Virus record (IMG/VR): IMGVR_UViG_3300009537_000062
Coordinates: 1-39,293 of that record
DNA: 39,293 nt
Strand: one strand, 5' to 3'
Source: a virus
Program-made: the position numbers and the translations under genes
Notes under the pieces: generated by a model
What the model was told of the DNA's origin: nothing
What the model saw: only the letters and a program-made list of their open reading frames with translations
Database searches by the model: none
Part shown: positions 1 to 39,293 of the stretch, piece after piece
Layout: every line of letters begins with the position of its first letter
Position numbering within the stretch: position 1 is the first letter of the stretch

Positions 1-2
1 GG

Positions 3-119
3 TCACCTAACCCGCGTTTTCGCCCAATTGTAAAAAAGATTCCTTACCCATGCCGGGGGTGCTGCCGACATCAAAACTTTATTCCGTTTACCATCAATCA
101 TATATACATTCTCTATCAT
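3..119 (-). CDS. Possible small ORF, 38 aa
   Basis: A short open frame from ATG at 119 to TGA at 3-5, in the same direction as all other genes. The product begins MIENVYMIDGKRNK and has a basic, aromatic C-terminal half. No clear ribosome binding site and no family recognised. It would be the next gene after 143-598 in the same operon, but its length makes chance plausible. Confidence 0.3.
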   Translation of the reverse strand: MIENVYMIDGKRNKVLMSAAPPAWVRNLFYNWAKTRVR

Positions 120-142
120 TTTAAGCTTGACACGTTTCGGAT

Positions 143-598
143 TTACTCGCCCATATAACAATTGTCACAGGCAGAGGCGAGTGCTTGGGCCTTGGACAGT
201 GGTTCCTCGTGACGCCTGATCCCAGCTATCAGTTCGCGAATAACGTGAGCCGCTTCAGGTGCAACGTCGTCGAGGTGCGCCAGCTCATGCTTCACCCGAT
301 AATGAATCGCTTGCTTCGTTAACCCCGATTGATCACCTCGCGTTGCATAGGAGTCAGTCAGCTTCTCCACTCGTCCGTGAAGGACTGCGATGACCAAGGC
401 GAACGCGGAGCGATTGCGTGCCGCGATCATGGCAAGCCTGATGACGAGGTCGGTTCCCGATTCAACCTTGAGTTCGTTCATCTCCTCGATGCGCTCGGTG
501 ATCTCGGAGACGATGCGGGTCAGCTCGACTGATTGCTCGGTTGAGTAGGGACGCGATGGACGTGCAACGGGCACGGAATGGATGGCGGCGGTGATCAT
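143..598 (-). CDS. Hypothetical protein, 151 aa, possible HTH
   Basis: I do not recognise the family. The protein is mostly helical by composition; residues 40-80 form a leucine/alanine-rich helix pair, and the stretch LTKQAIHYRVKHELAHL near residue 93 looks like a helix-turn-helix recognition segment, so a DNA-binding role in the early region is possible. It lies 12 bp downstream of the 611-847 gene and close to the helicase loader, which suggests the same early transcript. Confidence 0.6.
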   Translation of the reverse strand: MITAAIHSVPVARPSRPYSTEQSVELTRIVSEITERIEEMNELKVESGTDLVIRLAMIAARNRSAFALVIAVLHGRVEKLTDSYATRGDQSGLTKQAIHYRVKHELAHLDDVAPEAAHVIRELIAGIRRHEEPLSKAQALASACDNCYMGE

Positions 599-610
599 TG
601 GGGCGTTGGC

Positions 611-847
611 TTACAGTCCGTGAAGCGGATCGTTGAGCAGATCCATAATCTCGGGTGCGAGGGTGACGTCTGCGGTTCCGGTCAACTCGCCTGGGTTCTC
701 GTCCGTGAGCTGATGCATGAGCCTCTCAAGTTGTCGGATGCGGTCGGAGTGCTCGCGTGCGATCTCGCGGAGCCGGGCGCGCAAGATGCCGGCGGCTCGA
801 TAGGCTGCGAAGTGAATTTCGGAGATGGATTGCTTTGTCGTTTCCAT
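611..847 (-). CDS. Hypothetical helical protein, 78 aa
   Basis: A short, charged protein with a heptad-like pattern over residues 10-50 (AAYRAAGILRARLREIAREH and following), so probably a small coiled coil. It starts at an ATG 7 bp downstream of the helicase-loader stop codon, typical spacing for one operon. No enzymatic motif is visible and I cannot assign a function; its place suggests an accessory replication or regulatory factor. Confidence 0.6.
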   Translation of the reverse strand: METTKQSISEIHFAAYRAAGILRARLREIAREHSDRIRQLERLMHQLTDENPGELTGTADVTLAPEIMDLLNDPLHGL

Positions 848-854
848 GATGCTT

Positions 855-1721
855 TTATTGTTGGTTTATACTTTCGGGAATTGAGAAGCTGACTCCTGAG
901 CAGAGTTCGCGGATGCGGCGGATGATATCCTCGCCCAAATACTCCTCGCCGAAGCGCTGCTTAAGTTCATCGCCCGTAAAGCGGGACGTCAAAATGAGTG
1001 GGAGTCCGAGGCCGTAGCGCTTGTCCAGAACCTCCCAGAGCAAAGCTGCCATTGCCGAGGTCAGCTTTTCTTTGCCGATGTCATCGATCATTAGGACGCG
1101 TGCCCGGCAGAGCCAATCGACGGCCTCGATGTCGCGTGCGGCCTTTGAGAGGATGCGCCCCAGTTCAACGCCAGTCAGGACGATCGGGTTGAATCCCTCG
1201 CGCTCGAGTTCGCGGGCGAGAGCCCAGAGCGCAGTCGTCTTGCCTGCGCCAGACGGACCCCTTGCCGCAAGTCCCTTCCGGTCAAAAGGGCGCCATGCCG
1301 TGAAGCGCTTGAATGCCGCCTTGTCAATCGCCGGCGGGAGGTGACCGATGATCGCATCCCTCGTTTTCGGCGGGCAGTCGGAATCCCATTTCGGCGTCAG
1401 GGAAATCGTTGCGTGTGCTGATTTTTCGCCGTCAAAATGCTCTCGCGCTAAGTCCATGCACTTATCACAGCATGTAATGGCAAAGCTCATTTCGTTGTCG
1501 AAGCAGTTAATGCGGAAGGGAGTGGGGTCAATAACGGATTTACAAACCTTGCAACGGGGTTGACCGACCTCCCATGCGTCTGATCCGCCGGCGCCCCATG
1601 TTCGGGCGAGTTGGAGTTCGTAGCGGGAGCGGTGCGCCGGGTCCGGGTGAATGTTCAGGCCGGTAAGCCTGGCGACGTTGTTTGCCTCGATTTGGCCGAT
1701 GGTTTGGGGTTCTTGCTTCAT
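855..1721 (-). CDS. DnaC-like AAA+ helicase loader
   Basis: A 288-aa ATPase of the DnaC/IstB type, which loads the replicative helicase at the phage origin. Visible: Walker A GPSGAGKT at residues 155-162, Walker B VLMIDD at 209-214, a sensor-1 LTSR at 244-247 and an arginine pair in IIRRI near 267-270. The N-terminal 100 residues carry cysteine pairs (C57/C60, C84/C85/C88), probably a zinc-binding element that contacts helicase or initiator. It follows the DUF1376-like initiator gene, the same order as lambda O then P. No helicase gene is in the window, so the loader would recruit the host DnaB or one encoded outside. IstB from a transposon is unlikely because no transposase is adjacent. Confidence 0.88.
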   Translation of the reverse strand: MKQEPQTIGQIEANNVARLTGLNIHPDPAHRSRYELQLARTWGAGGSDAWEVGQPRCKVCKSVIDPTPFRINCFDNEMSFAITCCDKCMDLAREHFDGEKSAHATISLTPKWDSDCPPKTRDAIIGHLPPAIDKAAFKRFTAWRPFDRKGLAARGPSGAGKTTALWALARELEREGFNPIVLTGVELGRILSKAARDIEAVDWLCRARVLMIDDIGKEKLTSAMAALLWEVLDKRYGLGLPLILTSRFTGDELKQRFGEEYLGEDIIRRIRELCSGVSFSIPESINQQ

Positions 1722-1760
1722 TTTGTGGGTTGTTTTGTTGATTCCGGCGAAAGCTATGCC

Positions 1761-1832
1761 CTAATTTCCGATTTTGTCGGGCAGGTTGGTATCTGGATAG
1801 CCATTTTCAATCAAAATCGTTTTAAGGGCCAT
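1761..1832 (-). CDS. Possible tiny ORF, 23 aa
   Basis: Between the initiator stop (1844) and the loader start (1721) there is a 122-bp spacer. It holds one short frame, ATG at 1832 to TAG at 1761-1763, product MALKTILIENGYPDTNLPDK plus three residues. No ribosome binding site stands out. It may be a leader peptide or chance. Confidence 0.18.
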   Translation of the reverse strand: MALKTILIENGYPDTNLPDKIGN

Positions 1833-1843
1833 TTGCGGCGGTT

Positions 1844-2668
1844 TTAGAAGCCGGAGTCTCCGTGGATTCGTTTCTGGTGCTCGTAGCCGGCTGAGTTGGT
1901 CGGCTTGGCGCTGATTCCTCGCTCTGCCCGGTTCAGCCAGTTGCAGAAGAACTGCCGGGAGCACTTCCGGTTGTGCTCGGAGCACCAGCGCGTTGCCTTG
2001 GCGAACTCCCGGTCGATGTCGGTGCCTGTGAAGGCCGGATCGGTTTTCAGGCCGGCGAGCCATTCGGCGTCGGTCGGTTTTGGCGTCCTTGGCTTTTTGG
2101 CTTTCGGCTTTTCGGTTTGCGCCTGATCCAGTTTCAATTCCTCCGTTGCGTTGGTCAGGGTCGGAGCCGCAGGCGCCGATTCCCTGACATGGTGCCCGGT
2201 TTCCCCTGCACCCCTTCCCAACGCATTACATGTTATATCTTCTAGCTTCTGGCTTCTAGCTTCTAGCTTCTTAGGCGTTACATTTGCGTTACATGGTGGC
2301 GTTACCGTTGCGTTACATGCCATTTTCTGCCGATGGTGCATGACGCGCAACCTCGTTTGTTCCAGCGTGATAGCGTCCTTTGTCATGCGTCGATTCGTTA
2401 GCGTTACATCACCGTTACATGCCAGCGTTACAGAGGCCACGCCGCTCTGTTCGAGTTCGCTGATAATTGCCTCGGTTTCTGGCACGGTTCCGCCGATAAT
2501 TCGCGCCCACGTTTGGACGGAAAAGGTCAGCGTTCCCCGACTCTCTGATCCATGCAGCATGCACAGAATGTCGATCCATGCGCCCTTTGCCGGCAGCGAT
2601 AAAAGGCAGGTAGCCGCCTTGAAATCGGCGGGGTAGAATTTGAAAAAAGGGAGCTTCATGATATGCAA
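1844..2668 (-). CDS. DUF1376-like replication initiator
   Basis: 274 aa (or 271 from Met4). The N-terminal FKFYPADFKAATCLLSLPAK with a following winged-helix-like segment resembles DUF1376 proteins, found in phage replication modules in the place of lambda O. A Lys/Pro-rich linker (about 185-200) leads to a C-terminal domain with RWCSEHNRKCSRQFFCNWL at 227-245, like primosomal proteins that contact the helicase loader. The loader is the next major gene. The middle of the gene (residues 78-150) is odd: it encodes repeated CNA/VTP-type peptides because the DNA carries repeated 9-mers (see 2223-2433), as expected if the origin lies inside the initiator gene. The DUF1376 assignment is from recall of the motif. 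Confidence 0.72.
   Translation of the reverse strand: MHIMKLPFFKFYPADFKAATCLLSLPAKGAWIDILCMLHGSESRGTLTFSVQTWARIIGGTVPETEAIISELEQSGVASVTLACNGDVTLTNRRMTKDAITLEQTRLRVMHHRQKMACNATVTPPCNANVTPKKLEARSQKLEDITCNALGRGAGETGHHVRESAPAAPTLTNATEELKLDQAQTEKPKAKKPRTPKPTDAEWLAGLKTDPAFTGTDIDREFAKATRWCSEHNRKCSRQFFCNWLNRAERGISAKPTNSAGYEHQKRIHGDSGF
2223..2433. other. Putative replication origin: iteron-like repeats
   Basis: On the plus strand the 9-mer GCGTTACAT recurs, exact or with 1-2 changes, at 2223, 2275, 2286, 2299, 2310, 2401, 2412 and 2425. Start spacings are 11-13-11 in the first cluster and 11-13 in the second, so the repeats are phased. Between the copy at 2223 and the first cluster lies an AT-rich stretch and a tandem pyrimidine tract of AGCTTCT/GGCTTCT units (2233-2272), a plausible unwinding element. 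All of it is inside the initiator gene, as lambda ori lies inside O. Protein-level repetition is the alternative explanation. Confidence 0.55.
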
Positions 2669-2686
2669 ATCCGGACGTTTTTCGTC

Positions 2687-2899
2687 CTAATCGCGGAAAT
2701 AGCGGTCACTGATCCGCATGATTTCCCTTTCCGCCTTCATCTTCCGCAGTTCGTTGACTGCCAGTTGCACGCATTCCAGCGTCGTGCATCCCTCGCCAAG
2801 GGAGAATTCCTCGACCTCGCAGGCGATGCGCCCGAGCATTTGGGAATGTTCCCAGAGTGCCTTTATCTCTTCGGTTTCGTGCTTATATGGATCATCCAT
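2687..2899 (-). CDS. Hypothetical acidic protein, 70 aa
   Basis: Product starts MDDPYKHETEEIKALWEHSQ. I chose the ATG at 2899 over one at 2956 because the longer form would begin inside the GC-rich terminator-like hairpin at 2929-2965. The protein is acidic and helical with no recognised family. It sits 18 bp upstream of the initiator gene, so it may be co-transcribed with it. Confidence 0.5.
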   Translation of the reverse strand: MDDPYKHETEEIKALWEHSQMLGRIACEVEEFSLGEGCTTLECVQLAVNELRKMKAEREIMRISDRYFRD

Positions 2900-2916
2900 T
2901 GTAGTGTTTTTGTTTT

Positions 2917-2965
2917 GGTAAAATAAACGGGCGGCGTATATGCGAGCCTCGAACACACGCCGCCC
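2917..2965 (-). terminator. Terminator-like hairpin after VRR-NUC gene
   Basis: GGGCGGCGT at 2929-2937 pairs perfectly with ACGCCGCCC at 2957-2965 (19-nt loop). On the minus strand the stem is followed by GTTTATTTT. It lies between the VRR-NUC gene and the 2687-2899 gene and would end or attenuate upstream transcription. The long loop lowers certainty. Confidence 0.5.
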
Positions 2966-2990
2966 ATCGCGGAAGACTGCCGCGCCAGAT

Positions 2991-3016
2991 CCCCTACGAG
3001 GTAGGGAAAGTTTTTT
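2991..3016 (+). terminator. Weak hairpin with plus-strand T tract
   Basis: CCCTAC (2992-2997), loop GAG, GTAGGG (3001-3006), then AAAG and six T on the plus strand. It abuts the VRR-NUC stop codon. With no plus-strand gene upstream, its job may be to block antisense transcription, or it may only be part of the 3' structure of the minus-strand transcript. Confidence 0.3.
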
Positions 3017-3390
3017 CAGTCACTGAAATGGTCCTCGATGTGCTGGGTGATGACCTCGATGGCCTGATCCAGCGTCCGGACGACCTCGACCTTGTAGCCT
3101 TCTTCCATGAGCGCGACATGAACCGCTTTTTGCACCGGCGAGACTTTGCCGGCCTTGCCTGCCTTCAGCTCCAGGAACAGCCCGTGGTGCTTGTCCGTTC
3201 CGATGCAGAGCATGAGATCCGGCATGCCTGCGCGGACGCCTTCACGCTTGAGTCTTGAAGCCGTGGCGATATTGCGGAAGCCCCCGTTTGGGATGGCAAA
3301 TAGGACGGCGCGAGAGCAGCCGAGGCTGCCATGAATGTAGTCCCACCATGTCATGAGCGCCTGCTGGAGCCGTGATTCGTCGTTTTTCAT
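3016..3390 (-). CDS. VRR-NUC domain nuclease
   Basis: 124 aa, the usual length for a stand-alone phage VRR-NUC protein (PD-(D/E)XK fold). Visible in order: Glu5 and the first helix, IPNGG at 33-37, GVRAGMPDL at 51-59 with the catalytic Asp, GLFLELK at 70-76 with the E-x-K pair, and Gln87 with following helix. Stand-alone members are structure-selective nucleases and could resolve branched DNA during replication or recombination, fitting the RecT/exonuclease neighbours. The start overlaps the stop of the 3387-3764 gene by 4 bp (ATGA), so they are translationally coupled. Confidence 0.9.
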   Translation of the reverse strand: MKNDESRLQQALMTWWDYIHGSLGCSRAVLFAIPNGGFRNIATASRLKREGVRAGMPDLMLCIGTDKHHGLFLELKAGKAGKVSPVQKAVHVALMEEGYKVEVVRTLDQAIEVITQHIEDHFSD

Positions 3391-3764
3391 TTGGCGCCCT
3401 CCCTTGCTTTGCGCTTGAGTGCCTTGAATTCGCAGATCGTCGTGTAAAGCGATCCGGACGAGACTCCGTTAGCGGCTGCGATGTCCTGCACCGCGCCCTT
3501 GAGCCGGCCGGCGACCATGCGTTTTGCGAGTTTGCGCACCAGCCCGTAGCTGGATTTCGTTGCGGCGACAACGGGCATTGCCGCTGCGCGGGCGCGCCCT
3601 TCGGCCTCGGTCATGTATCCGACCATGCCGTCTTTCCTGAGCCTGTGCCTGTCAGCCGGGGTCAGTGCATACTTGAGGTATTCGCCGCCGGTGAGATACT
3701 TGTCCGCCAACTGCTCCGAGAGGTAGAGGCAGGCCGTTGTGGTTTCTTTTCGTGAGGTGTCCAT
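3387..3764 (-). CDS. Hypothetical protein with C-terminal HTH-like segment, 125 aa
   Basis: Basic protein. Residues 87-115 (GRLKGAVQDIAAANGVSSGSL and onward) have the pattern of a helix-turn-helix, with AVQDIAAANGVSSGSLY as the two helices. The N-terminal half contains LTGGEYLKYALTPADRHRL, unassigned. A regulator or replication accessory is plausible given early-region neighbours on both sides and 4-bp overlap with the nuclease gene. Family not recognised. Confidence 0.62.
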   Translation of the reverse strand: MDTSRKETTTACLYLSEQLADKYLTGGEYLKYALTPADRHRLRKDGMVGYMTEAEGRARAAAMPVVAATKSSYGLVRKLAKRMVAGRLKGAVQDIAAANGVSSGSLYTTICEFKALKRKAREGAK

Positions 3765-3768
3765 TTTC

Positions 3769-4107
3769 TTATTGGGTTGAGGTTATCCTGCCAAAAAATA
3801 CGCGGTCGGCACGAACGACGCGTGCGATCATCTCGCGAGCCTGACTCCGATTCGCGTTCCTGAAACGCTCATATTCGTCCCGCGTGCAGTCGCCGATCAA
3901 CTTGTAACCGGGAGATCCCGGCCACGAGATCACCTGATCTGACTTGGATGCGACCGCCCTGATCTTGCGGTCGGTCCAGTTTAGGACGGATGCCATATCG
4001 CGCGCCGTCAGCCATCCGTTTTGAGCGAGAATGTTTTCCATCCTCGCGATGTCCTCCGGTGTTACGCCGGCAGGACCGTTTGATAACTTTAGGGTGAGTT
4101 GGTTCAT
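3769..4107 (-). CDS. Winged-helix-like DNA-binding protein, 112 aa
   Basis: Residues 16-60 (TPEDIARMENILAQNGWLTA, then RDMASVLNWTDRKIRAVAS) read as a winged helix: helix, turn, recognition helix starting near the WTDRKIR segment, followed by a beta wing with GYKLIGD. The C-terminal region (residues 75-100) is Arg-rich, RDEYERFRNANRSQAREMIA, a long helix. Similar small phage proteins sit beside replication genes; the exact role is unknown. It lies 26 bp downstream of the HNH gene. Confidence 0.62.
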   Translation of the reverse strand: MNQLTLKLSNGPAGVTPEDIARMENILAQNGWLTARDMASVLNWTDRKIRAVASKSDQVISWPGSPGYKLIGDCTRDEYERFRNANRSQAREMIARVVRADRVFFGRITSTQ

Positions 4108-4133
4108 GGGGTGAATTTAATTTGCAGGATATA

Positions 4134-4601
4134 TTACACAAAATTTTCGATCAAGATTTTTTCTCTTAATTTTACGTGGTGTTCGTCGTGGTGTTTTTTA
4201 CAAAGATGCCTAACTTCCCTTGGCTTACTGTAATCATCGTGATGTCTTTCGGATTTTGGATTTCCGCAAACCTCACATGGTTGTTTAGGGATATGCTGGC
4301 TTAGGCTAATTGCGCGGAGTTTCTCTGGGTATTTCGCGAAATATTTTTTCGTAATTTCGCGCTTTTTCTCGTTTGTTGGTTTATAACCCACGCCCAATTC
4401 ACGATATTTTTTAGACTTTTCCCTATGCCTTGCGCGTTCGTTAATGACCCACCCAAGATCAGATGATTTTAATTTTAGGCGAGCAGTAGAATCTCGCCTA
4501 GTGCAAGATTTACATTTTCCAAGATGTCCATCCTTCATGGCTGGATGGGCATAAAATTCCGAAATCGGCAGTGATTGATGACACTTGAAACAGGTTTTCA
4601 T
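4134..4601 (-). CDS. Zinc-finger / HNH-type endonuclease, AT-rich gene
   Basis: 155 aa. An N-terminal zinc knuckle (CFKC at 4-7, CKSC at 30-33) is followed by a Lys/Arg-rich helical linker and a C-terminal HNH-like half: CEVC at 109-112, HHDDY at 120-124 with the likely catalytic His, and HLCKKHHDEHH at 132-142. Such stand-alone genes are often homing-type endonucleases inserted between phage genes. The DNA is clearly richer in A/T than the neighbours (runs such as AAATTTTCGATCAAGATTTT at the 3' end) and codon use differs, so recent acquisition is likely. Its position between two replication genes fits a mobile insertion; packaging-type HNH proteins normally sit by terminase, far away here. 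Confidence 0.85.
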   Translation of the reverse strand: MKTCFKCHQSLPISEFYAHPAMKDGHLGKCKSCTRRDSTARLKLKSSDLGWVINERARHREKSKKYRELGVGYKPTNEKKREITKKYFAKYPEKLRAISLSQHIPKQPCEVCGNPKSERHHDDYSKPREVRHLCKKHHDEHHVKLREKILIENFV

Positions 4602-4639
4602 GGTGTCATCAATTGGTCATCAATCTGCCGGAGTCAACA

Positions 4640-5098
4640 TTAAAATGGAACGGAATCTTCGCTCGCATTCCCACCCGGAATAAGTGCCGGGATTTGCTCG
4701 GTCGGAAGGGGGGAATGCACCGGGAATACCGGACGGTTTCCGCCCTGATACGGTGCCTGCGATTCGTCCTGTGGTGCGTCCTTCCCGCCCGCAATGAATG
4801 AAAAGTTGTCCGCGACGACCTTGAGCTTGCTCCGCTTCTGCCCGCTGGTCTTGTCCTCCCATTGCTCAAGCTTCAGCCGGCCTTCGATTAAAATCGGCTT
4901 TCCTTTGATGAAGAACTTCGCGATGTTCTCGGCGGTATTTCCCCATGCTTCGATATCGACGAATGTCACCTCGTCGCCGACCTTGGATTTGCGGTTGACC
5001 GCCAGGCCAAACTGGCAGACGGGATTTCCCTTCGGCGTTGCCTTGAGTTCAGGATCGCGGGTCAGATTTCCGATCAGGATGACTTTGTTGTAGCTCAT
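4640..5098 (-). CDS. ssb: Single-stranded DNA-binding protein
   Basis: 152 aa with a bacterial-type OB-fold over residues 1-110: NKVILIGNLTRDPELK at the start, a conserved WGNTAENIAKF helix and FIKGKPILIEGRLK. A Pro/Gly-rich linker follows, and the protein ends EDSVPF, close to the acidic DDIPF tip by which SSB recruits partner proteins. It protects single strands in replication and works with the RecT annealase encoded upstream. The start codon overlaps nothing downstream, but the upstream 5095-5319 gene ends in its ATG (ATGA overlap). Confidence 0.96.
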   Translation of the reverse strand: MSYNKVILIGNLTRDPELKATPKGNPVCQFGLAVNRKSKVGDEVTFVDIEAWGNTAENIAKFFIKGKPILIEGRLKLEQWEDKTSGQKRSKLKVVADNFSFIAGGKDAPQDESQAPYQGGNRPVFPVHSPLPTEQIPALIPGGNASEDSVPF

Positions 5099-5319
5099 GG
5101 TTTTTGTTTGTTCATCAGTTCTTCAATATGCCGCTCGCGATCTTTCGGATTATTTATCAAGTTCTCGATCCATGCCGCCGGATCAATGGTTGCAACGTGA
5201 GTCCATCTGTTGCGGTCAATGGGTTTTTCGCCCAGATAAACGCATAGGGTCCGATATGGCTTCCGCGTCGATTCGTAAACGAAAACGATTCCTTCAACGG
5301 GAACAACGCGATGTCTCAT
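5095..5319 (-). CDS. Hypothetical protein, 74 aa
   Basis: Product MRHRVVPVEGIVFVYESTRK and onward, with a beta-rich N-terminal half and a charged helical tail (ENLINNPKDRERHIEELMNK). Overlaps ssb by 4 bp downstream and the next gene by 4 bp upstream, so it belongs to a tightly coupled run of genes from RecT to SSB. Function not recognised. Confidence 0.65.
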   Translation of the reverse strand: MRHRVVPVEGIVFVYESTRKPYRTLCVYLGEKPIDRNRWTHVATIDPAAWIENLINNPKDRERHIEELMNKQKP

Positions 5320-5549
5320 GGTTTTTGTTTCGGTTTTTTCGACAGGAATTCGATCACGTCATCCCGGACCAGCATGTCGTCATCGGGAAAATAAGTGAAG
5401 CTCTCGCCCTGAATCTTTGCGCATCCAAAATAGCGGGCGATTGAAAGCTGGGTTTGCGAGACCTGAGTGTAGAGTATTTGGGCATGCGCCCCGTATTTCT
5501 CAATGAGTTCGGTCTGCCTGTCTTTGAGTGCTTGAAATGTGATCTTCAT
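5316..5549 (-). CDS. Hypothetical protein, 77 aa
   Basis: Starts MKITFQALKDRQTELIEKYG; I took the ATG at 5549 because it overlaps the stop of the exonuclease gene by 4 bp, matching the ATGA pattern of its neighbours, whereas the longer frame to 5639 lies inside the exonuclease gene. Residues 1-40 look helical, residues 40-70 hydrophilic with an acidic patch (FPDDDMLVRDD). No family recognised; likely an accessory of the recombination module. Confidence 0.62.
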   Translation of the reverse strand: MKITFQALKDRQTELIEKYGAHAQILYTQVSQTQLSIARYFGCAKIQGESFTYFPDDDMLVRDDVIEFLSKKPKQKP

Positions 5550-6469
5550 GTGAAAATCTCCTGCGTCGCCTCGATCGCCTTGCCGACATACCAAGCTGGA
5601 AGGCTCAGCGTCTGGATTCCCTTCGGCGCCCCCGGCCATTCGTTTTTATCGTAGCAGTCGCGCAGGTGCTTCAGGTCGGTGATGATCTCGCGCTCGGCAA
5701 TGGCCAGCGCCGTATCGTCAAGCTGGTAGACGACGCACTGGAACGGTGCCTCCTTTTCAACTGCGATAAAGTAGAAATCTGGGTGATCCGTGATGCCCAG
5801 CGTTTCACAGAAAACCTCGCGGTAGAATGCCGCCTGCCGGTGATAGCCGAAGGACACGAGGTTCTTTTCGAATGCACCGCGATCCCCGGCGCATAGGCTT
5901 CCGCATGTCTTCACGTCCACGATGTAGGACCTTGACGCAGGGTCGATCTTAACCGCGTCAGTCCGGCATTGAACGGTGAAGTGCTTCATCTGCCTGCGGA
6001 ACACTACCTCCGGCATTGCCAGCGGATCAGTCAGCAGTTCAGCAGCGGCATCGTTTTCAGCGACGGCATTGAGCATGGAATGCACGAGGTGCGCGTCCTC
6101 AATCGTGATCAGCTCGCGCCCGGACTGGTCGGCGTTCGACTCCAGCGCCGTCCAGTATTCGATTGCGGCAATGGTATCAACACTCGGCTTTTTCGCAACA
6201 AATTGCGCCTTCGTTGGTCTTTTAGGTGCGTCCGCCGGAATGACGGAAAAGAGCTTTCGGAATGCGGCGTCGCCTTCGAGCAGGTAGGAGTGCAGCGCCG
6301 TCCCGATCAGCATCGCCTTCGACGGCGGATCGCGTTCCAGCGTCTTGGCGACGTGCTTCTGGTAGTAGTAGAGCGGGAGGCGCCGGAAGTCATTCAGCTT
6401 TGAATGCGAGACGGCATCCGTGCCGTGGTAATCGGCGTTCGACTCGCCGTGGATTATGCCGGTGTTCAT
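5546..6469 (-). CDS. RecE-like PD-(D/E)XK exonuclease
   Basis: 307 aa. Motifs of the RecE C-terminal/YqaJ-like 5'-3' exonuclease fold are visible: IGTALH at 55-60, CRTDAVK at 168-174 (metal-binding Asp), VDVKT at 184-188 (Asp and catalytic Lys), and YHRQAAFY at 209-216. It digests one strand from DNA ends, giving 3' tails on which the adjacent RecT loads. Length and partner match phage RecET modules; many relatives carry DUF3799 or a similar label. The gene overlaps recT upstream and the 77-aa gene downstream by 4 bp each. Confidence 0.9.
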   Translation of the reverse strand: MNTGIIHGESNADYHGTDAVSHSKLNDFRRLPLYYYQKHVAKTLERDPPSKAMLIGTALHSYLLEGDAAFRKLFSVIPADAPKRPTKAQFVAKKPSVDTIAAIEYWTALESNADQSGRELITIEDAHLVHSMLNAVAENDAAAELLTDPLAMPEVVFRRQMKHFTVQCRTDAVKIDPASRSYIVDVKTCGSLCAGDRGAFEKNLVSFGYHRQAAFYREVFCETLGITDHPDFYFIAVEKEAPFQCVVYQLDDTALAIAEREIITDLKHLRDCYDKNEWPGAPKGIQTLSLPAWYVGKAIEATQEIFT

Positions 6470-7248
6470 TTCACCACCTCGGCGTTCGCATCCTGCGCAA
6501 CCTCGATAGGCTCATCGTAGCGGATATCATCAATCAGGCTTGAAAGTCCGCCAGCGGGACGCGCCGGGACGGGAGTCACGTTGATAGCGTCATCATCCTT
6601 TTCCACGGCCTCGCGGATCTCGGGTGAGAGCGGAACCCATTTGAGAGCGCGCCTTGCAACGGTCTTTTTCGCCATCTCATTCCAGTCGGTGACCCAGGGA
6701 CCGGAGCCACCGGCACGCGAGCGCTTGCGGATTGCGTCAACTTCATCGCGGGTCATCACCTCGGATTTCTCGCCACCGTCCTTGAAGCGAACGACGCAAT
6801 AGGCGGCATAGACTGCGCCGCGAGGCTCACGATAGTTGACCTTGTGCGTGATGCGTCCGGTATCCGATTCGAAAACGTCCTTGTCGCAGACCACGTCGGA
6901 ATGGATGTTCGAGACGGTGCCGGACCTGAGCGCGAGTTCCACCATGCCCTTGTAATCGAGGATCAGCGTGCATTCGTATTCGCCGCTCTTGTTGTTCTTG
7001 AACGGGATCAAATGCGCCCGGCGCCCATCCGGTTCCAGTCCTGCGGTGGACAGGTCGAGAATGCAGCGGCAGACGCTCGCCGGCGTGCATTTGGCGAGGA
7101 GTGGCGTGCGCGTGATCGCGGTTAATGCGACGCGGATCTGGCGCTCGGGCGTGAGATGACTAGGCAGCGCCTTGGCAATCTGTTCGGAAAAAGACGGCGA
7201 GGAAAGCCAGTCTTTGACGGTGTTCGTTTTCGCGATTTCTGTGCTCAT
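6466..7248 (-). CDS. recT: RecT-family single-strand annealing protein
   Basis: 260 aa, usual RecT length. Recognisable: the helical N-terminus, LPSHLTPERQIRVALTAITR, the CILDLSTAGLEPDGRRAHLI block, LILDYKGMVELALRSG, and GPWVTDWNEMAKKTVARRAL near residues 182-201, which are hallmarks of RecT/Bet-type annealases. It anneals complementary single strands made by the adjacent exonuclease and may help phage genome recombination or repair. The C-terminal tail (from about 215) is acidic and variable. It is the first gene of the coupled recT-exo-(2 small)-ssb run; the 42-bp spacer upstream holds no obvious promoter. Confidence 0.95.
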   Translation of the reverse strand: MSTEIAKTNTVKDWLSSPSFSEQIAKALPSHLTPERQIRVALTAITRTPLLAKCTPASVCRCILDLSTAGLEPDGRRAHLIPFKNNKSGEYECTLILDYKGMVELALRSGTVSNIHSDVVCDKDVFESDTGRITHKVNYREPRGAVYAAYCVVRFKDGGEKSEVMTRDEVDAIRKRSRAGGSGPWVTDWNEMAKKTVARRALKWVPLSPEIREAVEKDDDAINVTPVPARPAGGLSSLIDDIRYDEPIEVAQDANAEVVK

Positions 7249-7290
7249 GGTGGTGTATTTGTTGTGTTGTTGTTTCTGACGGAGATTGAA

Positions 7291-7455
7291 TCAAATCCGC
7301 TTTGCGATCCTGCGCCCGAGTTCACGCAGGTTTTCCCGTGTCGCATTGCCGAGCGCCCCTTCCGCCAGCCTGCGCGATGACTCGGACAGTCTCATGCCGA
7401 GCTTGGAAATAGCGATCAGGATCGCGGCGACAAGAATCCAGAATTTGAATTTCAT
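7291..7455 (-). CDS. Small single-pass membrane protein, 54 aa
   Basis: ATG at 7455 to TGA at 7291-7293. The product begins MKFKFWILVAAILIAISKLG: a positively charged start and a hydrophobic helix, followed by a basic, Arg-rich tail. Support comes from the 4-bp ATGA overlap with the end of the 7452-7700 gene. It could be a small inner-membrane accessory or superinfection-type protein; no family recognised. Confidence 0.55.
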   Translation of the reverse strand: MKFKFWILVAAILIAISKLGMRLSESSRRLAEGALGNATRENLRELGRRIAKRI

Positions 7456-7700
7456 GTGGCGGATTCTCCGATTTGCTCGATTGCGAGTTCGCGGATATAT
7501 TCGGCTTCGGTTTCGTCTACCTCAATCAGCTGTCCGCTGTCAGCGTCGGTGACGGAATCAACTTCGGCGATGAATGCGCCGTTATAGCGCCCTGACTGCT
7601 CTTCCGGGCATCCAATTTCGGATGCGTAGGCGAATATCGTAACGTCAGCGATTACGCGGATCTCTCCGGCCTCGCGGTCCAGTGTGGTGTGTATTTTCAT
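7452..7700 (-). CDS. Hypothetical acidic protein, 82 aa
   Basis: Begins MKIHTTLDREAGEIRVIADV, beta-rich, with an acidic second half (VDETEAEYIRELAIEQ). No family recognised. Its start lies inside the 3' end of the 7645-7896 frame (56-bp overlap in another frame) and its end overlaps the 54-aa gene by 4 bp. Confidence 0.6.
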   Translation of the reverse strand: MKIHTTLDREAGEIRVIADVTIFAYASEIGCPEEQSGRYNGAFIAEVDSVTDADSGQLIEVDETEAEYIRELAIEQIGESAT

Positions 7701-7896
7701 GGGGAAGAGGTGAACGGGAGCGGCGGCGCGGTGCTTTACGAACAGCGCGCACCCCTACGCTCTGCTCGTTTTTTTCCGTCTGCCGCCGCTCCCGAAAATT
7801 GAAATAGCGCTCCTCAAGGAATCCGACGATTGCACCGAGCGCAAGACCGGCACCCACGATTGCAAACAGACAGATAATGAGGGTTGCCAGGTTCAT
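7645..7896 (-). CDS. Possible membrane protein, 83 aa
   Basis: Begins MNLATLIICLFAIVGAGLAL, a clear transmembrane helix, followed by GFLEERYFNFRERRQTEK and a very Arg-rich C-terminus. The last 18 codons overlap the next gene in another frame, so the C-terminus may be longer than is functional. Placed right after the tail tip gene; could be a membrane-associated accessory. Moderate support only. Confidence 0.45.
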   Translation of the reverse strand: MNLATLIICLFAIVGAGLALGAIVGFLEERYFNFRERRQTEKNEQSVGVRAVRKAPRRRSRSPLPHENTHHTGPRGRRDPRNR

Positions 7897-7939
7897 GCGC
7901 CCAGAATTGAGCGCATGCCTTCAGTAAATCAATAATGAA

Positions 7940-10666
7940 TTACCGACCGCCTGATTTGTCGTATGCGTTTTCCACCGACACCGGAGCGGACGTGAACCAG
8001 CCGGAACGCTCGGCCCATGCGAGCATGGTGGAATCCAGCGCCAGAACAAAGGGCGCGGTGTAGGTGGTTTCCGTCCCGCCGTCGATGGTGTATTTTATCG
8101 TCGCGGAAGGCGTGGCGCATCCGAGCGTGATCGTGATTGCGCCCTGGCCGAGCGTCCCCGTGTAGCTCCATGTCGGTGTTGCCACGGCAGACATCGCCAC
8201 CGAGTTAAGCGTATAGGGGATGATCACCTCGTTCGAGCGCGCCAGCGTCGCGTCAGAGAATGCGCGGATGCGGAGGAGCGTCGTCTTCGTTATCGTGATG
8301 CCTCCGCCGGGAAATGCCGGCGATGCCGAATTAACCTCGGAATTGTCGGTCGTATAGCGCGCCGTGGTGCCCGCCACAGTTGTGGCCGTGATCGCCAGCG
8401 ATGTATTGAACAGCTGCGGACCGGGAGAGACAGAAGGCGCAGAGATCGGGACGAAAGTGTCGTAGCGGAACATGCCGACGGAATCACAATAGGTATTTGC
8501 CGCGTTGGCGAAAACAGAGATCTTCGCAACGACCGTTGACAGCGGAGCCGATGCGATGACTTCGACGGTCTCCCAGCCTCCTCCAACAGCGGGCGAGCTT
8601 TCAATTAGCGAAGTGTCATCGCCAAGCTCGTCTTGAAAGAATACTGAGACCGTTGCATCTGCGCCATTCACCCTCGCGCGCGCATGGAATCGATCGCCGG
8701 GACGGCAGGCCACCGCATATCCGTTGATTAAATATCCTCCGTTGGTTGAGCGTCCGCCCCATCCATATTCGCCTGCATCGTCTTCGATCAGCCAAGACGC
8801 AGATTGGGCCCACCCAATATCACCCTCCTCAAAGAGCGGATTGTAGCACAGATTCGACGGATCTCCCAGCAGCGTGGTTCCCTGCCCGTCAGTTGTGCGC
8901 GCCGCGATGACGTGATTATTCACCTGCGCCCAGCCGGACAGGACGTGCATCACGGACTTGGCACGCACGCGCACATCGTAGGACGTTAGATCCGTCACCC
9001 CATCGATGAACGTGAACGTATTCGCCCCCGGCATCGGCGCGAGCGCAGTCCATTCAGAGTCCGCAGATTTCTTGAATTGAACCTCGATTACCCCCCCGTC
9101 CGTGACGAAAACATCAGCAGGAGGAACCCACGTCACGAGGATGCGCGATGTGATCGTGCCGTCCGTTTTTTCAAGCGCGACGGATGCCGACGAACTGAGT
9201 GTGAGCATGCTGGGCGCCGGGATGATGGACGCATCGAATATCTCTGGGTTGATCGCCGGCAGGACGGTGGTTTCATCATCGGCGGCGATCCAGTTCCAGA
9301 TCGCGGCGTCGGTCTCGCGCAGCACGAGATCAACTCCGAGCACGGGATCGTCTTCGCCGCCCTCTGCCTTGAATGAAAAATCCGTTACCTCGAAGAGCTT
9401 GTTGGTGAATCCGAATCGCGGAAGCGTAACCGAGATCACATCCCCGGCGCGGCAGTTGAGCGCGGTAAGGTTCGCCGGGAAGTTGAGCGTGAAGTCGCGG
9501 CGGCTGCGTTCCAGCGCGATCTTCGCCAGCCGCTGCGCCGTCGCCGCCGAGGTCGTGAGCGGCAGACCGAGATCGTGCCAGACGCGCACGCCGCCATCCT
9601 GCGCCGTGTAGCTCGCGTTCGTCATCGGCGGATAATCTGCGACCTGCCAAAGGTTGACCGCTGCCGTATATTCCCCCTTCACGCCGTTGAATGACTCGCG
9701 GATCGGATCGCCCGTGAGAAGGCCGATTGGCCCGCGGGCATTGTCTTCGGTTAGGTTTAAGACCGGCGTGCGGTGCGCACCGGCAATCGCCCGAAACTTC
9801 CCGCTGATGTAGGGAAGGAATCCCGCCATCGCGTCGATCATGTCCTGAATCGAAGAACCGGGAGAAACGGAGGAGTCAATCATTCCGTTGATCGTGTAGC
9901 GCGCCTCGTCGAATCCGGCCTTGAGGTCCACCCGCTCGTCGCAGATGTTCGCAGCGGCAATGAACGACGGCTCGTCGATTTCGGAAGCCAGCGCGCCAAG
10001 TCCGAGGTTTGCGTCGAGCAGATAGTCCCGAAGACAGAGCGCCGCGTTGTCAGAGTAAGCCGTCGTTGCTGTCCGCGGGTCGTAAACCTTGCGGCCTTTG
10101 ATCACTACGGAGATATTCGGAATGCCCGAAGTGAACAGCTCAGAATTGTATTTCAACCGGACGTAGGAGTAGCAGATGCCCTGCAGCCGGTGATCCGTCG
10201 TCCAGTCGGTTGTCTCCGCGACCAAGTCCGTATCCGCCGTCTGAGTCGGAGAGCCAAGGTGGAATTTTGCGCGCACGTGCCCAGCATATTTTCCGACGGC
10301 ATCGCCGGCGCCATCGAGAGGGACGACCTCATCGTTCAACTGAAGGCTGTCAATCGACTCGCATTCGTGCGCGGCATGGGCGACGACGAGGTGCAGAAAC
10401 TCGCGCTTATTGCCCGACGTTCCGATGTAGCAGAAGACGCCTCCAACGCGGATTTGCCCGTAAACGATGCGCCTGGAGTAGTTCGGCTCACGGACGCTGA
10501 AGGTGCGCCCGGAATCGAGGCCATTGCGCCTCGCGGCCTTCTTCGCCTGATGCCGGGAGTAGGCTATGGACGCGACGAAGGCGACGACCTTGATCACGAA
10601 CCAAACCTTGCCGGCGGTGCTCATTGCCGCCCACGCTTTGGCTATGAATGCAAAAACTTGAGGCAT
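7940..10666 (-). CDS. Tail tip/host specificity protein (J-like) with C-terminal CHB_HEX_C-like repeats
   Basis: 908 aa, last gene of the tail module, in the position of lambda J, which forms the tail tip and binds the receptor. After a hydrophobic N-terminus (residues 20-37) the protein has the tail-hub features of this class, for example GGVFCYIGTSGNKREFLHLV and the CLRDYLLDANLGLG segment. Residues about 490-600 look like a fibronectin type III domain (WVPPADVFVTDGGVIEVQFK). The final 170 residues contain two repeats with the pattern ...ARYTTDNSEVNSASPAF... and ...IKYTIDGGTETTYTAPF..., which resemble the chitobiase/beta-hexosaminidase C-terminal domain, a likely glycan-facing module. Hub assignment rests on order and motifs; receptor unknown. 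Confidence 0.82.
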   Translation of the reverse strand: MPQVFAFIAKAWAAMSTAGKVWFVIKVVAFVASIAYSRHQAKKAARRNGLDSGRTFSVREPNYSRRIVYGQIRVGGVFCYIGTSGNKREFLHLVVAHAAHECESIDSLQLNDEVVPLDGAGDAVGKYAGHVRAKFHLGSPTQTADTDLVAETTDWTTDHRLQGICYSYVRLKYNSELFTSGIPNISVVIKGRKVYDPRTATTAYSDNAALCLRDYLLDANLGLGALASEIDEPSFIAAANICDERVDLKAGFDEARYTINGMIDSSVSPGSSIQDMIDAMAGFLPYISGKFRAIAGAHRTPVLNLTEDNARGPIGLLTGDPIRESFNGVKGEYTAAVNLWQVADYPPMTNASYTAQDGGVRVWHDLGLPLTTSAATAQRLAKIALERSRRDFTLNFPANLTALNCRAGDVISVTLPRFGFTNKLFEVTDFSFKAEGGEDDPVLGVDLVLRETDAAIWNWIAADDETTVLPAINPEIFDASIIPAPSMLTLSSSASVALEKTDGTITSRILVTWVPPADVFVTDGGVIEVQFKKSADSEWTALAPMPGANTFTFIDGVTDLTSYDVRVRAKSVMHVLSGWAQVNNHVIAARTTDGQGTTLLGDPSNLCYNPLFEEGDIGWAQSASWLIEDDAGEYGWGGRSTNGGYLINGYAVACRPGDRFHARARVNGADATVSVFFQDELGDDTSLIESSPAVGGGWETVEVIASAPLSTVVAKISVFANAANTYCDSVGMFRYDTFVPISAPSVSPGPQLFNTSLAITATTVAGTTARYTTDNSEVNSASPAFPGGGITITKTTLLRIRAFSDATLARSNEVIIPYTLNSVAMSAVATPTWSYTGTLGQGAITITLGCATPSATIKYTIDGGTETTYTAPFVLALDSTMLAWAERSGWFTSAPVSVENAYDKSGGR

Positions 10667-11088
10667 TATTCAACCCTCCATGCCCTGCGGCATTTCTCGA
10701 TGCCCATTGGGATGAGTCCGTTTTTGCCTACGAAAAATGCATTCACAGAATCCATGATGCCGAGCGCCTGTCCGTTCTCGGTGTCGATCAGAACGACGTC
10801 TCCGCGACGCGCGAGCTTCGGCGTTGGCAGTTCGGTGATTCCGTGCTTTTCAAAACAGGTCCGGTAAAATCCATCTTCAATCCCGCCGTGAGCATTCAGT
10901 AGCCTATGCGCCCCGATTGCAGTCCTGTATTTACCGCGAAAGGTTCCATCTGCCGGGTCAACCCCGGTTATCGCCTTGATCCCGTCGCACGCGAAAAGAC
11001 AGCAGTCATTAACGCCCCACGCGAACGGGACGAAGCGCCGCTGTTCCAGAAACCCGGCCAGAATAAAATCCCAGTTTTTAAGCCTCAT
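10666..11088 (-). CDS. NlpC/P60-like tail assembly protein (DUF6950-like)
   Basis: 140 aa. WGVNDCCLFACDGI at residues 24-37 supplies the candidate nucleophile cysteine and LARRGDVVLIDTENGQALGI at 92-111 the second conserved block; the order and spacing fit phage NlpC/P60-type peptidase-like proteins (lambda K position), which cut peptidoglycan cross-bridges at the tail tip or help assemble it. A catalytic His is not obvious in the expected place, so activity is uncertain. The stop overlaps the start of the J-like gene by 1 bp. Confidence 0.75.
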   Translation of the reverse strand: MRLKNWDFILAGFLEQRRFVPFAWGVNDCCLFACDGIKAITGVDPADGTFRGKYRTAIGAHRLLNAHGGIEDGFYRTCFEKHGITELPTPKLARRGDVVLIDTENGQALGIMDSVNAFFVGKNGLIPMGIEKCRRAWRVE

Positions 11089-11090
11089 TT

Positions 11091-11702
11091 TTAATCGACG
11101 TAGAGCGCCTCGCGGTGACCAACACCGCTGCCGATATTTTTATACGGAACACCCCAGTTGATCTCCATCTCCTGTAATGCCGCGATATACGCCAGCCCCT
11201 TGTCTCCGGGGAAAAGGTTCTTCTGGTCCAGGTCGGTGAACCTGCGCTCGCGGTTGCGTTGTAAATCGGCAAGCCGCGATTCTGCGGAGAGGGAAACCGT
11301 CGCCGTTTCACCCTGGTCGCTGATGGAAGGCTGATCCATTCGCCCCGCGAAAATCTGCACCGGGTCGGCCAGCAGCGTGCCCGACCCATCAAAGCAACCA
11401 AACCAGAGCGAGCAGACGCGGCCCCGTGAACGATTGGCGATCACCTCGGCGATTAGGTTTGAAGGAACGCCGCTGAGGGTAAAAACAATCCCGTTTGCCC
11501 GAATCCCGGAAGTTTCCTGCATCGGCGAGACGCCGAGAAAATCGCCGAGGCCAGTCCATGTTTCACCAGCCCAGACAATCGGATGGTTTGATGTCGATAC
11601 GCGCACCGCGCCGCCAGAAAAATCGAAGTATCCGAAAATGACCGGGAAAATGTTGCCTGCGGAAACCGCGGCAACCATTGGCGCTGTCAAATTTCGGCTC
11701 AT
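11091..11702 (-). CDS. Minor tail protein, DUF2163-like (lambda L position)
   Basis: 203 aa. Features such as FGYFDFSGGAVRVSTSNHPI, TWTGLGDFLGVSPMQET and LSGVPSNLIAEVIANRSRG match the DUF2163-like tail proteins that link the distal tail ring to the hub. The C-terminal SAESRLADLQRNRERRFTD segment is typical of this family. It sits between the M-like and K-like genes, the same place as lambda L. It overlaps the upstream gene by 4 bp. Confidence 0.72.
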   Translation of the reverse strand: MSRNLTAPMVAAVSAGNIFPVIFGYFDFSGGAVRVSTSNHPIVWAGETWTGLGDFLGVSPMQETSGIRANGIVFTLSGVPSNLIAEVIANRSRGRVCSLWFGCFDGSGTLLADPVQIFAGRMDQPSISDQGETATVSLSAESRLADLQRNRERRFTDLDQKNLFPGDKGLAYIAALQEMEINWGVPYKNIGSGVGHREALYVD

Positions 11703-12760
11703 GGGCGGAGGTCTTCAACGGCCTGAAATGAAAGCCCGAAAAGGCTGGCGTTGGTGACAGACCATTCCACGGGTCCAGTCAGTCGGAATTTTCCGCGAGG
11801 CGAATTGATCACGACGGAAGATCCATTTACGGGAGATGAGCGCAATCGCGGCCAGAGCGTAAGCGTCGAGGCGCCGGAGCCATCAGACGATGCAGCCATG
11901 ACGACCTTGTGCAGCCGGTTGGTGGAAACCGGAGCGGAAGTCGTGGCGACGTAATCGCCCAACGCGGCAGACGGCGACATCTGCCATGCGCCGATATCGC
12001 AGTTGCATGCTGCCGAAAGCAGGACCGAGGTTCGATTGACTGAGGCGGCAGTCTGCGGAATGGCAACGGATAGTCTGGTCCAGACACCCGAGGGCGCGGA
12101 GAAGTTGGCGCTCGCCACGCCGGACGGATTAAACGCGGAGCGCGCTTGAATCGTCGCAGTCACGCTCACGCTCGGCTTGATGTAGACGCTCGCGATTGCC
12201 GGCGCCGGAATGTGCGCTTGATCCTTGTAAATTGAAAGCGAGGGATTGGTGTATCCGGTCACTCGCGCGGCATTATTCGCCGCACCAAAAGGATCAGTTG
12301 CGGCATTATTCGCCAAGCTGCCGGAGTCTGTTCCCGAGGTTTGCGTCGAGTTCAGGAACAGGTTCGTTGACCCTAGTTGAACCCAGTCGCCGGCTCGAAT
12401 TATTCCGTTCGTCAGCGTTGTCCAGCCTGCCGTGACTAGATCGTATCCGACCTGGCTCGCGCCCGATACGGTAGGCGCCCCCGTTGCGATTCCCTGCGGC
12501 ACGAGGCCGGAAGGATCTCCGAGAAGGAATGAGCCTTCAGCTCCATTCAGCGCAGTCAGCGCCGAGATCCAGCGTTCGGCGTCATCCCGCTGCATCGGCG
12601 GCAATTCAATCTCGGCCTCCCATATCTGGCCGCGCCACGAGTAGGTCTGCGTCTGCAGCGTGAACGGCGAGACCGAGGTGGCGACGACAGAGCGCGGGCG
12701 AATGCTGACGCCGGACGGTTTCGGCGACGACGGGAGCGGGAGCGGGTAGATTGCAGCCAC
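11699..12760 (-). CDS. Distal minor tail protein with inserted carbohydrate-binding-like domain
   Basis: 353 aa. The N-terminal about 100 residues (SWRGQIWEAEIELPPMQRDD, ...GSFLLGDPSG) and C-terminal 50 (GKFRLTGPVEWSVTNASLFG) form a split domain like distal tail or lambda M-type proteins that start the tail tube. Between them, about residues 130-310, lies a beta-rich insert with KPSVSVTATIQARS and SGVWTRLSVAIPQT, which looks like a jelly-roll carbohydrate-binding module. Such inserts decorate the tail tip and help host binding. Located directly after the tape-measure gene, as expected. The insert call is from pattern only. Confidence 0.7.
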   Translation of the reverse strand: MAAIYPLPLPSSPKPSGVSIRPRSVVATSVSPFTLQTQTYSWRGQIWEAEIELPPMQRDDAERWISALTALNGAEGSFLLGDPSGLVPQGIATGAPTVSGASQVGYDLVTAGWTTLTNGIIRAGDWVQLGSTNLFLNSTQTSGTDSGSLANNAATDPFGAANNAARVTGYTNPSLSIYKDQAHIPAPAIASVYIKPSVSVTATIQARSAFNPSGVASANFSAPSGVWTRLSVAIPQTAASVNRTSVLLSAACNCDIGAWQMSPSAALGDYVATTSAPVSTNRLHKVVMAASSDGSGASTLTLWPRLRSSPVNGSSVVINSPRGKFRLTGPVEWSVTNASLFGLSFQAVEDLRP

Positions 12761-12761
12761 T

Positions 12762-14108
12762 TTAAGCGGTGATTCCCCTTATGCGGAAGTCGTTCGTCGC
12801 GGACACCGCGCGCTGTTCAATTGAGCCGTTCAGCGTCTTGATCATCTGTTCGAGCCGAATGAATCCGGCGCGATCCGCAGACCGCGCGTCGATGTTGTAG
12901 GTATCGCCGCCACCGCCACCGGAGGACATTGCATGGTTCGGGATGATGCGTCCGGCCTGCGACGGTGTGAACAGTTCAGGCCCGTTTTCTCCAACGAGAA
13001 ATGTTTTGCCGGTTGAAACAGGACCACCGTCAGCCTTGCCACCGCCGAAAAATGACGGGAGTGCAGATGTTCCCGTTAACCCAAACATCATATTCATAAG
13101 CGGGTTGATGATCGCCATGCGCGCGACGATTTCCAGCATCGTGCGCGAGATGATGTTCGCCAGCTCAGAGAAGCTCGCTTCTCCGGTCAGCACCATGTCC
13201 GCGAACGCCTGCCCAGCGCGGTCGGAGACGTTGTTCCACATCTGCGCCATCGATTCCCCGAATACCTCGGCGCCGGTCTTCACCTTGCTCAATTCGTCCG
13301 GCATCTTGTTGAGCTTCGCCAACTGGTCATCCATTTTGTCGGATGCCATTGCAACCGCGCGCCCGAAGGTCTGCGCGTCTATCGCGCCATTGTTGAACGC
13401 CATGCGCAGATTGTTTACCGTCTCGCCGTATTCCTCCATCGGTGTCCTTACTGACTTACGAATCGCCTCGCCCTCTGCTGCCAGCGAGGCGATGAAGTCC
13501 CGGTTTGCCTTCTCGAAAAACTCCATTGCGGCGAGACCTTTTCTTGCCAGCCTTTCCGCCTCTTTTAGCGCCGCATTTTTAGCCTCAAGCGCTGCCTTTG
13601 TGTTTCTTGTTGCTGTGAACAACTCCATTTCCGCGGCAGTCTGCTCCTTTAACGTAGCGACGTGATCCGCCGTCTCTGCATCGAGCGCATCCTGCACCCT
13701 TATCATCGCCTCCGAAATCGCCTTTACTGCCGTCAATGGGTTCAGGAGCCTTTTCCATTCAATCGCCCCCACGAACATGCCGATTGACTTTGCCGCCGTT
13801 GCAAAGCCGCCAAGAAGTTCGGCAACCCACTGCTGAACGACATTCCTCGCGCCCTTGAACGCCGCGTTCATTTCCATGACGCTTGAGATCGTATCCTGCG
13901 GGACACCGGGAATGCTTTCAATGTTCTGCGCGACATCGCGAATCTCACGCGCGAGCACCGCAAAGATCGATCCGCCGACCAGTGCCTTTGCCATTTTCCC
14001 CTGGAAAACAGTCGTGCTTCTGCTCAGTCGATCGATGCCTCCCTGCACGCTCAGGAATGCCGCGCGCGTCTTGTCAACCGCATTGATGCTGAATGTTACG
14101 ACCGACAT
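12762..14108 (-). CDS. Tape-measure protein
   Basis: 448 aa, at the position after the G/GT genes. The long Ala/Glu/Lys-rich helical middle (residues 110-290) and the C-terminal signature GENGPELFTP followed by GRIIPNHAM, then a Gly run, are characteristic of phage tape-measure proteins, which fix tail length. It is short for the class; taking about 1.5 angstrom per residue of extended helix would give a tail well under 100 nm (inference). A hydrophobic segment near 320-345 may be the membrane-active part. Confidence 0.92.
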   Translation of the reverse strand: MSVVTFSINAVDKTRAAFLSVQGGIDRLSRSTTVFQGKMAKALVGGSIFAVLAREIRDVAQNIESIPGVPQDTISSVMEMNAAFKGARNVVQQWVAELLGGFATAAKSIGMFVGAIEWKRLLNPLTAVKAISEAMIRVQDALDAETADHVATLKEQTAAEMELFTATRNTKAALEAKNAALKEAERLARKGLAAMEFFEKANRDFIASLAAEGEAIRKSVRTPMEEYGETVNNLRMAFNNGAIDAQTFGRAVAMASDKMDDQLAKLNKMPDELSKVKTGAEVFGESMAQMWNNVSDRAGQAFADMVLTGEASFSELANIISRTMLEIVARMAIINPLMNMMFGLTGTSALPSFFGGGKADGGPVSTGKTFLVGENGPELFTPSQAGRIIPNHAMSSGGGGGDTYNIDARSADRAGFIRLEQMIKTLNGSIEQRAVSATNDFRIRGITA

Positions 14109-14111
14109 TTA

Positions 14112-14614
14112 TCAGGTTTTTGGGTTAAGCGATTTATGGACCCGGTTTTGATGCGAGAGGTAGGCGATCCATCCCTGCAATTCGTGCTCCGGCATGTTCA
14201 GGATTTCGACTGCGGTTTTTCCGAGCCGCTCAGCGAGAGAATAGACAAAGAGAATGTCCGCCCCCTCGTCGGCGGCTAGGAGTTTTTTAAGTCGTCAACG
14301 CTCGGTGCGGCGCCTCCACCGGACATGATATCAGCGGCAACGCGAATGACGACGGATGAATCGGCCCTTTGCAGCAGCGTGGCTTTGTCGGCCAGCGTGA
14401 AGATTTTCGCCCCGTCTTTATCGCGCGCCTTTTCAATCAGGATTTTCACCAGCACACCGTAATCGTTCTCGCCCTTCGAGCCGGCGAAGATCCGCTGGCG
14501 CTCGGCAACCGTGACCGGCTCCGCGTAGATTACCGTGTCCCATTCCGGGACGTTGATTTCTCGCGTGCCGAGGCTTTCGAAATGCGCCGTGACTTTGCTT
14601 AGGATGTAGCTCAT
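14112..14614 (-). CDS. Tail assembly chaperone GT-type fusion by -1 frameshift, 167 aa
   Basis: The first 111 codons are those of the 14276-14614 gene. At the slippery heptamer A AAA AAC (plus 14282-14288) a shift of -1 joins a second frame of 56 codons that has no start of its own and ends at TGA 14112-14114, 3 bp before the tape-measure ATG. The extension contains SLAERLGKTAVEILNMPEHE and LQGWIAYLSHQN, the usual C-terminal signature of T-domain chaperones. As in lambda G/GT and related phages, the long form would bridge tape measure and tube subunits during assembly. Confidence 0.85.
14276..14614 (-). CDS. Tail assembly chaperone, short form (G-like), 112 aa
   Basis: Begins MSYILSKVTAHFESLGTREI; ends in frame zero two codons after the slippery site (KNS then TAG). 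Position between the tube protein and tape measure, length and the frameshift signal identify it as the G-type chaperone that coats the tape-measure protein. Ribosomes that do not slip make this product. Start at ATG 14614, 17 bp after the tube gene's stop codon. Confidence 0.85.
   Translation of the reverse strand: MSYILSKVTAHFESLGTREINVPEWDTVIYAEPVTVAERQRIFAGSKGENDYGVLVKILIEKARDKDGAKIFTLADKATLLQRADSSVVIRVAADIMSGGGAAPSVDDLKNS
14282..14288 (-). promoter_or_regulatory. Programmed -1 frameshift slippery site
   Basis: On the minus strand the sequence is TT-A AAA AAC-TCC-TAG; the X XXY YYZ heptamer A AAA AAC is in the zero frame as required, and the zero-frame stop follows after one codon. The -1 frame stays open for 56 codons. 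Confidence 0.85.
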
Positions 14615-14631
14615 GGTGTGTTGTTTTTTGT

Positions 14632-15018
14632 TTAGACCGTCAGGGTCGAGAGAGGGCCGGTCCCCATTGCCGAGAACGAGGCTTCAACCATCGAATCATG
14701 CCGGGACGTGATGTCGAATCCGGTGATGATGGCGGACCCGCTCTTGTAGTGGGTCGAGGCAGCGATGCCGCGCGGATAGAGGTTCACTGTTACCGTGGCG
14801 CCGACGGTGATGATCGCCTGTCCGCCATCGACCGGGTCCCAGAACATGTCACCGGAGCACTGCCAGCTTCTGAGCGTTGCCTTATGCGTAGTAAACGCAT
14901 CGCCGATGACTGTGTCTTCGGTCGTCGCGGTGGTTTCGTTGAGGGTATAGCCGCGAATTTCCGCGACCGTGGTCGTGCTGATTTTGAGCACGCCGTCTTT
15001 GCCTAGGCTGTTTGCCAT
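14632..15018 (-). CDS. Major tail tube protein
   Basis: 128 aa, small beta-sandwich type. MANSLGKDGVLKISTTTVAE, WQCSGDMFWDPVDGGQ and a C-terminal half with AIITGFDITSRHDSMVEASF match tube proteins of lambda/TP901-like siphoviruses. Located between the tail terminator and the chaperone gene, the standard order. Hexamers of it stack to form the non-contractile tail; no sheath gene lies beside it. Confidence 0.85.
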   Translation of the reverse strand: MANSLGKDGVLKISTTTVAEIRGYTLNETTATTEDTVIGDAFTTHKATLRSWQCSGDMFWDPVDGGQAIITVGATVTVNLYPRGIAASTHYKSGSAIITGFDITSRHDSMVEASFSAMGTGPLSTLTV

Positions 15019-15030
15019 AAATTTTAGTTG

Positions 15031-15462
15031 TTAAGGTTCGCGGGAAAAATACTTTACCATGAACGAGAGACGGGCGAGTCCGAAAGGTTCAGCCTCGTCG
15101 CCCTCGTATAAATAATCCGTGTTCGTCAAAAGGATGTCTTCAGCCTTGCCGCCGAGTTTGGAATCTGCCAGCGCCGCCGTGCGGATGATCTCGGAGGCTT
15201 CGTCAAGCGCGTCCTCCAGCGCTGCCGGCGTTGCGGCCTTAGCCCAGAAATCAACCATGATTGTCAGATTGCGCATCTGGAACCGCTTGACCGTGAGCGT
15301 TTGCGTGTCGGTTGTCTCTCCCTGCATCCAGATATAAATCAACGGCATAGCCGTGCCTGCCGTCAGGTTGTGCTTGCCTTTGTAAACCCGCGTCCCCACG
15401 AGTCCTGAGACATTGGTAAGTGCCGTTACGATTGCGTTCTTTATGTCTTTGCGTGCGCTCAT
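15031..15462 (-). CDS. Tail terminator/tail completion protein (gpU-like)
   Basis: 143 aa, beginning MSARKDIKNAIVTALTNVSG, with MPLIYIWMQGE and a final SFMVKYFSREP strand. Length, predicted alpha/beta pattern and position immediately before the tube gene fit the minor tail protein U family, which caps the tube and joins it to the head. Assigned mostly by context. It follows the HK97-gp10-like gene by 3 bp. Confidence 0.72.
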   Translation of the reverse strand: MSARKDIKNAIVTALTNVSGLVGTRVYKGKHNLTAGTAMPLIYIWMQGETTDTQTLTVKRFQMRNLTIMVDFWAKAATPAALEDALDEASEIIRTAALADSKLGGKAEDILLTNTDYLYEGDEAEPFGLARLSFMVKYFSREP

Positions 15463-15465
15463 TTT

Positions 15466-16272
15466 TTATGTGCGTGCTTCCACGACCTTAAACCCGAGGT
15501 TGGTTGCGAGTCCGTCCCGCAGCCGGTTCATTTTCCGCGCCATGATTTTTTCCCGATGCTTGACCGCATTGGAAACCATGCGCTGATAATTGGGAATTTT
15601 CACATTCAGCCCCGTGGCTTTGATGTATGGGTTTTCGCCCCAGTTGAAAGAAACCGTGCCTGCTTGGTTGCCATGCCGGGAAATCCAGCCCGGAGCCGTG
15701 CCGCCAGCGACATCATAGGCAGGTTCAAACGCACCCTTTGCCCAGCCCACGCGTTTTTTCAAGTCACGCAGATACGCGCCTGCAACGGAGTTTTTAACCC
15801 ACATTTGGTCTTGCACTTTCCATCGCCCGATCTGCGAATTCGTTACCCGGCCCGTGCGCCCCGTTTTCTTGTTCTGATATTGCTTATGGAAATCCTGCAT
15901 GGTCCCGATGTTGGCATCAGGTCTCCAGAATTTCCGCATAATCCTAATCGTCTTTGACTTCTCCCATCCCAGATTTACTCCGACTGTAAACGTGGCGTCA
16001 CCTCGGCTTTTCTTGAGTTCCGATGCGCCTATTTTCTGGAAAAGGCCAACGGTTTGTGATGATCCGCCGCCCTTGGCTCCGCCGAATAGATCGGTGACGA
16101 TTGCATTCTCGCCCTGTGCCTTGGTTCTCGGCGGCGTGTTCGACCAGATGCTTTTAATGAGTTCCTTGGTTTCCTGCTTCATCACGATGCCCGGAACGAC
16201 CTTCACCGCCTTCGCCAGCTCATGAATCTGCCATGAGAGTTTAGATATATCAACTTTGATTTCTACCTGCAT
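15466..16272 (-). CDS. HK97 gp10-like / minor tail Z-like protein
   Basis: 268 aa, basic, with the N-terminal MQVEIKVDISKLSWQIHELA and ELIKSIWSNTPPRTKAQGEN of neck or tail-completion proteins of the gp10/Z type. The middle (residues 110-190) is Lys/Arg/Gln-rich, longer than in the usual 110-190-aa relatives. It precedes the gpU-like gene and shares one base with the upstream head-tail joiner. Role: link between connector and tail end. Confidence 0.7.
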   Translation of the reverse strand: MQVEIKVDISKLSWQIHELAKAVKVVPGIVMKQETKELIKSIWSNTPPRTKAQGENAIVTDLFGGAKGGGSSQTVGLFQKIGASELKKSRGDATFTVGVNLGWEKSKTIRIMRKFWRPDANIGTMQDFHKQYQNKKTGRTGRVTNSQIGRWKVQDQMWVKNSVAGAYLRDLKKRVGWAKGAFEPAYDVAGGTAPGWISRHGNQAGTVSFNWGENPYIKATGLNVKIPNYQRMVSNAVKHREKIMARKMNRLRDGLATNLGFKVVEART

Positions 16273-16589
16273 CAGATGACCTTTTTGACGTCGATTTCGA
16301 TGCCGATCAACTCAGCATCGGAACGCACCCGTTCGACAACGTAGGTCACGCCTGCCCGGACGATGGTTTGACGCGGCGCCGGGAGGATCGGCAACTCGGT
16401 AGAAGTCGTAAAGACCGTGAATCGGTGCTCGTCGCGGAGCTGATCCTCCATGAAGTCGAGCGCGTTGGCCTGCTCTGCCCAGACGCCGGAAAAGGTCGTT
16501 GACCCGCCAAAGACTGCGGTCAATGCGCCGGCGCGCGAAAGGACTGCATTCCAGTCCGCCAGAAGGTTCGCCGTGTCGAAGTCACCCAT
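16272..16589 (-). CDS. Head-tail joining protein (FII-like)
   Basis: 105 aa. The small beta-barrel pattern with VFGGSTTFSGVWAEQANALD and a C-terminal AGVTYVVERVRSDAELIGIE fits the head-tail connector of the FII/gp9-like kind, a ring between connector and tail terminator. It is the first gene of the tail module and is preceded by the exact TTGACG-N10-TTGT-ATG element at 16587-16609, so it may be separately expressed. It overlaps the next gene by 1 bp. Confidence 0.7.
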   Translation of the reverse strand: MGDFDTANLLADWNAVLSRAGALTAVFGGSTTFSGVWAEQANALDFMEDQLRDEHRFTVFTTSTELPILPAPRQTIVRAGVTYVVERVRSDAELIGIEIDVKKVI

Positions 16590-16609
16590 ACAAGGGTGCG
16601 TTTCGTCAA
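16587..16609 (-). promoter_or_regulatory. TTGACG-N10-TTGT-start motif, copy 1
   Basis: Minus strand: TTGACG (16604-16609), ten bases, TTGT, then the ATG at 16587-16589. The same element with exactly the same spacing precedes three other genes (22686, 30249, 30492). Too close to the start for a standard sigma-70 promoter of a leadered mRNA; nature unknown. Confidence 0.45.
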
Positions 16610-16646
16610 TTTATTCGGGCGATCAGTTATACCGGGGTTAACCGGT

Positions 16647-17315
16647 TTATCGCGAAACCCTAATTTGGTTTTCGTGAATGAAATCATGCCGCGGGTCCAG
16701 ATCCGGGATGTGGTGCCAGCTCGGGCGGACGGCGCTGGCAAGGATGCTCGGCGCGGAGTTGACCGTCAGCACGTGGCGCGCGGACTCAATCCATGCGACC
16801 AGCTCCGGGATTGACCGAAGCTCGAAGCATCCGAGATCACCCTTGCCGACAACGCAGACAGGAACGCCTGGGAACAACTCGTGCGACTTCAGGATGACCG
16901 CGCGCGGATCAGGCGGATTGCGCTGACTGTAGCCGCTCGGGAAGACGAGGCAGGCGGACGTCACCCACTTGGGAACATCGCGGGTGAACGTCTGCCAGCG
17001 GCGTGAATCAAAGACGATCTGCCTATCGCAGTCCGGCCAGGGCGCATAGATGAAATCCATCCAGTTATCGCCGGACGCCTCGAAGTCCTTGAACTTGTCC
17101 GGCCAGATTTGGAGATCGATCACCTCGGCGTCCTTCGGCATGTGCCCCGGCGATATCGGCGTGCAGTAACTCACGAGTTGAAACAGCCCGTGATACTGCG
17201 GCTTACACTCGATAAAGACGTGCCGCCCCTTGTCCGCGTAGTATTTCGCCAGAGGAAAACATCGCGCGATATCGCCGAGGCGCTCGTGATAGATGATGAT
17301 TATGTCGCGTAGCAT
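16647..17315 (-). CDS. GT9-like glycosyltransferase
   Basis: 222 aa from ATG 17315, which overlaps the end of the DUF5672-like gene. MLRDIIIIYHERLGDIARCF and PLAKYYADKGRHVFIE correspond to the N-terminal Rossmann half of heptosyltransferase-like GT9 enzymes, and SARHVLTVNSAPSILASAVR to the conserved C-terminal donor-binding block. It is shorter than bacterial heptosyltransferases (about 330 aa). Likely adds a sugar to a phage structural protein, or to the host surface or phage DNA; target not visible. Part of a trio with 17300-17947 and 18353-20065. Confidence 0.65.
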   Translation of the reverse strand: MLRDIIIIYHERLGDIARCFPLAKYYADKGRHVFIECKPQYHGLFQLVSYCTPISPGHMPKDAEVIDLQIWPDKFKDFEASGDNWMDFIYAPWPDCDRQIVFDSRRWQTFTRDVPKWVTSACLVFPSGYSQRNPPDPRAVILKSHELFPGVPVCVVGKGDLGCFELRSIPELVAWIESARHVLTVNSAPSILASAVRPSWHHIPDLDPRHDFIHENQIRVSR

Positions 17316-17947
17316 GGTAGATCGTTCGTAAATTCGTCCCTGTTTTTTCCGGCGACCCAGCCGTGAAAGCCGAAGGAGCAGGCGGGTCCGCATTCGCCCT
17401 CGCCGATGTAGTTTTCCCACGAGAACTTCCGGGCGATTTCAACTGGCGCATATCTCAGCCCCATCTCCACGAACGGTCGGTGCATCGTCCGGCACGCGAA
17501 CACGTCGCCGGGCTGCCCCGAGTAAACGTGCCGAGCCATGCTGCATGCGTTCAGGAAAGTCTTTGACCTCAATGAGAAGCCCGTGTTTCCGACGCGATGC
17601 CCGGTGCCCCACGATGCCGGCCACGGCGCGCCGATCATATCGTATTCGAGCCATGCATCATCCCAGAACTGCGGGTTGATGATCCACCCGTCGTGCGAAA
17701 CGAAAAGGGCGTGCTCGGTGTCCACGTCTTGCGCCAGTCCGGACACCTCGTAGCGCATCGCCTCCGCATAGTCCATTGCCCCACGGTCAATCCATTCGCC
17801 GGCAAACCATGCCGGCGGCTGATGAGGAGTGACCAGAGCAATGCGGGCAAACTTGAAAAGCGATGCGCAGTAGTTGAGCACGCGGGCGGATCTTGCGGCG
17901 TCTACGCCGTCGCAGGCGATCAGCGTTACGGTCGGAAGCGCCTTCAT
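17300..17947 (-). CDS. DUF5672-like glycosyltransferase
   Basis: 215 aa. HALFVSHDGWIINPQFW and EYDMIGAPWPASWGTGHRVG-NTGFSLRS are the hallmarks of the DUF5672 group, GT-A-like enzymes found in polysaccharide clusters; the acidic position after the FVSHD motif would hold the metal. Stands between a 68-aa helper-like gene and the GT9-like gene, which it overlaps by 16 bp. Role in modifying a phage or host glycan is an inference from family and neighbours. Confidence 0.75.
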   Translation of the reverse strand: MKALPTVTLIACDGVDAARSARVLNYCASLFKFARIALVTPHQPPAWFAGEWIDRGAMDYAEAMRYEVSGLAQDVDTEHALFVSHDGWIINPQFWDDAWLEYDMIGAPWPASWGTGHRVGNTGFSLRSKTFLNACSMARHVYSGQPGDVFACRTMHRPFVEMGLRYAPVEIARKFSWENYIGEGECGPACSFGFHGWVAGKNRDEFTNDLPCYAT

Positions 17948-18151
17948 TTATTTGAAAAGATCACGGAACGGATTCTCCGGTCCCCTTCTTTCAAACGGGT
18001 TCCGGCCTTCCTTTATTCCCTGCTCGCGGCCTTTTTCGTAGGCGAGATTAAAGAGCTTCTCGACTCCGGCAGTGGAAATCGTGACCGCTTCCCGCGTCTG
18101 AAACGAGGGGTTCCGACGGATGATAATTTCCCAGAGTTCAGCTTTTGTCAT
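17948..18151 (-). CDS. Hypothetical protein, 67 aa
   Basis: Begins MTKAELWEIIIRRNPSFQTR. The stop codon abuts the DUF5672 gene's start (no gap) and its start lies within the previous gene, so it is coupled to the glycosyltransferases. Residues 29-50 are a helix followed by a basic tail. No family recognised; the N-terminal segment resembles small phage proteins of head/portal regions only vaguely. Confidence 0.6.
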   Translation of the reverse strand: MTKAELWEIIIRRNPSFQTREAVTISTAGVEKLFNLAYEKGREQGIKEGRNPFERRGPENPFRDLFK

Positions 18152-18356
18152 TGGTTGTTACACGGCTCCCGTTGTTAATGAAATACTCGCATCCGCAGGT
18201 TTCAGGCGGTCCGTGAAAGAACACCCGAGCATGGTCGTCCAGCCGGAAAATCCACCGCATGCAGGATTCGCGAACGGCGAATTTTTCATTGGTGCATCGC
18301 GCGATGTCTGCGCTCATGGGGTGGTCAAAGACTGAACCCTCGGTTTCTTTATTCAT
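18138..18356 (-). CDS. Hypothetical protein, 72 aa
   Basis: Begins MNKETEGSVFDHPMSADIAR. Contains three cysteines and an aromatic segment (CMRWIFRLDDHARVFFHGPP); no known family. Overlaps the end of the large glycosyltransferase by 4 bp and the next gene by 14 bp, so it is translated with that set. Confidence 0.55.
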   Translation of the reverse strand: MNKETEGSVFDHPMSADIARCTNEKFAVRESCMRWIFRLDDHARVFFHGPPETCGCEYFINNGSRVTTNDKS

Positions 18357-20065
18357 GGTGCGTCAGGGTTTCTGCGTCGGAATGCTTCCTCGCCGCGCTT
18401 GTATTTCGCGACGTCATTTTGATGCGCGTAGGTGGCGTCCATCTCGCCCTTGCCGTGCGCCGGATGCATGTGGTGAAAGACGATGTGCTTTGCGTCGAAG
18501 ACAATGCCGTCACGGTATGCCCTGTGGCTGAATTCGTCGTCGGACCATACGCCCTCATACTCCGGGGAAAACATCTCGCCGCCTTGGGCATTGTAGCGCG
18601 CGCGGGACATGATTGCCATGCACATGAGATTCCCCTTTCGCGCCCCGTCGCTGATCGCAATGGCAAACTCGGTTTCATTCGGGTCATGCCCTTCGACCTC
18701 GCGAAGAAGATCCGCATCCCAGCCGCGATAAGGCACCCAGTCGTCGGAGAGCTGAATCAGGATTTCGCCGGTGGCTTTCTTGGCTGCAAGATTCCAAGCG
18801 GAAACGCAAGTCCGGTCGGGACTGACGACATGATTAAAGGACTTCAGCCAGCGGAGTGATTCCTTGTCGTCAGCATCGATTCCGAAGATGTGCTCGATGC
18901 GTGCCGGCATCGTCGCGAGATCCAGCCACATTTCGCGGCACTGGATCGCCTTGTTTACCCGCCCCCGCGTCGCATGAATGAGCGAGATTTTGGGAACCTG
19001 ACCGCCCCGCATCTGGGTTTCCTTTTCGACCGCCAGCGACTCCCTGCCCCTGTATCGATAGGCGCGTGCGAGCAGGTCATCCCTGCCCCATCCATCCCAT
19101 TTCGGTTCGTAGCACCACAGTCGCTCATATGCCGGAACCGTCGGCGAATAGAACAGGTTCATCGCCCAGTGCATGGCGCGGGTCGGACTCTCCTCCTGAA
19201 ACGAGCACTTGACCAGCGCCGCCAGCGCCTCCTTGTGCTGCGGGAACAGGTGGTGCGCCCGAAGCGCGTAGGTCGATGCCTCTTCCTTTTCTTCGGCTAT
19301 TTCCGCGAGGTTCAAAAGGCATTGATACCGCATCGAGTCGTCGCCGCCGGGCAGCGAAAGAAAGATTTTCCCAAAGCGCCGGGAAAGATCGCGATCGCGC
19401 AGGTAAAAATACTCCTGGTGAACGTAGTAATACTTCGCCGGAGCTTCTGCGAGCGCTTGCGTGAGTATGCGCAGGTTACGCTTTTGCCCGCCTGCCTTCG
19501 GTCCTTCCGGCTTGTGCTCCCAGACCGGCACCGCTTGGTTTTCCCAATAGTCGCCCTCCTTGACGACGAAATTCTCATGGACCGGCCATTTCCAATCGCG
19601 ACCGGATCGGAAGAGATCCGCGCGGATCAACCGTTCCCGCATCGTCTCCTTGCCGGACTGCGGGATGAGGTAGGGGAAACGGTGCATGACTACATCAGGT
19701 TTTTTCACCAGATCGCGGATCAACTCCGGGCGGTCGATCACGTCATCAGCATCGGCCCAGAGGAGCCACTTGCCCGACGCCTGCCGGAACGATTGATTTC
19801 GTGCCGCCGCAAAGTCATCGACGTGATCGAAGTTGCCGGCGGCATTGTGATACTCGGACCCGACGAATTCCTTGCCGTGCGAGGCACACCATTCGGCCGC
19901 GAGATCCCACGTGTCGTCCGGTTCTGTGGTGCCCAGCGCGCGCACGAGCGAGAGTTCATCGAATGCCGGCGCGAACGAATTCAGCATCCGGACGATGTGC
20001 GCCGATTCGTTGCCGGTAATTATGCAGAGAGTGATTGATTCCACGATGCGAGGCCGGGTCGTCAA
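18353..20065 (-). CDS. Two-domain GT2 glycosyltransferase, 570 aa
   Basis: The N-terminal GT-A domain (1-240) begins ITLCIITGNESAHIVRML and carries the metal-binding DADD at 105-108 in WLLWADADDVI. A helical TPR-like middle (about 240-345) follows. A second GT-A-like domain (about 350-570) starts KISLIHATRGRVNKAIQC and has LSDDW near 458 and a late WSDDEF motif. Such double enzymes build or modify glycans on capsid or host surface polymers. The frame opens with TTG at 20065; GTG at 20044 (VESITLCI...) is an equally good start. It follows a promoter candidate and terminator, so the glycosyltransferase genes may form their own unit. Confidence 0.8.
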   Translation of the reverse strand: MTTRPRIVESITLCIITGNESAHIVRMLNSFAPAFDELSLVRALGTTEPDDTWDLAAEWCASHGKEFVGSEYHNAAGNFDHVDDFAAARNQSFRQASGKWLLWADADDVIDRPELIRDLVKKPDVVMHRFPYLIPQSGKETMRERLIRADLFRSGRDWKWPVHENFVVKEGDYWENQAVPVWEHKPEGPKAGGQKRNLRILTQALAEAPAKYYYVHQEYFYLRDRDLSRRFGKIFLSLPGGDDSMRYQCLLNLAEIAEEKEEASTYALRAHHLFPQHKEALAALVKCSFQEESPTRAMHWAMNLFYSPTVPAYERLWCYEPKWDGWGRDDLLARAYRYRGRESLAVEKETQMRGGQVPKISLIHATRGRVNKAIQCREMWLDLATMPARIEHIFGIDADDKESLRWLKSFNHVVSPDRTCVSAWNLAAKKATGEILIQLSDDWVPYRGWDADLLREVEGHDPNETEFAIAISDGARKGNLMCMAIMSRARYNAQGGEMFSPEYEGVWSDDEFSHRAYRDGIVFDAKHIVFHHMHPAHGKGEMDATYAHQNDVAKYKRGEEAFRRRNPDAP

Positions 20066-20067
20066 AA

Positions 20068-20088
20068 GTAGTAACGTGCATTTACTAC
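20068..20088. promoter_or_regulatory. Inverted repeat at glycosyltransferase start
   Basis: GTAGTAA (20068-20074), 7-nt loop, TTACTAC (20082-20088): a perfect 7-bp dyad directly upstream of the TTG start at 20065. It could be an operator or an mRNA hairpin that limits translation of the glycosyltransferase. Confidence 0.4.
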
Positions 20089-20263
20089 ACGGAAATGATT
20101 CCCCGCCGCGAGACTGCCCCGAATTTTGGTTCGAGGTCTAACGTGCCCTCTCGCGCTTCATGATGACTAGCCCACCTAGGTATGGTTGCTTTCGCAGAGC
20201 CACAGGAAGGATCACCGCTCGGCCAGCACAGGCACGGGGAAAGTGAATAAAGAACGCGCTGCA

Positions 20264-20293
20264 ATTACTGCGACCCGGCTGCGACTTTGTCAA
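20264..20293 (-). promoter_or_regulatory. Promoter candidate upstream of glycosyltransferase genes
   Basis: Minus strand TTGACA at 20288-20293, 18-nt spacer, AGTAAT at 20264-20269 (four of six positions of TATAAT). It lies directly after the capsid terminator and about 200 bp before the glycosyltransferase start, so it would restart transcription. Based on sigma-70 consensus, which may not apply to the host. Confidence 0.4.
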
Positions 20294-20296
20294 CGC

Positions 20297-20333
20297 AAAA
20301 GAAAGTCCCCTGCCGGGCGAACCAGCAGGGGAC
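20297..20333 (-). terminator. Factor-independent terminator after the major capsid gene
   Basis: GTCCCCTGC (20305-20313) and GCAGGGGAC (20325-20333) form a perfect 9-bp GC-rich stem with an 11-nt loop; on the minus strand it is followed by TTTCTTTTG. A second small hairpin (TCCGGC...GCCGGA, 20352-20367) lies between it and the capsid stop codon. Confidence 0.85.
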
Positions 20334-20372
20334 CAAACAACACACCATGAATCCGGCTTGAGCCGGAAGTGA

Positions 20373-21356
20373 TTACGCGAAGCTCGTGGTGATCAGCGTG
20401 CCGGCATTGGCATTGGTCACCTTCTCGGTCACGTGATGCGAGGCGCGGATGACGATGGAGTTCGTCTGCGGCTCTTCGTATTCGAAGACCGACATGACCG
20501 GACCGTAGGCGGACCAGTTGATCGTATACTGAGCACCACCGGCGAGCATGGACTCAGCGCCACCACCGGCCCCGAGACGACCGACCCAGACGTAGGTATT
20601 ATTCCAGATCGCGCCGGAGGCGAAATCAATACCCTCGGCGGCGGTGTCGTAGAAGTTCTTGCCGACAAGAACCTCCTTGACTCCGAGAGCCTCGGCAACA
20701 GCAGACTCGTCCACGTTGAGGATCGTGTCGGAGGCGACGCCGATTCCGCGGAGACGATTCTGGAGCTTCACCGAAGCGCGGGCTCGGTTAAATACGGCCT
20801 TCGACATGATGACCGACAGATTATTGTCGGACTCACCCTTGCCGAGCAGGCGGCTCTTCGCGGCGTCGATATCGAGACCGAGATCGAACGTGGCGATGTT
20901 GGCGAGGGTATACGCATCACCGGCAGCGGTGGATGTGCCGTAGTTGGTCTCGTTGAACGTCATCGCAGCGACGCGCAGCTCGTGCTCTAGGAGCGGCTTG
21001 CGCTTGGCCTGATTCGCGACGACGACGGCGGCGTTGAAATAACGCGACACATCGGCGGACGTGGTGTTGTCCAGCGGCAGCTCGAAGCCGTATTCCTGCG
21101 TGGAATAGGTGTCCTGCTCATAGGCGAGCGTGCCGCGAGCATAGGCGGCACCGGGCGCGCGTTGCAGGAACTGATTGCGCTTGAGGAGCTGCCCGGAGGT
21201 TAACTTGAACTTGGGATACTGACCGTCCTTGGCGTCAACATTGATGACGGGCGCGGCGCGGGTTCCGATAAGTCCGGACTCCCAATCGCTGGCCTCGACA
21301 ATGACACCGGAGATATCAGCGCGGAATTTGACTCCGCCTACAGGTGAAAGTGACAT
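20373..21356 (-). CDS. Major capsid protein
   Basis: 327 aa, following the protease-scaffold and decoration genes and ending at a strong terminator, as expected for the most highly expressed gene. Residues include YGFELPLDNTTSADVSRYFN (E-loop/N-arm region), LANIATFDLGLDIDAAKSRL, SVIMSKAVFNRARASVKLQN, and the C-terminal INWSAYGPVMSVFEYEEPQT plus IVIRASHHVTEKVTNANAGT, typical of HK97-fold capsid proteins of this phage group. It assembles on the scaffold and is matured by the protease encoded upstream. No long N-terminal delta domain is seen, consistent with a separate scaffold. Confidence 0.88.
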   Translation of the reverse strand: MSLSPVGGVKFRADISGVIVEASDWESGLIGTRAAPVINVDAKDGQYPKFKLTSGQLLKRNQFLQRAPGAAYARGTLAYEQDTYSTQEYGFELPLDNTTSADVSRYFNAAVVVANQAKRKPLLEHELRVAAMTFNETNYGTSTAAGDAYTLANIATFDLGLDIDAAKSRLLGKGESDNNLSVIMSKAVFNRARASVKLQNRLRGIGVASDTILNVDESAVAEALGVKEVLVGKNFYDTAAEGIDFASGAIWNNTYVWVGRLGAGGGAESMLAGGAQYTINWSAYGPVMSVFEYEEPQTNSIVIRASHHVTEKVTNANAGTLITTSFA

Positions 21357-21380
21357 GATAGTTTAGTGGTTAAAGGTTTG

Positions 21381-21734
21381 TTAGAAAGTCGGTGCGACTT
21401 CGATGATTGATCCGTTCGTGCTCGCCGAGTTAAGCGCGATGCCGATGGCGACCGTGCCGCCCGTGCGAACGCATTGACCGGCGGTGCCGGCATAGACGAT
21501 ATCGCCGCGGGTGACAGGCGCACCGGTGATCGACATCTTATGGGTGCCGGGGCCGGAGAAGAATTTGACGGTTACGTAATCGCCAGCGGCGGCGTCACGC
21601 TGCGCGATGCCGATAGGGACGACGGCGGTTGCGGAAGCGCCGATGCCCCGGTTATTCGAAATGGTGACGCCATGAAAGGCGGTAATGACGGCATTCGCGA
21701 GAAAGCTCCCGGCGCCGTTTGATTGAGTTGCCAT
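21381..21734 (-). CDS. Head decoration protein (DUF2190-like)
   Basis: 117 aa, small, Gly/Ala/Ile-rich, beta. The pattern AVVPIGIAQRDAAAGDYVTV and GDIVYAGTAGQCVRTGGTVA with GIALNSAS matches DUF2190 capsid decoration proteins, trimers that stabilise the expanded head like lambda D. Located between scaffold and capsid genes, where lambda D also sits. Confidence 0.78.
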   Translation of the reverse strand: MATQSNGAGSFLANAVITAFHGVTISNNRGIGASATAVVPIGIAQRDAAAGDYVTVKFFSGPGTHKMSITGAPVTRGDIVYAGTAGQCVRTGGTVAIGIALNSASTNGSIIEVAPTF

Positions 21735-21753
21735 GATTTATTTAGAGTTGAGG

Positions 21754-22152
21754 TTACAGAGTGATCACCTCGCCAGCGCGGACGCGGGAGAGATAGGTAG
21801 AGTATTCTTTCGGATTCGACTTAACGCAGAAGCCGATTGCCTGAACCTTCGATCCGAGTTCGGCGGCTTTGGCAGCGACGAGTTCCTCGAACTTCTTTTC
21901 GGACGGGGTTTCCTTTTCGGCGCTGGCTTTCGCCGGAGCGGTTCCGAATTGGGCGGCAAACAGCTTGAGCGCCTTTTCAGCGGCTTTTTCCGCGAGGTCG
22001 GTCTGCTTGCTCATTTCCTTTTCCTCGTCCTTCTTTTCGTCGTCAGGATTCAGAGCGGGAGGAGTTTCGAGCTTCGACAGTCGGGCGGAAAGCGGTTCGA
22101 GCGCAGCGGAAAGCGCGGCGTCGATGATTTCTTTGATTTTGGTTTCGTCCAT
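21754..22152 (-). CDS. Possible internal-start scaffold protein, 132 aa
   Basis: Within the protease-scaffold frame, ATG at 22152 (Met179) begins MDETKIKEIIDAALSAALEP, exactly where the low-complexity scaffold part starts. Lambda C/Nu3 and relatives use such an in-frame start to make the scaffold in excess. No strong Shine-Dalgarno sequence precedes it, so this is an inference. Confidence 0.4.
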   Translation of the reverse strand: MDETKIKEIIDAALSAALEPLSARLSKLETPPALNPDDEKKDEEKEMSKQTDLAEKAAEKALKLFAAQFGTAPAKASAEKETPSEKKFEELVAAKAAELGSKVQAIGFCVKSNPKEYSTYLSRVRAGEVITL

Positions 22153-22686
22153 TTCTTTGGTTGGTTGAGATTGTAAAGACGATTTGGATTCGTCCTTAAC
22201 AAGAGGGCCGGCGTCAAACAGCCCCGTCGCGTTGGCGGCGGGTTCTGACACGAGGTCGGCGGAATAAATTTCGGTGCAGCGGGCAAAGTCGGTGCCGCCG
22301 ACGTCCTCACGAGGCCCAGAGAAGGCGATGGAAAGGCCGAAGGTGTCGGGAATAACTGCCGCCAGCTCCATGATATACTCACGGTGCCTGGAGTTGCGGA
22401 GAAGGTTGAGGTCCGCCAGGAGCTTGTCGCCCTCGATGCGAAACTTGGTCAGGTATCCAACGATGTCACCGGCGTCCCCGGCATGCGTCATCTTCACCTT
22501 GAGGCCGTTGCGGTATTCCTCGGCGCAAGCCTTGACCTGCTCAAGCGTGGTCATGTCGACCATGATCCCGTGCCCGAGCGCGGGTCCGATGCTGATCACG
22601 GCGACGCCCCGGACGACGCCGGCCTCGGTGTCAATCGAGGCAAATTCGCAGAAATTCGCGGCAAACTGGTGGATCTTGGACCCCAT
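21754..22686 (-). CDS. Prohead protease-scaffold fusion
   Basis: 310 aa. The N-terminal 165 residues have protease-like features: MTHAGDAGDIVGYLTKFRIE with the candidate catalytic His67, and an IYSADLVSEPAANATGLFD block at 140-158 with a conserved Ser, as in phage head maturation proteases. The C-terminal part from about 175 is low-complexity Lys/Glu/Ala-rich helix, typical of a scaffold (ALKLFAAQFGTAPAKASAEK). The final 40 residues may be the capsid-binding end. Preceded by copy 2 of the TTGACG-N10-TTGT-ATG element. Similar to lambda C/Nu3: an internal start could give free scaffold (see 21754-22152). Confidence 0.8.
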   Translation of the reverse strand: MGSKIHQFAANFCEFASIDTEAGVVRGVAVISIGPALGHGIMVDMTTLEQVKACAEEYRNGLKVKMTHAGDAGDIVGYLTKFRIEGDKLLADLNLLRNSRHREYIMELAAVIPDTFGLSIAFSGPREDVGGTDFARCTEIYSADLVSEPAANATGLFDAGPLVKDESKSSLQSQPTKEMDETKIKEIIDAALSAALEPLSARLSKLETPPALNPDDEKKDEEKEMSKQTDLAEKAAEKALKLFAAQFGTAPAKASAEKETPSEKKFEELVAAKAAELGSKVQAIGFCVKSNPKEYSTYLSRVRAGEVITL

Positions 22687-22706
22687 ACAAGGGTTTATTC
22701 CGTCAA
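22684..22706 (-). promoter_or_regulatory. TTGACG-N10-TTGT-start motif, copy 2
   Basis: TTGACG at 22701-22706, ten bases, TTGT, ATG of the protease-scaffold gene at 22684-22686. CCC precedes TTGTATGG as in copy 1, and a CCTT block lies before TTGACG as in copy 3. Confidence 0.45.
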
Positions 22707-22710
22707 AAGG

Positions 22711-23712
22711 TCAGATGATCTTGCCCTGAAAGATCCGCCGATTATCGACCGTGAAACTTCCGTTCTTCAGGTGCTCAACGCGGGCGACACCGTGACACCA
22801 GCGGTTGAGCGGCATGTAGCGCGGATGAAGGTCGCAGAGACAAGCGACAGACCAGCACGTCGTGATGTCCTCGGAGATGTCGGACTCGGTGTGCGATGAC
22901 TCCTGATGAAAATGCCCGCAGATTGCGCTTTTCTTCGCGCGCAGGTAAAGCCCGCGCGCCGGATTCACCGGGTTGGAGATCGCAAACTTGTATTCATGCC
23001 CGTGCAGCGCGTAGAGGTTGCCGAGCTTGATCGGCTGCATGTCGCGCACCGTCTCAATGCCGAAGTCGGACGCATTGACGATCTGATCGAGCGCCATGAT
23101 CGGCAAACCCAACAGCTCCGGGCAGCGAACCATGATATAGCGCTCGTGCCGCTCCTCGTGGTTGCCAAACTTCCAGACGAAGCGCGCCTTCGGGAACTTG
23201 CCTCTGAGCCAGCCGAAAAATTGCCGGGTGAGATCCACCTCGGCCTTGAGCTTGCGCTTTCGTGGATCGGTTTCCCAGCGCGACTGAGCATAGCAGTCCA
23301 TGATGTCGCCGTTCAGGAGAACGGTATCGACCGGCTTTTTGCTCGCCCATTCGACGGCGGCCTCCACGGCGGCGCGGTCGTGATACGGGATATGCACGTC
23401 GTGCAGCGCGAGCGTGGCGCCGGGTTCGATGATGAACGGAACGAAGGCCTCGATGTCGCGGATTCCCTCCGGCATGCGCTCGAAGGTTGCGGACTGATGC
23501 CCGTGAACGACGGCGGAACACGGAATACACCTTCTATTCTTTGAGCCGTGCGCGCCCGTGGCATACCGGATCGCGCGTCGCGCATGTTCTGCGCTTGAGA
23601 AAACCTCCGGGTGCTCCGCGTGCATCGCCCGTGCGACTGCTTGTTTTGGTGAGCCGGGGAACTTGTTAATGAATTCCCGAGCGATTCCAACGACGAAGCC
23701 AGATTTATTCAT
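22711..23712 (-). CDS. Calcineurin-like metallophosphoesterase
   Basis: 333 aa. The five metal-binding blocks are visible: DVH at 105-107, NGD at 134-136, GNHE at 183-186, HGHEYKF near 235 and CGHFHQ near 268. Residues 1-60 are a helical N-terminal extension with an HTH-like segment (SPKQAVARAMHAEHPEVFSS). Such phage enzymes cut phosphodiesters or phosphates of nucleotides or DNA; the exact substrate cannot be seen. Its place between lysis and head genes is unusual; packaging or DNA-end processing is one idea, counter-defence against a nucleotide signal another. Both are inference. Confidence 0.85.
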   Translation of the reverse strand: MNKSGFVVGIAREFINKFPGSPKQAVARAMHAEHPEVFSSAEHARRAIRYATGAHGSKNRRCIPCSAVVHGHQSATFERMPEGIRDIEAFVPFIIEPGATLALHDVHIPYHDRAAVEAAVEWASKKPVDTVLLNGDIMDCYAQSRWETDPRKRKLKAEVDLTRQFFGWLRGKFPKARFVWKFGNHEERHERYIMVRCPELLGLPIMALDQIVNASDFGIETVRDMQPIKLGNLYALHGHEYKFAISNPVNPARGLYLRAKKSAICGHFHQESSHTESDISEDITTCWSVACLCDLHPRYMPLNRWCHGVARVEHLKNGSFTVDNRRIFQGKII

Positions 23713-23739
23713 GATGTAATGCTAGCGGAGGTCGTCAAA

Positions 23740-24015
23740 TCAACCGCCAGCCAGATACTTCGCCAAAAAAACTATGATCGCGAACATCGCCGAGATCGTC
23801 GCGGAGATTCCAGCGACCTTGGCAAGTGTCGTATCGCGCCAGCGCTCCAGGTGGTTAACCCGCCCATTGGTAATCTTGGCCTGATCCAAAATCTGTCGAA
23901 GCACCTCGTCCTGCCTTTTAAGCGTATCATCCTGGCGGTCCATGCGCGTGAGTATCCGCGCGGCGAATGCGTCGAGTGAGGTCAGGTTGATGTTGATTTG
24001 CCGCTCGTCGCTCAT
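23740..24015 (-). CDS. XhlA-like coiled-coil protein with C-terminal TM, 91 aa
   Basis: From ATG 24015 (MSDERQININLTSLDAFAAR). A coiled coil (about 20-62, DRQDDTLKRQDEVLRQILDQ) is followed by a short basic hinge and one transmembrane helix, VAGISATISAMFAIIVFLAK. This layout is that of XhlA/hemolysin-like proteins encoded beside holins. It starts 1 bp after the lipoprotein stop (TGA-C-ATG). Likely part of the lysis cassette. Confidence 0.62.
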   Translation of the reverse strand: MSDERQININLTSLDAFAARILTRMDRQDDTLKRQDEVLRQILDQAKITNGRVNHLERWRDTTLAKVAGISATISAMFAIIVFLAKYLAGG

Positions 24016-24016
24016 G

Positions 24017-24217
24017 TCAATTTCGCTTTTGAATTTCATATTCCAGCCGGTTGATCGTGAGCAACGCGTCGCTCGTGAAGTTGGGCGCCGCAACTGCCGC
24101 CGCCTTGAATTCAGGATGCTCAATCAGGCGCTTCGCATTCTCAAGCGGAGCGGACGCGCAGCCGGTTAAGGCAAGCGACAGCCATACGATTGACCGGTTA
24201 AAGCATGCGCTTTTCAT
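24017..24217 (-). CDS. Small lipoprotein, candidate outer spanin, 66 aa
   Basis: MKSACFNRSIVWLSLALTGC contains a signal peptide with lipobox LTGC; the cysteine at about 20 would be acylated and anchored to the outer membrane. The remaining 46 residues are helical (ENAKRLIEHPEFKAAAVAAP...). Size, lipobox and ATGA overlap with a small membrane protein beside a holin suggest an Rz1-like role, fusing inner and outer membrane at lysis. A true Rz1 is usually Pro-rich, which is not seen. Confidence 0.6.
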   Translation of the reverse strand: MKSACFNRSIVWLSLALTGCASAPLENAKRLIEHPEFKAAAVAAPNFTSDALLTINRLEYEIQKRN

Positions 24218-24363
24218 TCCTTGCGCGCCCTTTCGATTGCATCCTGCACGGCCTTGTTCTTCCGCTCAAGCTCCTGCTTTGCCTGCACAGCGATAATCGC
24301 ATCCCGGATAACCGGGAAGGCGGATATCAGCGCCGTCAGGAGCCTGACCAGAAGCGCGGTCAT
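24214..24363 (-). CDS. Small membrane-anchored protein, 49 aa (candidate inner spanin)
   Basis: ATG 24363 to TGA 24214. MTALLVRLLTALISAFPVIR is a short N-terminal membrane helix, followed by a charged coiled coil QAKQELERKNKAVQDAIERA. It overlaps the holin stop and the lipoprotein start by 4 bp each (ATGA both times), strong support for a real gene. Topology is that of an inner-membrane spanin, though it is shorter than known ones. Confidence 0.6.
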   Translation of the reverse strand: MTALLVRLLTALISAFPVIRDAIIAVQAKQELERKNKAVQDAIERARKE

Positions 24364-24575
24364 TTCTTGCTGATGAGCGGCTTCAACGCGACGGCGCGCC
24401 CGTAGAGGGCGATTGCGATGCCGACGAGTTGCGCGGTCTGATCGACCAGACCGGCGACGCCCTCGGAGAAACCCTCGGTGACGGAATAGCCGAAGATGTT
24501 TGCCACGGTCGGAATCGCGGTGATGACCAGACCCCAGACGGTTTTTGAACCCAGTATGTTTTTGATCGTGTCCAT
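24360..24575 (-). CDS. Holin-like protein, 71 aa
   Basis: MDTIKNILGSKTVWGLVITA begins a hydrophobic stretch (12-30), and a second hydrophobic segment (LVGIAIALYGRAVAL, 49-63) follows. Short, two-helix, basic C-terminus (LKPLISKK): typical for phage holins that release or activate the endolysin. Neighbours (two spanin-like genes and an XhlA-like gene) support the assignment. The endolysin gene lies 10.5 kb away at 35.1 kb, so the lysis genes are split. Confidence 0.68.
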   Translation of the reverse strand: MDTIKNILGSKTVWGLVITAIPTVANIFGYSVTEGFSEGVAGLVDQTAQLVGIAIALYGRAVALKPLISKK

Positions 24576-24579
24576 AAAA

Positions 24580-25827
24580 TTAAACGAGGTTGAGCTTGGT
24601 GAGAATCGACGAGCGGGAAATGATGTCGGCGTATTTTGGAACCGTCGCCTGAACGATGCGGACTTGCGGCCTGAATGTTCCGTCTCCGAATAGACTGGTT
24701 TTAACGTGCCCGGATATTTCTACGATGCTTTCCGTCGCCTTTGGGTCGGGAAAATACATCGTCGAAATGTCGGCAACGGCATTGTTCGCCTCGGAATCAA
24801 TCTGCCCGTCGCCTATTTCCCACGCCGTGGTCGTGCGCTCGATGAAATCCACGTCAGCGGTCGAACCGTCGAAGGTGAAATAAATGTCCTTTAGCTCCTT
24901 AGCCGACAGGAAAAGACCAATGCGGAATTTGAAACTGTAAAATGAATCCGCCTCCAGGTTGACCGAAATTGCGTTTAGCGGCGTGTAAATTGCGCCGTTG
25001 GTAACGCGGATGGTGTTTCCCGTTGACAGGAACACTGTTTCCGTTCCTGCGCCATCAGCTCCTGCCGGACCCGCCGGGCCTGCCAGACCATCTGCGCCAT
25101 CTGCGCCATCTGCGCCTGCCGGACCCTGATCGCCCTTTGCCCCCGGCGTAGAGATTCCACCGCCAGAGACGCCGCGAGCAGCCAATAGCTGCCAGCCCTT
25201 CGCCTTCTTGCCCGGCTTTTGGGTGTTCCCGTCCACCGTAGACGCCCAGCTTGAGCCGTTGAGTATCACGACATCCCCGCGTGAATAAACGGCCCCGGAG
25301 ACCCATTCCCCGCGGAGGTTGAAGCTCGTCACGGCGGCAAACTTGGTCGCGAGCGCATCGATCATCGACCGCATCTCAGCCTTGTATCCCGACATCTCGC
25401 CGGAATAGCGGTCCAGCCCGGCTTTCAGTTCTTCGATTTTCGCATCGCTCTTTTTCTCAAGCTCGGCGCGGGTTTCTTCGCTCGCGTCGAATTTCTGATC
25501 ACGTTCGGCGACCAGCGCCTTGGCGTCGGCGAGTCCGGATTGAAGTTGCCGCAAGGAAACATCCATCTGCGCGCCCATCTCATCCAGCCGGCGAATGATC
25601 GCGCCTTGGTTCTCGCTCAGGACTCCGTAATTCAGAGCCTTGATGCCGTCAATCGCCGCGCGGAGTGCCGACAGCGCCGAGTCCTGCGCGCCTTTCGTGG
25701 CCGATAGCGGTGCCTGCTGCGCGGCAAATTCCGCCTCAATGCCGGCGAAGCGCTTCTCCAGCTCGCCGATGTTCGCCATCAGCGCGAGAATGCGAGCGTG
25801 CGCCTGTTCTGTTTGCAGTTGCAGCAT
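24580..25827 (-). CDS. Coiled-coil fibre with CBM-like and collagen-like parts
   Basis: 415 aa. Residues 1-168: long helical coiled coil (GELEKRFAGIEAEFAAQQAP; ALSALRAAIDGIKALNYGVL). Residues 172-218: WVSGAVYSRGDVVILNGSSW and KPGKKAKGWQLLAARG, the pattern of a carbohydrate-binding module of the CBM5/12 kind. Residues 229-261 are collagen-like G-X-Y triplets. The C-terminal 150 residues are a beta-rich tip. It is clearly a paralogue of the 27157-28191 product over the first 220 residues. Probably a host-binding appendage; head fibre or side tail fibre cannot be told apart from sequence. Confidence 0.75.
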   Translation of the reverse strand: MLQLQTEQAHARILALMANIGELEKRFAGIEAEFAAQQAPLSATKGAQDSALSALRAAIDGIKALNYGVLSENQGAIIRRLDEMGAQMDVSLRQLQSGLADAKALVAERDQKFDASEETRAELEKKSDAKIEELKAGLDRYSGEMSGYKAEMRSMIDALATKFAAVTSFNLRGEWVSGAVYSRGDVVILNGSSWASTVDGNTQKPGKKAKGWQLLAARGVSGGGISTPGAKGDQGPAGADGADGADGLAGPAGPAGADGAGTETVFLSTGNTIRVTNGAIYTPLNAISVNLEADSFYSFKFRIGLFLSAKELKDIYFTFDGSTADVDFIERTTTAWEIGDGQIDSEANNAVADISTMYFPDPKATESIVEISGHVKTSLFGDGTFRPQVRIVQATVPKYADIISRSSILTKLNLV

Positions 25828-25829
25828 GG

Positions 25830-26111
25830 TCAGTCGGTTGATTCCTCGCCATACCGCGGGCCGTCAATTCCGCCCGTGCGCACTTCTATGCCCGAGAGCA
25901 AGAAAATCGCAATCTGCTCCTCGGTGAAGCTGTGGCAGTAGTAGCGGCGGGAGTTGGGGTCGGGGTTGCCGTCCTTGTCGCAAGTTTCAGCGGCGGTGGG
26001 GCCGAGCCCGCATTGGGGGTCTTCACCGACATAGGAGCCCCCGTTCTCGCTTTTGAAGGCTTCAAGAAACTGCTCCCACTCGTCTTTATTTTGGAAGATT
26101 ACGAATTGCAT
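25830..26111 (-). CDS. Hypothetical protein, 93 aa
   Basis: MQFVIFQNKDEWEQFLEAFK; a globular small protein with Cys at positions near 34, 44 and 59 and a helix FTEEQIAIFLLSGIEV. Lies between the LamG-like gene (1-bp overlap) and fibre gene 24580-25827 (2-bp gap). No family recognised; possibly a fibre assembly factor or decorates it. Confidence 0.55.
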   Translation of the reverse strand: MQFVIFQNKDEWEQFLEAFKSENGGSYVGEDPQCGLGPTAAETCDKDGNPDPNSRRYYCHSFTEEQIAIFLLSGIEVRTGGIDGPRYGEESTD

Positions 26112-27160
26112 TAGTGCGCTCCCATTTCCAGTTTGAGTTGGGCAAGTTCCGAGGAGGACAGGACGCGGCGGAAGACGGCGGCGGCGAAGATTTCTCCGTC
26201 CAGTTGCAAAGATGCGTTGGTTCTTAAGCCAATACGCAATGCCAAGGTATTCGTTGGGTTCGTTGTGGTGTTGTCATCCCCAGTATTCCTAACCCCATCA
26301 ATCGCAGCTATTACTTTTTTAGGTGCATCGCCACTTCTTGAACCAGAAGCCAAAAATGCCACACTGGACGTATATGCCTGAGCTGATCCAATAGATGCAA
26401 TTCCTCCGGTTCCAGAAATAAGCATAAGCGAAGATAACGTAGCACTGCTGTGTCGAATTTCCCACCCGTCCACCGCATTTCCAGTAGTCTTTGTAACGAA
26501 CACCTCATTCGCCGTGGGGGTGCCATGATGTCGCCCAGCGAATACAATGGAAAGGCTATCGTTTGCCCCAAAGTTCAACAACGCATGATTCGCCACCTCC
26601 AGATACTTACTCGCAAAGTTCAGCAGCAGCGGGCGATCCACCACCACGGTTTTCGGGCCGCTAGTAGCACGATTCACGGTCCACGTCTTACTGTTCAGTG
26701 TATCGACATATTGTGTTTGCGTTGCACCAGAGGAAACGAATCGAGCAACCTCAACAGCGGTCTTTGAAACGACAATCAGCTTCACCGACTTCAAGCCAAA
26801 CTGCGTCATCGTGTTGCCAAATGTGGCAATCCCGCCGCTGGCAACGACTGTAGCGGTAGCTTGAGTGTTATCCAGATAGGTTACAGTGAAGTCGTAGGTG
26901 TCATCAGTAAGCGGCACCGTAACGTTGTTGTTGCTTGTGTTCGGAAAATACACATACCGCTCCCCCGTGAACGGCAGGCGCACCGGATCGGCGGTGTCCA
27001 CACCTACACTGTTGCCGAAACGCGCATTGCCTACGCCAGAGCTGACGAGGTTCAGCAGCGAATCCGTGGCGGAGTCATAGACCCGCGCGTCCCAGTAGCC
27101 GACGGCCTGCTGTAAGAGCGTTGACCGGATCGGTGGTCTCGGTATCAGGATTTGCATCAC
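26111..27160 (-). CDS. LamG/concanavalin-like adhesin-type protein, 349 aa
   Basis: N-terminal half resembles fibre-associated domains (LQQAVGYWDARVYDSATDSL, VTVPLTDDTYDFTVTYLDNT). From about residue 185 a LamG-like jelly roll: NFGANDSLSIVFAGRHHGTP ... VDGWEIRHSS ... LQLDGEIFAAAVFRRVLSSS ELAQLK, the ending typical of such domains in phage structural proteins. Encoded between the two paralogous fibres and overlapping the upstream one by 4 bp, so they are produced together and may form one appendage. Confidence 0.72.
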   Translation of the reverse strand: MMQILIPRPPIRSTLLQQAVGYWDARVYDSATDSLLNLVSSGVGNARFGNSVGVDTADPVRLPFTGERYVYFPNTSNNNVTVPLTDDTYDFTVTYLDNTQATATVVASGGIATFGNTMTQFGLKSVKLIVVSKTAVEVARFVSSGATQTQYVDTLNSKTWTVNRATSGPKTVVVDRPLLLNFASKYLEVANHALLNFGANDSLSIVFAGRHHGTPTANEVFVTKTTGNAVDGWEIRHSSATLSSLMLISGTGGIASIGSAQAYTSSVAFLASGSRSGDAPKKVIAAIDGVRNTGDDNTTTNPTNTLALRIGLRTNASLQLDGEIFAAAVFRRVLSSSELAQLKLEMGAH

Positions 27161-28191
27161 GCCGGGTTGTAATTGTTGTTGATAGCGCCGTAGATTTTCA
27201 CGCCGTCGGAAACAAAGGAGATGACGTCCGTCCGGCTCCCGGTAGTCGTCAGCGTCGGCGCGGTCCCGAAAGGCCAGATGACCGACGCCGGGAATGTAAC
27301 CGTGCGCGATCCCGTGGCGTCTTGACGCACGAAGAGGATGAACGAGCGACCGGCGAGACGGGCGATGGACGCTCCGCCTTCAAACGTGAACGTGTGCCCG
27401 ACCTGATTAAGCGTCACCTGCGCCACGGGACGCGTAAACGGCGACCAGTCGAGCGCGGCGGCAGTCGTAATCGTGTGCAGGTTCGGCTCGGAGAGATCCG
27501 TTCCACCGCCGCCGGCAGAGGCTCCGCGAGCAGCAAGAATCATCCAGTTTTTCGCGCCCTTGCCCGGCTTCTCCGAGTTGTCGTTGACGAGTGATATCCA
27601 GCTCGTGCCGTTCAGCGAAACGACGTCGAGTTTCTGATAGGTCTCGCGTGCATCCCAGACTCCGCGCGGGTTCAGGCTCGTAGGCGTCGCAAATTTGCGG
27701 ATCGCGGCTTCAAGCTCCGTCTTGATCTTGTCGCCCTGCTTGCCGATTTCCGCCTTGATCGCGTCAAAGCGCGAGGCGAATTCGGTGAGATCATCATCCC
27801 GCTTTTTCGAGAGTTCGACGCGACCTGAATCGGCGGCGGTGATCTTTGAATTGAATTCTTCGCGGACGGAATCCAGCGAAGCCTTGACCGCGTCGAATCG
27901 CGCGGAAATTTCCTTGATCGAAACATCGACCTGGCCGGCAACGGCATCGAGCCGCGAGGACACGGCGCCTAGGTTGTTGTCGAGCACGTGGAAATTCAGC
28001 GCCTTGATCCCCTCAAGGGCGGCACGGAGCGCGGCAATGGCGGAATCCTGTGCGCTCTTGGCGGCATCCAGTGGCGAGGTCTGCACGGCGAATTCGTTTT
28101 CGATGTGCGCAAAACGGTCGTTAAGCTCGCCCAGCTTTTCGGCGAGCAGCAGGATTTCTTCGTTGAATGCCGTGATTGGTTTCTCGCTCAT
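27157..28191 (-). CDS. Coiled-coil fibre with CBM-like part, paralogue of 24580-25827
   Basis: 344 aa. Residues 1-165 coiled coil (KLGELNDRFAHIENEFAVQT; AIAALRAALEGIKALNFHVL), residues 175-222 CBM5/12-like (GVWDARETYQKLDVVSLNGT, KPGKGAKNWMILAARG), then a beta-rich C-terminal domain (HTITTAAALDWSPFTRPVAQ; ...FILFVRQDATGSRTVTFPAS) that resembles a small phage tail-spike tip domain. The N-terminal 220 residues parallel those of the downstream fibre, but there is no collagen repeat. Starts 1 bp after the portal stop codon. Confidence 0.75.
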   Translation of the reverse strand: MSEKPITAFNEEILLLAEKLGELNDRFAHIENEFAVQTSPLDAAKSAQDSAIAALRAALEGIKALNFHVLDNNLGAVSSRLDAVAGQVDVSIKEISARFDAVKASLDSVREEFNSKITAADSGRVELSKKRDDDLTEFASRFDAIKAEIGKQGDKIKTELEAAIRKFATPTSLNPRGVWDARETYQKLDVVSLNGTSWISLVNDNSEKPGKGAKNWMILAARGASAGGGGTDLSEPNLHTITTAAALDWSPFTRPVAQVTLNQVGHTFTFEGGASIARLAGRSFILFVRQDATGSRTVTFPASVIWPFGTAPTLTTTGSRTDVISFVSDGVKIYGAINNNYNPA

Positions 28192-28192
28192 G

Positions 28193-30010
28193 TTAGTTCA
28201 GGTTCTTGAATGCCGCCTCGATGTTCTTTGCGCCGTCCTTGGTATCTTTCATACTCGTCAAAAGTCGGTTCAGCCGGGTCATGCGCCTGCCGGCAGCTTC
28301 GAGTTTCGCCGCACGCCGTGAAGCCGGACCGTTGATCAGTTCGCGCACGCTCGGAGGCGTTGCCGCGCTGAGTTCATCGGATTCTCCGTTGTCTTCGGGT
28401 TCTGCGCGCACGATTGATTCCGCCTGAGCATTGGCCGCGTCCTCGCCGGCTTTAACGCCGATGGCCGCAGCGGACGCCGGAGTCGATGGCAACTGCTGCA
28501 CCGGAAGGCGGATGGCGGTTTCCGGGATGCTGCGCTCGGCGGCGAGCTTCGCGATAAATTCAGCCTCATCCGCAATTTCGGTCAATGTCGTGAACGCGTC
28601 GCGCCCGTTGTCAGCGGCAATCTGCTGGAGGCTCTTGGCGCCCTGCCGGTTCTCGTTCATGTCGGCCTGAGACTCGCGCCCGGTGTCAATGGTCAGGCGA
28701 GGCGGGAAGCGGAAGGCGCCACGAGTTGCGCGGACGATCGACTGCTCGAAGGTTTCGCCGGATTTACGCGGAGGCGCCGGGATTTCCTCGCGCGCGATGG
28801 CATCGAGGATCACGGCATTGCGCACCGGATCGAGTATCTTGTCGGTAAGAATGCCCTGGTGCCGCGCGTTGACGCGGTCGGCTTGCGCGAACTCGGCGCG
28901 GACGGACGGTCCCTTGAAATCCTGTGTTCCCCAGAGGACGCCGGTCGGATAGCCACCGAGCCCGAGCGCGATCTCGTGCATCAGCGTCTGCACGAACCCA
29001 CCGAAGGCGGCGCCAGGACGCGACGGCATGACCTCCACTTTGTCGCCGGTGTAGAGGTATCGGATCGTGCCGATGTTGCTTTCCTCCTGCTTCGGGAGTT
29101 CGCCGTTTGCACCCGGAAGCGCGTTGGAATTGGTGAACAGATTGCGCGGGTTCGCCTGCCCCTTTTCAGAGAATACGAGCGCGGCCTGTTGGCTCGCGAA
29201 GTTCACGCCGGCTTGCTCGGCATCCAGAATGTTTTTCAACATCCGAGCCGTTCGCGCGACCGCGTGAAAGTCCGTGATGCCGCGGTATTGATCGGCGCGG
29301 AACGGGTCAAAATAGTGGAAAAACTGCGATGCCGGGATATCCTCCGGGTCGATATACGAGCCGTAGGTATCGACGCGAAAGATCCGGTAAGCCTCGGGGC
29401 GCCCGATGCGGTCGGTCAGCACTCCGGAGAAATACATGCGCCCATCGGTCAGATCCGACGTTGAAACCTCGTTCGGGTTTCCGATGCGATCACCGGGAAC
29501 AACTTGCAGCTTCAGTTCGTCCCCGATGCGGCGAAGCACGAACCCGCAGTCTCCATAGCTCGGGCGCATCTCGGCGGCGAGCTGGATGAGCTTCCGAAAC
29601 GAATGCCGCCCCGTGGCGTCGGCCCGCTTGCACCAACCGTGGAAATAATCGGCGATGATCGCGTCGTAATCCCGGTCCCCGGTTGCCGGTGCATACTCGG
29701 TCGGGGTTAAAAACGTGCCGTAACGGGAAATCACTGCCTTTGCCAGCGGGAAGTTCTCCACGAGATCCAGAGCCTCCCACATCATCGTGATCCGGTTGCG
29801 CGCGACCTGCGTGCTCTCCGCCGGTTGCCCGAAGGTTTTCGGCGCATACATGCGATCCGCGCGCGCGGCTTCGTAGGCGAAAAGGTGCCGCTGGATTCGT
29901 GATTGCAGCCGCCGGAGTCCGTAGCTCGGAGCAACCGCGGCGATGGCTCGCTCTAAAATGGGTTGATTCGCGACCAGTTCGGAGATTTTCGGCGGCTGCA
30001 TAAGTGTCAA
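28193..30010 (-). CDS. Portal protein, lambda family
   Basis: 605 aa. Recognisable portal sequence: LRRLQSRIQRHLFAYEAARA, LVENFPLAKAVISRYGTFLT, RPSYGDCGFVLRRIGDELKL, FHYFDPFRADQYRGITDFHA and MHEIALGLGGYPTGVLWGTQ; these fit the lambda gpB-like family (PF05136). It forms the dodecameric DNA gate at the head vertex. The last about 150 residues (QQLPSTPASAAAIGVKAGED and on) are a variable, charged tail. It overlaps the gpW-like gene by 4 bp and follows the cassette array and two small genes. Confidence 0.92.
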   Translation of the reverse strand: MTLMQPPKISELVANQPILERAIAAVAPSYGLRRLQSRIQRHLFAYEAARADRMYAPKTFGQPAESTQVARNRITMMWEALDLVENFPLAKAVISRYGTFLTPTEYAPATGDRDYDAIIADYFHGWCKRADATGRHSFRKLIQLAAEMRPSYGDCGFVLRRIGDELKLQVVPGDRIGNPNEVSTSDLTDGRMYFSGVLTDRIGRPEAYRIFRVDTYGSYIDPEDIPASQFFHYFDPFRADQYRGITDFHAVARTARMLKNILDAEQAGVNFASQQAALVFSEKGQANPRNLFTNSNALPGANGELPKQEESNIGTIRYLYTGDKVEVMPSRPGAAFGGFVQTLMHEIALGLGGYPTGVLWGTQDFKGPSVRAEFAQADRVNARHQGILTDKILDPVRNAVILDAIAREEIPAPPRKSGETFEQSIVRATRGAFRFPPRLTIDTGRESQADMNENRQGAKSLQQIAADNGRDAFTTLTEIADEAEFIAKLAAERSIPETAIRLPVQQLPSTPASAAAIGVKAGEDAANAQAESIVRAEPEDNGESDELSAATPPSVRELINGPASRRAAKLEAAGRRMTRLNRLLTSMKDTKDGAKNIEAAFKNLN

Positions 30011-30249
30011 AGTCCGGTAAAGGAAACGTGCGTGACGTTTGTCGAATCGCCGGCCTCGTAATTGATCGCGTCAATCAACTGACCGAGCGTCTCCTTGACG
30101 CGTCCGAGATCCGAGCGGATGAGCGAGCGCCCGTTCAGGGTATAGGACTGCGAGGTCGCAAGCGCGCGAATGGCGCTGATATAATCAGCCTTGAGAATCT
30201 CAAGCGTTGCGAGATCCAAGCCGAGAAAAGGATTTGACGAGCCAGCCAT
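30007..30249 (-). CDS. gpW-like head-tail joining protein, 80 aa
   Basis: Small protein placed directly before the portal gene, like lambda W. SNPFLGLDLATLEILKADYI SA and a C-terminal helix-turn (RVKETLGQLIDAINYEAGDS) fit the alpha/beta gpW fold, which finishes filled heads so tails can attach. Preceded by TTGACG motif copy 3 at the start codon. Confidence 0.7.
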   Translation of the reverse strand: MAGSSNPFLGLDLATLEILKADYISAIRALATSQSYTLNGRSLIRSDLGRVKETLGQLIDAINYEAGDSTNVTHVSFTGL

Positions 30250-30269
30250 ACAAAGCCGGATAACGTCAA
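30247..30269 (-). promoter_or_regulatory. TTGACG-N10-TTGT-start motif, copy 3
   Basis: TTGACG at 30264-30269, ten bases, TTGT, ATG at 30247-30249 of the gpW-like gene. Flanks CCTT upstream and GG downstream match copy 2. Confidence 0.45.
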
Positions 30270-30273
30270 AAGG

Positions 30274-30492
30274 TTAATCGGCGCGCTCTCTTTCCTCGTC
30301 GTCGTGATAGACGCCGTCAATAGGCTTTTCGTCGGTCAACTCGAAGTCAAAGTGCCCGTTTTCGCTTAGATTGCACCAGCTTACATGCCAGATTATCCCG
30401 TCGCGGCGGACCGTGTAGCTGGTGATGATCCCGGTAATGTCGCCATCGACTCGGAGCCAGACTTGCTCGCCGATGCAAAATGGTAGTTTCAC
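30274..30492 (-). CDS. Hypothetical protein, 72 aa, GTG start
   Basis: From GTG at 30492: MKLPFCIGEQVWLRVDGDIT, then ITSYTVRRDGIIWHVSWCNL, a small beta barrel like those of short phage or cassette proteins, and an acidic end (DGVYHDDEERERAD). Preceded by copy 4 of the TTGACG motif. No family assigned. It lies just outside the cassette array. Confidence 0.6.
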   Translation of the reverse strand: MKLPFCIGEQVWLRVDGDITGIITSYTVRRDGIIWHVSWCNLSENGHFDFELTDEKPIDGVYHDDEERERAD

Positions 30493-30512
30493 GCAATAGC
30501 GCGCGCCGTCAA
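30490..30512 (-). promoter_or_regulatory. TTGACG-N10-TTGC-start motif, copy 4
   Basis: TTGACG at 30507-30512, ten bases, TTGC, GTG start at 30490-30492: same layout as the three other copies with T to C and ATG to GTG changes. Confidence 0.4.
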
Positions 30513-30519
30513 TTCCATG

Positions 30520-30804
30520 CTAGGACAGGAGCTTCAGCGCCGTTCGAAGCTGGCAGGTGCGCCAGATTTTGCCGTTGACCGTGATTTCAACTTGGTTTGT
30601 CCGCCCGTTGACTGCGCGCCGGATGCACCATTCGACATCGCCGGATGTTCGGTAGGTTTTGCCGGTGCGCAGGACGGTGCCCCGTGCGTCGAACAACGCG
30701 CGTTTTCGGAGCGTATCAGCGTCAGCTTCCCGTGGTTGCCAGGCGGCGGCTGATGCGATCCCGCGTTTTCTGCCCAGATCGCGCCTGCTATTACGGTTTC
30801 TCAT
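30520..30804 (-). CDS. Hypothetical basic protein, 94 aa
   Basis: MRNRNSRRDLGRKRGIASAA, rich in Arg; residues 45-85 beta-rich (TGKTYRTSGDVEWCIRRAVN). The start overlaps the end of the first cassette gene by 14 bp in another frame. It may be the ancestral phage gene at the array's left edge. No family recognised. Confidence 0.5.
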   Translation of the reverse strand: MRNRNSRRDLGRKRGIASAAAWQPREADADTLRKRALFDARGTVLRTGKTYRTSGDVEWCIRRAVNGRTNQVEITVNGKIWRTCQLRTALKLLS

Positions 30805-31180
30805 GTTTGACCGGACGGCATATTGAGGTGTTCGGCGAAGAAGTGTCGCCGGTGATTCGGATGCGGAGACGCCAAGCGCACGCGTCGAGGTTCATCAGCG
30901 CGTAGCCCTGCATCACCTCCATACGTTTCGCGAGGTCACTGCCGCGACCGGGCTTCACGTTGTTGGCGGACATCTCCGCCCATGTGTGCCGGTAGGCGTC
31001 AAACTCCGCGATCGCCTCCTTGAGTTCAGCGATCTCACGCATCAGCTCGCGGTCGATTTTGGCGAAGCGAGCGCGGTGCATGTTGTCGAAGGTTCCATCA
31101 TAACAGCCGAACAAATCGCCACAGACCAACGCCGGGGATTTGGGGTTTTCGGGTATCGTTTCAGCAGGATTTTCTGGCAT
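30791..31180 (-). CDS. Cassette gene 1: helical protein with attC-encoded N-terminus, 129 aa
   Basis: Begins MPENPAETIPENPKSPALVC-GDLFG: the start codon lies in the loop of attC A and the first 25 residues are encoded by its arm and core. The rest (YDGTFDNMHRARFAKIDREL, MREIAELKEAIAEFDAYRHT) is a long helical bundle. Unlike the other cassette genes, its frame runs through the lone core at 30830 and stops 39 bp beyond, in flanking DNA, so its C-terminus may be changed by the insertion. Function unknown. Confidence 0.62.
   Translation of the reverse strand: MPENPAETIPENPKSPALVCGDLFGCYDGTFDNMHRARFAKIDRELMREIAELKEAIAEFDAYRHTWAEMSANNVKPGRGSDLAKRMEVMQGYALMNLDACAWRLRIRITGDTSSPNTSICRPVKHEKP
30830..30836 (+). 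other. Lone core site GTTCGGC, attI-like position
   Basis: The core GTTCGGC followed by GAAGAAGTG is nearly the same as the right-hand core of attC B (GTTCGGCGAAGAGGT), but no partner arm is found to its left, so it does not fold. On the plus strand it is the first boundary of the array, where an integron would have attI. It may equally be a decayed half attC. Confidence 0.4.
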
Positions 31181-31238
31181 GGTAGTAGAAGGGTTTTGCT
31201 TGCCGGCTCCCCGGCGTGGCTGATCTCAGGAGTTCGGC
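31106..31238 (+). repeat. attC-like site A, 133 bp
   Basis: Left core GCCGAAC (31106-31112) and right core GTTCGGC (31232-31238) are exact reverse complements. Inner arms AGACCAACGCCGGGG and CCCCGGCGTGGCT pair with two extra A in the left arm. Start codon of cassette gene 1 in the loop (31180); stop TGA of the next gene at 31226-31228 in the right arm. Confidence 0.8.
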
Positions 31239-31591
31239 GGAAAGATTGAGAGGTCCACGAAACGCGGGTCGCCAAACGCCGTAAATATCAGCGTCCACAC
31301 CTTGCGACCGTGCGGCTTCACTCCGGGGTTGCCGTGCTGCTCGGCTAGATTTTCGCACGCGCCGAGGATTCGTCGGACGAGGTGCTCCGGCTCGGAAGCC
31401 TTGTCGGTCCACGGCACCGCCACGAGATCAAGGTCACGCGTGAAGCTACCGTGCATGGCTACCGCATAGCCTTCCTGCCACGCCAGCAGGCGCGTGATTG
31501 TGAAGATTCGCGCATAGTCAGGGTCGATGATCCCATACGCCGAACCCCCGGCGACACCCAACGCGGACTTGGCCGATTTCTGTTTGCTCAT
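31226..31591 (-). CDS. Cassette gene 2: nucleotidyltransferase-like protein, 121 aa
   Basis: Starts in the loop of attC B (MSKQKSAKSALGVAGGSAYG). GYAVAMHGSFTRDLDLVAVP has the GS...D-x-D pattern of the nucleotidyltransferase fold (MNT/Pol-beta type) with two carboxylates. WTDKASEPEHLVRRILGACE is a helix after it; the C-terminal AFGDPRFVDLSIFPP gives a third candidate Asp. Similar small NTase-like proteins occur in phages and integrons, and their substrates are unknown. TGA stop lies in attC A. Confidence 0.68.
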   Translation of the reverse strand: MSKQKSAKSALGVAGGSAYGIIDPDYARIFTITRLLAWQEGYAVAMHGSFTRDLDLVAVPWTDKASEPEHLVRRILGACENLAEQHGNPGVKPHGRKVWTLIFTAFGDPRFVDLSIFPPNS

Positions 31592-31627
31592 GGTGATTGG
31601 TCGCGTGGGTGCCCCGGAACGTTCGGC
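31539..31627 (+). repeat. attC-like site B, 89 bp
   Basis: Left core GCCGAAC (31539-31545), right core GTTCGGC (31621-31627). Arms CACCCAACGCG and CGCGTGGGTG pair with one extra A. Start codon of gene 2 at 31591 in the loop; the next gene's TGA (31635-31637) lies 8 bp beyond the right core. Confidence 0.8.
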
Positions 31628-31634
31628 GAAGAGG

Positions 31635-31901
31635 TCACTTAGTTGTCGCGGGAATTAGCTCCACGTCGTCACACACGCGGCCCGGTTCCGCGCTCACGCC
31701 GGCGCAGTATGCATACCATACCGAGCCATCCTGTTTTTTTATGATGTAGTGCCCGCTTTTGTCGGGCACCATAGCGACCTGCGCACCCGCATATTTCTTT
31801 TGCACGGCACTTCTGCCGCGAGCATCTGAGCATCCGCACAGAATCGCCGAACAAATCGCCAGTGCCAAGATGCACCAGCGGACGTTTTTAGTGTTTTTCA
31901 T
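31635..31901 (-). CDS. Cassette gene 3: small lipoprotein, signal peptide partly attC-encoded, 88 aa
   Basis: MKNTKNVRWCILALAICSAI-LCGC is a lipoprotein signal peptide with lipobox ILCGC; the mature part (SDARGRSAVQKKYAGAQVAM, VPDKSGHYIIKKQDGSVWYA) is a small beta-rich domain. The start lies in the loop of attC C, and the h-region is translated from the attC arm and core in a different frame from that used by cassette genes 1, 5, 6, 8 and 9. Acts at the cell envelope if exported; function unknown. Cysteine-containing end (AYCAGVSAEPGRVCDDVELI). Confidence 0.75.
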   Translation of the reverse strand: MKNTKNVRWCILALAICSAILCGCSDARGRSAVQKKYAGAQVAMVPDKSGHYIIKKQDGSVWYAYCAGVSAEPGRVCDDVELIPATTK

Positions 31902-31946
31902 AGAGTGATATGGTTTGGTGCATCTGGCACATCTCAGGAGTTATGC
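31846..31946 (+). repeat. attC-like site C, 101 bp
   Basis: Left core GCCGAAC (31846-31852), right core GTTATGC (31940-31946). Arms GTGCCAAGATGCACC and GGTGCATCTGGCAC pair along 14 bp with one extra A. Start codon of gene 3 (31901) in the loop; stop of gene 4 at 31951 is 4 bp beyond the right core. Confidence 0.82.
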
Positions 31947-31950
31947 GGCT

Positions 31951-32133
31951 TCACCAGTCCCACCTTTCTGCTGCCGCCAGCATCTTATCTTCGTTCCGCA
32001 TGATTGCTTCGTCGGAACCGTATCGGTGGACGAACGCGATGCGTGCCCTCCATGCCCAATATACCGATTCGGAGCAAAGCCGCATAACCAGCCAGTGCAG
32101 CGAACGGCGCGATTGCGTCTCTCGTGTTTTCAT
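31951..32133 (-). CDS. Cassette gene 4: small basic protein, 60 aa
   Basis: ATG at 32133 (in the loop of attC D) to TGA 31951. MKTRETQSRRSLHWLVMRLC, then an Arg/Trp/Tyr-rich helical body (VYWAWRARIAFVHRYGSDEA) and a C-terminal helix (EDKMLAAAERWDW). The ATG overlaps the stop of gene 5 (ATGA), so the two are coupled. No family recognised. Confidence 0.58.
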   Translation of the reverse strand: MKTRETQSRRSLHWLVMRLCSESVYWAWRARIAFVHRYGSDEAIMRNEDKMLAAAERWDW

Positions 32134-32172
32134 ATGGTTTTCGTCGCGCCGTCGCTGACCGGCGCGATATGC
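32082..32172 (+). repeat. attC-like site D, 91 bp
   Basis: Left core GCATAAC (32082-32088); right core GATATGC (32166-32172), one change from its complement. Arms GTGCAGCGAACGGCGCG and CGCGCCGTCGCTGAC pair with extra G and extra A in the left arm: two bulges, like the paired extrahelical bases of classical attC sites. Confidence 0.78.
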
Positions 32173-32441
32173 GGAGGCGTTTCGCTGCGCCAGTTGCAGT
32201 CGAGCGAGAAGCACGCGAAGAAGCTCCCGCGTTTCATGTTCTCCATCCAGAATCCTTCGTGTCCGCATTTTGGGCACGTCACCATGAAGTGGTCTTTACA
32301 GACCTTCCATCGTTGCTTGGTGCAGCTTGGCTTTAGCTGGCGTTCGTTCTCACAGAAGAGACAGACGCCTAACCACGGGTCAGAGCCAACGACCATAGCG
32401 GCCACTGGTTTTTCTAGGGTCTGTATTTTATTCGTTTCCAT
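32130..32441 (-). CDS. Cassette gene 5: cysteine-rich zinc-ribbon-like protein, 103 aa
   Basis: Starts at ATG 32441 in the loop of attC E; residues 12-25 (PVAAMVVGSDPWLG) are encoded by its arm and core. Then CLFCENERQLKPSC, CKDHFMVTCPKCGHEGFW and FFACFSLDCNW give paired Cys motifs (27/30, 56/59, 77/82) typical of zinc ribbons that often bind nucleic acid. It reads through the arm of attC D and stops in its loop. A longer frame exists upstream, but this start lies in the usual place. Confidence 0.65.
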   Translation of the reverse strand: METNKIQTLEKPVAAMVVGSDPWLGVCLFCENERQLKPSCTKQRWKVCKDHFMVTCPKCGHEGFWMENMKRGSFFACFSLDCNWRSETPPHIAPVSDGATKTI

Positions 32442-32485
32442 TTTGAAATTCGCGCTATGGTCGCGGCTCATCCCGACCGTTCGGC
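32367..32485 (+). repeat. attC-like site E, 119 bp
   Basis: Left core GCCTAAC (32367-32373), full RYYYAAC match; right core GTTCGGC (32479-32485). Arms GAGCCAACGACCATAGCG and CGCTATGGTCGCGGCTC pair over 16 bp with AA opposite one base. Gene 5 starts in the loop (32441); gene 6 ends at TAG 32455 inside the loop-side arm. Confidence 0.82.
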
Positions 32486-32802
32486 AAGAAGAGGTGAGCG
32501 TCATCGTCCCACTTGGCGATTGCCTCCCCTGCAATTTCTAGGATGGCTTGGTCTTCCCCGCACACGTCGCCGGGTAGCTCTGCTGTCGATTCCCACGGTG
32601 CCCAAACCCCGGACCATTCCGGCGTGGCTGGCCGCGTTATCACCACAGTCGGAAGGATGTCACCGTTTCCGTGGTGGTAGGTGCCGCGTGCGAGCTGGAA
32701 GCCTCGCTCGTTGAGCAGTCGGGCAAAAGCACCGAACAAATCGCCCGAGCCAAGATGCACGGGCCGTCCTTTCTCGGTGGGTTTATCTGCGGTGTTGCTC
32801 AT
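32455..32802 (-). CDS. Cassette gene 6: hypothetical protein with attC-encoded N-terminus, 115 aa
   Basis: MSNTADKPTEKGRPVHLGSG-DLFG: the start at 32802 lies in the loop of attC F and has a good ribosome binding site (GGAGG, 8 nt before the ATG), so this leader is really translated. The body (LLNERGFQLARGTYHHGNGD; VVITRPATPEWSGVWAPWES) looks like a small enzyme-free globular protein with a C-terminal acidic helix. No family recognised. Ends inside attC E. Confidence 0.7.
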   Translation of the reverse strand: MSNTADKPTEKGRPVHLGSGDLFGAFARLLNERGFQLARGTYHHGNGDILPTVVITRPATPEWSGVWAPWESTAELPGDVCGEDQAILEIAGEAIAKWDDDAHLFLPNGRDEPRP

Positions 32803-32844
32803 GATGTTTTCCTCCGTGCATCTGGCTCATCTTTGGTGTTAGCG
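32731..32844 (+). repeat. attC-like site F, 114 bp
   Basis: Left core ACCGAAC (32731-32737), right core GTTAGCG (32838-32844). Arms GAGCCAAGATGCACGG and CCGTGCATCTGGCTC pair over 15 bp with one extra A. Gene 6 start (32802) and its GGAGG sequence lie in the loop. TAA of gene 7 (32839-32841) lies in the right core. Confidence 0.82.
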
Positions 32845-33162
32845 AGACACAGACACATCCGCGTCCGGGTTGGCCTCGCACGCCTCAAGATACCGCTCCA
32901 GCCACGGCAGGAAGTTCTTGTAGAGCCCCCAGCCGTTCGGGCTGTTGTGCTTCTCGAATCGCGCCGGGTCGGCCTTCATCTGAGCGATCCCGTTGCGCAG
33001 CGGTTCGATGAGTTGAGCGGCTTTCGTGATGCCGATTTCCTCGGGTCGCCAGCACGCTTCGTAGATTCCGGCCTCGCGAGCCATAGCCCCGAGGTTGTGT
33101 GTGATGTTCGCATCATAGACCGTCGTGGGACGGACTGCGGTGAGTGTTACGTCTAAGCTCAT
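32839..33162 (-). CDS. Cassette gene 7: conserved phage hypothetical protein, 107 aa
   Basis: MSLDVTLTAVRPTTVYDANI-THNLG..., with EAGIYEACWRPEEIGITKAA and NSPNGWGLYKNFLPWLERYL, and ending EANPDADVSVSR. I recognise this as a conserved family in phages without known function; the pattern ANITHNLG/WRPEE/NGWGLY/CEANPDA is characteristic. Unlike the other cassettes, its start (33162) is outside the site, 24 bp past the core of attC G, so it keeps a normal N-terminus. Stop TAA in attC F's right core. Confidence 0.8.
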   Translation of the reverse strand: MSLDVTLTAVRPTTVYDANITHNLGAMAREAGIYEACWRPEEIGITKAAQLIEPLRNGIAQMKADPARFEKHNSPNGWGLYKNFLPWLERYLEACEANPDADVSVSR

Positions 33163-33185
33163 ATTGTTTTCGTGAGGTTAAAAAT

Positions 33186-33273
33186 CGCTAACAAGATGCC
33201 AGAGCCAACGGCGACAAACGCCCGTCCGGCTGGCGAAGCTCAGATGCGCCGTGGCTCATCATCGGCGTTAGGA
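33186..33273 (+). repeat. attC-like site G, 88 bp
   Basis: Left core CGCTAAC (33186-33192), right core GTTAGGA (33267-33273). Arms GAGCCAACGGCG and CGCCGTGGCTC pair with one extra A. The closest match in the array to a textbook attC. Gene 8's TAA is in the right core; the gene downstream (7) starts outside the site. Confidence 0.85.
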
Positions 33274-33552
33274 AAAATATGAAATGGCTCGCTTGGCTGC
33301 ACTCGCTGGAGTGTCGAAAGGCTCGTCGGCCATATCGAGGCTCCCGTTATCCATCATTGAACACGGAAACCACTTACCGTCTATTAGCGCAGCGCCGGAG
33401 GAGTGAACATCTGACCAGTGCCACCACACGCGCTCATCCTTGCTCCATACGTATCCCTTGGGCTCCATAAAGACGGAGCCTAACAAATCGTTACAGACAA
33501 GCCCCTTCGCTGTTACGTCGGCTGATGCGGTTGGTTTATTTTCAGTGGTCAT
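33268..33552 (-). CDS. Cassette gene 8: hypothetical protein with attC-encoded N-terminus, 94 aa
   Basis: Starts at ATG 33552 in the loop of attC H: MTTENKPTASADVTAKGLVC-NDLLG, then YVWSKDERVWWHWSDVHSSG and CSMMDNGSLDMADEPFDTPA with a C-terminal helix. Aromatic/Trp-rich, probably a small beta-rich fold. TAA stop in the right core of attC G. No family recognised; typical of orphan cassette proteins. Confidence 0.65.
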   Translation of the reverse strand: MTTENKPTASADVTAKGLVCNDLLGSVFMEPKGYVWSKDERVWWHWSDVHSSGAALIDGKWFPCSMMDNGSLDMADEPFDTPASAAKRAISYFS

Positions 33553-33604
33553 GCTAGGTATGGTTCAGGTTTTATTCGGGGCTGTCTGATCTTTGGTGTT
33601 AGCG
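33478..33604 (+). repeat. attC-like site H, 127 bp
   Basis: Left core GCCTAAC (33478-33484), full RYYYAAC match; right core GTTAGCG (33598-33604). Arms CAGACAAGCCCC and GGGGCTGTCTG pair with one extra A. Start of gene 8 in the loop; TAA of gene 9 in the right core. Confidence 0.8.
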
Positions 33605-33961
33605 GCAGAAGCGTTTCGTGCGTTCATCGTCTTCATCGGGGAAGAGTCCTTCCGCTATCAGGCAGCGGCAGATTTGCTGGTGGTCGAATATGCTGCCGCC
33701 CTGATGGAGCAGCTCGCCGCGTTCGGACTTCTCCCAGTCATACGCCCACACGATGGTTTCGTGCCCGCGAGTGCTGCCGCAGTAGGTGTCGAACGTGCGT
33801 TCGATGGTTGAGACGAAGAAACATGCGTCCTTGTGCCACACGTAGGATTTCCAGACGGGCACGTTGGGGCGTTCGTCCAGACGCGCTAACAAGGGTCCAG
33901 AGCCAACGGCGGGACTGTCCGGCGTGCCCGCGTCAGCGGTGGGTGTAGGTGTGTCTTGCAT
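33599..33961 (-). CDS. Cassette gene 9: hypothetical protein with attC-encoded N-terminus, 120 aa
   Basis: MQDTPTPTADAGTPDSPAVG-SGPLLAR: a Pro/Thr-rich leader from the loop and arm of attC I, then VPVWKSYVWHKDACFFVSTI and TIVWAYDWEKSERGELLHQG, a small beta-rich body, and a C-terminal acidic helix. TAA stop in the right core of attC H. No family recognised. The conserved YVWHKDACFF-type segment recalls gene 8's YVWSKDERVWW, so genes 8 and 9 may be distantly related. Confidence 0.65.
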   Translation of the reverse strand: MQDTPTPTADAGTPDSPAVGSGPLLARLDERPNVPVWKSYVWHKDACFFVSTIERTFDTYCGSTRGHETIVWAYDWEKSERGELLHQGGSIFDHQQICRCLIAEGLFPDEDDERTKRFCR

Positions 33962-34009
33962 TTGGAGTCAGTTGAGGTTCTCGCCGTGGCTCATCCCCGA
34001 GCGTTAGCC
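33884..34009 (+). repeat. attC-like site I, 126 bp
   Basis: Left core CGCTAAC (33884-33890), right core GTTAGCC (34003-34009). Arms GAGCCAACGGC and GCCGTGGCTC pair with one extra A, the same arms as in site G. Gene 9 starts in the loop; gene 10 ends (TGA 33991) in the right arm. Confidence 0.83.
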
Positions 34010-34242
34010 GTGGCGATGTGCTCGCGGATCGCCAGCCATTCCAGCCATTCGGTGATTTTCACAGACTGTGAAATGTGTTGTCCGTTTTCGAGAATATACA
34101 CAAATCGCATGTTTTCTGAATCCCATGATACATGTGTAAGAATCCACGCATTTGGGCAGAACCTTTGGCAGAAGCCTTTTGTTTCATCGTGCGCTAAGTC
34201 TTCCCACGACGAAAGAACGGCTAACAAGGCGGTTGTATTCAT
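33991..34242 (-). CDS. Cassette gene 10: hypothetical protein, 83 aa
   Basis: From ATG 34242 (MNTTALLAVLSSWEDLAHDE), which lies in site J; a GTG at 34272 would add ten residues. Body: KGFCQRFCPNAWILTHVSWD, then beta hairpin VYILENGQHISQSVKITEWL and a helix ending IATANARG. It ends in attC I. The first residues TALLAV are translated from the core of site J. Family unknown; may be immunity- or regulator-like by size, but nothing shows it. Confidence 0.58.
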   Translation of the reverse strand: MNTTALLAVLSSWEDLAHDETKGFCQRFCPNAWILTHVSWDSENMRFVYILENGQHISQSVKITEWLEWLAIREHIATANARG

Positions 34243-34286
34243 AGGTTTATTTTCCGGGACTCTGCGAGTCACCTTCGGCGTTAGGA
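34219..34286 (+). repeat. Degenerate attC-like site J, 68 bp
   Basis: Left core GGCTAAC with AAGGCGG (34219-34225 plus), right core GTTAGGA (34280-34286) preceded by CTTCGGC as in site G. The inner arms do not pair well: GGCGGTTGTATTC against GAGTCACCTTCGGC; instead a local hairpin GACTC/GAGTC lies on the right. TAA of the XRE gene is in the right core. A decayed or hybrid site at the far end of the array. Confidence 0.5.
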
Positions 34287-34550
34287 CTCCAATCCACGCG
34301 CTTTAGTTTTCGGACGTTTCAAGAGATCGGCCATCACGTTCAGCGGGGCGGCGTTGGGAATCCTCCCCTGCTCCCAGCCCTCCACTGTGCGGCGGGAGAC
34401 TCCGCACGCTTCCGCGAGAGCGTCCGTGCTCAGAGTGAGCGCCTCGCGCACGGCTTTGATCCCTGGACCGTAGTCCATTACATCCCCGCCATCGGCGAGG
34501 ATTACAGGTATGCCGTAGCTGCTGCTGGGATGGTTGCAGGTGATTTTCAC
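34281..34550 (-). CDS. XRE-family HTH regulator, 89 aa
   Basis: GTG at 34550 overlaps the upstream stop (GTGA). N-terminal beta part (MKITCNHPSSSYGIPVILAD), then the HTH: IKAVREALTLSTDALAEACG, VSRRTVEGWEQGRIPNAAPL, a classic Cro/CI-type with recognition helix SRRTVEGWEQ. Its stop codon TAA lies in the core of site J, so it ends like a cassette gene and may be a cassette whose own attC was lost, or a host for the array's far end. It may control the array or phage genes; operator not identified. Confidence 0.85.
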   Translation of the reverse strand: MKITCNHPSSSYGIPVILADGGDVMDYGPGIKAVREALTLSTDALAEACGVSRRTVEGWEQGRIPNAAPLNVMADLLKRPKTKARGLES

Positions 34551-34972
34551 GTCCGCACCCCGCGTTCAGTCATCTCGATTTCGAAGCGCCCCCCTAGATG
34601 CTTTAGGAGCTTAGAGTCTATCTCATCCAATGCTCCGTCGTAACCGTTGATAATCCGGTCATCAGCGAAGTCCGAAGCGAATGTCCAAACCTCCGAGTCG
34701 CCGGAGCTACGGAAGTAAAGAGATCCATCGGAATACACGTAATAGCAGCATTCCCCCTCACTGAAAGCACCTTCCGCTTGTTCAAAGATTCCCCGGCCCC
34801 CTGTCCATTTTTCGAGCTGGTCGACTTCCGCTGCGTCGAGGTTTCTTTCGAGTGATACAAGGGTGTTTTGGATGCGCGCTTTGGAGGCGAGAGGGAGGGA
34901 CTCGCGGGTGAACCCATTGAGCGCGGGATCGTGCTTGATTACGGTTTCGAGGATTTCGTTGAGGGTTTTCAT
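34547..34972 (-). CDS. Hypothetical protein, 141 aa
   Basis: From ATG 34972: MKTLNEILETVIKHDPALNG, then helix, then beta-rich SEGECCYYVYSDGSLYFRSS and VWTFASDFADDRIINGYDGA with an acidic end. The longer frame to 35038 has an unlike, Lys/Pro-rich start. Overlaps the XRE gene by 4 bp. Likely the last ordinary gene before the array in transcription order. No family recognised. Confidence 0.6.
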   Translation of the reverse strand: MKTLNEILETVIKHDPALNGFTRESLPLASKARIQNTLVSLERNLDAAEVDQLEKWTGGRGIFEQAEGAFSEGECCYYVYSDGSLYFRSSGDSEVWTFASDFADDRIINGYDGALDEIDSKLLKHLGGRFEIEMTERGVRT

Positions 34973-35102
34973 GTTGGTTTTTGGTTTGGAGGTTTTTCGC
35001 GGGTCGGGGTGACCTTTGATGTGCATGGGTGTGCGCATGGCTGCGCAGGTTGCAAGCTTTATTTACGCTTTTCTGCGTATTTCTTTTGTCCTGTTGTGCT
35101 CG

Positions 35103-35447
35103 TCATAGCTTCGCCCTTACTTTTGCCCAGTATTTGACCGTTGCCGGCTTTTTCCATCCGTTGGGACCGCCGTTCCAGATCCGGGCGCGATCTTCGTCCG
35201 TGACCGGGCGCCCGATGCGCTTCTCGGTCGCGTAGTGCCCGAGGTAGATCCGGCACATGGTCGCTGCCAGCGCCGGGTCAAAGGCGTCGGCATGCCGGTA
35301 ATTCGTGCCGGCGATCCGGTTGACGTCAACCACGACGCCGGCGTGGATCTGGAGGACTCCAAACGCCTTGCCACCGTCGCCGATGGCTTGAGCGTTGCCG
35401 GACGATTCGGCCGCGATCAGGGCGGCGAGCAGGAGAGATGTGATCAT
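35103..35447 (-). CDS. Lysozyme/transglycosylase-like endolysin, 114 aa
   Basis: MITSLLLAALIAAESSGNAQ-AIGDGGKAFGVLQIHAG: an SLT-type core with the catalytic Glu14 in AAESSGNAQAIG and the GVLQI motif, then ALAATMCRIYLGHYATEKRI and RIWNGGPNGWKKP, typical of a goose-type/SLT fold. The hydrophobic N-terminus overlaps the fold, so it is not a normal signal peptide; the holin is at 24.4 kb. Cuts the glycan strand of peptidoglycan at lysis. Small for a lysozyme but similar phage transglycosylases exist. Confidence 0.8.
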   Translation of the reverse strand: MITSLLLAALIAAESSGNAQAIGDGGKAFGVLQIHAGVVVDVNRIAGTNYRHADAFDPALAATMCRIYLGHYATEKRIGRPVTDEDRARIWNGGPNGWKKPATVKYWAKVRAKL

Positions 35448-35501
35448 GGGTGTATTTGTTGGGGTTTTTCTCGGCGTTTATCGCTTCGATGCACTCACCC
35501 T

Positions 35502-35526
35502 ATTATCTTAATTAATACCCTGTCAA
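35502..35526 (-). promoter_or_regulatory. AT-rich promoter candidate before the endolysin and array genes
   Basis: Minus strand TTGACA at 35521-35526, then an AT-rich stretch with GATAAT at 35502-35507. The spacing of 13 nt is short for sigma-70, so it is weak. It lies in the 108-bp gap between the terminase and endolysin genes, the only AT-rich gap upstream of the array. Confidence 0.28.
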
Positions 35527-35555
35527 ACCTTTCCGGCCGATTTCCAAAAATAATT

Positions 35556-37364
35556 TCAGCCCTCTTTTTCGAGCGTGAAGCGCACGATCCCGGCGATGAT
35601 CGCGACGGCGACCATCATTGCGCTCGTGTCAAATCCGTGATTCGCGTTCTGCTTCACTTCAACCCATTCCCAGACGCCGGGACGGACCTCGCGCTTCTCC
35701 TCGGCTTTCAGGTGCTCAGGGTAGAGCGGGTTCACGTTCTTCGGCAGCTTCCATTTGAAGCCGCGACCGGAGGCAGCGTTGGCGACGATGTCCTTGCAGT
35801 GATATGAGCTGAACTCGTAGAACGGCGCGGCCTGCTGTCCGATGTTTGACCAGCGCGGGTCAGAGTGCGGATAGTTTTCGAGCAGGCCGTTCGTATCGTT
35901 GCGAAGAGTCCACGTCTTCTTCTTCTGCCCCATCATGCCCTTCCAGCCGTAGCGGATGCAGTCCTGATCCACTTGGTTCGGCTCGTAGCGCCGGTCCTGA
36001 GCGACGGCGATATCCGGAACGCCGTAACGCTGCTGGATGGACCGCACGCTCTCGATGGTATCGACTGCCCCGAAATAAAGCTGTGTGTAAGCCGGTTCCG
36101 CCGTCCATGCACCGACCTCGACCCACCATCCGCGCTGCTGCCGGTCCAGGATCATGAAGCGCGCGACCTCGTCCGGGATCTTCTCGCCGTTCCAGTAGGT
36201 TTCGACGGAATAGTCGGAGTCAGTGCCGGTGATCGTGATCGTCTGCTTTTCCTCGACCCAGCCGCGCGCCTGCCGCTTCTGCTTGAAGACGCGGCGCGCG
36301 TCGGTGGATCCGGTCTTGAGGAATTCGTTTTCCGCCTCGCAAAACTGTTCCGCCAGCAGCCGCATGGGTCGGGTGACGATCGCTTCGAAATGGAACGATC
36401 GCGAGTCTGCCGGCGCGCCGGGGTTCTGCGGAATGTAGCGCCCTGTCTTTTTCCAGTGTTCGCGCGTCCGGTCGGTATCAGGCACCTCGTGCGCGCAGTG
36501 CGGACAACGGAAGCGGGCGGATCTGCCGGCGGCGCCCACGTCCCATGACCGATCATCCCGGCGAGCGCTTGCATCCCATACGACACCGGCGCGAGATTTT
36601 CCGTCCGCAGACTCCTGATCAAACGCCAGAATGTATTCCTTACGACACGCCGGGCATTCCGCGCCCCATTCAGCCATGTGACCGGCTTTCCATGCCACGT
36701 CGGAAACGTCGTCCTCCCAGCCGCCTTGTGAGATGTTGAGCACTTTGCTCGTGCCCATTTCCTCGAACTTGGTCACGCGCCCAATGGCTTCCTTGTAAAT
36801 ATTCTGCCACTTCGGATGCCAAATTTCGTCATTTATTTTAAACCTGATGGACTGACTCTGCTGGTCGGATAGATTCGCCGAATTCAGGACCATGAAGAAT
36901 CCGCCGAAATAGACTTCTGTGATCGTCCGATTCGGTCCCGGACGAGGCAGCAATGCAGCCACCGGCGCGCAGCGTTCCATGATCGGGTTCAGCCGCGTCT
37001 TGGCGTGCCGCTCAACCATGTCGTCGGTGTGCATGGTCCAGGAGATCGGTCCCGGAGAGTTCACAATCAGCCACGGCACCCAGACATCGGCGATGAGCGT
37101 GCCGCCGGACTGAACCGCCTTTGATACCGTGACCGTGCGGATGGACTCGTCCTGCAGCGCATCGAAGATCGGGATCAGCCACGGGGAGAGGTGTGCGTCG
37201 AAGTGCCCCGGAATTGCGTAGGACTCAGGCAGGATGATGTGCTTGCGCGCCCATGCGTAGATCGCCGAGCGGTCGGGAGGCGTGCGCTTGAACGCTGCCC
37301 ATTGCGCGGCGATTGCCGGTAGGTCTGGTTTCTTTTTCCGATCCTTCACTTGCCGGGTGTCCAT
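35556..37364 (-). CDS. Terminase large subunit, GpA-like
   Basis: 602 aa. ATPase: Walker A-like SKAVQSGGT at 81-89 and Walker B FKINDE at 175-180. Two CxxC pairs (CPAC 237-240, CPHC 287-290) form the zinc element of GpA-type enzymes. Nuclease: MILDRQ at 404-409 and VAQDRRY at 454-460 supply the metal-binding Asp residues. It packages DNA into the prohead and cuts concatemers, as lambda gpA does; cos or pac type cannot be told from this window. Overlaps the small subunit gene by 19 bp. Confidence 0.93.
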   Translation of the reverse strand: MDTRQVKDRKKKPDLPAIAAQWAAFKRTPPDRSAIYAWARKHIILPESYAIPGHFDAHLSPWLIPIFDALQDESIRTVTVSKAVQSGGTLIADVWVPWLIVNSPGPISWTMHTDDMVERHAKTRLNPIMERCAPVAALLPRPGPNRTITEVYFGGFFMVLNSANLSDQQSQSIRFKINDEIWHPKWQNIYKEAIGRVTKFEEMGTSKVLNISQGGWEDDVSDVAWKAGHMAEWGAECPACRKEYILAFDQESADGKSRAGVVWDASARRDDRSWDVGAAGRSARFRCPHCAHEVPDTDRTREHWKKTGRYIPQNPGAPADSRSFHFEAIVTRPMRLLAEQFCEAENEFLKTGSTDARRVFKQKRQARGWVEEKQTITITGTDSDYSVETYWNGEKIPDEVARFMILDRQQRGWWVEVGAWTAEPAYTQLYFGAVDTIESVRSIQQRYGVPDIAVAQDRRYEPNQVDQDCIRYGWKGMMGQKKKTWTLRNDTNGLLENYPHSDPRWSNIGQQAAPFYEFSSYHCKDIVANAASGRGFKWKLPKNVNPLYPEHLKAEEKREVRPGVWEWVEVKQNANHGFDTSAMMVAVAIIAGIVRFTLEKEG

Positions 37365-37822
37365 TCATTGAGAGAAGTGTTGCAGACTTCCCAGACTTCG
37401 TCGTGGATCATTCGCGCCTCAGCCCGCGCCGACACGATGTCCTTGCCGAGCAGTCGCACCGGGACTTCCGTTTCGATCTTTTGGGTGAGAAGTTGATTGA
37501 GCCGCGCGGCAAATTTCTTAATGAAATCGATTTGATCCGGGAGCGCGACGACCTCGCCCTTGGTTTCCGAGAGCCGGATCTGCGCCATCTCGGTTTCGGC
37601 CTTCAGCTTTTCGAGCTTTACAGCGTGGAGTTCTCCGCCGGACCGGGCGTTCATTTCCCGATAATACCGGAACATGCCCTGGATCGTCGGAGTCAGGAGG
37701 TATTGTGCCTTGACCGGTGGCGGAAAGAAGCCGGCGTCCGCGAGCTGCCGGTGCCGACGGTCGGTCAATCCGGTCAACGCGACGAGCGCAACGGCAGAAA
37801 TCGTAGATGGTGATTCAGCCAT
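37346..37822 (-). CDS. Terminase small subunit (Nu1-like)
   Basis: 158 aa. N-terminal winged helix (ALVALTGLTDRRHRQLADAG, FPPPVKAQYLLTPTIQG) binds the packaging start site; the middle ARSGGELHAVKLEKLKAETE is the coiled-coil assembly region typical of Nu1. C-terminal EVWEVCNTSLNEWTP. Gene order small-large and overlap match lambda Nu1-A. Starts within 8 bp of the end of the glycosyltransferase gene (overlap). Confidence 0.85.
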   Translation of the reverse strand: MAESPSTISAVALVALTGLTDRRHRQLADAGFFPPPVKAQYLLTPTIQGMFRYYREMNARSGGELHAVKLEKLKAETEMAQIRLSETKGEVVALPDQIDFIKKFAARLNQLLTQKIETEVPVRLLGKDIVSARAEARMIHDEVWEVCNTSLNEWTPGK

Positions 37823-38669
37823 CAGTGACTTTCTTCAGGACCATCCCGTATTCGTTATTTCCAGAGGGTATTTCAATCCCCGGTTTGCGGATGAGCTTGT
37901 TGTTCTTGAATGGTCGATAATCGACATGATGCTGCCAGCGGCCCCACTTGCGGGTGATCGTGCAAACGTCCGGGTGCTGGCGCTGCAATGAACGAGCCAT
38001 TTCGAGACGACCATCAAAGCCAGAATTCTGCTTGTATAGCTCATCCGTGTTGCCGCCTTTCATTGTCAATGTAGCAGATTTATTTTGCATGAAAGCCCAA
38101 AATTGAATTGTGCACCATCCGTCCTTCAATACCCTCAATGATAGATCAGTATCTTCATTATATCTTCCGCGCCAGCGATATGGGATGGAGTTCTTTATCA
38201 GGATGCATGAATAAATTCGGGTATTCGTTAAAAATGGGTGTTTCTCAAATGATGTGGTCGCCCTGTTACCGAAAAAAACATATGCAGGACCAGATAGCGC
38301 GACGTTTTTATATCGCCCTACAAAATCCTCCATGGAATTAAATATAGCACCATCTCCAACCCGTAATCTTTCTGACTTATTTTGCCTTGCGAATCCCTTT
38401 ATATTGTCATCCATGATCCAATGATGCTCGTGCCCCTCCGAAATCGAATGCTCCCATACCCAGTTGCGCGCCGGGATTGAGCCTTGCCCCAAATTGGAAA
38501 ACGGAAGGACGAGGATTTTTTCTTTCGGAATCACTGCTGCATATTGCTCGTATTCCTGCGGTTCAATAACGATCCGATAAGGGATGCGCATTTGTTCCAG
38601 CGATCTGCTCGTGTATCTGCTCTCCCATCGCCCCTTGCTTATTATATAAATCGGGAATCTCGGATTCAT
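37815..38669 (-). CDS. Phage GT-A glycosyltransferase, TET-associated type
   Basis: 284 aa. RFPIYIISKGRWESRYTSRS, YRIVIEPQEYEQYAAV, LPFSNLGQGSIPARNWVWEH and HHWIMDDNIKGF (DDN at 87-89) with NEDTDLSLRVLKDGWC at 171-186 match the family known from phages that hypermodify DNA (TET-associated glycosyltransferases), which transfer sugars to oxidised or modified bases. No TET/JBP gene is in the window; the ParB-like partner is adjacent (ATGA overlap). The middle of the gene is richer in A/T than the neighbours. Substrate unproven here. Confidence 0.78.
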   Translation of the reverse strand: MNPRFPIYIISKGRWESRYTSRSLEQMRIPYRIVIEPQEYEQYAAVIPKEKILVLPFSNLGQGSIPARNWVWEHSISEGHEHHWIMDDNIKGFARQNKSERLRVGDGAIFNSMEDFVGRYKNVALSGPAYVFFGNRATTSFEKHPFLTNTRIYSCILIKNSIPYRWRGRYNEDTDLSLRVLKDGWCTIQFWAFMQNKSATLTMKGGNTDELYKQNSGFDGRLEMARSLQRQHPDVCTITRKWGRWQHHVDYRPFKNNKLIRKPGIEIPSGNNEYGMVLKKVTDG

Positions 38670-39293
38670 TCTGCGCCCTCATAAACTATGCCCTTTAGAT
38701 CCCTGCGTTCTTGCGGCGGGTGCCATATCGATTTTGTTTTGATGCTGATCGATTGCCTGATGGTTCTCAAGAAATCATCCACATCCGATTCTGTTTTGAA
38801 ATGAACGATCAATGATCGGCATGCTTTGGGTTCATTGTCAAACTCCGGCATTCCCTCCCATTCAGCATTCGGATCGTTGATTCCCTTTTCCGTAAATTGC
38901 GACATCAATCGCTCAAGCTCCATGTCCGTAAACCCGGTCAGCTCCATGTCCAGCGCTCCGGTGTCGAGTTCTTGCAATAAATCTTTGAGTTCCGGCATGT
39001 TCATCTCAGCCAGAGAAGCCAGCCGGTTGTCGGCGATCAGGTCGGCAAGTTCCTCGTCAGCGTTCTTGTAATCCTGAAGGTCAACCGGAGCCTCTTTCAA
39101 GCCGGCGAGCTTTGCAGCTTCCAGTCGCCCGTGCCCCTTGACCACGAGGCCGCTTAACTTTGAAACGACAATCGGCGCACGCCATCCTCCGGCGCTGATA
39201 ATCTTTCCGAGTAGTTCGAGCTGCGCAGCCGGGTGTTTGTTCGGATTCCTAGGGTTAGGCTTGAACTTTTCCAGCTTTTCTTTCTTATCCTCA
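38666..39293 (-). CDS. ParB-like (Srx/ParB fold) protein, 5' end outside the window
   Basis: Frame is open to the right edge, so the start is missing; 208 residues visible. KFKPNPRNPNKH near the edge and VVKGHGRLEAAKLAGL with GHGR at 53-56 of the visible part are the hallmark of the ParB-type CTPase/nuclease fold; NADEELADLIADNRLASLAE follows. The C-terminal part (NEPKACRSLIVHFKTESDVDDF) is a ferredoxin-like add-on common in phage ParB proteins that pair with modification enzymes or terminase. Overlaps the glycosyltransferase by 4 bp. Confidence 0.85.
   Translation of the reverse strand, partial: EDKKEKLEKFKPNPRNPNKHPAAQLELLGKIISAGGWRAPIVVSKLSGLVVKGHGRLEAAKLAGLKEAPVDLQDYKNADEELADLIADNRLASLAEMNMPELKDLLQELDTGALDMELTGFTDMELERLMSQFTEKGINDPNAEWEGMPEFDNEPKACRSLIVHFKTESDVDDFLRTIRQSISIKTKSIWHPPQERRDLKGIVYEGAE

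Follow-up and report, generated by a model that had tools for sequence, protein, structure and literature searches.

Integron cassettes without an integrase, and with genes opposed to their attC sites, in the late genes of a tailed phage

Integrons are gene-capture platforms of bacteria, and phages are their occasional carriers. It has been reported that phages can hold both integrons and clusters of attC sites lacking an integrase (CALINs), that IntI1 recombined five of the six phage attCs tested, and that Vibrio and Shewanella phages carry host-derived integrons (Qi et al. 2023, PMC9892861). For instance, Tetrasphaera phage TJE1 is a tailed phage with an integrase-less attC cluster of small accessory genes, which follow the orientation of the attC sites. 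Vibrio phage p16 and Shewanella phage M16-3 have an integron integrase within the phage record, and the genes next to intI diverge from it, as they do in bacteria. In the annotated phage record of the virus Rctr41k (KX853513), which has an integron-type integrase as well, attC-like sites lie downstream of intI and the genes follow the attC orientation. In the chromosomal integrons of Treponema, intI and the cassette genes point in one direction, with intI facing attI (PMC3607928).

The window analysed here, meaning the whole stretch of DNA, is the 39,293-base sequence of a virus record, with the majority of its genes on the minus strand. Between its portal gene and an endolysin-like gene are ten small genes with palindromes in between, and these form ten cassettes set apart by ten attC-type sites at 31106-34286, with a lone core at 30830. 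The landmarks and the sites, lettered A to K, are as follows.

28193-30010, minus strand: portal gene
30830-34286, attC top strand plus, genes minus: cassette array
30830-30836, plus: site A, a lone R' core (GTTCGGC) at the array end, without a convincing inner stem
31106-31238, plus: attC B, score 44.8, the best in the window
31539-31627, plus: attC C, score 38.3
31846-31946, plus: attC D, with a counterpart in phage record G004 (about 90% identity over 114 bp)
32082-32172, plus: attC E, right core degenerate (GATATGC), score 39.6 with an alternative right core at 32179
32367-32485, plus: attC F, both PWM scorings
32731-32844, plus: attC G, both PWM scorings
33186-33273, plus: attC H, weaker score of 29.1
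33478-33604, plus: attC I, both PWM scorings
33884-34009, plus: attC J, bacterial-attC-trained score
34219-34286, plus: attC-like site K, atypical stem, R' overlapping the stop codon of the XRE gene
35103-35447, minus: endolysin-like gene, named from its sequence
35556-37364, minus: large terminase gene (TerL)

The window thus has the composition that defines a CALIN, at least two attCs without a nearby integrase, and like TJE1 it is a tailed phage with such a cluster and small accessory genes. No match to TIGR02249 or PF00589, i.e., to an integron integrase or another tyrosine recombinase, was found in the window, which may be an incomplete contig. The original prediction of an integrase-less cassette array among tailed-phage genes is supported by these results; the novelty that it implied was too strong, since clusters of this kind were described by Qi et al. 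2023 (PMC9892861), and the array itself is an addition to the known phage CALINs. At the DNA level, the annotated phages contained no match to the window and no near match to its 29-38 kb part.

The main score for attC identity combined core and spacer position-weight matrices (PWMs) from 20 bacterial attCs with a stem score, the window sequence being absent from training; a MAFFT alignment of the bacterial attCs was misaligned in the right arms, and position-weight scoring was used rather than a covariance model. The eight highest scores in the 39-kb window belong to sites B, F, D, E, C, J, I and G, all on the plus strand, and range from 34 to 45, with known attCs at 37-58 and a chance expectation of 0.03 matches per 39-kb strand at a score of at least 34 in shuffled sequence. 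With a second PWM, derived from class 1 and TJE1 attCs, sites F, I, B, G and D were ranked first. The clearest sites are in register with class 1 attCs and have AAC-nine bases-GAGCC-A as their left arm and GGCTC-ATC-TCAGGA-GTT as their right arm; the class 1 integron (IntI1; aadA, aacA4 and VIM cassettes) shares the core and spacer pattern AACAAATCG ... TCAGG.GTT, and the extrahelical base or bases lie on the left arm of the plus strand, as in class 1 sites under the same code. The attC and strand calls come from a purpose-written finder and some sites are near-symmetric; at the attC sites of the window, scores on the plus strand exceed those on the minus strand, and the AACAA spacer points to the same attC strand as the extrahelical base. 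The array consists of attC sites and cassette units. The attC-like sites had been placed at ten gene boundaries, and these positions proved right. Paired AAC...GTT cores with inner arms had been assigned to nine of the sites, which holds for most of them; A has no convincing stem, H is weaker, K is atypical and E has a degenerate right core. Given the imperfections of H, K and E, a portion of the array may be unable to move.

The pairing of the cores had been described within the sites; the strongest core pairing, however, spans a cassette and does not join the two cores of one site. The R' core of one site pairs with the R'' core of the next, giving 45 pairs compared with a shuffled mean of 15 (permutation p = 4e-5); for instance, GTTATGCGGCTT at 31940 pairs with AAGCCGCATAAC ending at 32088, and GTTAGCCGT at 34003 with ACGGCTAAC ending at 34225. 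This cross-cassette pairing is the outcome when a circular cassette inserts at G^TT, and the cassettes are thus seen as core-to-core units.

All ten genes of the window lie on the minus strand, opposed to the attC top strand, which is assigned to the plus strand from the extrahelical base and the core spacers. In a canonical cassette, the gene runs along the attC top strand; all ten window genes are reversed in this respect, and the automated count is 4:0 in favour of reversal. The same arrangement was found in viral contigs that carry an integron integrase, in which genes oppose attC by 36:6, a count that includes the near-duplicate contigs L083/L085 and L066/L069; the 6 exceptions among 42 may be calling errors or real. 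In contrast, the same code gave a reversed to canonical ratio of 1:13 for chromosomal loci of Planctomycetota (n = 20; Fisher p = 1.7e-7 versus viral) and of 0:12 for the class 1 and TJE1 controls, with class 1 gene polarity alone canonical at 11:0. Among the sites upstream of intI, the attC top strand is directed away from intI in 45 of the 54 that could be oriented; together with the 36:6 opposition of the genes, this means that the platform geometry is as usual and that the genes alone are flipped. Unlike TJE1, the window has genes that oppose attC, most of which start inside an attC. Reversed gene polarity in phage cassettes looks new and more unusual than the array itself, and the literature searched, which omits many journals, contained no account of it. 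Neither the reversed polarity nor phage-encoded integrases had been part of the original prediction.

The cassette genes, lettered after their sites, are as follows.

30791-31180, minus strand: gene B, 129 aa, start in attC B; extends beyond the R' core of A into flanking DNA
31226-31591, minus: gene C, 121 aa, relatives in ten other viral contigs
31635-31901, minus: gene D, 88 aa, N-terminus encoded by attC D, putatively lipoprotein-like
31951-32133, minus: putative short ORF of cassette E, about 60 aa, start in the attC E loop
32130-32441, minus: gene F, 103 aa, zinc-ribbon-like cysteines, weak Pfam matches
32455-32802, minus: gene G, 115 aa, start in attC G, GGAGG upstream
32839-33162, minus: gene H, 107 aa, a phage protein also in TJE1 and others; the sole gene starting outside its attC
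33268-33552, minus: gene I, 94 aa
33599-33961, minus: gene J, 120 aa
33991-34242, minus: gene K, 83 aa

Nine of the ten genes have their start codon inside an attC, that of E being read from the sequence, and the start of H lies just outside; a clear Shine-Dalgarno sequence is present in gene G only. Reversed polarity changes the role of attC, which doubles as the leader of the coding sequence in these nine genes and is thus under two constraints, as DNA that folds into a substrate and as DNA that encodes protein. The same attC yields GDLFG in B and G but AICSA in D; since it is read in different frames, the DNA and not the peptide is what is kept. It had been proposed that each unit holds one small orphan gene; two of the ten genes, C and H, are not orphans, since they have relatives in other phages and belong to phage gene families. 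The protein of cassette G had no relative among the viral contigs. The relatives of gene C align mainly downstream of its attC-encoded N-terminus and have no convincing flanking attCs, a pattern that is consistent with a phage gene having acquired an attC leader.

A pattern built from sites D, G and I gave three further true sites in the viral collection, in records G002, G003 and G004, whose attCs are near-identical to those of the window. G002 and G003 carry terminase, portal and capsid genes, and G004 carries a primase/helicase with terminase-like matches. A cassette common to G002 and G004 is 87% identical over 373 bp, and the similarity between attC D and its counterpart in G004 stops at the cores; beyond such attC and cassette pieces, these contigs have no similarity at that threshold. 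The two copies of D have differing bodies, which suggests exchange at R''. An attC pattern matched four times in a set of genome contigs, but the matches lacked a convincing attC stem, and this search yielded no host. The window attCs are most like the phage set at most sites, a comparison biased by the larger size of that set.

The integrase of G002 matches TIGR02249 at 274.9 bits, above the NCBIfam cut-off of 265, has the R, K, HxxR and Y motifs as well as an integron-specific region with LARKYP, and aligns to 2A3V, a solved integron integrase; its identity to IntI1 is 39%. It is located directly after, or at the end of, the reversed array of G002, with a lone core just upstream of intI. The attC subtype of the window is thus also present in a phage that encodes its own integrase, which is a further difference from TJE1. 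It had been proposed that the recombinase is supplied in trans and that IntI genes should be sought in the rest of the phage and in host genomes; the integrase found in a phage with the same attC type supports this proposal. A search with the G002 integrase gave 42 viral contigs including G002 itself, i.e., 41 further ones; TerL or portal (two PHROGs) was found in 11 of the 26 integrase contigs checked, and for this reason some may not be phage. An integron integrase within the viral record is a feature shared with p16 and M16-3, but the integrases of these two lie outside the viral clade. In the viral contigs, the arrays are upstream of intI, which runs away from the array, and the genes run toward intI. 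They are like Treponema in that intI and cassette genes have the same direction; in Treponema, however, intI runs toward attI and the genes away from it. A Treponema-type intI, transcribed toward attI and the array, was accordingly absent from the viral contigs, and the window has no intI. The viral contigs differ from Rctr41k in the position of the sites relative to intI and in gene orientation.

In the integrase tree, the 18 viral sequences most like G002 (at least 49% identity) and one more distant viral sequence form one side of a branch with 100/99 support, and IntI1, the Vibrio, Shewanella and Planctomycetota integrases and 14 other viral integrases are on the other side. From these sequences, the clade appears to be viral-only in the sampling available, i.e., three bacterial phyla and plasmids. 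The best identity to the phage integrase was 34-43% in Planctomycetota and 41% in plasmids, and two other phyla, each sampled with about 400 genomes, did not yield it at E <= 1e-65. On phage-encoded integron integrases in uncultivated viruses, nothing relevant was found in the literature searched, which lacks most subscription journals and preprints.

The reading that we favour, with a probability of roughly 0.8, is that the window holds an array of integron cassettes built into a phage operon by an integron integrase acting in trans, from another phage or from the host. Each cassette would be a core-to-core unit that moves as a single-stranded attC hairpin and is inserted by cutting G^TT in the R' core; its gene, being opposed to attC polarity, would be read by phage transcription (on the minus strand here), with translation usually starting inside attC, and the integrase from the other phage or the host would build and shuffle the array. 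The window sites would accordingly be able to recombine, the integrase in trans would be of the phage type, and transcription of the phage operon would express the genes. A rival reading starts from the palindromes, which stand at gene boundaries, are co-transcribed and have start codons in their loops: in a gene-dense phage region, they could serve in transcription termination, RNA processing or the control of translation and not in recombination. This is highly improbable, because conserved AAC/GTT cores, extrahelical bases on one arm, pairing across cassettes and a resemblance to bacterial attCs are not expected of terminators, an Rfam scan of the window gave no match, and the reading of attC in different frames in D and G indicates conservation at the DNA level.

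A single capture of the array from a host chromosomal integron, with no further link to phage integrases, would agree with the host-derived integrons of Vibrio and Shewanella phages (PMC9892861) and with the lack of an integrase in the window. We consider it unlikely, as block inversion turns attC and gene together and leaves the polarity canonical, but the window is reversed; moreover, polarity is canonical (13:1) in the bacterial integrons whose integrases are the closest among those sampled, the genes beside intI are divergent from it in the annotated integrons of Shewanella and Vibrio phages, and C and H belong to families of phage genes. Home-made strand calls on near-symmetric sites could, on the other hand, have made an ordinary phage CALIN look reversed if the extrahelical base is an unreliable guide. 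That the polarity is such an artefact is very unlikely, because the same code returned canonical polarity for class 1 and TJE1 (12:0) and for Planctomycetota (13:1), and in the window the higher plus-strand scores and the AACAA spacer concur with the extrahelical base. Beyond the trans-built array, we lean towards the existence of a distinct integron lineage of tailed phages, with its own integrase clade, reversed genes, starts nested in attC and a common pool of accessory genes moving among unrelated phages, integrase-less ones like this phage included. If so, phages with their own integrons would possess a site-specific system dedicated to the shuffling of small accessory genes, and this would bear on the origin of phage mosaicism and on the source of orphan cassette genes.

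Comparison with related phages, in which the gain or loss of whole units at the cores had been anticipated, agreed with the original prediction in that the array is absent from relatives and that phages unrelated in other respects share units, whose ends lie at the cores or close to them. The close relatives by portal and terminase have 57-71% identity, and none close enough for a strain-level comparison of gain and loss was found. The interval between TerL and portal holds no array in L002, L003, L004, L006 and L008. In L004, a single cassette of the same anatomy is located upstream of TerL, and its flanking cores pair over 9 bp (GTTAGCCGC/GCGGCTAAC).

The XRE-family gene at the edge of the array (window 34281–34550) has its stop codon within the R′ core of site K, the attC-like site with an atypical stem (34219–34286, +), and the end of this gene looks as if it were the insertion point of the first cassette. 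Within the array, attC D encodes a signal-peptide-like N-terminus, both in the window phage (31635–31901) and in the viral record G004 (L048, 2833–3138), and in both phages the lipobox-like cysteine is the first residue of the body after R″; the G004 copy has ATA in place of ATG, making its start codon uncertain.

The array of G002, the viral record with near-identical attCs that encodes an integron integrase, holds DNA methyltransferase genes (L043, 3125–4021 and 6633–7373), a cargo that Qi 2023 (PMC9892861) likewise describes in phage cassettes. The published record of Virus Rctr41k (KX853513), a phage absent from the examples named in the accessible portion of that paper, contains an integrase of the integron type under the annotation xerD; downstream of it lie six attC-like sites (6641–10101), and the genes are oriented as the attCs. 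Among the Planctomycetota chromosomal loci (L123–L142), the attCs lie downstream of intI and are directed away from it in some, while in others they lie upstream, thus giving two integron geometries within this phylum. In the near-duplicate viral contigs G026 and G028 (L083, L085), each terminase match and each portal match contains one internal TGA, which could be a gene end inside the match, recoding, a frameshift or a sequencing error.
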